Shown here piece after piece: positions 1 to 59,864 of a DNA stretch of 59,864 nt; the stretch's first letter is position 1, and each line of letters begins with the position of its first letter. This DNA is from Acidimicrobiaceae bacterium. GTDB taxonomy: Bacteria; Actinomycetota; Acidimicrobiia; Acidimicrobiales; MedAcidi-G1. Made by a program: the position numbers and the translations under genes. The stretch is from positions 1 through 59,864 of the forward strand of contig PBYV01000024.1 in the NCBI GenBank assembly GCA_002729765.1, given 5' to 3'. The notes under the pieces were generated by a model that was not told the origin of the DNA, did no database searches, and worked only from the letters and a program-made list of their open reading frames with translations.

Positions 1-690
1 GTCAATTGCTTTAGTAACGACTGTCTGGGTTGATGAAGTCGAAAGATACACATTTTTTACATTTTCTGGAACGTCACTTTCACTTGTTAAAAGAAATCTG
101 GTTCCCATTGCTATTCCGGAAGCCCCCCATGCCAAAGCAGCCGCTAGTCCTCTTCCGTCTGTGAATCCTCCTGCTGCAATTACAGGAATTTTGACTGAGT
201 CAATCACTTGCGGTATTAAAAGTGAAGTCGGGATGATGCCTGTATGACCTCCTCCTTCAGAGCCTTGTGCGATGACTGCATCAACACCTAACTCAGCTAC
301 CTTTTCTGCGTGTCGCGCAGCTCCAACAGTAGGTATAACTATCACATCTGCTTCTTTTAGACGCTCAACTATTCGTTGCGTGGGTGCTTGTGCAAATGAA
401 GCTACTGGAACCTGAGAGTCGATTAAATGTTCAATTCTAGATTCGATGTCAAAGGCGTCTGTTCTGAGATTAACGCCAAAAGGGCTATCTGTATTCTTTC
501 TAATTTCTTCAATTGCTTTAACCATTTCTTCAAAAGTCAGTGTTGCGGCTGCGAGTATTCCAAGAGCGCCAGCTTGACAGGTAGCTATAACTAAACTCGG
601 ACCTGCGACCCAACCCATACCAGTTTGAACTATCGGGTATTTAACTCCGGTTAGTTCACAAAAATTCGTGTTTAATCTCTTGTCGCTCAT
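1..690 (-). CDS. ipdC: Nitronate monooxygenase / IpdC-like flavin enoyl reductase (3' end truncated by window edge)
   Basis: Reading the minus strand from ATG at 690 gives MSDKRLNTNFCELTGVKYPIVQTGMGWVAGPSLV...QGSEGGGHTG...AAGGFTDGRGLAAALAWGASGIAMGTRF, an NMO/NPD-type TIM barrel. It is absent from the ORF track because it runs off the edge. Its start overlaps the stop of the ipdB-like gene (ATGA), as expected for an ipdABC cluster. Confidence 0.85.
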   Translation of the reverse strand, partial: MSDKRLNTNFCELTGVKYPIVQTGMGWVAGPSLVIATCQAGALGILAAATLTFEEMVKAIEEIRKNTDSPFGVNLRTDAFDIESRIEHLIDSQVPVASFAQAPTQRIVERLKEADVIVIPTVGAARHAEKVAELGVDAVIAQGSEGGGHTGIIPTSLLIPQVIDSVKIPVIAAGGFTDGRGLAAALAWGASGIAMGTRFLLTSESDVPENVKNVYLSTSSTQTVVTKAID

Positions 691-1454
691 TTTTTAACGA
701 ATTCTGATTTACGTAAACTATGCGGATCAATTACTTCTCTGATGAGTTTTAATTCTTCTTTTGTTGGTATTCGGGTCTCTTCAATTCCGTCTGGTATTAA
801 CAGTTCGAATCCAGTGGAAGTAACTATTTCATCAATCGTCACATCAGGATGATTGGAAACTAGCTGCATACGTTTCTCTGAATTTGAGAAATTAAAAACA
901 CCTAGATTCGAAACGATTTTACGGATTTCGTGGTTCTGCTGTATTTCATTTGAAAGCTGAGAAATTCTGTCATATCCCGGGCCTGACACAATGTCGACTT
1001 TTTGAACAAAGCTGCGGGTGGAATGATTTGGTATCCAATAACTTGTCGTGTTGTTTACCAGATTTCCTGGAGCTCCGCGTAGCCCTAAGAGTTGAGCTTT
1101 AGGTTTTTTCCAGTCTCCAATTGCAGCAAAATTTTGGTTGCCATGCGGATCTATCTGGCTTGCACCCATGACTATATGGCGGCGACCTGACCAAACAATG
1201 TCGAAAAGATCCCGATACGGCATCCATGCTTCCACTAATTTTTCTGCATTTGGTTCGCCAATGGGAATGGTATTTGCAGCCAGAACAGAAACTGTGTCTG
1301 TCATTACCATGGCGGGTTCAAATGTGGCTTTAGCTAAACGTCCTGCTATCACAGGAATATTCCCTATGGGGTTGCATAGGATCTCGCCATCCCCTCGGAA
1401 GCTGTCAGCAATTGCAGTGACGCATATTTCATCGATTGTTGCATCATTAGCCAT
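687..1454 (-). CDS. ipdB: CoA-transferase beta subunit, IpdB-like (steroid ring C/D degradation)
   Basis: Protein contains GRRHIVMGASQIDPHGNQN, LRGAPGN..N.TSYW, VVSGPGYD-like and VSNLGVF motifs that I recognise from IpdB/Rv3552-type proteins. Confidence 0.8.
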   Translation of the reverse strand: MANDATIDEICVTAIADSFRGDGEILCNPIGNIPVIAGRLAKATFEPAMVMTDTVSVLAANTIPIGEPNAEKLVEAWMPYRDLFDIVWSGRRHIVMGASQIDPHGNQNFAAIGDWKKPKAQLLGLRGAPGNLVNNTTSYWIPNHSTRSFVQKVDIVSGPGYDRISQLSNEIQQNHEIRKIVSNLGVFNFSNSEKRMQLVSNHPDVTIDEIVTSTGFELLIPDGIEETRIPTKEELKLIREVIDPHSLRKSEFVKK

Positions 1455-2325
1455 TTTGACTCTCTTCTATTTGAGTTCTTGAGTCAACTGCTTTTAGGTA
1501 TTCCTGGTGGCTGGTTGCTTCTAGGTATTTTTGTTTAAAGTTTTCCCAACTTTGGGAGTCTTTAGCACTGGCAGCATACTCACTTTGGAAAACCTCATCT
1601 CTATCGTAATCGGGAGGACATTCAGTGAAGTGAGCTCCTCTTGGTGCTTCGATTACACCGTTGACAAACAATCTTGGAATTTTAAGAGTGTGGACACTTC
1701 CTTCTTTCAGAAAGTCTTCGGTAGGAATTATCTTTTCGCAACTCATAAATGTACGTTTAGCTGCTTTTGCGAAAAGATCGTCAAAATACAAATCTGGACC
1801 TAAGAATTGTCCGTTTCCCTGAAGATCTGCTCTATTCATGTGTATAAGTGATACATCAAGGTTTAAAGCAGGTATCGCTACTAGTTCTTCACCTTTTTCT
1901 CCATCGCTCGATTTGTAGGGAGATTCGATTGTCTTTATTTCAGGGTTCATCATGAGCATGTCACTACCCAAGCCAGCTCTTGTTGGGTAAAAAGGCATGC
2001 GATGTGCTGCAGCTAGTAACCCTAAGTAGAAAGCGCCTTCATCCAGTTCACTAGTTTCGATAGTTCCCTCTTGTTTGGCGTTTCTGAAATGAGGTTCTAG
2101 GGGTATTGAATCAAGTGAAACGAAACCATAAATAGCTTTACGGATCTTGCCTGTAGCACAAAGAAGCCCTATATCTGGACCTCCGTAACTTACGATTGTT
2201 AGGTCCTTCAAATTGCTGCGTGCTATTGCTCGAACCAGAGACATGGGTTTTCGACGTGACCCCCAACCACCTATCCCTATAGTCATACCATCTGATAATT
2301 CTTCGATGACTTCCGTTTCGGTCAT
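1447..2325 (-). CDS. ipdA: CoA-transferase alpha subunit, IpdA-like
   Basis: MTETEVIEELSDGMTIGIGGWGSRRKPMSLVRAI...SYGGPDIGLLCATGKI...YGFVSLDS...RAGLGSD...EAPRGAHFTECPPDYDRDE. The track ORF extends to 2577, but ATG at 2325 fits the family start and avoids overlap with the divergent SDR. Confidence 0.8.
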   Translation of the reverse strand: MTETEVIEELSDGMTIGIGGWGSRRKPMSLVRAIARSNLKDLTIVSYGGPDIGLLCATGKIRKAIYGFVSLDSIPLEPHFRNAKQEGTIETSELDEGAFYLGLLAAAHRMPFYPTRAGLGSDMLMMNPEIKTIESPYKSSDGEKGEELVAIPALNLDVSLIHMNRADLQGNGQFLGPDLYFDDLFAKAAKRTFMSCEKIIPTEDFLKEGSVHTLKIPRLFVNGVIEAPRGAHFTECPPDYDRDEVFQSEYAASAKDSQSWENFKQKYLEATSHQEYLKAVDSRTQIEESQNG

Positions 2326-2407
2326 TTTTTTGTCAATCACAACTTCAACGCTAGAGCAACCCACGCTATGCAACGACCTGAGATACTCTTCTAGTGTGAA
2401 TATCTCT

Positions 2408-3211
2408 ATGAACAAAGCCGAAATCCTTGATTTCTCAGATAAAACGGTGATTGTTACCGGCGGGACTCGTGGTCTTGGAAGAGTTATTTCGGAATATTTT
2501 CTAGACGCTGGAGCAAATGTTGTTACTTGTGCGCGTAATGCACCTGAGAAGCCAATTTTCTCTGAATTGAATAACAAAGAAGCTGTTTTTTTTGAAACTG
2601 ATATAAGGGAGCCTGAAAAAGTTGAATCTTTTATTTCTGAAGTTGTTCAACAATTTGGCCGCATCGATGTACTTATAAACAACGCTGGAGGCGCACCTTC
2701 AGTTAAATCTTCAGATGCTTCACCTCGTTTCAATGAAAAAGTTGTTTCATTGAACCTTTTAGCTTCTATGCACTGTTGCCAATCTGTATTCCCTGTGATG
2801 GCAAAACAAGAAGACAATGGTGTCATAATCAATATCTCTTCAGTCAGTGGAAGTAGGCCCAATCCTGGAGGAATGGCTTACGGAGCTGCTAAAGCTGGTT
2901 TGGATAATTTGAGCAAAACTTTAGCTCACGAGTGGAGTCCAAAAATACGCGTTCTAACTTTGGCTGTTGGACTTATAGAAACTGATGAATCGTCTGACTT
3001 TTATGGTGATGACGAAAAACGTTCAAGGCTGGCTGACCATCTAGCTATGAAGCGTTTAGGGAAACCAGAAGAAATAGCTGATATGTGCATGGTGCTGGCT
3101 TCACCTTTGGCTCGTTGGATGACTGGAACCACTGTTGAAGTTCATGGAGGCGGAGAGAGTCCCTTCTACCTGAAAGAAATTTCTGATACGGGTACTGAAG
3201 AAAACCCGTAA
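2408..3211 (+). CDS. SDR family NAD(P)-dependent oxidoreductase
   Basis: TGGTRGLG cofactor motif, NNAGG, YGAAKAG active site. Internal ATG at 2408 (MNKAEILDFSDKTVIVTGG) preferred over track start 2213. Confidence 0.85.
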   Translation: MNKAEILDFSDKTVIVTGGTRGLGRVISEYFLDAGANVVTCARNAPEKPIFSELNNKEAVFFETDIREPEKVESFISEVVQQFGRIDVLINNAGGAPSVKSSDASPRFNEKVVSLNLLASMHCCQSVFPVMAKQEDNGVIINISSVSGSRPNPGGMAYGAAKAGLDNLSKTLAHEWSPKIRVLTLAVGLIETDESSDFYGDDEKRSRLADHLAMKRLGKPEEIADMCMVLASPLARWMTGTTVEVHGGGESPFYLKEISDTGTEENP

Positions 3212-3226
3212 TATTTTTGAATCAAC

Positions 3227-4156
3227 ATGGCACCCGTCTTTCTTACTGAAGAATCGCCAACCTATGGGGTGGTGCAATCTGTTTCACCTCTGGTAAGGAG
3301 GATCGTTGCAAAAAATCCTTCTAAATTTACTTATCACGGAACCGGTACTTACATCGTTGGAGATCCTGCTGGTAGCGAACTGGCTGTAATAGACCCAGGT
3401 CCTCGTGATGATGCACATCTGGCCGCTCTTTTAGATGCCATAGGAAACAAAAATGTGAGTCATATTTTAGTTACGCACACACATCCTGATCACTCTCCTG
3501 CTGCCGCTAGCCTCTCTGAAATTACTTCAGCTCCTACATATGGGTTCGGAAAACATCCACTGGCAGCTACTAAAACGTCCGATGATCTTGATGAGGCGCA
3601 GCAAGATGATATTGAAGGCAAGGGTGATACAGATTTTGTTCCTGATGTCGAAATTGGAAACGGTGATGTGATCGTAGGTGAAAGTTTCACTTTTGAAGCT
3701 CTTCATACACCGGGGCACATCTCTAACCATTTATGTTTTTCTTTGGAAGAGGAATCTACTTTGTTTACTGGCGATCATGTTATGGGATGGTCAACGACTG
3801 TGATTCCAGCTCCAGATGGAAATCTCTCTCATTATCTTTCTAATTTACATCGTCTTCTTGAGCGGTCTGAGACGACTTACCGACCTACGCACGGTCCCGC
3901 TATTGAGAATCCTCTTCCTTTTGTTAATTCTCTAATTAAGCACCGAGAGGAACGAACGAATCAAATAATTGCTGCTATCAACAAGGAACCCAAGACAGTT
4001 AAAGAGTTAGTTAACGACATGTATTCTGATGTTGATGAAAGCCTGCACAAAGCAGCCGGTAGTTCTGTATATGCGCATCTATTAGACCTTGCTCGTATTG
4101 GTGTTGTCTCAGCGGAGCCTGATTTCCACATAAACGCTGAATGGAGAGTTAAGTAA
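3227..4156 (+). CDS. MBL-fold metallo-hydrolase (glyoxalase II / LACTB2-like)
   Basis: THTHPDHS metal-binding motif, GHISNHLCF, TGDHVMGW. Confidence 0.85.
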   Translation: MAPVFLTEESPTYGVVQSVSPLVRRIVAKNPSKFTYHGTGTYIVGDPAGSELAVIDPGPRDDAHLAALLDAIGNKNVSHILVTHTHPDHSPAAASLSEITSAPTYGFGKHPLAATKTSDDLDEAQQDDIEGKGDTDFVPDVEIGNGDVIVGESFTFEALHTPGHISNHLCFSLEEESTLFTGDHVMGWSTTVIPAPDGNLSHYLSNLHRLLERSETTYRPTHGPAIENPLPFVNSLIKHREERTNQIIAAINKEPKTVKELVNDMYSDVDESLHKAAGSSVYAHLLDLARIGVVSAEPDFHINAEWRVK

Positions 4157-4161
4157 AAAAT

Positions 4162-4947
4162 CTAAGGATGCTGGCTTGAAACTGAAATGACTTCGCCCGT
4201 CATGTAGGAGGAGTAGTCACTAGCTAAGAAAACCATGACATTTGCTACTTCCCAGGGTTCTGCGGCACGTCCTAAGGCTTCTCGCTCTATCAAAGAATCT
4301 ATTAGTTCCTGGTTGCTAGATTTTGCAAGATTTGGATGCATCGCCAGACTCGGTGCTACGCAATTAACTCGAATGTCATATTCAGCCGCTTCGATCGCGA
4401 CACATCGTGTAAGTGCCATGACACCTGCTTTCGCTGCCGCGTAGTGAGACTGGCCTGTTTGTGCACGCCATCCTAAAACCGAAGCGTTATTTATTATCAC
4501 CCCTGCTTTTTTCTCCTGCATTTTTTTCAATGCTGCTCTTGTGCATCGCATTGTTCCATTTAGTGTCACGTCAACAACTCGCGACCATTCTTCATCATCC
4601 ATTTCAACTAACAAGCTTTGAGCTCCTAAACCTGCGTTGTTAATTAAGACGTCGAGTTTTCCGTATTGTTCTATCGTTTTGTCAAACAAATTCTGCACTT
4701 GTTTTTCTTCTGTCACATCACACACGATTGAAAGAGGTCTCTCTCCATTGATCTGGCTTAATGCATCACAAGTGGCTTCAAGTCTTTTTTCATGAAAATC
4801 AGAAATGATTACAGTGGCTCCTTCTTCAATGCAGCGTCGTGCCACTGCGGAACCGATTCCAGTTCCCGCAGCAGCGGTTACAACCACCACTTTCCCTTCT
4901 AAGAGATTGTGGCTTTCTACATAATTTGGGGGAGTTTTAGTTGCCAT
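4162..4947 (-). CDS. SDR family oxidoreductase (possible steroid/HIP-pathway reductase)
   Basis: VVVTAAAGTGIGSAVARR, NNAGLG, SHYAAAKAGV. Confidence 0.8.
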   Translation of the reverse strand: MATKTPPNYVESHNLLEGKVVVVTAAAGTGIGSAVARRCIEEGATVIISDFHEKRLEATCDALSQINGERPLSIVCDVTEEKQVQNLFDKTIEQYGKLDVLINNAGLGAQSLLVEMDDEEWSRVVDVTLNGTMRCTRAALKKMQEKKAGVIINNASVLGWRAQTGQSHYAAAKAGVMALTRCVAIEAAEYDIRVNCVAPSLAMHPNLAKSSNQELIDSLIEREALGRAAEPWEVANVMVFLASDYSSYMTGEVISVSSQHP

Positions 4948-4965
4948 AATCAGATCCTAGATCAC

Positions 4966-5880
4966 CTAGGCATTGCCCTGTTCTGTCTTTTCAGCCATTT
5001 CTTTCATTCGTCTCTCCAAATCTGCGAATAATGGGAGTTCTTCAACGCCTATATCAGCATCTAATCGTTCAACTATTTCCTCGATTGAAAAGGCTTCTCC
5101 ATCATTAGCAGTCATTTCCCTTACTTCAGCAGGTTGATTCCATACCGCTATTCGCTTTCCGGTGCATGTATATATCTGAGCTGTTATATCTTTGGCTGCG
5201 TCTGAAAGTAAGAATGCTGCTAATGGTGCAATATCTTCTGGTGCTCCTGCTTCTATTTCAAAAGGAACGTTTTCTGACATTCGGGTCATTGCAGCGGGTG
5301 CTATACAGTTTGCGTTCACCCCGTATCTCTTTAGAGCAAAAGCTGCACTTTTTGTAAGAGATATGACTCCACCTTTTGCGGCCGAATAGTTTGGTTGAGC
5401 TGTTGAAGCAACAAAAGCTCCTGAGGTGAAACCAAGGATACTTCCCCCTCCTTCTTGTTTACGCATTACAGCAGAGGCTGCTCTGTAAACGTTGAAATGA
5501 CCTCTGAGATGAACTCTTACGACATCGTCGAATTCTTCATCTGTCATGTTAAATAGCATTCTTTCGCGCAGGATTCCTGCAGCGCATGCGACTCCGTCGA
5601 TTCGCCCCCAGGCTTCAATGGCAGTTTCAACTATTCGTTGGCCTACTTCTGATTCTGAAACATCACCAGCTACAGCAATTGCATTTCCACCTAATTCCTT
5701 AATTTGATCTACGACTTCATCAGCCACAGCGCTTGAAGGAGCAGACCCATCTAGTTCTACCCCGTAGTCAGCAACAACTACGTTTGCCCCTTCTCTTGCA
5801 CAAAGAATGGCGACAGAACGTCCTATTCCATTCCCGGCTCCTGTTACTGCAATATTTTTACCTGAAAGATGACCAGTCAC
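4966..5880 (-). CDS. SDR family oxidoreductase
   Basis: AVTGAGNGIGRSVA, AGILRERM, YSAAKGGV. Confidence 0.85.
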   Translation of the reverse strand: MTGHLSGKNIAVTGAGNGIGRSVAILCAREGANVVVADYGVELDGSAPSSAVADEVVDQIKELGGNAIAVAGDVSESEVGQRIVETAIEAWGRIDGVACAAGILRERMLFNMTDEEFDDVVRVHLRGHFNVYRAASAVMRKQEGGGSILGFTSGAFVASTAQPNYSAAKGGVISLTKSAAFALKRYGVNANCIAPAAMTRMSENVPFEIEAGAPEDIAPLAAFLLSDAAKDITAQIYTCTGKRIAVWNQPAEVREMTANDGEAFSIEEIVERLDADIGVEELPLFADLERRMKEMAEKTEQGNA

Positions 5881-5960
5881 TTTTCCTCCTTAATATATTT
5901 TTTACTAAAAGTTATGCGGCGACACTATCGGAGGTCACCCAATCGGCCTATCGTCGGAGA

Positions 5961-6869
5961 ATGTTATCAGATAAAAAAATTCTAGTTACAGGTGTAACTG
6001 GTCAAATCGGCTTTCCGGTAGCTCGTTTCTTAGCGGAAGAAAATGAGGTTTGGGGGGTTGCTAGGTTTACTAACCAACTGAACAAAGAACGTGTAGAAGA
6101 ACTAGGCATCCACACTTTTACTCTCGATTTAAATTCAAAAGACTACGGAACTCTCCCAACCGATTTCGACCATGTAGTCCATTTAGCAGTTTTTCAAGGA
6201 CCAGTAGCCGATTACGATTTGGCAATTTCGAATAATGCTGAAGCAACGGGAATATTGATGCAACATTGTCGTAGTGCAAAGTCCGTATTAATAGCTTCAA
6301 CTAACTCTGTTTATAAACCCAATGATGACCCTTGGCATCTGCACCATGAAAGTGATCCCTTGGGCGATTCAACCGTTACTCATTCTCCTACCTACGGAAT
6401 CTCTAAAATAAGCCAAGAAGCTGTTGCTAGGACTATGTCTAGGGTTCTTAACCTCCCTACTACTATCGCTCGAATTAATGCAAGCTATGGAGATAACGGG
6501 GGTCTTCCAAAATATCACTGTGAAGCAATAGCAGCTGACAAACCGATAGCGCTCAGAGACTCAGCCCCTTCTCCTTATAGCCCCATCCATGAGATAGATC
6601 TCGCTAATCAGGTTTCACCTCTTCTTGACGCCGCTTCAACTCCCTCTACCATCGTGAACTGGTGTGGAGATGAAGTTGTAACTGCTGAAGACTGGTGTGC
6701 TTTTTTCGGTTCTCTCTTGGGTAAAACTCCACAACTTCTATATGAAAATGTGCCTGGTAGTCAATCAGGAGGCGCAGCAGATCCAAGTTTTAGAAAATCA
6801 ATAACTGGACCATGTAAAATTTCTTGGATGGATGGAATGGCGAGTTTTGCAGAACATCATGTCAAATAA
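5961..6869 (+). CDS. NAD(P)-dependent epimerase/dehydratase (extended SDR)
   Basis: KKILVTGVTGQIGFPVARFLAEE, YGISK. Start ATG 5961 preferred over track start 5733, which overlaps the divergent SDR. Confidence 0.8.
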   Translation: MLSDKKILVTGVTGQIGFPVARFLAEENEVWGVARFTNQLNKERVEELGIHTFTLDLNSKDYGTLPTDFDHVVHLAVFQGPVADYDLAISNNAEATGILMQHCRSAKSVLIASTNSVYKPNDDPWHLHHESDPLGDSTVTHSPTYGISKISQEAVARTMSRVLNLPTTIARINASYGDNGGLPKYHCEAIAADKPIALRDSAPSPYSPIHEIDLANQVSPLLDAASTPSTIVNWCGDEVVTAEDWCAFFGSLLGKTPQLLYENVPGSQSGGAADPSFRKSITGPCKISWMDGMASFAEHHVK

Positions 6870-6927
6870 GTTTTACTGCTATAACAGAGAAAGGTTTTAG
6901 GTTTCTCAAGGAGTTTTGATTCCTTGA

Positions 6928-7398
6928 TTGGAAAGCGATCTTATGGACATTAACCATGTTGTTGACAGGCTTGAAATAACAGATTTTTTTTCGCGCTACG
7001 CGCGTGCCGTGGATACTCGGGATTGGGATCTTTATAGAACCTTGTTTACAAAAGATGCACACATCGACTATTCATCTTCGGGTGGCTCCGTTGGCAATTT
7101 AGAAGAAACTGTTTCTTTTTTGTCAAAAGCTTTAGACATGTTTGAAATGTCTCAACATCTCGTCACCAATATCGAAGTTTTAGCGAAGAAAGAAAATGAA
7201 GCTGATGTTCTTGCACTTTTCAATAACCCAATGCGTCTAAACGGAGGAGAAATCTGGTTTGTGGGTGGGAAATATAGACATGAACTGATCCGCTCAGACT
7301 CAGGTTGGAAAAGTAGAAAACTGATCGAAGAAACTCTTTGGTTCGATAGATCTCCTTTCGGTGATCCCACTGAAGACAATTTAGAGAAAAAGGAATGA
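6928..7398 (+). CDS. SnoaL/NTF2-like nuclear transport factor 2 family protein
   Basis: ITDFFSRYARAVDTRDWDLYRTLFTKDAHIDYSSSGG is typical of the SnoaL-like fold; alternative ATG at 6943. Confidence 0.75.
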   Translation: MESDLMDINHVVDRLEITDFFSRYARAVDTRDWDLYRTLFTKDAHIDYSSSGGSVGNLEETVSFLSKALDMFEMSQHLVTNIEVLAKKENEADVLALFNNPMRLNGGEIWFVGGKYRHELIRSDSGWKSRKLIEETLWFDRSPFGDPTEDNLEKKE

Positions 7399-7404
7399 CT
7401 TTCT

Positions 7405-8145
7405 TTGGTAGATAATCGTGATGAAAGTCGTTACAAGAAATGGGAATCAGATCATGAGGAACGAGGAACGAGTGAGCTGATACCTGCTGCAACTGTTGTA
7501 ATAATGAGAGATTCCGAATCCGGTATTGAACTTTTAATGCTTCGAAAGAATTCTAAAGTCGCTTTTGGAGGTATGTGGGTTTTCCCTGGGGGCAAAATTG
7601 ATGAAACGGACAAGGTTATTGACTCCGATGGGGCTCTTAATGAATTAGCAACAGCTACGAATGCTGCTGTAAGAGAGACTTTCGAAGAGGCAGCCGTTTC
7701 TGTTTCTCAAGAAAACTTGTTTTGGTTTTCGCATTGGGTTCCACCAGCTATAACTCCTAAAAGATTTTCTACATACTTTTTCGCAACGAAACTACTGGAT
7801 GGTGATGAAGTCATTATTGATGACTCTGAAATCATTGAACACAATTGGTTCCATCCTGATGAAGCCATCAGCTTGCGTGATGCCGGTGAGATAGAACTAG
7901 CGCCACCTACTTGGGTGACTTTGAATCTTCTTATTCCTTTTACAAATGCTGAAGATGCTTTAAATGCGCTCGACGTCAAGGATCCGATGTTCTATGAAAC
8001 GCATATTGCTCAATCAGCGAAAGGACCAGTAGCAATGTGGTTTGGAGATGCAGGTTATGAAAAAACCGATCCTGATATAGCCGGAGAACGCCATAGGTTG
8101 ACGATGACTAGAGATGGTTACCACTTTGAACAATCAAACAGCTAG
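7405..8145 (+). CDS. NUDIX hydrolase
   Basis: FPGGKID...AAVRETFEEAAV Nudix box; TTG start. Confidence 0.85.
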   Translation: MVDNRDESRYKKWESDHEERGTSELIPAATVVIMRDSESGIELLMLRKNSKVAFGGMWVFPGGKIDETDKVIDSDGALNELATATNAAVRETFEEAAVSVSQENLFWFSHWVPPAITPKRFSTYFFATKLLDGDEVIIDDSEIIEHNWFHPDEAISLRDAGEIELAPPTWVTLNLLIPFTNAEDALNALDVKDPMFYETHIAQSAKGPVAMWFGDAGYEKTDPDIAGERHRLTMTRDGYHFEQSNS

Positions 8146-8167
8146 CTCTCTAACCTAATATTTACTT

Positions 8168-10486
8168 ATGGTTGCTGATAACTTTCTCGAGACCGCAACA
8201 GGTCTAACGGACGCCGAAGTTGCTGAACGGATAGAAAAAGGTCAGGTAAATAATGTCCCTGACGCCCCTGTTCGCACCACTAAGCAAATATTGAGAGCAA
8301 ATGTTTTAACTCCAGTCAACGGGATTATGGGAACCCTGCTCGTTCTTATATTGGTAGCAGGTTTTCCAGGAGATGCTTTATTTGCAGGAGTTATTTTTTC
8401 TAACAGCATCATCGGGATTTTTCAAGAATTAAAAGCTCGAAAAACTTTGACGGAGTTAGCTGTTCTATCAGCTCCTAAAGCACGCGTGATTCGTGAAGGA
8501 ATTACTAAAGAAATCAATATTTCTGAAGTCGTACTTGATGACCTGATTGAGATTCAACCGGGTGACCAAATAGTTGTGGACGGCGAGTTAACACATTCCG
8601 CTGGTTTAGAAGTCGATGAATCTTTATTAACTGGCGAATCTGAACCTGTCGAAAAAAACATTCAAGATGAGGTTTTATCTGGAAGTTTTGTATCAGCTGG
8701 TTTTGGTCATTACAGAGCTACACGTATAGGTGTTGACTCATATGCAGTTGCTTTGGCCGAAGAAGCTCGGCGATTCAGACTCGTTGATAGTGACTTGCGT
8801 TCTGGGGTAGACACGATACTGCGTTGGTTGGTCATAATTATTCCTCCTTCTGTAGGTCTTTTACTTCTAAGACTTTTAGCTACTGAAGATCTGTGGGAGG
8901 AAGCTTTACGTGGGACCGTAGCTTCAGCAGTTGCAATGGTTCCTGATGGACTTGTTCTACTTACAAGTCTTTCGTTTATCACTGGTGTGGTCGCTTTGGC
9001 TCGACATCGAGCTTTATGCAAAGAGCTGGCATCAGTTGAGATGTTGGCTCGTGTCGATGTCTTATGTCTGGACAAAACTGGGACTATCACAACAGGAAAA
9101 ATTTCCTACACAGGGTTTGAGACACTCGATGGAACCGATCCTTCTGGTGTGCTCGGAGCGATGGTGGCTGCCGATCCTTCCCCAAACGCGACACTCGCTG
9201 CTCTAGGTGAGCAATTTCAAGATCCTGACTGGCACTTGGTTGACTCAATCGCCTTTTCCTCAATGCGTAAATGGGCCATGTGTAATTTCGGTGATAATGG
9301 ACTGTTTTATTTGGGGGCGCCTGAAATTCTCCTCGGCGAAAACGATCTAGAAAACCGTAACCGTGTGGAAATTCTAGCGAATGAGGGGAAGCGTGTTTTA
9401 GTTCTTACTAGGTCAGATACTCCCGTTGATAAAACAGATGAATTGCCATCAAATCGAAATCCAGTGTGTCTGATTTTTCTGGAGGATACTTTGCGAGAGG
9501 ATGCAAAAGAGATTCTTAGCTACCTTCAAGATCAAGGCATTCAATTAAAAGTCATTTCGGGTGATCATCCTGCAACAGTTGCTGCCGTAGCTAAAAAAGC
9601 TGGTATCTCAACAGATGCAGAGATTTTAGACGCTAGAGAATTATCAGAAAATCAAAACATGGATGAAATAATTGAAAATACGTCGATTTTTGGACGTGTG
9701 ACACCTCATCAAAAAAGGGCAATGGTTTCATCTCTTCAAAACAATGGTCATACCGTTGCTATGACAGGTGATGGTGTCAACGACGTTCTCGCTTTGAAAG
9801 ATTCTGATATGGGTATCGCTATGGGGTCAGGTAGTTCAGCTAGTAGGGCTGTAGCCCAGTTGGTGTTGCTTGACAATCAATTCAAAATATTGCCTCGTGT
9901 TCTCAAAGAAGGACGGAGAGTGATCAATAACATAGAGAGGGTTTCTAATCTTTTTATAACAAAAGCAACTTACGCTGTTCTGTTAACCGCACTCGTAGGA
10001 ATACTCGGTGTTCCTTTTCCTTTTCGACCTAAGCAATTAACACTTATAGGAACTTTTTCCATAGGCCTTCCTGGTTTTTTCTTAGCTTTAGCTCCTGATA
10101 GTTCACTGGTGAAGCCAGGTTTTCTAAAAAGAGTTCTTCGTTATTCAATCCCTGCTGGCATCTCTGCTGCAATCGCAACTTTTGTCTGTTATGAAATTGT
10201 TAGGCGTTCTGATGTTTTGTTGATTGAAGCTAGAACTGCTGCAACAGCGACTCTTCTATGTCTTGGTCTTGGAATTCTTGTAGTTGTAAGTAGACCTATA
10301 AAACTTTGGAAATTATTGTTAGCAGTGTTTATGGGCTTGTCTTATGTATCTGTTCTTTTAAGTGAGTTTGGCCGTGACTACTTTGAGATAGTTCATCTGT
10401 CTGGTGGCGCATGGTTGACTACAGGAATTTGTGTTGCTGTTGGGATCTTCCCGATATTTCTCTCAGCTCGCTTTAATAAAAACTGA
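8168..10486 (+). CDS. P-type cation-transporting ATPase, CtpE-like
   Basis: DKTGTITTGK phosphorylation motif, LTGESEP, TGDGVNDVLALKDSDMGIAMGSG. N-terminal TGLTDAEVAERI...RANVLTPVNGI resembles mycobacterial CtpE. Confidence 0.85.
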   Translation: MVADNFLETATGLTDAEVAERIEKGQVNNVPDAPVRTTKQILRANVLTPVNGIMGTLLVLILVAGFPGDALFAGVIFSNSIIGIFQELKARKTLTELAVLSAPKARVIREGITKEINISEVVLDDLIEIQPGDQIVVDGELTHSAGLEVDESLLTGESEPVEKNIQDEVLSGSFVSAGFGHYRATRIGVDSYAVALAEEARRFRLVDSDLRSGVDTILRWLVIIIPPSVGLLLLRLLATEDLWEEALRGTVASAVAMVPDGLVLLTSLSFITGVVALARHRALCKELASVEMLARVDVLCLDKTGTITTGKISYTGFETLDGTDPSGVLGAMVAADPSPNATLAALGEQFQDPDWHLVDSIAFSSMRKWAMCNFGDNGLFYLGAPEILLGENDLENRNRVEILANEGKRVLVLTRSDTPVDKTDELPSNRNPVCLIFLEDTLREDAKEILSYLQDQGIQLKVISGDHPATVAAVAKKAGISTDAEILDARELSENQNMDEIIENTSIFGRVTPHQKRAMVSSLQNNGHTVAMTGDGVNDVLALKDSDMGIAMGSGSSASRAVAQLVLLDNQFKILPRVLKEGRRVINNIERVSNLFITKATYAVLLTALVGILGVPFPFRPKQLTLIGTFSIGLPGFFLALAPDSSLVKPGFLKRVLRYSIPAGISAAIATFVCYEIVRRSDVLLIEARTAATATLLCLGLGILVVVSRPIKLWKLLLAVFMGLSYVSVLLSEFGRDYFEIVHLSGGAWLTTGICVAVGIFPIFLSARFNKN

Positions 10487-10501
10487 TTTTATTTTGTTTA
10501 T

Positions 10502-10855
10502 TTAACGTCCTGCTGCTGCGGCAGCGGCAGCTAAAGCAGCAGCGGCTCTGTCAGCAGCTACTTGTCTGCGTCCTATTATCGGCGTAGTAGGTGCAAATCC
10601 TTTAGTAGCTCTCTCTGCTTCTGATTCTCCACCCCAAAAACCTAACTCTCTGTTGTCGCGAGCATAATCTCTGCAATCATCTTGAACTGCACAATCAGCA
10701 CAAATCTCTTTAGCTTTCGCTTCACGCCTAACTCTTGCTTCAGGTCTTTCGGCGAATGGTGCAAAAAACAAACTGCTCTCACCTTGACACAAAGCATCTT
10801 TCATCCAGAATAGAACTCTTGAATCAATAAAAAAGTTCGTCGCTATATCAGTCAT
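10502..10855 (-). CDS. WhiB-family Fe-S transcriptional regulator
   Basis: Four Cys pattern (C23...CADCAVQDDC) followed by GFWGGES; Ala-rich C-terminal tail. Confidence 0.9.
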   Translation of the reverse strand: MTDIATNFFIDSRVLFWMKDALCQGESSLFFAPFAERPEARVRREAKAKEICADCAVQDDCRDYARDNRELGFWGGESEAERATKGFAPTTPIIGRRQVAADRAAAALAAAAAAAGR

Positions 10856-11065
10856 GCAGACCGGCCCTCCTCCGTTCTACTTTTCGAAGTTTTACTCCGA
10901 GCGCGCGACTTTAGGTAATACAAACTGTTTTGAACAGAGGTTAGCGATAATAATTAGAGAACTACCTATCTGTAAAACAGATTCCTTTTCTGTTTTTGAA
11001 TGACCTTTTGTGATAACCGTCTGCCATCAAGATGAATTAGGTGAAACTCATGCCATAGTCATTAG

Positions 11066-12076
11066 ATGGATCACGAAATAACTAGCAATGAAAAAACTTC
11101 TGGAACGTATTTCGATGATTTAACAGTGGGACAAATTCTCCCACCTTCCCCTGATCTAACTATCACCTCGGGGGAAATCTCTATGTACCAGTCAATTTGC
11201 GGAGATCCTTTGGCAACTTCTCTAAGTCTTCCATTGGCCGAAAAGGTAACTGGGGTGTCAAAGCGTGTTGTGAACCCCGGGCTAATAATGCATTTTTCAA
11301 TCGGACAAAGCACTGTTGCTACAAGACGGGTAATAGCCAATCTTTTCTATCGCGGAGTTTCTTTCAAGAGACCCGTCTTTGAAGAAGAAACTCTTCATAC
11401 CGAAGTAGTAATCAAAGGTTTAAAAGATCTGACCCTGAGGGAAGACAGGTCACCAAGAGGGCTTGCGCTACTTGGCATTAAAACTACTTGTGTGGATGAT
11501 AATTCAATCGTGGTTGATTATGAACGATGTGCGATGCTCAAAGCACGCGATCCTGAAAACCTTCCCGGACACTGCGATGACCTCGGTTCAGTAGAAACGG
11601 AAATCGTTTTAGATGACTGGAAGTCTTTAGTTCCTGAGTCTTGGGACGTCTCATCTCTGAACAAAGAAAAACAGGAAAATTGGATCATTGGAGAAAAGAA
11701 AATAGATGACCTTCGTGACACAGTGAGTAATGCCATGGAGCTAGTTCGTCTAACCCAAAACCAAGCCCCCGTTCACCGTGACGCAAGTACTTCACCAACT
11801 GGCGAAAGACTCGTATATGGTGGCCACACTATAGGTCTCGCTCAAGCATCTCTGAACCGAATGATGCCAGGGAACGCAACTATTTTAGGTTGGCAGTCCT
11901 GCGATCACTTAGGACCTGTCCATGAAGGGGACGTTTTGTCGTTTCAGCACACCCTCTTAGAGCAGAAAACATTGCCTAACGGAAAAATTAGTGCAATAAA
12001 AACAGAGGTCTCCTCTCTCAAAGATGCTGAAGCGTCAAATGTTCTTGATTGGCGACTCGTGGTTTTTGGAGTTTAA
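11066..12076 (+). CDS. MaoC-like hotdog dehydratase
   Basis: GTYFDDLTVGQILPPSPDLTITSGEISMYQSICGDP...GRLVYGGHTIGLAQ: tandem hotdog MaoC-type. Confidence 0.75.
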   Translation: MDHEITSNEKTSGTYFDDLTVGQILPPSPDLTITSGEISMYQSICGDPLATSLSLPLAEKVTGVSKRVVNPGLIMHFSIGQSTVATRRVIANLFYRGVSFKRPVFEEETLHTEVVIKGLKDLTLREDRSPRGLALLGIKTTCVDDNSIVVDYERCAMLKARDPENLPGHCDDLGSVETEIVLDDWKSLVPESWDVSSLNKEKQENWIIGEKKIDDLRDTVSNAMELVRLTQNQAPVHRDASTSPTGERLVYGGHTIGLAQASLNRMMPGNATILGWQSCDHLGPVHEGDVLSFQHTLLEQKTLPNGKISAIKTEVSSLKDAEASNVLDWRLVVFGV

Positions 12077-12084
12077 AGAACCAT

Positions 12085-13296
12085 TCACGAAACTGTGAAG
12101 ATAAGGCCGTGATCAACCAAATTTCCTATTTCAACTGAACTCAGTTTCAAATTGTCAGCTAAGACTTGTTCAGTGTGTTCTCCCAACAACGGCGCTTTGA
12201 GAGCATTCCGATCATCTACCAGTGGACCTCCGAAAGATAAAGGCGACCCAGGGATCAAGTGTGTCCCCACTCCAGGTTGATCAATTTTGGAAAACATCGG
12301 ATTCTCTGTTGAACACCTTGGATCCTCGTCAAGCATCTGACTGAATGTCCTGTAAGGACCCCAGCACACTCCATATTTATCAAGCCGTTCAGAAATTTCC
12401 TTTAAGGTTAAGCTTTGAAACCACGGATCAAACAAATCCGCAAGTTCTTCTCTTGCTTGAAAACGTGCCCCTTCATCTGTGAAATCAAGGTCAAGTCTTT
12501 GAGATAGTGAAGCTACCTCTTCCTGAGTCTGTGTCGCCTCTAAAAGTCCATCCCATTGCCTTTGAGTGATAGCCACAACCATCACATGACGGCCATCGAG
12601 GCTCAGAAAATCTCTTCCAAAAGCTCCATAGAGGTAATTACCAAGTTTTTTTCTTTCCTCTCCACCTAGCTCAACTTCGGAAAGGTCTCCCCTCCACGCA
12701 ACAGCTGCTAGCGCAACATCTGACAAAGCAAGGCCTACTAACTGGCCTTCCCCAGTTTGTGTTCTATATCGGTCAGCCGCAAGCATCCCTAATGCTGCGG
12801 TTTGGCCACAGATGAGATCCCAAGCAGGCAATGAATGATTGACAGGACGAGGATCGTCCACGTGACCAGTTATTGACGGAATACCAACTGCACAGTTAAT
12901 CGTGTAATCCACCGCTGTTGTTCCGTCGTGGCTTCCCGTGATCGCAACCATCACTAAATCTGGTCTTTTTTCTGAAAGTTTTTCGTAACTGAGCCACCCT
13001 TTTGCAGGAAAATTGGTTAAAAAATTCCCTGAAGTGGCTATAAGTTCCGATAATAAAATCTGTATCTCAGGTGCTTGTAAATCTGCTACAACTGACTTCT
13101 TTCCACGGTTCAAACCATTCCAATAAAGGCTTACCCCATCTTCAGTAAGAGGCCAACGCTTATAGTCGATTCCTCCGCCGAGTTGATCAAACCTAATAAC
13201 TTCGGCGCCCATCTGGGCTAACGTCATTCCTCCTGAAGGAGCGGCAACAAAAGCCGAGCCTTCAACCACAGAAAGTCCTTCTAGTGGAAGAATCAA
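12085..13296 (-). CDS. CaiB/BaiF family CoA-transferase
   Basis: PLEGLSVVEGSAFVAAP...LAQMGAEVIRFDQLGGGIDYKRWP...NRGKKSVVADL. Confidence 0.88.
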   Translation of the reverse strand: MILPLEGLSVVEGSAFVAAPSGGMTLAQMGAEVIRFDQLGGGIDYKRWPLTEDGVSLYWNGLNRGKKSVVADLQAPEIQILLSELIATSGNFLTNFPAKGWLSYEKLSEKRPDLVMVAITGSHDGTTAVDYTINCAVGIPSITGHVDDPRPVNHSLPAWDLICGQTAALGMLAADRYRTQTGEGQLVGLALSDVALAAVAWRGDLSEVELGGEERKKLGNYLYGAFGRDFLSLDGRHVMVVAITQRQWDGLLEATQTQEEVASLSQRLDLDFTDEGARFQAREELADLFDPWFQSLTLKEISERLDKYGVCWGPYRTFSQMLDEDPRCSTENPMFSKIDQPGVGTHLIPGSPLSFGGPLVDDRNALKAPLLGEHTEQVLADNLKLSSVEIGNLVDHGLIFTVS

Positions 13297-13310
13297 ATCA
13301 GACCACGCTC

Positions 13311-13778
13311 TCAGCTTTGCGAACGGATTACTGACAAAACTTCATCACCATGAGTCTGAAAATCTGTAATTGAGTCCTGATCCCAAATAGCCGCAATTAA
13401 CCCCTCAGGAGAAATCAAAAAACTGGTTCTTAAAGAAAAGGCCACTGCAGGGTCATCTGCAGGTCGAGCCACACCATAAAGTTCCCCTATTTTTCTTTCA
13501 GGGTCAGAAATTAATGGAAAAAGGAAATCATATTCATCAGCAAATTTCTTTTGTTCTTCCACAGAGTCGAAACTGGCGCCAACTATTGCAGCTCCTAAAT
13601 CTGAAAAATCTGAGGCTCTATCACGGAGCCCCTGGCCTTCCATCGTTCAACCAGGTGTAGATGCTTTTGGATACCACCAAAACAAAACCCAGCTACCTGA
13701 AAAATCAGCCAAAGATAATGTATTTCCATCTTGATCAAGCGCTGAAAATTTTGGTGCTTCGTTTCCTACTTCAAGCAT
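13311..13778 (-). CDS. Selenocysteine-containing peroxiredoxin (BCP/AhpC-TSA family), in-frame UGA at Sec44
   Basis: Continuous reading from ATG at 13778 (SD-like AGAGGA just upstream): MLEVGNEAPKFSALDQDGNTLSLADFSGSWVLFWWYPKASTPG-U-TMEGQGLRDRASDFSDLGAAIVGASFDSVEEQKKFADEYDFLFPLISDPERKIGELYGVARP...; 155 aa. The TGA codon (13647..13649) replaces the peroxidatic Cys in the BCP motif TPGCT. The track shows only the post-UGA part (13311..13643). Confidence 0.85.
13612..13632 (-). promoter_or_regulatory. Candidate bacterial SECIS hairpin downstream of UGA
   Basis: RNA sense: GGGGCUC-CGUGAUA-GAGCCUC, 7 bp stem (one G-U) and 7-nt loop with G at loop position 2; loop begins 22 nt after UGA. Confidence 0.7.
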
Positions 13779-13849
13779 TATTCCTCTTTTTCTTCATATC
13801 TCACAATAGTGACCATAGCTTCTCAAGCCATCCAAAAGAGCTTTATAAA

Positions 13850-15313
13850 TTAAGCTAACCAAGAAATAGCCTGAAGCTCGCTATAAGCCCTTAAGCCCCA
13901 TGTCCCACGGTCTCTGCCTATTCCAGACATCTTGAATCCTCCAAAAGGGGCTTCCATGTGCGGCTGAAAACTGTTAAGGGCAACGTTTCCGCTTTCTAGA
14001 CTCTTAGCTATCTGGTGGGCTCTAGCATTATCACCTGCATAAACGTAACTAAATAGTCCATAATCAGAGTCGTTGGCCATTTCAATCGCTTGTTCATCGT
14101 CGTCATGTGGCATCACCACGACAACTGGTCCAAAAGCTTCTTCACGGACAACGTGCATATCAGTTGTGCAGTCCGCTAAAAGTGTTGGTGCTACAAAATA
14201 GCCTTGTTCATCAGGTCTTTGACCGCCGCAAACCAATTTGGCACCTGACTCCACACCGGATGAAACAAAATTTTCAACGTTGTCTCTCTGCTGTTCTGAA
14301 ATCAAAGGTCCTACCAAAGTGTCACGTTCTCTTGGGTCTCCTATTTTGAGCATCCCTGCTACAGCCGAGAGGGTCTCTACTGTTTGATCGTAAATACTAC
14401 GATGGCAGATAACCCGCGTTGGAGCGGTGCAAATCTGCCCGCTGTGGAAACCCCAAACACTTGCTATAGCACCCATCGCTGCATCGACGCTGGCATCTTC
14501 GGTCATGATTAGAGCACCTTTTCCACCTAGTTCCATAAGAACACGTGTCATAGTTGATGCGCCGCTTTCATAGATTGACTTTCCAACAGAAGTTGAACCC
14601 GTAAAGCTGACCATGTTTACATCTTTTGAGGCAACCATCGCAGCCGGGACTTCCGGACCGGAAGAAGTAACAATATTTACAACTCCTGGAGGGAAACCGG
14701 CTTCATTTATAGCTTCACCTAATCTCAAAATACCCAGTGGGTCCTGTGGAGCCGGTTTTATGATGCAGGTGTTACCCATTGCTAAAGCTGGTGCTATTTT
14801 CCCCGCCACATTAGTAAGAGGAAAATTGTAGGGTGTGATACATAGAACAACCCCAACTGGCTGATGGTATACGGATGCAGCTACAAGGCCCGCAGGTCCA
14901 AGAGCATTCGCTCCTTGTTTAATAGGAAGTTCAGATGAATCTATACGTTGTGGTTTCGAGTAGTAACGGAAACGGTCAATAAACCCTCCTGCGACTTGGA
15001 GAGTTTCCGTGATATTTATTGTTGACCCAGTCTCTGCCTGAACTAAATCGACCCATTCTGGAGTTTTCTGTTCTAGTACATCTGCAAGTTTTCCGAGTAA
15101 ATGACACCTCTGGTCAATCGATGTATTTTTCCACCCGTCTAATGCTTCTCTTGCAGCGGTCATTGCATCGGCTGCTTCACTTAGAGTCGCTTCTGGTGCA
15201 TTACCTACTGTCTCCGTCGTGTAAGGATTCACGACTGAATATGTTTCTGCGGTTTCTACCCATTCGCCACCTATAAGCAATTTCCATTGCTCTTGTGGGT
15301 CTATTTTCGTCAT
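13850..15313 (-). CDS. Aldehyde dehydrogenase family protein
   Basis: FTGSTSVGK, MELGGKGALI, GQICTAPTR catalytic Cys, EEAFGPVV. Confidence 0.92.
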   Translation of the reverse strand: MTKIDPQEQWKLLIGGEWVETAETYSVVNPYTTETVGNAPEATLSEAADAMTAAREALDGWKNTSIDQRCHLLGKLADVLEQKTPEWVDLVQAETGSTINITETLQVAGGFIDRFRYYSKPQRIDSSELPIKQGANALGPAGLVAASVYHQPVGVVLCITPYNFPLTNVAGKIAPALAMGNTCIIKPAPQDPLGILRLGEAINEAGFPPGVVNIVTSSGPEVPAAMVASKDVNMVSFTGSTSVGKSIYESGASTMTRVLMELGGKGALIMTEDASVDAAMGAIASVWGFHSGQICTAPTRVICHRSIYDQTVETLSAVAGMLKIGDPRERDTLVGPLISEQQRDNVENFVSSGVESGAKLVCGGQRPDEQGYFVAPTLLADCTTDMHVVREEAFGPVVVVMPHDDDEQAIEMANDSDYGLFSYVYAGDNARAHQIAKSLESGNVALNSFQPHMEAPFGGFKMSGIGRDRGTWGLRAYSELQAISWLA

Positions 15314-15419
15314 TACTCTCCCTTAAGCCCATTTGTAGGATGCTCAAAATTCTTCGCTAACCTCTGCATTTACCACTTTAGTAATTCATTATTGGTAAAT
15401 ATCAAGGATAGGAAACTAT

Positions 15420-16112
15420 ATGCAGAATAATTCGAACATTTCGGACGAAAAGAAACGCCGGCGTTCTTTTTTTCTTGATGAAAAACTTTTCGAATACATA
15501 TTAGATCACACTTCGCAACCTGATGAAACTCAACAATCCCTTATAGAGACTACGTCTGAATTAGGGAAAGTTTCTGCTATGCAAATTGCCCAAGATCAGG
15601 GTGTTTTTCTTTACATGCTAGTTGCTGCGATTCGACCCGATTTTGCCGTTGAGATAGGAACTTTTACAGGTTATTCGTCTTTGGCTATTGCCAAAGCCCT
15701 ACCGGAGAATGGAAAACTATTATGTTGTGATGTTTCTGAAGAGTGGACTTCCGTAGCTAATAGATACTGGGAGAAGGCGGGTGTTGCTGAAAAAATCGAA
15801 CTTGTCATTGCACCTGCAAAGGAAACTTTGGCCAATTTACCTGATAATAAAAAAATTGACTTTGCCTTCATCGATGCTGACAAGGGTGGCTACCTCGAAT
15901 ACTACGAAGAGATTGTGTCTAGATTGTCAGACCATGGTTTAATAGCAGTCGACAATGTTTTATGGTCAGGCAAAGTGGTTGATGCAGAGGTATCTGATGA
16001 CGACACTGTCTCTATGCGAAACTTCAATGATTATGTAGCTCAAGATGAGCGGGTTTCTTCCGTAATGCTCTCAATTGGTGATGGACTGACTCTAGTAAAG
16101 CGAACGAATTAA
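15420..16112 (+). CDS. Class I SAM-dependent O-methyltransferase (caffeoyl-CoA OMT-like)
   Basis: AVEIGTFTGYSSLAIAKALP, FIDADKGGYLEYYE, VDNVLWSGKV. Confidence 0.9.
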   Translation: MQNNSNISDEKKRRRSFFLDEKLFEYILDHTSQPDETQQSLIETTSELGKVSAMQIAQDQGVFLYMLVAAIRPDFAVEIGTFTGYSSLAIAKALPENGKLLCCDVSEEWTSVANRYWEKAGVAEKIELVIAPAKETLANLPDNKKIDFAFIDADKGGYLEYYEEIVSRLSDHGLIAVDNVLWSGKVVDAEVSDDDTVSMRNFNDYVAQDERVSSVMLSIGDGLTLVKRTN

Positions 16113-16193
16113 AGTTTTTGTGAAAAAATAAACAAGGTCTATTTCTGCCGGTTAGGATCTCGGCAGATTCGATAAATAATTGAGAGGTTAATC

Positions 16194-17396
16194 ATGACGG
16201 ATGCTGTAATAGTAGCAACTTCAAGAACTCCTATAGGCAGAGCAAATAAAGGCAGTCTTGCAGAGGCCAGACCTGATGACATGTCGGCTTTTATAATCAA
16301 AGACGTTCTTTCTAAGGTTCCACAAATTCAAACTGACTTGGTTGAAGATGTCCTGTGGGGAACTGGACAACCAGGTGGAGAGCAAGGTTATAACATTGCA
16401 CGCATATCAAGCCTTCTAGCTGGAATTGATGCCCCTGGAGTGACAGTAAATCGATACTGTTCATCTTCGTTGCAAACGATCCGTATGGCCTTTCATGCCA
16501 TTAAAGCTGGAGAAGGAGACATATTTGTTGCAGGAGGCGTCGAATGTGTAAGTCGTTACCAATTTGGGGCTTCCGATACCGGATCTCATAATGACTCCTT
16601 TAAGGATGCAGAAACCCGAACTGCTGAAAGAACCGGAGAAGGAGTGGAAACTTGGACTCCACCTCAAGGTCTACCGGATGTGTATATAGCAATGGGTCAA
16701 ACTGCCGAAAACGTTGCCCAAAACAAAGGTGTTTCTCGTAAAGATCAGGACGAGTGGGGTGTGCGTTCTCAAAACCGTGCGGAAGCTGCTGCGACTCGAG
16801 GATTTTTTGAACGTGAGATCACTCCCTACACAGTTCCGGATGGGACTGTAGTCACTGCTGACGATGGAATAAGAGCTGGAACAACTTATGAGAATGTTTC
16901 ACAGTTGAACCCTGTTTTTCGCCCTGATGGGACTGTTACTGCTGGCAATGCTTGTCCTTTGAATGACGGCGCTGCTGCCGTAGTTGTGATGAGTGCCGAA
17001 AAAGCTTCAGAATTAGGAGTCACTCCATTAGCGAAAATTGTGGCTTCTGGAGTTTCAGCTCTGAATCCAGAGGTCATGGGGTTAGGTCCAGTTGATGCAA
17101 TCAACCAAACATTGCAAAGAGCCGGTATGACAATTACTGATATTGATCTCGTGGAGATAAATGAAGCTTTCGCAGCACAAGTTATTCCTTCAGCAGAAGA
17201 AACCGGGATAGACCATGACAAATTGAATGTGAATGGAGGAGCTATAGCTTTAGGTCATCCATTTGGAATGACGGGTGCTCGGATAATGACAACGTTGATA
17301 AATGGTCTAGAGGATGCTGATAAAGAATTTGGGCTTGAAACCATGTGTGTTGGCGGCGGACAAGGAATGGCGATGATAGTTCAGCGCATGAGCTGA
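16194..17396 (+). CDS. Acetyl-CoA C-acyltransferase (thiolase)
   Basis: NRYCSSSLQTI active-site Cys, EINEAFAAQ, NGGAIALGHPFGMTGARI. Confidence 0.92.
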   Translation: MTDAVIVATSRTPIGRANKGSLAEARPDDMSAFIIKDVLSKVPQIQTDLVEDVLWGTGQPGGEQGYNIARISSLLAGIDAPGVTVNRYCSSSLQTIRMAFHAIKAGEGDIFVAGGVECVSRYQFGASDTGSHNDSFKDAETRTAERTGEGVETWTPPQGLPDVYIAMGQTAENVAQNKGVSRKDQDEWGVRSQNRAEAAATRGFFEREITPYTVPDGTVVTADDGIRAGTTYENVSQLNPVFRPDGTVTAGNACPLNDGAAAVVVMSAEKASELGVTPLAKIVASGVSALNPEVMGLGPVDAINQTLQRAGMTITDIDLVEINEAFAAQVIPSAEETGIDHDKLNVNGGAIALGHPFGMTGARIMTTLINGLEDADKEFGLETMCVGGGQGMAMIVQRMS

Positions 17397-17405
17397 TCAT
17401 CAATA

Positions 17406-18296
17406 CTATTTACTCTTAGCTTCTCGCCCGGCTGGCATCCAATTTGATCCAGCTGTGTTATCAATGTGATCCATGTAGCGCGAACCAACTGGTTCGATTA
17501 ATTCTAGAAATTGAGCCGTTTGACTAATCCCAAGATTACGCCAAGCAGCACTTGCTATGTCGTTAAGTTTTCTTTCGAGATCTTCTCTAAATTCCAAGCC
17601 TTTAGGCGTAACTGTTTCTCCATCCGCTAAACCACGTTCCGTCAGCTTTTTAAATGCGGCACTAATTGCACCATCATCTGCTCCTCGACTACGTGTAAGC
17701 CATTGATCGTCGTAATCATGCTTTGCATTATCTAAGATGCCGGCCATAGTGCCGTCAATGTTTTCACTTACCAAGATTGCCCAGTGAGTATCACCGCGCC
17801 ACTCACGGATGGCGTTAACAGCCAGCCAAGCCGATGTGAGTGGATCTTGATGACGTGGCCAATCCAATAATGATGCAAATAAAGCCCGACCAGATACAGG
17901 AAGTTCTTCAGCTGCTTTCCAAAGGTTTGAAGACATAGCTGCTAAAGGCTCACAGATTTCTGGTGTTAGTTCCTTTAAACCTGGAGCGATCGCAGCGTCT
18001 CTAGCTGATGCCGCTTTTTCGAAAGTAGTATATTCACGGCAGTTATCCAGACTTGCTGCAATAAAGTCTGGGTGTATCGAGTAAAAAGCTGCAGATACTG
18101 CTTTGTTTCCGGCTTTTCCAAGAGAAGCTGCACGAGTAGATACGTAGTAGCCGAATCCATTAGGAACCCCAAGCGCTTCATAATTTGCGATGGCCCTCGG
18201 ATCCCAATAAATCCAACCGATTAGCCTATGGGAAGCAAAAGCTGCACGACGGCTAAGTTCCTCCCAGTCATTTTCATCTTCAATCAACTTTTTCAC
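17406..18296 (-). CDS. SCO6745-like family protein
   Basis: Overall organisation (N-terminal ASHRLIGWIYWDPRA, GYYVSTRAASLG..., W..L D.RW-like) resembles the actinobacterial SCO6745 family; function unknown. Confidence 0.55.
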   Translation of the reverse strand: MKKLIEDENDWEELSRRAAFASHRLIGWIYWDPRAIANYEALGVPNGFGYYVSTRAASLGKAGNKAVSAAFYSIHPDFIAASLDNCREYTTFEKAASARDAAIAPGLKELTPEICEPLAAMSSNLWKAAEELPVSGRALFASLLDWPRHQDPLTSAWLAVNAIREWRGDTHWAILVSENIDGTMAGILDNAKHDYDDQWLTRSRGADDGAISAAFKKLTERGLADGETVTPKGLEFREDLERKLNDIASAAWRNLGISQTAQFLELIEPVGSRYMDHIDNTAGSNWMPAGREAKSK

Positions 18297-18312
18297 ACTT
18301 TAGGCTGATGTC

Positions 18313-19344
18313 TTAACCTTGGCCACCTGATGCATCTTGAACCGATACTTTGCCAGCACTGATCCAAGGCATCATGTCACGGAGTTTAGAACCAACTTGC
18401 TCAATGCGGTGTTGGCGTCCCTTTTCTTCCAAAGCGTAAAAATTCTCCCTACCAGAATGAGCTTCAGCCACCCATTCTTCCGCAAAAACTCCAGATTGAA
18501 TCTCATCTAAAACCTGTTTCATTGTTTCTCTCACATGATCATCGACCACTCGAGGACCACGCGTTAAATCACCGTACTCGGCAGTGTCAGAAACTGAATA
18601 ACGCATACCTCCTATGCCTTGTTCATACATGAGGTCTACAATTAACTTCAATTCGTGAAGACATTCGAAATAACAAATCTCTGGCTGATATCCAGCATCA
18701 ACAAGTGTGTCAAAAGCACTTCTAACTAACTCTGTAACCCCGCCGCAAAGCACTACCTGTTCTCCGAAAAGGTCCGTTTCACACTCTTCAGTGAAAGTCG
18801 TTTCGATAATTCCTGCTCTAGCTCCCCCCAGTCCATCTGCATAAGCCATTGCTAGGTCTTTTGCTCCACCTGTTGGGTTCTGCTCGACAGCAATGAGGCA
18901 GGGCACACCACCACCTTCAACATATGTCCTGCGCACTAAGTGGCCTGGTCCTTTAGGTGCAATCATTATGACGTCTACATCATCTGGAGGTGTAATTAGA
19001 TCAAAACGGATATTAAAGCCATGAGCAAAAGCAATGGCGTCTCCAGCTTTCAAGTTTGGAGCGATATGTTCTTCATATGTTGCTGCTTGATCAGTATCAG
19101 GCAAAAGAAGCATTATCACATCTGCCCAGTCCGATGCTTCTGAAATTGAACGAACTACGAGTCCTGCTTCTTCGGCTTTCGAGATGGACCCAGATCCTTC
19201 TCTCAGTCCTACGCATACGTCAACCCCTGATTCCTTTAGGTTCAAAGCGTGGGCATGTCCTTGTGATCCATAGCCTAAAATCGCTACTTTACGGTCTGAT
19301 ATCGCTGAACGATTTACATCATTTTCATAATAAATATTTACCAC
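18313..19344 (-). CDS. ilvC: Ketol-acid reductoisomerase
   Basis: [59 protein letters not shown]-like. Confidence 0.97.
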
Positions 19345-19390
19345 GATTTTCTCCTAATTATTTTTCTTTAACTATTTAAACTTTGTTTAG

Positions 19391-19888
19391 CTATAACGAA
19401 TCTAGAGCAACACGGCCTGTTCGTTGCAGTTCAACTATGCCATAACCACTCAAAAAGGATTCGAAGTCGTCAATTACAGATGAGGTTTCCACCAAAGAAA
19501 GCATCATGCTTTCGGTTCCAATGTTTAGCACCTTTCCTCCGACTTTGTCTAAATGGTCAACCAGTTCATCCCTTTGACTAGCCTCAGCTTCAACTGTGAC
19601 GATCATCAATTCTCTTTCAACTGACTCAGCGGGATCCAAAGCTCGTATTTCAACAACATTTATCAGTTTGTCAAGCTGATTTATTATTTGATCTAATGAA
19701 ACACCTTCGAGCTCTATATCCAGATCAACAGTTATGCGACTAAATTCTGCCTTATCTGTAGGAGCGACAGCTAGAGACTTAATATTTACGCCACGACGAG
19801 AAAAAAGGCCACTGACTCGTGCTAAAACACCGAATTTATTTTCGACGGTTATAACTAAAATTGTGTAATTTCCTTGAGTCTTTTTCAT
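19391..19888 (-). CDS. ilvN: Acetolactate synthase small subunit
   Basis: ACT domain: VENKFGVLARVSGLFSRRGVNIKSLAVAPT; lies between ilvB and ilvC. Confidence 0.96.
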   Translation of the reverse strand: MKKTQGNYTILVITVENKFGVLARVSGLFSRRGVNIKSLAVAPTDKAEFSRITVDLDIELEGVSLDQIINQLDKLINVVEIRALDPAESVERELMIVTVEAEASQRDELVDHLDKVGGKVLNIGTESMMLSLVETSSVIDDFESFLSGYGIVELQRTGRVALDSL

Positions 19889-21627
19889 CGTTCTTGACTT
19901 TCTTGAGATGGTGGAACGACAATTGAAGAATTATCTTTCCCTGCAGGAACCATAGGGTAAACACGCTCTTCGGGTGCAGTTCGAAAATCTATTACAACTG
20001 ACCGATCTTCAATTTCATTAGCTTTAGCTATAGCTTCTGGAACTTCCTCTGGGCTATCAACTCGAATACCCACACAGCCCATAGATTCTGCCCATGCTTT
20101 ATAATTCGGCACATCATCTGAAAGGAACACTTCAGAAAATCTTTCTTCGTAAAACATGTCTTGCCATTGGCGAACCATACCCAAATAGGAATTATTAAGT
20201 AATGCAACTTTTATTGGTATGTTTTCAACTGTTGAGGTTACAAGTTCTTGTGCTGTCATCTGGAAGCATCCATCTCCATCAACTGCCCAAACCATCCGGT
20301 CAGGGTTTCCAACTTTTGCACCAATAGCAGCAGGTATTGAGAATCCCATTGTCCCAAGGCCTCCTGAGTTGATCCATGTATATGGATGGTCAAAACTCCA
20401 GTATTGACTTGTCCACATCTGATGCTGACCAACTCCCGAAGCAACGATTGTATCTTCAGGGGTTAAATCCCTAAGTTGCTCTAAGACGTACTGGGGTTTC
20501 AATCTGCTTCCTGGTTCAGAGTCCTCATATGTAAGAGGAAATCGTTCCTGCCAACCACTGATAGTAGATTTCCATTCCGAACGATCTGTTTGAGTCGCAT
20601 CTTGTTGTCTAAGCAGGTCAACCATTGCCTCTATGACCAGACGGCAATCTCCATTTATAGCAACATCTGGTTTTCTAACTTTTCCTATTTCCGCAGGATC
20701 GATGTCCACATGGATAATTTTTGCATCTGGTGCAAAACCGTCGACTTTACCTGTAACACGATCATCGAAACGAGCACCCAAAGCCACTAATAAATCTGAC
20801 TTTTGCATTGAAGTCACAGCTGTATAATTTCCGTGCATTCCAGGCATTCCTAAACAAAGTTCATGGCTGTCTGGAAAAGCTCCTCGTGCCATAAGAGTTG
20901 TCACGACGTGAATTCCAGTAATTTCTACCAGTTCTCTAAGCGCTTCGGCTGCTCTTGCTTTAAGAATCCCACCTCCAATATAAAAAACTGGTCTCTCAGA
21001 AGTTTGTATAAGTTCTACGGCTTTCTCTATTCCAGAAAAATCAATGTCCTTTTCTGGTTTGTATCCCGGGAGGTCCATTTCAGGATCGTCCACCCAGTCA
21101 AGCTCTGACCTTGGACTGTTCGGATCAACTATGTCCTTGGGTAGATCAATCAACACTGGACCAGGTCGACCAGTAGTTGCTATATGAAATGCCTCTTTCA
21201 CTATTCTTGGAATGTCTTGTGCATCTTTGACGAGAAAATTGTGTTTTGTGACTCCCATGGTGATCCCGGTAGTGTCGCATTCCTGAAATGCATCTGTACC
21301 GATCGCTGCCAGAGGCACTTGGCCTGTAATAACAACCAAAGGTATTGAATCCAGATAAGCGTCACATAGAGGTGTAACAATATTCGTAGCTGCCGGACCG
21401 CTAGTCACCATCGCTACACCAGGTTTACCAGTTGCTTGGGCATAACCTTGAGCCATATGACCAGCACCTTGCTCATGACGTACCAGTATGTGTCTAATAG
21501 TCGAATCGATAATCGGATCATAAACGGGCAGTATCGCTCCGCCAGGAAGCCCAAACATCACTTCCACACCCTCTTTTTCAAGAGACCTAATTAATGCCTT
21601 GCCGCCATCTATATTTTCACTGGTCAT
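19885..21627 (-). CDS. ilvB: Acetolactate synthase large subunit
   Basis: ThDP enzyme: FGLPGGAILPVYD, RHEQGAGHMAQGYA, GDGCFQMTAQEL; overlaps ilvN (ATGA). Confidence 0.97.
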   Translation of the reverse strand: MTSENIDGGKALIRSLEKEGVEVMFGLPGGAILPVYDPIIDSTIRHILVRHEQGAGHMAQGYAQATGKPGVAMVTSGPAATNIVTPLCDAYLDSIPLVVITGQVPLAAIGTDAFQECDTTGITMGVTKHNFLVKDAQDIPRIVKEAFHIATTGRPGPVLIDLPKDIVDPNSPRSELDWVDDPEMDLPGYKPEKDIDFSGIEKAVELIQTSERPVFYIGGGILKARAAEALRELVEITGIHVVTTLMARGAFPDSHELCLGMPGMHGNYTAVTSMQKSDLLVALGARFDDRVTGKVDGFAPDAKIIHVDIDPAEIGKVRKPDVAINGDCRLVIEAMVDLLRQQDATQTDRSEWKSTISGWQERFPLTYEDSEPGSRLKPQYVLEQLRDLTPEDTIVASGVGQHQMWTSQYWSFDHPYTWINSGGLGTMGFSIPAAIGAKVGNPDRMVWAVDGDGCFQMTAQELVTSTVENIPIKVALLNNSYLGMVRQWQDMFYEERFSEVFLSDDVPNYKAWAESMGCVGIRVDSPEEVPEAIAKANEIEDRSVVIDFRTAPEERVYPMVPAGKDNSSIVVPPSQESQER

Positions 21628-21673
21628 TTTTTCTCAGATTAGCTTTCTTAACTAAAAACTTGATTAAAAGCAA

Positions 21674-21697
21674 TTGACCTCCCTGCAGGGAGGCCAA
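21674..21697 (-). terminator. ilv leader hairpin 2 (attenuator/terminator candidate)
   Basis: RNA sense UUGGCCUCCCUGCAGGGAGGUCAA: 10 bp inverted repeat with UGCA centre, followed by AUUGCUUUUAAUC. Confidence 0.6.
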
Positions 21698-21722
21698 GCG
21701 TGCATCCATAATGGATACACGC
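21698..21722 (-). promoter_or_regulatory. ilv leader hairpin 1, overlapping leader-peptide stop codon
   Basis: RNA sense GCGUGUAUCC-AUUAU-GGAUGCACGC: 10 bp stem with one G-U. Confidence 0.6.
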
Positions 21723-21757
21723 TAAATAACTACTACACCTACGAAAAATTCTCGCAT
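21722..21757 (-). CDS. ilvBNC leader peptide MREFFVGVVVI*
   Basis: 11-codon ORF with Val-Gly-Val-Val-Val-Ile run just before stop, upstream of two hairpins and ilvB. Confidence 0.7.
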   Translation of the reverse strand: MREFFVGVVVI

Positions 21758-21763
21758 ACATCC

Positions 21764-21792
21764 AGTATCGCTGGGAAGCTAATAGCAAACAA
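21764..21792 (-). promoter_or_regulatory. Candidate ilvBNC promoter
   Basis: Minus strand TTGTTT (21787..21792) - 17 nt - GATACT (21764..21769), 6 nt before leader-peptide ATG at 21757. Confidence 0.5.
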
Positions 21793-21798
21793 CCCTTT

Positions 21799-23490
21799 TT
21801 ATGCCTTAGTAACAGCTCCTTGATCTGCCCCTACTGCTAATCGCGCATATTTGGCTAAAAATCCAGACTCATATCGCGGTTTAAAGGGTTTTAATTCGCC
21901 TCGCCGTTTTTCTAATTCATTTTCGTCAACTAGAAGTTCAATTGAATGTTCACGGATATCTATAACAATTCGATCGCCTTCTGCTACAAGAGCTATTGGA
22001 CCTCCATCGACTGCTTCCGGAGCAACATGACCCACACAGAAACCATGAGTCCCGCCCGAAAATCGACCATCTGTGATTAGAGCTGCATCGTTGCCTCTAC
22101 CAGCACCTTTCATAGCGCCTGTAATAGCGAGCATCTCACGCATTCCTGGGCCGCCTTTAGGGCCTTCATAACGGATCACCACAATGTCTCCAGCTTCTAT
22201 CGCTCCTCCTAAAACTGCTTCCATGGCTTTATCTTCACCGTCAAACACTCTGGCACGACCATCAAATCTATCCACATCTATTCCAGCTACTTTTACAACA
22301 GCTCCATCAGGAGCTAAGGAACCTCTCAATATTGCTATTCCTCCTATGTCATGTATTGGATTATCAAAAGAGTGAATTACGTCATTATCAGGTTTTGGTG
22401 GGTTAAGAAGTTCTAAATTTTCTTTAACAGTAAGACCGGTAACAGTTACTTCGTCTCCGTGAATCAAACCTTCCTCTAATAGCATCTGCATTACCACCGG
22501 AACACCTCCCACTCTGTCAATATCAACCATGTGATAAAGGCCATGTGGTTTCGTATCCGCTAGATGTGGAACCTTCTCAGCTATACGATTGAATTCCTCT
22601 AATTGAAGATCTACACCTGCTTCAAAAGCAATCGCCAAAAGATGCAGGACAGCATTAGTTGACCCACCAAGAGCCATCACCACTGCGATGGCATTCTCAA
22701 ATGCTGCTGGAGTCATTATGTCTCGGGGATAGATACCGGCCTCTAAGAGTTTCATCACAGCAGTACCACTTGCATATGCCACATCTGAACGCCTGCTATC
22801 TACTGCTGCTGCGGATGCCGATCCTGGTAATGACATACCCAATGCTTCTCCCACCGCAGCCATTGTGTTAGCAGTAAACATTCCTGCACAACTACCTATA
22901 GTTGGACAAGCAGCTCGCTCTATGGAAAGAAGTTCTTCATCGTCAATGTCACCTACCGCATGAGCTCCCACTGCTTCAAAAACATTAACGATGTCTAAAG
23001 ATTTTCCTTTATGCTCTCCGGGCATTATCGAACCTCCATACACGAAAACCGATGGAAGATTTATGCGTGCTGATGCCATAAGCATTCCAGGTAATGACTT
23101 ATCGCAACCTGCAAAACTCACAAATGCATCAAGTCTTTCAGCATGCATTACGGCTTCAACGGAATCAGCAATAATCTCCCTACTTACTAGACTTGCCCTC
23201 ATTCCTTCATGACCCATTGAAATAGCATCGCTTACTGCAATGGTTGTAAATTCCAAAGGAAATCCCCCTGCGTTAAGGACTCCTTCTTTACATTTTTTTG
23301 CAAGCGCATCTAGTGGCAAGTTGCACGGTGTGACTTCATTCCAAGATGAAGCGACTCCAATCTGTGCTTTTGAAAAATCCTCTTCCCCCATGCCTACGGC
23401 ACGCAACATCGCACGAGCCGGTGCCCTGCTAGCTCCATCTGTAACTTCGCGAGATCTTAGTTTCATGTCATTTTCTTTATTTTCACTCAT
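21799..23490 (-). CDS. ilvD: Dihydroxy-acid dehydratase
   Basis: [71 protein letters not shown]. Confidence 0.97.
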
Positions 23491-23550
23491 ACATGAAGGG
23501 TAGAGCTCAAATCAATAGTTTGACCACTTGAATTTGTCTAGACTCTCATC

Positions 23551-24855
23551 ATTAATATCCCAAATCGTGATAAACAGCTTTTAACCCTAGCAATCCCAGC
23601 TTTAGGTGCACTTATAGCCGAACCATTATATTTGTTAGCCGACACTGCTGTTGTTGGTCATCTGGGGACGCTACCTCTCGGAGGATTAGCCGTTGCATCC
23701 GCTGCCCTACTGTTAATTTACGGACTCTGTTTCTTTTTGGCTTACGGGACCACTGCAACGGTCGCTAGGCTTACTGGAGCAGGTGAACCATTAAAAGCTT
23801 CGAATCAAGCCATTCAAAGTTTGTGGTTAGCTTTTTTTCTTGGCATTGCAATAGCTTTCTTTGGATATTTTGCCGCTGACCCTCTATTAAAACTTTTGGG
23901 TGCTGATGGCGAGCTTCTGAATCAAGCCCGTATTTATTTGCGTATTAGCATGTTCGGCGCTCCCGCCATGTTGATCATGCTTGCAGGAGTAGGTTACTTA
24001 CGTGGAGTCAAGGACACAGTCAGACCCCTGTGGGTGGCAATAGGAACTGCTCTTCTAAATCTGGGACTCGAACTGGTCCTCATCTATGGTTTCAACAAAG
24101 AGATAGGAGCTTCCGCGGCCGCAACTGTTGCTTCTCAATGGGTTGGTGCTCTGATTTACTTGGTTTGGATTCGACAAGCCATAGGTGAATATAAAGTTTC
24201 ATTCAAACCAAAATTTCTAGTTTTAATAAAACTTTTAAGAAGCTCAAGTGACCTCTTGGTTAGAAACCTCTCATTAACTACTTCATTTATTGTCGCTACA
24301 GCTATGGCAGCTCGTCTGGGGAATGTTGATGTTGCGGCACATGAAGTGGGATTTCAAGCGTGGTTTTTTCTTGCCATGTCAATGGATGCGATCGCTATAG
24401 CAGCACAAGCAATAATAGGAAACCTTCTAGGTGCCGGTGATGCCAATGAAGCTCGTCAAATGGGTCGGAAAGCCATTACCTGGTCCATGGGAATAGGTGT
24501 GTTTATGGGTTCTCTTCTTGCAATATTTCATATCACTTTTGCAGAAATTTTTTCTGAAGATACTGCAGTAGTTGAACTTACGGGTTTTCTTCTTTTACAT
24601 GTAGCGGCAATGGCCCCATTATCAGGAATAGCTTTTGCTCTAGATGGCATTCTGATAGGTGCCGGTGATCAACGTTTCCTTGCTAAAGCCATGAGCCTCT
24701 CGGCGCTTATTTCCATACCTTTAATGGTTCTAAGCGTTGCATTTGGTCTCGGCATAGGTTGGATTTGGGGGTCCATTTGGGTTTTGATTTTGGTTCGTTC
24801 TATAACTTTATATATTCGTTTTCGAAGTGATAAGTGGCAAAAATTGGGAAGCTAA
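23551..24855 (+). CDS. MATE family efflux transporter
   Basis: Homology-like reading extends in frame upstream of the track start: INIPNRDKQLLTLAIPALGALIAEPLYLLADTAVVGHLG; likely non-AUG start (ATT 23551 or neighbour). Track start TTG 23632 would remove the first helix. Confidence 0.8.
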   Translation: MNIPNRDKQLLTLAIPALGALIAEPLYLLADTAVVGHLGTLPLGGLAVASAALLLIYGLCFFLAYGTTATVARLTGAGEPLKASNQAIQSLWLAFFLGIAIAFFGYFAADPLLKLLGADGELLNQARIYLRISMFGAPAMLIMLAGVGYLRGVKDTVRPLWVAIGTALLNLGLELVLIYGFNKEIGASAAATVASQWVGALIYLVWIRQAIGEYKVSFKPKFLVLIKLLRSSSDLLVRNLSLTTSFIVATAMAARLGNVDVAAHEVGFQAWFFLAMSMDAIAIAAQAIIGNLLGAGDANEARQMGRKAITWSMGIGVFMGSLLAIFHITFAEIFSEDTAVVELTGFLLLHVAAMAPLSGIAFALDGILIGAGDQRFLAKAMSLSALISIPLMVLSVAFGLGIGWIWGSIWVLILVRSITLYIRFRSDKWQKLGS

Positions 24856-26297
24856 TTTTCAGCTTTAGCACTTAAAATTTGATTAACTATTTTGCCATCA
24901 GCCTGACCGCTGGTCTCTTTCATTATTAACCCAACGAAAAAACCTGATTTTTTCTTTCTTTCAGTTTCATCCCCATTGATGTAAGAAAGCCAATCATCAG
25001 AATTTTCTGAAATGATTCGCTCAACTATCTCTTCCAGTTCAGAATTATCCATAGATTCGAAACCATGACTCTTAGCTATTCCTTGAGGGTCTCCGCCTGA
25101 TTCGACCAAGTCCGCTAAAACTCTTTTAGTTTGCGTAGCTGTAAGCTCGCCGTTCGTCTCCATTACCGTAAGAGATGCAAACGCCTCTGGTGTCAGCTTT
25201 CCGATTCCGTCAGCAAGATTGTTCTCTAAATGCACAAGAACACGATTCTTATCGGCATTAGAAGAAATTGCTTGAAGAGCGAAAGTGTCCAAATCTCTCT
25301 CCACTATTAATGATGTTTCGGTTGGTTCAACTCCGATTGCCTCAGCTAGCAGGTGCCTTCGATCTCTGGGTAATGGTGGCAAAGAATTAGCGATTTCTTT
25401 TATCCACTCTTCAGATGGTTCAACTGGTACTAAATCGGGTTCGGGAAAATAACGGTAATCAAAAGCTTCTTCCTTGGATCGCAATTTGTGTGTACGACCC
25501 TCAGCTTCATCCCAATGACGTGTTTGTTGCTCAATTTCTTGACCTGATTCAATTATCTCGATCTGTCTTTTTGCTTCATACTCGATAGCCCTTCCGAGAG
25601 ATCTCAAAGAGTTAATATTTTTGATTTCGCAACGTGTCCCCAACTCTTCTGTTCCATCTCGACGGACTGACACATTGCAGTCGACACGTAAAGAGCCTTC
25701 TTCCATCTTTCCATCAGAAGCGCCAATTGTTACTAATATTGAACGCAACTCAGAAACATAGTCTCTTGCATCATCAGGACCTCGAAGTTCTGGCGCTCCT
25801 ACTATTTCAATCAGAGGAACCCCTGACCTGTTGTAATCGATTAAAGAATAGGAAGCTTCGTGTATTCGTCCTCCTCCTCCTATATGAGTTATTTTTCCGG
25901 TGTCTTCTTCAAGGTGAGCTCTCTCAATTCCAATTCGGCGTCCGTCAGGAAGTTCCAACCACCCTTCTTTGTTTATGGGTAAATCGAACTGTGAAATTTG
26001 ATAGGCCTTAGGCATGTCTGGATAAAAATAGTTCTTACGTGCAAATACTGACTTCTGTACTTGGCAATTCAAAGCTAAACCCACTCTGATGGCTAGCTCT
26101 ACCGCTTTTTCATTCAAAACCGGCAAAGATCCAGGCAATCCTAAAGAAACAGGGTCTGTGTTGCTGTTGGGTTCTCCGCCGAAGGAATTAAGCGCTGATG
26201 AAAACATCTTAGTTTTTGTAGCTAATTCTGCATGTACCTCTAAGCCGATTACCGTTTCCCAACCTTTAATGTCAAGACTATTCAATATCTTTACCAC
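24852..26297 (-). CDS. gatB: Asp/Glu-tRNA amidotransferase subunit B
   Basis: WETVIGLEVHAELATKTKMFSSA, ARKNYFYPDMPKAYQISQFD, SLRVDCNVSVR. Start uncertain (GTG ~26297 or TTG 26285); the track N-terminus is an antifamily extension inside gatA. Confidence 0.93.
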   Translation of the reverse strand: MVKILNSLDIKGWETVIGLEVHAELATKTKMFSSALNSFGGEPNSNTDPVSLGLPGSLPVLNEKAVELAIRVGLALNCQVQKSVFARKNYFYPDMPKAYQISQFDLPINKEGWLELPDGRRIGIERAHLEEDTGKITHIGGGGRIHEASYSLIDYNRSGVPLIEIVGAPELRGPDDARDYVSELRSILVTIGASDGKMEEGSLRVDCNVSVRRDGTEELGTRCEIKNINSLRSLGRAIEYEAKRQIEIIESGQEIEQQTRHWDEAEGRTHKLRSKEEAFDYRYFPEPDLVPVEPSEEWIKEIANSLPPLPRDRRHLLAEAIGVEPTETSLIVERDLDTFALQAISSNADKNRVLVHLENNLADGIGKLTPEAFASLTVMETNGELTATQTKRVLADLVESGGDPQGIAKSHGFESMDNSELEEIVERIISENSDDWLSYINGDETERKKKSGFFVGLIMKETSGQADGKIVNQILSAKAEN

Positions 26298-27717
26298 TTT
26301 CAGATTCAAGAACTTTTGCAGCTTGGAACATCTCCCGCTCAGCCATAGCTGGGGCAAGAATTTGGATCCCTACGGGCATTCCGTCTTCTCCAAAGCCGAA
26401 AGGAACTGACATAGCTGGATGTCCTGCAAGATTAGAGGGGATTGTGCATACGTCCTGCAAATACATCTGCATAGGATCAGCGGTTTTATCACCTAATGGA
26501 AAAGCTGTAGTTGGAGCAGTGGGACTTATAAGAATGTCAAATTTCTCATAGGCTTTTGCGAAATCATTCATTATTAATGTCCTCACTCTCTGAGATTTAC
26601 CGTAGTAAGCGTCGTAATATCCAGCTGAGAGGGCGTAAGTCCCAAGCATGATTCGACGTTTCACTTCGTCACCAAAACCTTTTGTTCGAGTGGCTGTCAT
26701 TGTTTCTGCAGTGGTTGCCTCTTCCGTTCTTGGACCAAAACGTATCCCGTCATATCTTGCAAGATTAGAAGATGCTTCTGCAGGCGCTATGACATAATAA
26801 GCAGACAGACCGTAAATAGAAGCTGGAACCGAGGCTGATTCAACAGTTGCTCCTGCATTAGAAAAAACTTTTACGGCTTCTTCGACTCGAGAACTCACAT
26901 CCGGTGAAATCCCTTCTAGACCTTTACCTGAAAGTTCCTCAATCACTCCTATCCGCATACCGTCGACCCCTTGATTTAAAACTTCTAAAATCTCCAATGG
27001 TTTCTCTGGAATTGAAGTGGAGTCCCTTGGGTCATGACCACTAATAACTTCAAGAGTTAAAGCAGCATCAGAAACTGTATTAGCAAAAGGACCGACCTGA
27101 TCAAGACTGGAAGCAAATGCGACGAGTCCATAGCGAGACACTCTTCCATATGTAGGTTTCACTCCGACAACGCCGCAAAGAGCTGCTGGTTGCCTTATAG
27201 AACCTCCGGTGTCACTCCCCAGTGCAAGAGGAGAGAATCCTGCTGCTACAGCTGCTGCAGAGCCTCCTGATGAACCCCCTGGAACAAGTTCCAAATTATG
27301 AGGATTTCTGGTTGGGCCAAAAGCAGAATTCTCTGTTGAAGAACCCATAGCGAACTCATCTAGATTGGTTTTACCCATGATGACCGCTCCTGCTTCTCTA
27401 AGTTTTTCTATAACAGTGGCGTTATAAGGAGGTTTCCAACCTTCTAAGATTTTCGAACTGCACGTTGTCTCAACTCCACGTGTACAAAGATTGTCTTTAA
27501 TCGAAATCGGAACTCCCGCTAAAGGCCCCAATGTCTCCCCAGAAGCAATTTTTGAATCTATTTCATCAGCATCTATCAAAGCTTGTTCAGCAGTGACAAG
27601 ATTGAAAGCGTTAACATCAGATTCAATTTTGTTAATAGTTTCAATATGATGCTCAACAACCGAGCGAGCACTCATCTCACCAGAAGAAACTTTTTCTGCT
27701 ATTTCTGTTGCCTTCAT
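26278..27717 (-). CDS. gatA: Asp/Glu-tRNA amidotransferase subunit A
   Basis: Amidase signature GGSSGGSAAAVAAGFSPLALGSDTGGSIRQPAALCGVVGVKPTYGRVSRYGLVAFASSLDQ. Confidence 0.97.
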   Translation of the reverse strand: MKATEIAEKVSSGEMSARSVVEHHIETINKIESDVNAFNLVTAEQALIDADEIDSKIASGETLGPLAGVPISIKDNLCTRGVETTCSSKILEGWKPPYNATVIEKLREAGAVIMGKTNLDEFAMGSSTENSAFGPTRNPHNLELVPGGSSGGSAAAVAAGFSPLALGSDTGGSIRQPAALCGVVGVKPTYGRVSRYGLVAFASSLDQVGPFANTVSDAALTLEVISGHDPRDSTSIPEKPLEILEVLNQGVDGMRIGVIEELSGKGLEGISPDVSSRVEEAVKVFSNAGATVESASVPASIYGLSAYYVIAPAEASSNLARYDGIRFGPRTEEATTAETMTATRTKGFGDEVKRRIMLGTYALSAGYYDAYYGKSQRVRTLIMNDFAKAYEKFDILISPTAPTTAFPLGDKTADPMQMYLQDVCTIPSNLAGHPAMSVPFGFGEDGMPVGIQILAPAMAEREMFQAAKVLESESGKDIE

Positions 27718-28016
27718 GATGACTCCCCCAGAATCGGCGGAACCCGAAATTGGCCTTCTTCAACTTCCGGCGCCACTTCAAGTACTTCTTCGATCTCAAA
27801 ACCTTCACTAGGTTCATCACTGCGAAGAATATTCTTCAGGGGGAAAGGGTGCGTGCTCGGTTCTACATCATCTACGTTCAAAGCCTCTAAGTCAGCCGCA
27901 TGATCTAAAACAGCGGCTAGCTGAGATGTGAAAGAGTCCAACTCATCTTCGCTTAACGCAAGTTGAGCTAACCGTGCCACATGGGCAACTTCTTCACGGG
28001 AAATTCTTTGAACCAC
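27714..28016 (-). CDS. gatC: Asp/Glu-tRNA amidotransferase subunit C
   Basis: ISREEVAHVARLAQLALSEDELDSFTSQLAAVLDHA; overlaps gatA start. Confidence 0.95.
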   Translation of the reverse strand: MVQRISREEVAHVARLAQLALSEDELDSFTSQLAAVLDHAADLEALNVDDVEPSTHPFPLKNILRSDEPSEGFEIEEVLEVAPEVEEGQFRVPPILGESS

Positions 28017-28054
28017 AGTTCAGAGGGTAGAGGACATATCGTCAAACAAGACTT

Positions 28055-30013
28055 TTATCCACTGATTAATTCAATTGGAGTCTCTGGTAATCCCAGAGCG
28101 GTGCCAGGGGGTTCTTGTCTAGTGATTAAACCACCGGAAGGTCCATCAATTGAAATAGAACGAAATCCAGCTGCAGCTAATCTAGATTCTGCAGCGTCGA
28201 CTGAAAGTCCTACAACATTGGGGATAGTGCGTGGCTCAGGTCCAGTCGAGACTAATATTTCAACTTCTGAACCACCTCTAACAGAACTCTGTGACGGAGG
28301 TTCAAAAGCTACTACGTAACCTTTAGGGACAAATTCGTCCCTCACCCCAATTCGACGTGGAATTAGTCCTAAAGTTTCTAACGCTGCTTCAACTTCAGAC
28401 ACCTCACGACCTTCTAGACCAATTGGTATAACTACTGGAACTCTTCCATCAGAGACAAGTAGATCAACACTTCCTCCTAGCGGTAGTTCAGATATAGGCG
28501 CAAGAACATCCACGATCATTCCAGCTTCTATAGTTTCACTATAAGAAAATGAGATCTCACCCACTTTCAAGCCAGCTGACTGGATCAGTCTTTCTGCACC
28601 TGGGAGACTCTTACCAACCAAATCAATCGGTATTTGAACGCGTTCTGCGCCAAGTGAAATAACTAAAACCACAGTCCCGTTTTCTTCTAGAGTCGTCCCT
28701 CCAATGGGTTCAGTCGCTAACACTTCCCCTTCCACTGTGTCATCAAGACGGTCAAAACGTTCCTCAACATTCCATCCAAGAGCAACAATTAATTCCCTCG
28801 CACTATCTCCTGAAGAACCTACTAGTTGAGGCAAGGTTCTTGATTCTGTTTTCGTTGCTTCCCATATAAAAGCCCCAGCAACAATCACACCAACTATCAA
28901 AAAGCCTGCTATTAAAGCATTCACCCAACGTCCTCTTAGCGGCTTTACTGAATTAACCTGTTTCGGCTCTGGTTCAACTGAGACAGCTTCCATTCTTTCT
29001 GTAGGCCGATCCGGCGGAGAAGAAACGCTTGTAGGAACTAGAGGTTCTTCGCCTGACAGAGGGTCTGCGCCTACCTCTCCTGGTCCGACAAAAGGTAAAG
29101 GCTCTGGACGGGACATTTTACTCGCGACATCAAGTAGCATTCTGCCCAATTCTCCTGCAGTGGGTCTTTCTTCTGAATTGGCAGAACCAGCTCTTTGAAC
29201 CACTGTTGCTAGAGCACCCAAACTTTCAGGGGTAGGCACATCTTGTCCTTCTCTCGCTCTTAAAGTTCCGAGAACCGTATTCTCAACAAAAGGGAGGTGC
29301 CCTGTCGATGCTTCGACTATGCACAAAGCCAAGGAATAGATATCAGACTTAACACCTAAAGTAAGTCCGCTCGCCTGTTCAGGTGAAGCGTACCGAGCGG
29401 TACCCACATAGCCGCGTAAGCCGCCTAATTCATCTAATTGTGGTCCAGAATTAGAAATTTCTGCTTGTGTCGCGTCTGCTAATGCAGCTGCTAATCCAAA
29501 ATCTGCAATTCGCAAATGACCGTCTTGCCCAAATAAAAGATTCGCGGGTTTAAGATCTCGGTGAATTATTCCTTGTGCGTGAGCGTGATCTAGTGCTCTG
29601 CACGCTTCGAGAGTGATTTGCAATATTTGTGAAGGACTGAGAGTCCTTCCACTATCTAAAATACTTCTAAGACTCCCACCTCCTAAATACTCGGTCACTA
29701 GATAGGCCTGATCATCAACCCCCCAGTCGAAAACTCGCACTGTGTGAGAACTTGTAAGCGAGGCGGCAATTTTTGCTTCTGTTTTAAATCGTTCTACGAA
29801 ACCTGGATATTGAGCGAGTTGGGTGTGTAGAACTTTTACTGCTACTTGGCGATTCAGACTTAAATCATTAGCTAGATATACAGAACCAGATCCTCCAGTT
29901 CCTACAATGTTTTGCAGTCTGTACCTTCCACCAAATGTACGACCAGACATATTCTGAGAACCCCAAGGATTTCCTTTACCAAAAGATCCAGTATCTCTTC
30001 GTTTTTCTACCAC
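28055..30013 (-). CDS. Serine/threonine protein kinase with C-terminal PASTA repeats
   Basis: YRLQNIVGTGGSGSVYLA, AVKVLH, IIHRDLKPANLLF, DFGLAAALAD, one TM (ALIAGFLIVGVIVAGAFIW), about four PASTA-like repeats. Confidence 0.93.
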   Translation of the reverse strand: MVEKRRDTGSFGKGNPWGSQNMSGRTFGGRYRLQNIVGTGGSGSVYLANDLSLNRQVAVKVLHTQLAQYPGFVERFKTEAKIAASLTSSHTVRVFDWGVDDQAYLVTEYLGGGSLRSILDSGRTLSPSQILQITLEACRALDHAHAQGIIHRDLKPANLLFGQDGHLRIADFGLAAALADATQAEISNSGPQLDELGGLRGYVGTARYASPEQASGLTLGVKSDIYSLALCIVEASTGHLPFVENTVLGTLRAREGQDVPTPESLGALATVVQRAGSANSEERPTAGELGRMLLDVASKMSRPEPLPFVGPGEVGADPLSGEEPLVPTSVSSPPDRPTERMEAVSVEPEPKQVNSVKPLRGRWVNALIAGFLIVGVIVAGAFIWEATKTESRTLPQLVGSSGDSARELIVALGWNVEERFDRLDDTVEGEVLATEPIGGTTLEENGTVVLVISLGAERVQIPIDLVGKSLPGAERLIQSAGLKVGEISFSYSETIEAGMIVDVLAPISELPLGGSVDLLVSDGRVPVVIPIGLEGREVSEVEAALETLGLIPRRIGVRDEFVPKGYVVAFEPPSQSSVRGGSEVEILVSTGPEPRTIPNVVGLSVDAAESRLAAAGFRSISIDGPSGGLITRQEPPGTALGLPETPIELISG

Positions 30014-30048
30014 ACGTAAAGGTTACCTCTAGGTAGCCTTTACGTGTG
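30011..30048. repeat. 38-bp near-perfect palindrome containing GTG starts of divergent genes
   Basis: CACACGTAAAGGTTACCTCTAGGTAGCCTTTACGTGTG; 17 of 18 arm positions complementary, 2-nt centre. Confidence 0.85.
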
Positions 30049-30459
30049 ACGCGTCGCAACTCAATTATCATCTGTTCTCTTCTCGCTATTGGAATAGCCG
30101 TACTGGTATTAGCCGGACTTATTGCGGACGGAGACGATAATGACATTGTGCTGAACTCAAATCCTGGGATATCAGAGCTAATACCAAGTCGCGGTGATGA
30201 AGTTATCGCTCAAACAAATGTAGGTGTTGTTTTTTCACCTACATGGACAGGTGAAATTATTAGTATCGGTGATAAGCAGATCCCCCTTGATCAACAAAGA
30301 GTTGAACCTGCTTTAAATTCGGTGGTATTTAGACCTGAAGCTGGAAAAGTTATTGAACGACTGCCCGCTGGGAATATTTGTGCTTCCATCGTCTATTGGG
30401 AGGTTCAAACACCTAGCAGGCGATCAAGCTTGAATTGGTGTTTTCGAGTTATTGGGTAA
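30046..30459 (+). CDS. Putative membrane-anchored/exported protein
   Basis: N-terminal hydrophobic segment SIIICSLLAIGIAVLVLAGLIA then polar domain; no family recognised. Confidence 0.65.
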   Translation: MTRRNSIIICSLLAIGIAVLVLAGLIADGDDNDIVLNSNPGISELIPSRGDEVIAQTNVGVVFSPTWTGEIISIGDKQIPLDQQRVEPALNSVVFRPEAGKVIERLPAGNICASIVYWEVQTPSRRSSLNWCFRVIG

Positions 30460-30463
30460 AAAT

Positions 30464-33493
<3,030 letters not shown>

Positions 33494-34522
33494 TCAGACG
33501 ACAATTGCTCCGCCTACGACTTGGTCCTTTTCGTAAAAAACTAGACTTTGGCCTGAAGCAACTCGTGAGTGGGGTTGTTTCCATACAAGTAAATCACCTT
33601 CTATATTCGCCAATTTCGGCTTTCCATGTGCACTTGTTTGAACAAGAAATTCACCTTTAACCTCTTCTGTGGACCAAAGAGGATCTCGAAATTCTGTTTG
33701 TTCAACTAAAAGCTGATCAGGGGTTCCTACAGTAACTGTCGCCGATTCAATGTCAATATTGTTCGCATATCTCGGTTCTTTACCACCTGCTAGAAGCATG
33801 CCTCGCCTCTGTCCAACAGTAACCAATTCTATTGCTTCTACTTGACCCACTTCGGCTCCATTTTCATCTACCACTCGTCCAGGGGTCAAAGGGATCCTTT
33901 GTCCCAGAAAGTCAGCTCTTCCCTTTTCACGTGTAATGAAGCAGACATCTTGGCTGTCAGGCTTGGTCGCGACCCTAAGTCCTAAACTATTTGCTTTCTC
34001 TCTTACTTGATCTTTAGTCATCTCCCCGACTGGTAGATGTAATGAAGACATCTGATTTTGATTCAACATATAAAGAACATAGGACTGATCTTTCGCTTCA
34101 TCTACTGCCCTTGCAATGCGGAAAGTCTCATCTTTTTGCTTTACTATCCGAGCATGATGGCCTGTAACTATTTTTTCGAAACCCAATGCTTTTGCTCTAT
34201 TCAACAGGCGATCAAATTTGATATGCCTATTGCATTCAATACATGGGTTTGGAGTTAAACCTGCTGAATGAGCTTCTACATAAGGAGCAACTACATATTC
34301 ATCAAAGTCTTCTCCCAAATTGAAAACATGATGTTCTATACCTAATGAATCGGCTGCTCTTCTAGCGTCATCTACGTCTGAGACTGAACAGCATCCAGAA
34401 TCAGAATCTCCTCCCCAAAGTTTAAGTGTCACTCCGACCACTTCATCCCCGTTCTCACAGGCAAGAGCAGCTGCAACTGATGAATCAACACCTCCTGACA
34501 TAGCAACCATAATTCGTGTCAT
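33494..34522 (-). CDS. mnmA: tRNA 2-thiouridine(34) synthase
   Basis: RIMVAMSGGVDSSVAAAL, NPCIECNRHIKF, GHHARI, DQSYVLY, DVCFI. Confidence 0.97.
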   Translation of the reverse strand: MTRIMVAMSGGVDSSVAAALACENGDEVVGVTLKLWGGDSDSGCCSVSDVDDARRAADSLGIEHHVFNLGEDFDEYVVAPYVEAHSAGLTPNPCIECNRHIKFDRLLNRAKALGFEKIVTGHHARIVKQKDETFRIARAVDEAKDQSYVLYMLNQNQMSSLHLPVGEMTKDQVREKANSLGLRVATKPDSQDVCFITREKGRADFLGQRIPLTPGRVVDENGAEVGQVEAIELVTVGQRRGMLLAGGKEPRYANNIDIESATVTVGTPDQLLVEQTEFRDPLWSTEEVKGEFLVQTSAHGKPKLANIEGDLLVWKQPHSRVASGQSLVFYEKDQVVGGAIVV

Positions 34523-35655
34523 TTTTCAAACTCTCTTAGCTGATGAACAGCATCGGGAACGGCGTTTAGTGCATATTCTATTTCTTCGTCGGTTGTAGTT
34601 TGACCTAAAGAAAATCTGATTGAACCTCCAGCTGTTTTTAAATCTACGCCCATTGCTTGTAAAACATGTGAAGCCTCTTGCGCCCCGCTTGCACATGATG
34701 AAGCTGCACTTGCATATATACCCTGATTTTCTAAAAGAAAAAGTAGTGCTTCGTTTTCTATATTTTTAAAACAAAGATGCGCTATTCCAGGTGTTCTGGG
34801 TGTTTCTTTCGGCAGAGTGCGACTTGTCCCACTAATTTTTTCTATTAATCCATTTTCCAATTTGTCTCTTAACCCAGTAACTCTTTCGTTTATCTTTAAT
34901 CGTTCAACCTGCATTAAACGGGCCGCTTCTCCAAGTCCCACGATTGCCGGAACGTTTTGAGTTCCGCTTCGTCTTTCCCGCTCTTGCCCTCCTCCACGAA
35001 TTACAGGAGACAAATTCACACCATCTCTTAGGATTAAAGCTCCTGCACCTTTCGGGCCGCCAAATTTATGTCCAGTAAGACTTATTAAATGTACTTTTTT
35101 CGAAGATTCGGCTATATCCAGCCATGAAGTCGCTTGAACCGCGTCTGTGTGAATCATAGTTTCTGGTGTTTTTTCTGACACTAAGTCGGCAATTGTATTG
35201 ATGTCATTGATTACTCCAGTTTCATTGTTCACCATCATGACGGAGACTAAAGAAATATCAGCGAATGCCTCTAAAAGATTGGCCAAACTTTCGAGATCAA
35301 CCCTTCCAGTCTCATCTGTGGGTGCCACTATCCCGCCAGATTCCCTAACAGGTTCCAACACTGCAGGATGTTCGGTCGCGGAACACAGGACTTGACCACC
35401 TTTGACACCTAATGTGCCATCTATCGCCAAATTATCTGACTCTGTTCCTCCACTTGTGAAAATCACATTCCCAGGTTCTGCTCCAACTAGTGAAGCTATG
35501 TGATCTCGCGCATCATCAATAGCTCTACGTGCTTCTCGCGCTAGCCGATGAGATCCTGATGGGTTTCCTGGATGTTCTGAAAGCCATGGCATCATTGCTT
35601 GGATAACTTCTTCTCGCACAGGCGTGCTAGCAGCATGATCTAGATATATATCCAT
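34519..35655 (-). CDS. Cysteine desulfurase (IscS/NifS-like)
   Basis: YLDHAASTPVREEV, FTSGGTESDNLAI, SLTGHKFGGPKGAGALI, SSCASGAQEASHVL. Confidence 0.95.
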   Translation of the reverse strand: MDIYLDHAASTPVREEVIQAMMPWLSEHPGNPSGSHRLAREARRAIDDARDHIASLVGAEPGNVIFTSGGTESDNLAIDGTLGVKGGQVLCSATEHPAVLEPVRESGGIVAPTDETGRVDLESLANLLEAFADISLVSVMMVNNETGVINDINTIADLVSEKTPETMIHTDAVQATSWLDIAESSKKVHLISLTGHKFGGPKGAGALILRDGVNLSPVIRGGGQERERRSGTQNVPAIVGLGEAARLMQVERLKINERVTGLRDKLENGLIEKISGTSRTLPKETPRTPGIAHLCFKNIENEALLFLLENQGIYASAASSCASGAQEASHVLQAMGVDLKTAGGSIRFSLGQTTTDEEIEYALNAVPDAVHQLREFEK

Positions 35656-35711
35656 TCTTTTAGGTTAAAGGCAACTGCTTTACTAGCAAAAAATCGGCAT
35701 AATTAAGATCG

Positions 35712-36149
35712 ATGTTTATAAGAATTACTGAAGAAATTGAAGCTTCTCCGGAAATGGTTTGGAACGCTATTTCAGATATTCAGACGCATGTTAATTGGAT
35801 GGCAGACGCTTCAGAAATAAGAATCACCTCAGAGCAAACTGAAGGTGTGGGGGTTACTTTCGATTGCGATACAAAAGTCGGTCCGCTAAGAACAACTGAC
35901 AAAATGCAAGTTACTGAATGGACTCCCAATCAGACATTGACTATTAGTCATAAAGGTCTTGTCGAAGGGAAAGGTAGTTTCATTCTTGAAAGAAACTCAG
36001 ATGTGAAAACACTTTTTGTTTGGGAAGAGAACCTAGATTTCCCTCTTCTTTTGGGAGGTAGAATTACTGGATTTTTTGCAAAACTCGTACTTAAAAAAAT
36101 TTGGAAAAAAAATCTTTACAAACTAAAACACCTTGTCGAAACTTCCTAA
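35712..36149 (+). CDS. SRPBCC family protein (polyketide cyclase/START-like)
   Basis: IRITEEIEASPEMVWNAISDIQTHVNWMADASEIRI. Confidence 0.8.
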   Translation: MFIRITEEIEASPEMVWNAISDIQTHVNWMADASEIRITSEQTEGVGVTFDCDTKVGPLRTTDKMQVTEWTPNQTLTISHKGLVEGKGSFILERNSDVKTLFVWEENLDFPLLLGGRITGFFAKLVLKKIWKKNLYKLKHLVETS

Positions 36150-36162
36150 AAGTCTTAACCCA

Positions 36163-37065
36163 TTAACCCAATATTGGGTCGTACCAATACTCTGAAGCCA
36201 AAATGCAAGAAAAACCAAAAGCAACTGCGACTATTAATGGAACTAGAACTCTTACATAACCTGATATGCGTTTTTTGTTCATCTCATCAATTAGCCAGCC
36301 AATTAGTAGCCCACCAAGAAGACCTCCTAAATGCCCCCCCACTGAGATGTTGGGTCGAGCGAAAGTAAAGATCAAATTTATGACTAGTAGGCTTCCAATT
36401 CCATTTGACCAAGGACTTATTCCTCGACGGAATTGATAAATAACCGTTGCTCCCATTAGTCCAAATACCGCTCCTGAGGCTCCAACAGTTAAAGCAAGAG
36501 GGTCAAGCAACATCACCCCTAAGGCTCCTGACAATAGAGAACCAAAATACAAAATTAAATAACTTGTTGTTCCTAACATCCTTTCTAACTGACTTCCCAA
36601 CATCCACAAGAGAAACATGTTGAATGCAAGGTGTATGACGCCTGCATGCAGAAAGCCTCCTGTAACCAATCTCCACCATTCACCACCTGCAACACCATCA
36701 ATGCATTCACCAGAAAAAACGAAAATACGAGCACACCCGATTAGAGCGAAATCAGAATACAGATCCCCTCCTCCTGAACCTAATGACCCCCCTTTGAAAA
36801 GAGCTACAAAAAAAGCGAAGAGGTTTACTGCTATAAGCGATCTTGTGGTTAATGATTGTTCTGAAACATTCTCAATTCGGCCACCAAGTCTTACAGATGA
36901 GCGTTGTTGCCTTCGAGAATGAATGTTCTGAGGCTTTATGCACGCAGGACAGTGAAAACCGACGGATGCGGTGTGCATGCACTCAGCGCAAACTCGACGT
37001 TCACATCGTTGACAAATAACTCCGGCATATCGATCAGAATGCCAATAACAATTGTTGTTAGTCAT
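36163..37065 (-). CDS. Rhomboid family intramembrane serine protease with N-terminal B-box-like zinc finger
   Basis: CYWHSDRYAGVICQRCERRVCAECMHTASVGFHCPAC then VTGGFLHAGVIHLAFNMFLLW, VGASGAVFGLMGA, GHLGGLLGGLLIG. Confidence 0.9.
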   Translation of the reverse strand: MTNNNCYWHSDRYAGVICQRCERRVCAECMHTASVGFHCPACIKPQNIHSRRQQRSSVRLGGRIENVSEQSLTTRSLIAVNLFAFFVALFKGGSLGSGGGDLYSDFALIGCARIFVFSGECIDGVAGGEWWRLVTGGFLHAGVIHLAFNMFLLWMLGSQLERMLGTTSYLILYFGSLLSGALGVMLLDPLALTVGASGAVFGLMGATVIYQFRRGISPWSNGIGSLLVINLIFTFARPNISVGGHLGGLLGGLLIGWLIDEMNKKRISGYVRVLVPLIVAVAFGFSCILASEYWYDPILG

Positions 37066-37071
37066 TTTTTC

Positions 37072-37371
37072 CTAAAGAGTTACCGCTGTTCCTTCATCTG
37101 AAATAACCTCACCTAGATTGTGAACAGAGGTTATTTCTGGAACTCTTTCTTTTAGAATTCTCTCAATCCCAGCTTTCATTGTTTGATCTGATGCATCACA
37201 ACTCACGCATGCGCCTATTAGTTCAACAGTAACTTCTCCAGTTTTTTCATTCACCTCATGCAACACGACATCGCCTTCGTCTGCTTGGAGCGCAGGTCTG
37301 ATAACTTCTATTACCTCTTTCACGAGCGCTTCTAGGTCTCTATCCGATTCTTCTACTGAAACATTTGTCAT
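37072..37371 (-). CDS. NifU C-terminal domain-like Fe-S scaffold protein
   Basis: LVKEVIEVIRPALQADEGDVVLHEV...VELIGACVSCDASDQTMKAGIERILKERVPEI (CxxC). ATG 37371 preferred over track start 37581. Confidence 0.85.
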   Translation of the reverse strand: MTNVSVEESDRDLEALVKEVIEVIRPALQADEGDVVLHEVNEKTGEVTVELIGACVSCDASDQTMKAGIERILKERVPEITSVHNLGEVISDEGTAVTL

Positions 37372-37439
37372 ATGTATAGTTTCGCACGAGTATTGGCTGA
37401 CCACACCTACTTCCGCGAGATTGACAATATTCTTAAGTG

Positions 37440-37622
37440 ATGAAATTCGAACATTTCTTTTTCGGCCATCAAGGTGGATGGGATGAAATTCTCCTTGTTG
37501 TAGCCCCTTTAGGTTTGCTGGCATGGCTACTGTGGGCAGCGAACCGTAAAGCAGAGAAAATGGACCCAGAAAAAAAATCAAATTTTGGGACAGAAAACGA
37601 CTCTAAATATTCTGATGATTAA
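37440..37622 (+). CDS. Small single-pass membrane protein (about 60 aa)
   Basis: [66 protein letters not shown] -10-like hexamer exactly 6 nt before ATG. Confidence 0.65.
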
Positions 37623-38922
37623 TCAATTCTATTTTTGCCCCTAAAGAATTTAAATTGCCTACTAAATTCTGATAACCACGTTCAATGTGACTTGCAGCTC
37701 CAACTAGAGTTTCTCCTTCAGCTGCTAATCCCGCCAAAACTAGCGCCGCTCCCGCTCTTATATCGGGAGCTCTAACAGGTGCTCCTGAAAGTCTTTCGAC
37801 TCCACGAACAACAGCATGGTGCCCTTCTGCTCTGATATCTGCGCCCATTCTGATCAATTCGTCGACATAACGAAACCTTCCGGCAAAAATGTTTTCTGTC
37901 ACAATCCCTACCCCATCCGAAATCGATAAAAGGGCAACCATGAAAGGCTTATAGTCAGTGGCGACACCGGGATAAGGCAATGTAGCTAGATCTACTGATC
38001 TCAACCTCTCAGAAACGCACACACTAATACCTCCCTCAACTTGCCCAATCTCTATCCCCATCTCATGTAATTTCTCAGCGAGCATCTCCATATGTTCTAA
38101 TCGTGCTTCTTCTATAACTATCTGACCTCCGGCCATCCCTACGGCAGCCATATAGGTTGCAGCCTCAATCCGATCCGGTATTACGGTATGTTCGACAGGT
38201 GACAAGTGACCCACTCCCTCAATTTGAATAGTTGAAGTTCCTTCTCCTGTAATCTGAGCACCCATAGAATTGAGGAAATAAACTAGATCTACTATTTCAG
38301 GTTCACGTGCGGCATTTTCTATAACTGTTCCCCCTTCAGCTAATACTGCTGCCATAAGTAGATTTTCAGTAGCGCCAACGCTTGGGAAATTAAGCAATAC
38401 TTTGCCTCCGACTAGTTTTTCCACCTCGCCTTCTATGTATCCGTGGCTGTTAGTAAAGGAGGCTCCTAACTCTTCTAAACCTTTTAGGTGCATATCTATA
38501 GGTCTATGTCCAAAATCATCCCCGCCCGGTACAGATACTTTTGCTTTACCAAATCTTGCTAATAGAGGCCCTAAGACCACTATGGAAGCTCTCATTCTCT
38601 CCACTAATTCATACGGTGCTATTGGGGTCATTTCTTCAGGAATTTCTATTTGCATCACGTCTTTTTGGTGTGAAATTGAAGCACCCATTGTTTCCAACAA
38701 ATTGGCCATCCACTTAACATCGGCTATATGTGGGACATTGTTAAGTGCATAGTGTCCAGGTGCTAGTAATGAAGCTGCCATTATTTTCAATACTGAATTT
38801 TTCGCTCCAGAGACTCTCACTGTCCCGGACAACCCTGTTGACTGCTGGACGCGAACAACTGAACCTTCTTCATTATGTGAAGAAGTTGTTCCAAATTCAG
38901 AGGAAAAAGAATTACTTGCCAC
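37603..38922 (-). CDS. murA: UDP-N-acetylglucosamine 1-carboxyvinyltransferase
   Basis: [74 protein letters not shown]. Confidence 0.93.
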
Positions 38923-39016
38923 GATTTAAGTATGCTTCGCTGTCGGCAGAGTTTGCGTTCACATGCAATTATTCAAGCAAAAACATTTAACTTGATACGA
39001 GGAAAATAGGGAAATC

Positions 39017-40564
39017 TTGTTTAAGCGAGACAAATACCTACAAATAACTAAAACACTTGATGATGAAGCTTTGGCTGCTTTACGTGAACCGCGTAATGAT
39101 TTAGTAGCTGAGAAGATTGTTGGTGAAGACAAATACGAATTGCTTCATGGTCCTTTTTCTAAATATGAAAGACATATCAGTGTCAGAAATGAATCGAAAG
39201 GCGTGAATCGAGTTGTAGAAAGTTTTTCTTGGCGGCTTTCGATTCCATTTTGGGGAGTATTCTTTTCCTTTTTAGTCGGGAAAGCATTACCTAAAAGATC
39301 AAAACCCTGGTGGTCTCCTCCTGACCGTTTAGATGAACGCTCTGCGAGGATTCTAGGAATTCTTGCCTGTATTCAGGTGATCGACGGATATCTGGGCTCT
39401 GTCATATCTCAAACAATCACATTCGCTGCTGATGAATTCGACCACAGCTCATCAGCACAAGGAATTACGCTCGCTGTTATTCGTGTCGGAATTCTAATCT
39501 CTCTTGGCGTTCTTGTAATTGCTGACAAGAAGGGTCGCAGAAACATTCTTCTGCTAACCCTCATACTCGCAGTCTTAGCAACAGCTTTAGGATCAGTCTC
39601 TCCTAACTTCTGGTTTCTTGGGAGTACTCAGTTAGTTGCGCGTGGTTTGACTACAGGAATGGGAATTCTGATTGGAGTTATTGCAGCTGAAGAGTTACCG
39701 AAAGGTTCCAGAGCTTATGGAGTAAGCATGTTGTCGTTATCTGCTGCTTTGGGGGCAGGGATTTCTGTTTGGGTATTACCAATCGCTGATCTGAACCAAA
39801 AAGGTTGGAGGGTTGTGTATCTGGTGCCTCTCCTATTTCTGCCAGCTTTGATGAGAATCAGTAAGAACCTACCGGAATCACTTCGTTATAAAGCCAACTC
39901 TATAATTGTCCAACCTGAAACTTCTAATATAAAAAGCAGAATAGAAAAAGAGCCTTTTATAAATAAGCGTCTCTTGTTGTTGGCTGGTGTTGGTTTTTTG
40001 CTTTTAGTCTTTGCTGCGCCCGCTTCGCAATTCCAAAATGATTTCCTTCGGGAACACAGGGGGTACTCCGCTTCTGGAATAACCGCTTACTGGCTTCTGA
40101 CTTCGACTCCAGCGGGAATAGCAATATTTCTAGCTGGACGTTTCGCTGATACCCACGGCAGGAAAAAAATTGCAACATCAGGGCTTTTAGGAGGGACAGT
40201 ATTTATTGTTCTTAGTTACTATTCTTCGGGATTATTAATGTGGGCTAGTCATTTGTTCGGTGCCGTACTTGGGTCACTTACAGTTGCATTAGGTGTTTAT
40301 GGCCCTGAGCTTTTTTCAACAAAGCAGAGAGCCAGATCAAATGGTGTCATTGTCGCATTTGGTGTGTTGGGAAGCGCTTCAGGACTTTTGTTAGTGGGGT
40401 ATATGACTGATTTATTTGACAACTATGGTCACGCTTTCGCACTTGTTGCTGCTGGTCCCCTTTTAGCAGCATTGCTAGTAATAAGTAAATTTCCTGAAAC
40501 TGCGAGAGTTGAACTTGAAGACCTGAATCCTGGAGATGTAAGCCCAAAAATTTCTGAAAGTTAG
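39017..40564 (+). CDS. MFS transporter with cytosolic N-terminal extension
   Basis: DKKGRRNILLLTLILAVLATALGS and ADTHGRKKIATSG MFS signature loops; roughly 100 aa pre-MFS region. Confidence 0.8.
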   Translation: MFKRDKYLQITKTLDDEALAALREPRNDLVAEKIVGEDKYELLHGPFSKYERHISVRNESKGVNRVVESFSWRLSIPFWGVFFSFLVGKALPKRSKPWWSPPDRLDERSARILGILACIQVIDGYLGSVISQTITFAADEFDHSSSAQGITLAVIRVGILISLGVLVIADKKGRRNILLLTLILAVLATALGSVSPNFWFLGSTQLVARGLTTGMGILIGVIAAEELPKGSRAYGVSMLSLSAALGAGISVWVLPIADLNQKGWRVVYLVPLLFLPALMRISKNLPESLRYKANSIIVQPETSNIKSRIEKEPFINKRLLLLAGVGFLLLVFAAPASQFQNDFLREHRGYSASGITAYWLLTSTPAGIAIFLAGRFADTHGRKKIATSGLLGGTVFIVLSYYSSGLLMWASHLFGAVLGSLTVALGVYGPELFSTKQRARSNGVIVAFGVLGSASGLLLVGYMTDLFDNYGHAFALVAAGPLLAALLVISKFPETARVELEDLNPGDVSPKISES

Positions 40565-40571
40565 TTAACGC

Positions 40572-41135
40572 CTATAAAGAAGCCGCCCACGCTTTTATTT
40601 CGCCACTAATAGCTTCATCTAAATTCGCTAAATCATGGCGAGCCCCTTCGAACCATTTAGTTGTTACGGGGCCTCTGATCTTTTTCAAATGTTTTTTAAA
40701 CTCTGCTTTTGAGCCGAATGGGTCCTTATCACCGGAAATGAATAAACATGGAATGTCTACTTTGTCGAAATGCTCTATTCGAAGATTTTCTGGTTTCTTA
40801 GGTGGATGTAATGGATAACTGATCAGAATTAATCCACTGGCTGGAAGTCCTTCCGCAACAGCCATTGAGCACATGCGGCCACCCATACTTCTTCCTCCTA
40901 GTAGAAGATTAGCTGGTTTTATGCCATATTTTTTACTCATTGATTCAGATGCTTTAACTATTGAATCAATTAACTTGGGAGCTCGATCAGGAAAGTGTCG
41001 ACCTGCTTTTCTATAGGGGAAGTTAATTCTCTTGACGGGTAGTGGTGCCATCTTTTTTTCAATGCTTAACAAACTTGAATGAGTTCGGTCACTTCCTGCA
41101 CCATGGGTCAACAAAATTCCTGCTGGAGAAGCCAT
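40572..41135 (-). CDS. Alpha/beta hydrolase (KANL3/Tex30 / dienelactone hydrolase-like)
   Basis: LLTHGAGSDRTHSSL, LLGGRSMGGRMCSMAVAEG nucleophile elbow, FISGDKDPFGS. Confidence 0.85.
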   Translation of the reverse strand: MASPAGILLTHGAGSDRTHSSLLSIEKKMAPLPVKRINFPYRKAGRHFPDRAPKLIDSIVKASESMSKKYGIKPANLLLGGRSMGGRMCSMAVAEGLPASGLILISYPLHPPKKPENLRIEHFDKVDIPCLFISGDKDPFGSKAEFKKHLKKIRGPVTTKWFEGARHDLANLDEAISGEIKAWAASL

Positions 41136-41204
41136 TTATTGATCGTACGTTGATGTTTCAACTAGTTGGTGGAATGTACTAACCATTAATAGGTAACATT
41201 TCTT

Positions 41205-42185
41205 ATGGAAGAAAATCCGTCACATGCTGAAATGCTCACCTCTATGACTGGTGGAATGGTGACACCTACCAGGGAATTCACCGGCAGTGATCGTCTGCAC
41301 TCTAATGGAAAACCAAAAAATGGTTTCCGAGATGCCTTAAGAAAAATTCCAAACTTTAGAAACTCTTTATCAGTAATACTGTCCTTGTCATTGCCGCCCT
41401 TAATCGTTTGGGTGGCAACGATCTACAATCAGCCTTTAGTTTGGATTTTTTCGATTTTGGGAATGGGTATAGCGCAGAATCGACTTTTTATAATTCATCA
41501 TGAAGCAGCTCATCGTTTGCTTTTCTCTAATCGGAAAATTAACGACATGGTTGGCATCCGTTTCATAGGTTGGCTTGCTTTTGGTTCAGGAAGCCATGGT
41601 TATCGAATAGGTCATCTCAGACACCACAGAGATGAATTCGGTCCAGAAGAACCAGATTTTATCCTTTATAGCTTTTATCCAATTTCTAAAAGTTCTATGC
41701 GTAGAAAGCTACTGAGAGATTTGAGCGGTATCTCAGCTTTCAGGATTTTACGCCCTAGATTTGAAAGACTGAATGAATCCAGACATTTGCGTTTAACGAT
41801 TTCTTTTCTTTTTGGTCAACTAACAATCGCTGCTTTATTTTGGTTTTTCAGCAATTTAACGATGTACTTTTTCTTTTGGATACTCCCTTGGACGTGCGTA
41901 TATCAACTTCTGAATAGAGTTCGCGCAATCAGTGAACATGGCGGAATGACTCAATCAGCAGATAGGCGTGAGACAACGCATTACGTTCGACAAAACCGCT
42001 TGGCCAAGTTTTTTATTGTTCCTTTTAACGTTGGTTACCATTTAGCCCATCATGTTGACATGTTGGTTCCCTATAAAAATCTGCCTCTTCTAGATAAAGC
42101 ACTTATAGAAGACGGGTACGTATCGTCTGATCATATTTGGCTTAACTACCGTTCTCTCTGGAAAGCCTTGGTTACGAAAAACTAA
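41205..42185 (+). CDS. Fatty acid desaturase family protein
   Basis: His boxes HHEAAHRLLF, GHLRHHRDE, YHLAHHVDM. Confidence 0.88.
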   Translation: MEENPSHAEMLTSMTGGMVTPTREFTGSDRLHSNGKPKNGFRDALRKIPNFRNSLSVILSLSLPPLIVWVATIYNQPLVWIFSILGMGIAQNRLFIIHHEAAHRLLFSNRKINDMVGIRFIGWLAFGSGSHGYRIGHLRHHRDEFGPEEPDFILYSFYPISKSSMRRKLLRDLSGISAFRILRPRFERLNESRHLRLTISFLFGQLTIAALFWFFSNLTMYFFFWILPWTCVYQLLNRVRAISEHGGMTQSADRRETTHYVRQNRLAKFFIVPFNVGYHLAHHVDMLVPYKNLPLLDKALIEDGYVSSDHIWLNYRSLWKALVTKN

Positions 42186-42188
42186 TTA

Positions 42189-42614
42189 TCAAGTATCTAT
42201 GACTGCGAAAGTACCGGTAGACACTGCTACTAATTCACTTTCAGATCCACCATGCACACGCGCTTCAAGAGTAACGACTCTCTTGCCTGCCTTCAGCACT
42301 GAAATCTGAGCGGTTATTTCACCATGAGTTACAGGCCGCAAAAATCGTGTTGAAATTTCAATCGACGCACAGTATTGGTTTTCCTTAAGAATGGAAAACA
42401 CTGCTTTACCCATAGCGGTATCAATCAATGTAAAAATCACACCACCGGCGACCACACCATTGGGGTTGTGATGGCACTCCTTTATGTCTAAAACAGCAGT
42501 AACTTCGCCATGGGATAGGACTTCAAGATCAAAACCTAAATATTCAGCTAATGGAAACTCTCCATATTCCAAGTCGGACACTCCACTTCTATTCTCGGAA
42601 TCAATACCATCCAT
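42189..42614 (-). CDS. PaaI-family hotdog thioesterase
   Basis: HHNPNGVVAGGVIFTLIDTAMGKAVFS...IEISTRFLRPVTHGEI. Confidence 0.88.
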   Translation of the reverse strand: MDGIDSENRSGVSDLEYGEFPLAEYLGFDLEVLSHGEVTAVLDIKECHHNPNGVVAGGVIFTLIDTAMGKAVFSILKENQYCASIEISTRFLRPVTHGEITAQISVLKAGKRVVTLEARVHGGSESELVAVSTGTFAVIDT

Positions 42615-42629
42615 ATTTACTCTCTCTCT

Positions 42630-43385
42630 TTAGATCAAACTCCGCAAAGTTTCAGAAAGTCCACTTGCTTGGGATCTTATTTCTTCTTCATCTCCCGAAC
42701 CTTCTGACAATAGCCCAACTAAATCATTCGCTCTTTTTCCAATTTCGTCCCATAGATTTGCTTCAATTCCAAAAGGGGGTCGGTGCTCCACAAGCAATGG
42801 GGTTAAGCGTAATATTTCACCCACTCCAGTGTCATCTCGATGATCACGTCTAAGTCGGTCGCATGAAACAAAAACTTCAGTCAAAAGCGAGTTCGCATCC
42901 AAGCCATCAAGTTCAGGACGCTCATCATTAACAACTTGAAAAGCGTCAAGAGCAGTTTCAATAGCCTCTTCATCAGAAGCCTGAACTACAAGACTCCCTT
43001 CGTCACTAAATTCATAAGGAATTCCTAGGCGAACCAGTAAAGAACCGAAGGAAGCTTGTTCTGAATCTGACCACCCTGATGTTTCGTATTCTATTGTTTC
43101 GGCATCTGCCTCAAGCGTTGGTAAAGAAGTTGATTCTGCTTCTTCAATCAACTGGTCCGCGACTTCCTCATCTTCTTCGCGAACTACCAAGGTAGCCCCC
43201 TGCCAGACATGAGGAACCTCTTTTAATATGAGAAGTTGATCCAACACCAACCGGGTTTCACCCGCCCATTCGTGCAATTCATATTCAATTTCAGCAGCTG
43301 AATCTGAATCAATTGTTTCCCCATCTTCAACCACTTCAGGCTGTTCGTTTGTTTCGCTTTCAGTTTGCCTTTTTCCCCATTTCAT
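42630..43385 (-). CDS. Hypothetical acidic protein with internal duplication
   Basis: Two copies of IEYE..W......L..LL....(V/I)P.......LVV...DEE; no family recognised. Confidence 0.65.
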   Translation of the reverse strand: MKWGKRQTESETNEQPEVVEDGETIDSDSAAEIEYELHEWAGETRLVLDQLLILKEVPHVWQGATLVVREEDEEVADQLIEEAESTSLPTLEADAETIEYETSGWSDSEQASFGSLLVRLGIPYEFSDEGSLVVQASDEEAIETALDAFQVVNDERPELDGLDANSLLTEVFVSCDRLRRDHRDDTGVGEILRLTPLLVEHRPPFGIEANLWDEIGKRANDLVGLLSEGSGDEEEIRSQASGLSETLRSLI

Positions 43386-43446
43386 TCTCTTATCCTGACA
43401 CCTTTCTCTATTAAAAAGCTAAACCGCCGATAATCCTTTCAGCGAA

Positions 43447-44463
43447 ATGCACAAGAACTTCCCTAAGGCGCTAGCGTCGCATTTAATGAGTAAAAAAGTT
43501 CAAACCCCAGACAGGAATCTCGCATTAGAGCTCGTAAGAGTAACCGAAGCTGCCGCCTTAGTCGCAGCTAGATGGATGGGCAGAGGAGACAAAGAAGGTG
43601 CCGATGGTGGAGCTGTCAATGCCATGCGTAGTGTACTGGACACTGTAAACATGGACGGGATAGTTGTTATTGGTGAAGGCGAAAAAGATGAAGCACCGAT
43701 GCTCGCTAATGGGGAAGAATGTGGAAATGGCAGTGGTCCTGAAACAGATATTGCCGTTGACCCAATAGATGGAACAACACTTACAGCTCTTGGCAGGGCA
43801 AATGCAATTTCAGTTATAGCCGTTAGCGACAAGGGGACAATGTTTGATCCTGGGCCTTGTGTGTATATGGAGAAAATTGCTGTAGGGCCTGGATGTTCTG
43901 ATGCAATAGATCTAGCAAAATCCCCAACTGAAAATCTTCAACATATTGCAGAAGCTAAGAATAAAACTGTCAGAGACCTAACTGCGGTAATTTTAGACCG
44001 CGATAGGCATTCGGATCTCATTTCTGAAGTACGTGAAGCGGGTGCGAGAATACGTCTAATTTCTGATGGTGATGTAGCGGGTGCAATTTCCACTGCATGG
44101 CCTGAGTCGGGTGCGGATGTTCTTTTCGGTATTGGAGGTACACCTGAAGGAGTTATCTCTGCTGCTGCTTTGAAATGCATGGGTGGATCCCTTCAAGGGC
44201 GTTTATGGCCACGTAACGAAAAGGAAAGAAAAGCCGCTGAAGAACTAGGTTATGATTTGGAAAGAATTTTGGATCTCGATGACCTAGTGTCAGGTAATAA
44301 CTGTTTTTTTGCAGCTACTGGCATTACGGATGGCGACCTTCTTGAAGGCGTAAGATATGCAGAAGGAATGGCTCATACAGAGTCTCTTGTTATGCGCTCC
44401 AAGTCCGGAACTGTAAGGCTTATTAAAGCTCATCACCGATTAGATGATCTTGAGGATATTTAG
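43447..44463 (+). CDS. glpX: Class II fructose-1,6-bisphosphatase
   Basis: [58 protein letters not shown]. Confidence 0.95.
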
Positions 44464-44493
44464 AAGTAACGAAATCTAGAGCAGATTTCCTTT

Positions 44494-44892
44494 TTACACC
44501 TCTACTCCTCCAACGCGGAGTCTCACTTCGGATCTTTCGAGAGAAGCAAGAGCTTCTTCATTCTCATTGTCTGATGAAATCAACTCCTGGGCTGCCGAAC
44601 GGGCTGCCTGCGCCCTTTCAATATCAATCTCTTCAACAGCTTCAGAAACATCGGACAAAATACTTACTTTTGTCCCTGCGACTTGAACAAACCCTCTGTG
44701 AACAGCAAACACATCCCTCTCACCATCTGGCCTTATCACTTCAACTGACCAGACTGAAAGGACACCAATAAATGGAACATGTCCAGGTTGAAAAGCTATG
44801 TCCCCACCTTCAACAGTCCGAGCGATCACCATCTCCGCCTCGCCACTGTATGAAATAGATTCCGGCGATACCAGCTCTACTTGAAAAGTCAT
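44494..44892 (-). CDS. atpC: ATP synthase epsilon subunit
   Basis: FQVELVSPESISYSGEAEMVIARTVEGGDIAFQPGHVPFIGVL; end of atp operon. Confidence 0.95.
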   Translation of the reverse strand: MTFQVELVSPESISYSGEAEMVIARTVEGGDIAFQPGHVPFIGVLSVWSVEVIRPDGERDVFAVHRGFVQVAGTKVSILSDVSEAVEEIDIERAQAARSAAQELISSDNENEEALASLERSEVRLRVGGVEV

Positions 44893-44897
44893 AACTT

Positions 44898-47296
<2,399 letters not shown>

Positions 47297-47357
47297 TAGC
47301 AGCTCTCCAACATGCCGAAAATTCCAACGCTTTGTTGGCTTAGGGAAATACTTTTCA

Positions 47358-48971
47358 CTAGGCCTCCGAAATGTCTTCTTCAGGCAGGGTCGTCTCTGCA
47401 TCAACAATGTTGGAATCTGTATCAGCAAACTCTGCATCTGGTGTCGCCTGAGTAGCGTTTGTTCCTTCGAATTGATCTGAAAAAGCTGCGATTGCTGCCT
47501 CAAAAGCTGACTCATCTTCTAAGTTTCCTGATTCACGTATTTCATTCAAAATTGCTGCATGACGCGTCCTGAACCAGTCAAGTAGTTCTGATTCAAATCT
47601 ACTTACATCAGCTATTTCAACGTTGTCCAAATGGCCTCTGGTTCCAGCCCAGATAGAAACCACTTGCTCTTCAACTAGTAAGGGTGAGTTTAATCCTTGT
47701 TTCAACAACTCTGTTAACCGGTAGCCCCGGTCGAGTTGAGCTTGAGAAACTGCATCTAAATCAGATCCAAACGCTGCAAAAGACTCCAATTCACGGAATT
47801 GCTGCAGGTCAGATTTTAGAGTTCCTACTGCATTTTTCATTGCCTTTACTTGAGCTGCAGAACCAACTCGAGAAACAGAAATGCCTACATCAATTGCAGG
47901 TCTTATACCTGATTTGAAGAGATCGTCTTGCAGGAATATCTGACCATCCGTAATGGAAATAACATTGGTAGGAATGAAAGCAGAAACATCTCCAGCTTTC
48001 GTTTCAATTACGGGTAAAGCTGTTAAAGAACCAGCCCCCATGTCATCGCTTAGCTTAGCTGCACGCTCCAAGAGCCTGCTATGTAGATAGAAGACATCTC
48101 CTGGATATGCCTCTCTTCCAGGAGGGCGTCTAAGCAGCAGAGACATCTGCCTATATGCTTCAGCCTGTTTCGATAAGTCGTCGTAAACAGCTAAAGCGTG
48201 TTCACCGTTATCCATCCAATGCTGGCCAATCGCGCAACCAGCATATGGCGCAAGATACTTGAAAGGAGCAGGGTCTGAAGCTGGCGCAACAACCACAACT
48301 GTGTAGTCCATAGCACCATGAGATTCCAAAACTGCAACATTTTGTGCGACAGTAGAAGCTTTCTGACCAATAGCCACATAGACGCATTTCATGCCTTGAC
48401 CTGCTTGATTAATAATTGTGTCAATAGCAATAGTTGTTTTTCCGGTTTTTCGGTCACCAATTATGAGTTCGCGTTGACCACGCCCAATAGGTACCAGTGA
48501 ATCAATTGCTTTAATTCCGGTCTGCATTGGTTCATGAACAGGCTTACGTCCCATGATCCCTGGAGCTTGAATCTCCATACGTCTTGGCTCTGTGTTGGTT
48601 AGTGGACCTTTACCATCGATTGGTTCGCCAAGGGCATTCACTACACGTCCTAAAAGGCCGTCACCCACTGGTAAAGAAAGGATGTCACCGGTGGCACGGA
48701 CAGTCTGGCCTTCTTCAATGTCATCGACTTCTCCAAGGACCACTGCACCAATTGAACCCTCGTCTAGATTCAGAGCTAGCCCAAGAGTTCCACTCTCAAA
48801 CTGCAATAACTCATTTACTGCCGCGTCGGGCAAACCTGAGACTCTGGCAATGCCGTCTCCCACTTCAAGCACTCTTCCCACCTGGCTTTGTTCTAAGCCA
48901 GGTTCAAAACCTTCTAGGTTTTTCTGGATTGATGCAGCTATGTCAGCGGTGCTGATTGTCAATTCAGTCAT
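47358..48971 (-). CDS. atpA: ATP synthase alpha subunit with acidic C-terminal tail
   Basis: [41 protein letters not shown]; about 35 extra acidic residues at the C-terminus. Confidence 0.97.
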
Positions 48972-49000
48972 GTTTCTCTCTCGTCTCGATTACTTTCTTC

Positions 49001-49531
49001 CTACCGGAAATTCTCACGAAGTTGGTTCAAACGGCGACGGACGCTGCCATCAATAATGTCATCACCAATCTCTGTTACTAATCCACCTATTACAGATGGG
49101 TCAATTACTACTTTTACTTCAACGTCTTTATTAGTAGCTCCACTTAATGCTGCTACTAATTTGTCTTTTTGACTGTCATCTAGTTCAACTGCGGAACGAA
49201 CCGTAGCGACCGTTTTATTTCTAGAAGCTGCACTTCGTTCAATAAATGCATCAACGATGCTAGATAAACGTGCAGATCGCCCTGAAGCAACGATCATCGA
49301 TACCAATGCCTTAGTTGTTGAGCAAGCCGATCCTCCTAATAGGTCTTCGACAATCTGCTGCCTGCGATCAACTGGTAGGGAGGAATCATCCAAAGTTGCT
49401 TGGAGATTCTCATCTGAGTTTAATGCTTGTGAGAATCGAAATAATTCGTCTTCAACAGTCGGCAAAACATTATTTGCTGCCGCAACAGCAAACAAAGCAT
49501 CAGCGTAACCAGCAATTGCATTATCAGACAT
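49001..49531 (-). CDS. atpH: ATP synthase delta subunit
   Basis: YADALFAVA...VVIDPSVIGGLVTEIGDDIIDGSVRRRLNQLRENF. Confidence 0.95.
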   Translation of the reverse strand: MSDNAIAGYADALFAVAAANNVLPTVEDELFRFSQALNSDENLQATLDDSSLPVDRRQQIVEDLLGGSACSTTKALVSMIVASGRSARLSSIVDAFIERSAASRNKTVATVRSAVELDDSQKDKLVAALSGATNKDVEVKVVIDPSVIGGLVTEIGDDIIDGSVRRRLNQLRENFR

Positions 49532-49533
49532 TG

Positions 49534-50259
49534 TTAGCTACCAGCCACTTCATCGATGTATTGATCTACAAGTCTTCTTTGAGCATCGTCATCCAAACTA
49601 CTTTGAACTACTTTTTCAGCTGCCCCAAGAGCAATTCCTGCCACTTCCGCTCTTAGATCTGCAATCGCTTGTTGTCTTGATGCTTCAATTTCGCTCGCAG
49701 CTCTCGATTTCATCTCAGAAATGTCAGCTTCTGCTTTTGCTACTAAATCTGCACGCACCTGGTCGGCTGCTCCTCTTGCTTCGTCAATTAGGCGCGATGC
49801 TTCATTTTTTGCATCAGCCAAACGTGCTTCATAGTCAGCATGAACACTCTGTGCATCCGTTTTCGCTTTCTCTGCTGCATCTAAGTCATCGCGGATCTTG
49901 TCTGCTCTAGCATCCATTGCGGCTTTAACTGCCGGGAAGCCTTTCTTGACCATCACTACGAATAAAATTAAGAAAGCACCACCACCCCAAATAATCTCAT
50001 TTAATTCGGGAAGTATTGGACTAGGTGCTTCAAAACAGCCTTCAAGTTCATCCTGCAATTCTTCCTCGTGAAGATGATGCACTTGTATTTCTACATGTTC
50101 ATGATTTACATCTCCATGTATTTCACCATGATGTTCAAGCACTTCGGCCATACAGCCACCAACAGTTTCACCTGATGCAGAGGCCGGTACCGCAAATGCA
50201 AACAGTCCTAACGTTGCTAAAAGCAGCGACAAGCCCAGTCTGATTCCTCGTTGTCTCAT
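49534..50259 (-). CDS. atpF: ATP synthase subunit b with signal peptide and His-rich N-terminal extension
   Basis: EIIWGGGAFLILFVVMVKKGFPAVKAAMDARADKIRDDLDAAEKAKTDA; preceded by signal-peptide-like segment and HHGEIHGDVNHEHVEIQVHHLH. Confidence 0.93.
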   Translation of the reverse strand: MRQRGIRLGLSLLLATLGLFAFAVPASASGETVGGCMAEVLEHHGEIHGDVNHEHVEIQVHHLHEEELQDELEGCFEAPSPILPELNEIIWGGGAFLILFVVMVKKGFPAVKAAMDARADKIRDDLDAAEKAKTDAQSVHADYEARLADAKNEASRLIDEARGAADQVRADLVAKAEADISEMKSRAASEIEASRQQAIADLRAEVAGIALGAAEKVVQSSLDDDAQRRLVDQYIDEVAGS

Positions 50260-50289
50260 AAATTTCGACTTCCTTTCGATACCTAAGTT

Positions 50290-50601
<312 letters not shown>

Positions 50602-50641
50602 TTAATTTATATTGTCTTCGATCCACCATTCGGTGGGCGAT

Positions 50642-51409
50642 CTAGTGTTCTGCGTGCATCGAACCACCGATGTAAACGGCAGTCAGAATAGTAAAGATAA
50701 AGGCTTGCAAAACAGAAACCAAAATCTCAAAACCTGTCATTAATACGAGCATCGCAAAAGGTGCGGCAGCACCTACGTACCCGTTATTCCATAGAGTGTG
50801 AGTAAGGATAGCGAATGTGACTAACAGAAGGTGTCCTGCAACCATATTTGCCCACAATCGAATAGCCAAAGAAAACGGTCTAACAACAAATGTTGAAACC
50901 AGTTCAATCGGAGTAACGATTAGATACAGAGCTTTAGGAACTCCAGGTGGGAACAAGGAATTCTTCAAATATCCGAAAAATCCTTGAGAACGTACGCCTA
51001 CAAAGTTGTAAATCACCCAAACGACTAAGGCCAAAGTTATAGGAACAGCCATTCTGCTGTTTGCAGGGAACTGTATTCCTGGAACTACTTCAAAAATGTT
51101 TGAAAAAAGTATAAAGAAGAACATTGTGGTCAGGAATGGTAAATACTTTTTACCCTCTGGTCCCATTGTCTCCATCACTACTGACTCTTCTACGAAAGTA
51201 ACCCCTGATTCCGCTACATGTTGCACACCTACTGGTACTAACGAACCTCGTTGCCTACCTGCAGTTAGAAAGATTGCCGACGTTATTAAAACAGCGGCGA
51301 GATATATAAGCACCGTCTTATTAACAGCAAATAAAGAACCAGAAAAAATTATGTCAGGCCATTCAAAAAGATGACTTACAGGTGGGAATTCCAAAGCAAA
51401 AACATTCAC
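50642..51409 (-). CDS. atpB: ATP synthase subunit a
   Basis: VTPIELVSTFVVRPFSLAIRLWANMVAGHLLL. Confidence 0.97.
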   Translation of the reverse strand: MNVFALEFPPVSHLFEWPDIIFSGSLFAVNKTVLIYLAAVLITSAIFLTAGRQRGSLVPVGVQHVAESGVTFVEESVVMETMGPEGKKYLPFLTTMFFFILFSNIFEVVPGIQFPANSRMAVPITLALVVWVIYNFVGVRSQGFFGYLKNSLFPPGVPKALYLIVTPIELVSTFVVRPFSLAIRLWANMVAGHLLLVTFAILTHTLWNNGYVGAAAPFAMLVLMTGFEILVSVLQAFIFTILTAVYIGGSMHAEH

Positions 51410-51411
51410 AA

Positions 51412-51882
51412 TTAGCGAATCTCCTTTGAACTAGTTGGCTTCAAATCAGGATAAGCCAAAGAAGCTGATATATAACGTGTCTCTGTAGCAAGTAAACCTA
51501 AATGTGTCACTAGAAGAGTCATAGCAAAAGGAACAGTATCAAACCAATCGAAGGATCGGACTGACATGACAACTCCGGTCAATATTGCCAACCTGACTAC
51601 ATATCCTCCTAGTACTGACCCATAAAGCATGTTCGGAGAAATTTTCACGCTTCTCGTAATGATTGCGGCACCGGCCAAAAAATTGAAAGACACGAGAACG
51701 AGAGCCAGTAGAGCAGAAACAGCTCCACTTAAACCCCAGCCAATAGCAGAAAGAATTAGAAACAAAGGGGAGACCCACAAAGCCCTTAAAGCTAAGTGAT
51801 TAGCTATACGCTTTTCTGGCTGCCCTGAGACGCTTTCCACTATTACTTCTTCTTCCGTTTTCTGTTTAATTGACATTTTCAT
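51412..51882 (-). CDS. ATP synthase-associated AtpI-like membrane protein
   Basis: Position upstream of atpB and four hydrophobic helices; start 51882/51876 preferred over track 51966. Confidence 0.7.
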   Translation of the reverse strand: MKMSIKQKTEEEVIVESVSGQPEKRIANHLALRALWVSPLFLILSAIGWGLSGAVSALLALVLVSFNFLAGAAIITRSVKISPNMLYGSVLGGYVVRLAILTGVVMSVRSFDWFDTVPFAMTLLVTHLGLLATETRYISASLAYPDLKPTSSKEIR

Positions 51883-52138
51883 TTCCCAGCAACCACGTTT
51901 CACGTCGCTGTTCTGCCTCTTCGGTGAGTCTAAGGGTGTATTGCTTATAAAGACGCCACGAAGCATAAGTGATAGTTACTGCTACAAATACCAAAGTGAA
52001 TAAGGGAAAGATTTCAAGTTTTCTGTCTAGAAGCCATCCTAGAAATCCAAAGATCGCAGGAGTTGCGACAAGTTCAAATGCCGCTGCCGTAGCGTCACCA
52101 GAACCTTGTTTCATCTCACGTTTTTCAGATTTGATCAT
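51866..52138 (-). CDS. AtpZ/AtpI-like small membrane protein
   Basis: AAAFELVATPAIFGFLGWLLDRKLEIFPLFTLVFVAVTITYASWRLYKQY at the head of the atp operon. Confidence 0.75.
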   Translation of the reverse strand: MIKSEKREMKQGSGDATAAAFELVATPAIFGFLGWLLDRKLEIFPLFTLVFVAVTITYASWRLYKQYTLRLTEEAEQRRETWLLGNENVN

Positions 52139-52234
52139 CCAAGTTACCTCGGTATTAATTTGTTATTTAAAAATAGAAAGCTCAGAAAATTTAAATATTC
52201 GACCGCATGTGAATCTAGATTCTTTCTCACGTGC

Positions 52235-53383
52235 TCACAACTCGGGGGGATGGTCATCTGCCACAATTTCATTTTTTTTTGGTTTATTTGTCTGCAAACG
52301 CGGATGAAGCAATGTAAACAAAATTAGGCATACTCCTGCTATACCCATTGGAACAATCCCGTCACCACGTCCGCTGTAAGTTGGCCATAAGACGAACCCT
52401 GACAATAAAGCTGTCCAAGCCCACAGAATAAAAACAACTCTTCGGTGTCCATGACCCAGTCTTAAAAGTCTGTGATGTAAATGGTCTTTGTCAGCAGTCG
52501 TTACAGGTAGCCCTGGTGTGACAATTCGTCTGATAATTGCAAATAGAACATCAATTATTGGTACGCCTAAAATCACTAAAGGAATTAGCAACGGTGCAAA
52601 GAAAAAAAATGATTGACCACTGTAGGCAGCATCTGTTCTACCTCCGACAGAAACAGTAGCTGCTGCTAGAAGCACGCCTAACATGAGAGCACCACCATCC
52701 CCCATGAATATTTTTGCCGGATGTGCATTATGTGGTAAAAACCCAATACATACACCAGCAATAAGAACTGCGATGAGTGATGCAGGGTTTTCTTCGAACA
52801 GAACGCCCTCGTTAGCTAGACGAATCGCATAAATTACAAAAGTTGTCGCTGCGATAGCAACAATCCCAGTTGCTAAACCGTCTAAACCATCAATTAAATT
52901 TATCGCATTGGCTAAAAGTACGACCCATAGAACTGTGGCTAATGCAGCTAGGTCAGGGGAAAGTAATACTACATCCACAAAAGGAACCCTTAGCACCACT
53001 AAAGACACACCCACCAGTGATAGAACACTTCCTGCTATGACCATTCCTGCAACTTTTGCTGGAGCTGAAATTGGCCTTACATCGTCGATGACACCGACCC
53101 CGCACATGGCTATGGCCGCTACTAGAACCCCTAATATTTCAGATTGGGTAGAAAACACGTCGGAAAAATCCCCTATCAACCAAGCAAAAAGCGCACCGGC
53201 GAGCAACCCAAACAACATTGCAGGTCCACCTAAATGTGGAGTGGGTATTTCATGCACATCTCTAATACCTGGTGCAGAAATAACTCCGAAACGCTCAGCT
53301 GTTTTACGTGCTAAAGGAGTTGCGATGAAAGTTGCAATAGCGGCAACTCCTCCGACAGTCAGATAGGCAATAACTCCAGGCAT
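52235..53383 (-). CDS. MraY/WecA-like undecaprenyl-phosphate glycosyl-1-phosphate transferase
   Basis: DVHEIPTPHLGGPAMLFG, NAINLIDGLDGLATGI, HNAHPAKIFMGDGGALMLG, DKDHLHHRLLRLGHGHRR. Confidence 0.92.
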   Translation of the reverse strand: MPGVIAYLTVGGVAAIATFIATPLARKTAERFGVISAPGIRDVHEIPTPHLGGPAMLFGLLAGALFAWLIGDFSDVFSTQSEILGVLVAAIAMCGVGVIDDVRPISAPAKVAGMVIAGSVLSLVGVSLVVLRVPFVDVVLLSPDLAALATVLWVVLLANAINLIDGLDGLATGIVAIAATTFVIYAIRLANEGVLFEENPASLIAVLIAGVCIGFLPHNAHPAKIFMGDGGALMLGVLLAAATVSVGGRTDAAYSGQSFFFFAPLLIPLVILGVPIIDVLFAIIRRIVTPGLPVTTADKDHLHHRLLRLGHGHRRVVFILWAWTALLSGFVLWPTYSGRGDGIVPMGIAGVCLILFTLLHPRLQTNKPKKNEIVADDHPPEL

Positions 53384-53389
53384 ACGTTT

Positions 53390-54631
53390 CTAATCACCGT
53401 AAGGGGTGAAAGAACTGCAAAGTTCTGCAACCTCTTTCCTTATCGTAGAAAGTGAATTTGAATCTTTTCTATCACGTAACGCACGGGCCATTAACTGGGC
53501 GATAATTACCATCTCTTTTTCAGTCATTCCTTGCGTAGTGGTCGAAGGTGTTCCAAGGCGAACGCCACTTGTAACAAAAGGAGAACGTGGATCATCTGGC
53601 ACTGTATTTTTATTCAGTGTTATGCCAGCTTCGTCAAGAACGACCTGAGCTTCTGCTCCAGTTATTTCTTCATCAAATGTTCGCAAATCAACTATGAGCA
53701 GATGGTTATCGGTACCTCCTGTTACGAGTCTGAACCCTTCATGACTTAGAGCTTCAGCAAGAGCTTGAGCATTGCTTACAATCTGTCTCGAATAAATTTC
53801 AAAAGAAGGATCTAAAGCTTCTGCAAAAGCTACAGCTTTGGCAGCTATGTGATGCTCCAAGGGGCCACCTTGCAAACCAGGGAAAATTGCTTTGTCTATC
53901 GCAGAAGAAAGTTCTTCGGTGCTAAGAATGCAACCTCCTCTTGGACCTCTAAGAGTCTTATGTGTTGTGAACGTAACAACATCACAATAGGGAACTGGAT
54001 TCGGGTGCGTTTTTCCTGCGATAAGTCCCGCAATATGTGCTGCATCAAACATTAAATAGGCACCCACGGAATCAGCTATTTCTCTTATTGGGCCAGCTTC
54101 TATTACTCTTGGATATGCAGTAGCTCCTAAAACTATGAGCTTCGGTTTTACTTCTTCAGCCTTTCGTTGCAAGTCTTCTACGTCAATTAATTCTTCTTCT
54201 GTAAGACCGTACGAAACAAAGTTGTAAAGCTTGCCACTGAAATTAACTGGTGAACCATGCGTTAAATGACCACCATGATCAAGCCTCAAACCAAGAACTG
54301 TGTCACCAGGCTCTAATAGAGCTTGATAAACAGCCATGTTCGCATTTGCTCCTGAATGAGGCTGAACATTCGCATGATCGGCTCCGAACAAAGTAATGAT
54401 TCGCTCACATGCGAGACTTTCGGCTTCATCGACGTGAACATTTCCGCCATAATATCTTTTTCCCGGATAACCCTCTGAATACTTGTTAGTGAAAACAGAA
54501 CCAGTTGCTGCTAGAACCGCAGGTGATGCAAAATTTTCAGATGCTATTAATTGCAGTGTGGTGTTTTGACGATGGATTTCTCGATTAATGATTTCAAATA
54601 ATTCTTCGTCTTTAAGGTTAGGCCATGGCAT
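53390..54631 (-). CDS. glyA: Serine hydroxymethyltransferase
   Basis: [61 protein letters not shown]. Confidence 0.97.
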
Positions 54632-54719
54632 GGTTTATTTTCCCCTAATTTAAGTCTTTTATCAATTGAAACGATGTTTCTGAGTTACAGACCCTAAGCA
54701 TACGTATCATTATTGTTAT

Positions 54720-56024
54720 ATGACTGAAAAATTATCTATCACACCTGCTTCTGGCCGTCTGGGAGTTCTAACCCCTGGACTGGGTGCAGTAGCAACAACT
54801 TTTATCGCTGGGGTTATTGCAGCTCGGCAAGGACTTGCAGCTCCAATCGGGTCGGTTAGCCAAATGGCTCATATTCGACTCGGTAAACGTGAAGAAGGAC
54901 GCAATCCGCTCATACGTGATTTTGTTCCTTTGGCTGGTCTTGACGATTTGGTATTCGGCGGCTGGGATCCGATCTCTTCAAATGTCCTCGAAGCAGCTCG
55001 AACTTGTGGGGTTTTAGATGAAAAAGATATTGCACCAGTTTCATCTGAACTCGAAGGAATCGTCGCTATGGACGCAGTCTTCGACAATAGTTGGGTTAAA
55101 AAATTGGATGGCAAAAGAGTTAAAAATTTAGATTCTAAATGGGATCAAGCTCAAGCTCTTATGGAAGACATTGAAAAATTTCGCATTGATAACGAATGCG
55201 ACAGATTAGTAATGGTGTGGTGTGGATCAACCGAAGCTTTTCAAGAAGCAAGTGCGGTACATGAAAGCGTTGATTCATTTGAAGCAGGACTCAAGTCAAA
55301 TGACGAGAATATCGCTCCAAGCCAAATATATGCCTACGCTGCAATTATGAGTGGCGTGCCTTTTGCGAATGGTGCACCAAATCTTGCACTAGATATCCCA
55401 TGCATGGTCGAACTAGCAAAAAGCAGAGGCGTTCCTGTTGCAGGAAAAGATTTCAAAACAGGCCAAACTCTGATGAAAACACTTCTTGCACCAGGCCTTA
55501 AAGCAAGAATGCTGGGCTTAAGGGGTTGGTTCTCAACAAATATTCTTGGAAACAGAGACGGTGAGGTTTTAGATGATCCTGACAACTTCAAGACTAAAGA
55601 AGTTTCAAAATTGGGTGTCCTTGACACAATTCTTCAACCCGATTCATACCCTGAGTTGTACGGCGATATAGATCACGTAGTTCGAATCAACTATTACCCT
55701 CCACGAGGTGACAACAAAGAAGGTTGGGACAATATTGATATCTTCGGATGGCTTGGCTACCCGATGCAGATCAAAGTCGATTTCCTTTGTCGTGACTCTA
55801 TTTTGGCTGCTCCGATTGTTCTCGACTTAGCTCTTTTTCTTGATTTAGCAGCACGTGCAGACCAATCCGGCGTTCAGGAATGGCTATCTTTCTATCTTAA
55901 GGCCCCTCAAGCTTCCACAGATGCAGGGCCAGAGCATGACATTTTTATTCAACAAACGAAGTTGAAAAACACTCTAAGGGAATGGATGGGCGAAGAGCCT
56001 GTAACCCACTCAGAAGCAGGTTAA
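54720..56024 (+). CDS. ino1: Myo-inositol-1-phosphate synthase
   Basis: RLGVLTPGLGAVATTFIAG, VFGGWDPISSN, YAAIMSGVPFANGAPN, VPVAGKDFKTGQTLMKT, NNYYPPRGDNKEGWDNIDIFGW-like. Confidence 0.92.
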   Translation: MTEKLSITPASGRLGVLTPGLGAVATTFIAGVIAARQGLAAPIGSVSQMAHIRLGKREEGRNPLIRDFVPLAGLDDLVFGGWDPISSNVLEAARTCGVLDEKDIAPVSSELEGIVAMDAVFDNSWVKKLDGKRVKNLDSKWDQAQALMEDIEKFRIDNECDRLVMVWCGSTEAFQEASAVHESVDSFEAGLKSNDENIAPSQIYAYAAIMSGVPFANGAPNLALDIPCMVELAKSRGVPVAGKDFKTGQTLMKTLLAPGLKARMLGLRGWFSTNILGNRDGEVLDDPDNFKTKEVSKLGVLDTILQPDSYPELYGDIDHVVRINYYPPRGDNKEGWDNIDIFGWLGYPMQIKVDFLCRDSILAAPIVLDLALFLDLAARADQSGVQEWLSFYLKAPQASTDAGPEHDIFIQQTKLKNTLREWMGEEPVTHSEAG

Positions 56025-57593
56025 TCAGATACGGGTTTCTTTATCTGACCAGTACTGATCTTTAAGAAGACGTTTATACAACTTTCCAGTTGGATGCCTT
56101 GGTAGCTCTTCTATGAAATCGACACTCCTAGGGCATTTCAAGTCAGCTAGGTGAGAACGACAGTAAGCAATCAATTCTCTCTCCAGAGCAGGTTCTGCTT
56201 TTTTTGGATCGACCAACTGGACTACCGCTTTTACTTCTTCACCAAATTCATCGTTCGGCACACCTATTACAGCAACGTCGTAAACATCTGGATGCATTGT
56301 CAATACATTTTCTGCTTCTTGAGGATAAATATTGACACCACCTGAAATGATCATATGGGCTTTACGGTCCGTTAGGTAGAGGAAACCTTCTTCGTCAACA
56401 CGTCCGATATCTCCTAAAGTGCTTAGATCTTTCCCCATCCGTGAAGCGGCTGTTTTTTCCGGATCATTATGATATTCAAATCTCGAATCACTCCTAAAAT
56501 AAACATTCCCTTCTTCTCCATTAGGCATTTCATCTCCATCGTCGTTAACGATTACAAGTTCACCTAGTAAAGATTTGCCTACTGACCCTGGATGATTAAT
56601 CCAGTCTTCTGAATTAATGTAAGTAAAACCATTGCCTTCGGTGCCTGCATAATATTCGTGCAATATTGGCCCCCACCATTCAATCATCTGCTTCTTTACC
56701 TCGATGGGGCATGGAGCAGCAGCATGTATCACTGTCTTCAGAGTGGTTGTGTCATACTTTTCGCGAATTTCTTCTGGAAGTTTTAACATCCTGACAAACA
56801 TCGTGGGCACCCATTGGCTTGCCGTCACTCCATGATCTTCTATTGCGGCTAATGCTTCCTCGGGATCAAATTTTTCCATGACTATGACTGTTGCTCCGAT
56901 GCGGTGTGCTGCCATGCAAAATCTAAGAGGAGCGGCATGATATAAGGGTGCAGGGGAAAGATAAACAGCATCACTTTCAATCCCAAACACTGCCCTAAAC
57001 AACATTGCTTGCGCTGACGTGCTTCCTAATGGGACATTTGGAGCCTGAACCTTTACACCTTTCGGAAGACCTGTGGTACCAGATGAATAAAGCATGTCTT
57101 GACCTTCAACTCTGTCAGGTTGTGGTTCTTTAGATGTGCTTTCTATAGCATCCTCGAAAGACGCGTATCCATCCATCTCTCCACCAATAACAAACTTCTC
57201 TTTGACACCTGTATCTTTAAAATCTATTTGTTCGGCTGTATCTCTATTCCCCACTGAAGTTACAAAAACTCTTGCTCCGCAGTCTTTAACTATGTAGCCC
57301 ATTTCTTCTTCGGTAAGACGCGAACTTATTGCCGTGTAATACAAACCTGCATAATGAGCTCCCCATGCCAAAGGTAAAAAGTCAATTGTGTTCTCCAAGC
57401 AAAAAGCAATGTGGTCTCCCTGTTGTAAACCTAAATCGACAAAAAGATTAGATATGCGGTTCGCTTTTTCATCCAATTCCAAATAAGTCATTTTTTTGCC
57501 TGAACCGGTCATAAGGACTGCTACACGGTCGGGTTTATTTATTGCCCAAGTTCCAGGGAACTCCAGCTGCTGTTGATCATCATTATTTCCCAT
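56025..57593 (-). CDS. Acyl-CoA synthetase (AMP-dependent, FadD-like)
   Basis: DMLYSSGTTGLPKGVKV, EYYAGTEGNGFT, LGDIGRVDEEGFLYLTDRKAHMIISGGVNIYPQE, HPTGKLYKR. Confidence 0.93.
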   Translation of the reverse strand: MGNNDDQQQLEFPGTWAINKPDRVAVLMTGSGKKMTYLELDEKANRISNLFVDLGLQQGDHIAFCLENTIDFLPLAWGAHYAGLYYTAISSRLTEEEMGYIVKDCGARVFVTSVGNRDTAEQIDFKDTGVKEKFVIGGEMDGYASFEDAIESTSKEPQPDRVEGQDMLYSSGTTGLPKGVKVQAPNVPLGSTSAQAMLFRAVFGIESDAVYLSPAPLYHAAPLRFCMAAHRIGATVIVMEKFDPEEALAAIEDHGVTASQWVPTMFVRMLKLPEEIREKYDTTTLKTVIHAAAPCPIEVKKQMIEWWGPILHEYYAGTEGNGFTYINSEDWINHPGSVGKSLLGELVIVNDDGDEMPNGEEGNVYFRSDSRFEYHNDPEKTAASRMGKDLSTLGDIGRVDEEGFLYLTDRKAHMIISGGVNIYPQEAENVLTMHPDVYDVAVIGVPNDEFGEEVKAVVQLVDPKKAEPALERELIAYCRSHLADLKCPRSVDFIEELPRHPTGKLYKRLLKDQYWSDKETRI

Positions 57594-57675
57594 ACCCCCA
57601 AGCTAATAGAAGATAATCTGATGAATAAAGTCGAAGTTCTTAAGCAAGATGAACTTTTTGAGGTCAAACTGTGTT

Positions 57676-58542
57676 ATGGCGAATTTGTTTTTTCCAGATC
57701 AAGTATTTAAAAGTCTTCTTTTTGCGCCCGGAAATAAAGGGGCGATTTTGTCTAAATTGCCACGAAGTTCTCCGGATGCGTCAATAATCGATCTTGAAGA
57801 TTCTGTTCCAACTGATGAAAAAGAAAATGCACGCGAAATCGCTAGGGCACTAATTCCCGAATTAAATGAAAAAGCAGAAAAAATGGGTCTCTTCGTCAGA
57901 GTGAATGCTCTTGAAACAGCACATTTCGTTGAAGATTTATCGAATGCGATATCAGATGCCTTAACAGGAATTATTGTTCCAAAAATCTCTTCCAGAGAAG
58001 AAGCTAATCAGGTATCGAAATATCTTTCTGATTTTGGATTTGAAAATCTTCCAATTATGGCTGGTTTAGAAACTGTTTCTGGCTTGGTTAACGCCTTGGA
58101 AATCGCAAAACATCCACAGATTAAATGGTGTTATTTCGGAGCCGAAGATTATGTGACTGATCTGGGTGGAGTTAGGAGAACTGACAATCGTGAAGTGCTT
58201 TTAGCTCGTTCACAGATATCTCAGGCAACACGACTAGCGGGAATCCATGCCATCGACATGGTTGTATCAGATTTCAAAGATGAAAAAAGATTTATAGAAG
58301 AGGCAGCTGAAGCGAGGTCATTAGGTTTCACAGGCAAATTGTGTATACATCCTGATCAAGTAAATCTTGCGAATAAAGCTTTCCGCCCTACAGAAGAAGA
58401 GCTTGAATGGGCTCAAGAAGTAGTGAAAGAATTCGAAAAAGCTATTGAAAGAGGTGAAGCATCGATAGCTATTGGGAGCGAAATGATCGATGAACCTATT
58501 TACAAAAGAGCTCAAACAACGATAAAAATGTCACGACAATAG
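57676..58542 (+). CDS. HpcH/HpaI aldolase / CitE-like CoA ester lyase
   Basis: SLLFAPGNKGAILSKLPRSSPDASIIDLEDSVPTDEKENAR, GFTGKLCIHPDQV. Start ATG 57676 (MANLFFPDQVF) preferred. Confidence 0.9.
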   Translation: MANLFFPDQVFKSLLFAPGNKGAILSKLPRSSPDASIIDLEDSVPTDEKENAREIARALIPELNEKAEKMGLFVRVNALETAHFVEDLSNAISDALTGIIVPKISSREEANQVSKYLSDFGFENLPIMAGLETVSGLVNALEIAKHPQIKWCYFGAEDYVTDLGGVRRTDNREVLLARSQISQATRLAGIHAIDMVVSDFKDEKRFIEEAAEARSLGFTGKLCIHPDQVNLANKAFRPTEEELEWAQEVVKEFEKAIERGEASIAIGSEMIDEPIYKRAQTTIKMSRQ

Positions 58543-58557
58543 TGCTTAGGAGATTAC

Positions 58558-59502
58558 GTGCCGAACTTAGTTCCTGAAGGCAAGGCTTTCTATGGGATAC
58601 AACTACCAATTCAAACTTTGACTCAAACTTTGGTAGACCCTTGGGAAAAAGAAGCGGGACCTGATGAGCTAGTAATGGTCGCTCAAGCAGCCGAATCATC
58701 TGGTCTTGACTTTGTGGGTGTATGCGATCACGTAGCTATTCCTGACGATGACTACTCGGCCCATATGACAACAACTTGGTATGACCCTATTGCGACTCTT
58801 TCTTGGATAGGAGCTAACACGGAAAAGATTAACCTTCTGTCTGTTGTTTGGATTGCCGCCTATCGTCATCCTCTTTTATCAGCGAGTTCATTTGGAACTT
58901 TGGCTCACCTCTCCAATGGTCGAGTCATTTTGGGTTTAGGAGCTGGGCATGTTAAAGGAGAATTTGAAGCTCTCAATATTGACTTTTCGAAACGTGGGTT
59001 GATACTGGATGAAAGCATTGATGCAATAAAAACCATTTTCACAAACGAATACGCTACGCATGAAGGAACACATTTCAATTTTCAATCTGTTGGAGTTGGA
59101 CCAAAGCCTCCAACAAACGAATTGCCAATTTGGATCGGTGGTTCAGGTCCTGCTGCATGGCGTCGTGTAGGGAAGCTAGGTGACGGGTATATACCAATGG
59201 GTAACGGTAGAGACCAGTACAAAGAAATTATTGAAACCATCAATCAGGCAGCAAATGAATCAGGACGAGAAAATGCGAGTTTTGATATCGGAATAATGCC
59301 GCCATGGTCTTACATAGGTGATCCTCCTGGTGATCTTCCTCCAGCAGGACTAACAGGCTCGCCTGAAAAAATTGCTGAACATCTCAGAGCTGACCGTGAT
59401 GCTGGTGCGAATGTTTTTCATCTTAAATTTCGCAGTCGCACTCTCGAAGAATATATTGAACAGTTAAGAATTTTTGGTGAAGAAGTAAGACCTTTGCTTT
59501 AG
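58558..59502 (+). CDS. LLM class (putatively F420-dependent) oxidoreductase
   Basis: LDFVGVCDHVAIPDD, NGRVILGLGAGHVKGEFEALNIDF, PIWIGGSGPAAWRRVGKLGDGYIPMG. Confidence 0.88.
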   Translation: MPNLVPEGKAFYGIQLPIQTLTQTLVDPWEKEAGPDELVMVAQAAESSGLDFVGVCDHVAIPDDDYSAHMTTTWYDPIATLSWIGANTEKINLLSVVWIAAYRHPLLSASSFGTLAHLSNGRVILGLGAGHVKGEFEALNIDFSKRGLILDESIDAIKTIFTNEYATHEGTHFNFQSVGVGPKPPTNELPIWIGGSGPAAWRRVGKLGDGYIPMGNGRDQYKEIIETINQAANESGRENASFDIGIMPPWSYIGDPPGDLPPAGLTGSPEKIAEHLRADRDAGANVFHLKFRSRTLEEYIEQLRIFGEEVRPLL

Positions 59503-59540
59503 AGTCAACTTGGAAGATAAAAGATTTAGGGCCCATTAAA

Positions 59541-59864
59541 ATGAAAGAAATCGACGAAAAAACTCAACAAGCTTTATTACTTTTTAATAGGCGAGCTGAA
59601 AATGCCGAAAAAGAATCACAAGCTGCCAACGAAATAAAAAAAGCTGAAAAAATTAAAGATGAAGCTGTAGCCGCGCTTCAAAAAGTTAAAGACAGTGGCT
59701 CTGATCCAGAAGTAATAGCTGAGGCTGAATCTGCATGGAGGAATGCACTAGATACTTGGCAAAAACTAAGAGATGGAGAAGAAACACCAGAAGAAACACC
59801 AGAAGAAACACCAGAAGAAACACCAGAAGAAACACCAGAAGAAACACCAGAAGAAACACCAGAA
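59541..59864 (+). CDS. Hypothetical protein with C-terminal (EETP)n repeat, truncated by window end
   Basis: MKEIDEKTQQALLLFNRRAENAEKESQAANEIKKAEKIKDEAVAALQKVKDSGSDPEVIAEAESAWRNALDTWQKLRDG(EETP)7E... Confidence 0.7.
   Translation, partial: MKEIDEKTQQALLLFNRRAENAEKESQAANEIKKAEKIKDEAVAALQKVKDSGSDPEVIAEAESAWRNALDTWQKLRDGEETPEETPEETPEETPEETPEETPEETPE
59778..59861 (+). repeat. Perfect 12-bp tandem repeat (GAAGAAACACCA)x7, continuing past window end
   Basis: Seven consecutive identical 12-mers plus the first codon of an eighth at the window end. Confidence 0.97.

Follow-up and report, generated by a model that had tools for sequence, protein, structure and literature searches.

The locus and its reading frame

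The window analyzed here, a 59,864-nt stretch of DNA from an Acidimicrobiaceae bacterium of the MedAcidi-G1 family (Acidimicrobiales; described in PMC10205998), carries on its minus strand a 155-codon frame whose sole internal UGA is codon 44 and which is otherwise open. Its features, in the order of transcription, are:

13850..15313, minus strand: aldehyde dehydrogenase (ALDH) gene, upstream neighbor
13782..13787, minus strand: AGAGGA, Shine-Dalgarno-like, read directly off the sequence
13311..13778, minus strand: predicted gene for a Sec-containing PrxQ/BCP peroxiredoxin of 155 aa, with ATG at 13778 and stop TGA at 13313-13311, assigned by domain and fold match
13650..13652, minus strand: Gly codon GGT immediately 5' of the UGA
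13647..13649, minus strand: in-frame UGA, read as the selenocysteine codon of residue 44, the peroxidatic residue in PxxxTxxU
13612..13632, minus strand: bacterial SECIS hairpin with a 7-bp stem and the 7-nt loop CGUGAUA (13619-13625), supported by covariation and RNAalifold
12085..13296, minus strand: CoA-transferase family III (CaiB-like) gene, downstream neighbor

An earlier note on this DNA had proposed a UGA exactly at the peroxidatic Cys codon of a peroxiredoxin, intact coding sequence on both sides of it, a Shine-Dalgarno-like element, and a same-strand unit with an ALDH and a CaiB gene. All of these hold on reexamination, with the AGAGGA standing only 3 nt from the ATG, a short spacing. 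Read through the UGA, the protein begins MLEVGNEAPKFSALDQDGNTLSLADFSGSWVLFWWYPKASTPGUTMEGQGLRD..., whereas a gene caller that terminates at UGA yields only a 110-aa fragment, and it is plausible, given a PRK09437 score of only 101 bits against a cut-off of 140, that standard annotation misses the gene. The ALDH/peroxiredoxin/CaiB order is retained in eight same-genus loci (L050-L057), and the CaiB-like neighbor, which has no known link to selenium, is probably cotranscribed with the peroxiredoxin gene.

An open frame through a TGA proves nothing alone, since the window holds 21 such joined frames when at least 40 codons are required before the TGA and at least 60 after it. What sets this one above chance is homology to PF00578 across the UGA, the exact active-site position of that codon, and conservation in dozens of genomes. 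The 20 other joined frames, for example at 34528 and 2649 (minus strand), appear by eye to be ordinary gene ends or shadow frames.

Protein family, active site, and fold

In a profile search, the match to PF00578 (AhpC-TSA) spans the UGA, covering residues 4-130 with 116 bits (1e-33). Scores against two NCBIfam models fall below the cut-offs, with 101 against 140 bits for PRK09437 and 55.7 against 270 bits for PrxU (NF040737), which places the protein outside PrxU as that model defines it. An AlphaFold2 model has a thioredoxin fold with a pLDDT of 86 (about 61 in the active-site loop), and among solved structures it comes closest to those of BCP/PrxQ proteins, with a TM score of 0.85 to both 3drn and 5epf, the latter being Mycobacterium tuberculosis BcpB.

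The catalytic residues of the window protein are P37, T41, U44, and R117. T41 and R117 are invariant in a 35-row alignment; P37 is substituted in a few copies (e.g., L023, L024, L026, L028, L035, L041, and L044). The window protein lacks Cys altogether, as do 26 of 29 distinct family members, and a search of it for a resolving Cys (e.g., at C_P+5) found none, so it falls outside the 2-Cys PrxQ definition. The remaining PF00578 matches in the same incomplete assembly comprise TlpA/ResA-like proteins plus a WAxxUGC-like protein whose gene carries a UGA of its own; judged from sequence, the window gene may encode the cell's principal PF00578 peroxidase.

Conservation of the UGA and its hairpin

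An orthologue with exactly one TGA is present in 48 of 48 home-family genomes and in eight genomes from other families of the order, and in each of the 40 distinct orthologues inspected the TGA stands at the C_P codon. The relatives thus have UGA rather than UGC or UGU at this codon, and none shows additional stops or frameshifts. Purifying selection is equal on either side of the UGA, with a median dN/dS within the genus of 0.091 before it and 0.088 after it. No relative was found in the viral contigs searched.

A covarying hairpin follows the UGA, in line with the selenoprotein reading. Its stem begins 14 nt and its loop 21 nt past the UGA, with G as the second loop base. Across 33 distinct sequences, 99.6% of stem cells are paired, and 27 cells at three pairs are doubly changed, against a mean of 7.2 in shuffles, none of 500 of which scored as high; sequence kinship inflates these covariation counts, and seven orthologues at a greater distance (among L060-L067) were excluded from the hairpin alignment or do not conform to it. 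Compensatory C-G/U-A and G-C/A-U pairs are spread over several genera and families, sliding the register always gives a poorer result than the 7-bp stem, and RNAalifold recovers that stem unaided. By inspection, L062-L066 keep the CGUGAU loop, but the hairpin that surrounds it is displaced by one base. Single-sequence folding was uninformative (the window hairpin is not significant at z -0.87, in a range of -0.87 to +0.32), and we therefore relied on covariation.

Bacterial SECIS elements lie just downstream of the UGA and have a small apical loop with a G (PMC1088965). The window hairpin has this placement and this loop. Zhang and Gladyshev reportedly stated in 2005 that the G falls within the first two loop bases and 16-37 nt from the UGA, and the hairpin fits that rule in both respects.

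The codons themselves are constrained. The loop start CGUGAY is invariant in the hairpin alignment, and 40 of 40 orthologues encode the loop Arg by CGT, a codon used for 24 of the 210 other Arg residues of the same genes; kinship again inflates such counts. Likewise, the 40 Acidimicrobiales orthologues inspected all use GGT for the Gly that precedes the UGA, where synonyms would be free; this is possibly an effect of context on read-through or on release factors. Gly codons elsewhere vary, and outside the class the pre-UGA Gly is also encoded by GGC and GGG.

Selenocysteine machinery

The earlier note had suggested looking in the same genome for selA, selB, selD, and tRNA-Sec, and all four are present in the source assembly (1.89 Mb, 79.6% complete). 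The tRNA-Sec scores 66.1 bits (cut-off, 47) and has a 96-nt long-arm structure with the anticodon UCA (tca in ARAGORN); selA (387 bits) adjoins selB (310 bits); and selD (385 bits) is a selenoprotein gene with its own UGA at the catalytic site:

L069:4651-5700 (G000:C8), minus strand: selD, HGAG-U-GCK

A class-V aminotransferase gene (L069:5745-6914) lies upstream of selD on the same strand. A candidate second redox selenoprotein, a 345-aa ResA-like protein with FSSW-UGA-GC, is encoded at L091:1-1035 (G000:C36, minus strand); its best match, NCBIfam WAxxUGC_long, is below the cut-off (178 against 300 bits). A covariance model of the window hairpin found no second strong match genome-wide (the runner-up had an E of 1.28), so the SECIS elements of the genome's other Sec genes must differ from it in sequence.

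Across the order, selA is present in 88 of 119 genomes, including 45 of 48 in the home family and 52 of the 56 that carry this peroxiredoxin. Two of the four carriers without selA (G033 and G109) have a tRNA-Sec above cut-off; the others, G008 and G018 (69% and 85% complete), have neither selA nor a tRNA-Sec above cut-off, which incompleteness can explain.

Same-genome Sec machinery, TGA conservation, dN/dS, SECIS covariation, and fold converge on one reading: on this sequence evidence the gene almost certainly codes for a PrxQ/BCP-class peroxiredoxin that contains selenocysteine.

Alternative readings

The frame does hold a stop, and TGA-joined frames are common in the window, as would be expected if codon 44 were a nonsense mutation in a pseudogene or an error of sequencing or assembly at 13647-13649. 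Yet an error or a decaying gene would hardly leave a single TGA throughout the family, at the same codon in 40 distinct sequences from independent assemblies (among them L052, AG-414-N20, by its name a single-cell genome), nor a dN/dS of about 0.09 past the stop and a covarying hairpin; we consider this explanation exceedingly improbable, and conservation together with selection rules out both of its forms in practice. Just as improbable is a genome-wide reassignment of UGA to Trp or Cys in place of a programmed Sec site. The UGA does sit where homologues have Cys, but TGA is also the terminator of the gene itself in 21 of 26 family copies examined for their stop codon, the Sec machinery is complete, and the hairpin and its loop constraint fit SelB-dependent insertion. 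A recoded genome was rejected on the strength of conservation, selection, and the Sec machinery.

Only marginally less remote is a gene with two products, in which frequent termination at the UGA, or restart at ATG 13643, would give a truncated protein with a role of its own. The window has this ATG two codons past the UGA; however, only three of nine same-genus copies have Met there, and other relatives mostly have Ile, Val, or Leu, so that the restart lacks conservation. Nor would such a fragment act as a peroxidase, since both the active site and the N-terminal strands would be missing from it.

Relation to known systems

Sec-containing peroxiredoxins with TxxU are a known selenoprotein family (PMC1088965, PMC2398784, PMC5029168), which ranked second in abundance in the Sargasso Sea data of 2005 (PMC1088965). 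The Sargasso Sea/GOS proteins (COG1225/PF00578; PMC1088965, PMC2398784) share with the window protein the Pfam family, the TxxU Sec, a downstream bSECIS, and a marine source, but they are metagenome sequences for which these two studies name no actinobacterial host, whereas the window gene comes with a known host lineage, known Sec genes, and orthologues from dozens of genomes. The Sargasso/GOS reads may include some of the window gene itself. The Eubacterium acidaminophilum protein PrxU (Sohling et al. 2001, cited in PMC13188914) likewise has a peroxidatic Sec in PxxxTxxU; it differs in its model, NF040737, which has 233 positions, and in its known host, a strict anaerobe. Cys-type PrxQ/BCP proteins (PRK09437; PDB 3drn, 5epf) are alike in fold and in the catalytic P, T, C_P(U), and R, but their C_P is Cys where the window protein has Sec, and it lacks the +5 Cys that the Cys homologues in this data set have (TPGCTxEAC). 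Prx-SUH, SelL-related, and WAxxUGC proteins (NF045827, NF040769, NF041054) are thioredoxin-fold redox selenoproteins of weak similarity to the window protein; Sec lies in CxxU in Prx-SUH (PMC13188914) and in UGC in WAxxUGC, as opposed to TxxU here.

A search of the available literature for published mention of selenium use in the host lineage or in Acidimicrobiales found nothing relevant, and the string "selen" does not occur in the 2023 study of the family (PMC10205998). The earlier note had regarded a Sec-using marine actinobacterium as notable. Its selenoprotein reading is supported, and each of its proposed checks that was carried out favors it, but the protein family was already known and, with Sec use widespread in the order, the window gene is no isolated surprise. 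What is new is the host lineage and a clade without a Cys form in the sampled genomes, rather than the Sec-Prx kind itself: one of the most common marine selenoprotein families, known mainly from metagenome reads, is tied to an uncultured planktonic actinobacterial family, and the finding predicts that the host cells depend on dissolved selenium.

Proposed mechanism

We posit that SelB carrying Sec-tRNA would bind the hairpin and insert Sec at codon 44 in place of termination. Held by P37, T41, and R117, the Sec44 selenolate would then reduce H2O2 or organic peroxides and be converted to a selenenic acid, which an external thiol (thioredoxin, or mycothiol with mycoredoxin) would resolve, recycling Sec44. 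The resolving thiol needs to be external because the window protein has no Cys, and the lack of Cys in most home-family members implies one-Sec catalysis of this kind. The source genome may code for mycothiol synthesis, with two adjacent MshC-like genes that score below the cut-off (G000:C12:4078-6500; 437 and 302 bits against 485).

A clade of Sec forms

A tree built from 55 proteins unites 43 Sec sequences with a single Ser sequence in one group (support, 100/99) and has Cys forms mixed with other Sec forms in a second; the tree is rooted at the midpoint with a long joining branch, and only this clustering is claimed. All 19 matches at E 1e-33 or better in a class sample (296 genomes) have one TGA, as does each of the seven other WW-motif members in a phylum sample (396 genomes), in which three stop-free matches are ordinary Cys BCPs. 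No Cys form of the WW[YF]xKAxTxGU clade was found among the genomes sampled, where every member has UGA except that of G117 (L071, G117:C39), which reads WWYPAAHEPGS: EPGS replaces TPGU, so that the catalytic Thr is lost as well, and the active site was abolished rather than turned to Cys. G117 keeps selA though its orthologue has lost the active site.

We advance, as a conjecture with somewhat less than an even chance of being right, that WW[YF]xKAxTxGU marks a Sec-only PrxQ subfamily without a functional Cys form, in which a one-Sec peroxidase that lacks a resolving Cys cannot work without selenium, and that this streamlined ocean lineage maintains its whole Sec apparatus to make this enzyme along with a small number of further redox proteins. 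Sec in the WW clade has apparently not reverted to Cys, unlike the situation in a sister Acidimicrobiales Prx clade (L072-L084; FFYPKAMTPG[C/U]T), where Cys and Sec members are interleaved and align Cys with UGA, making that clade a good system in which to count Cys/Sec exchanges.
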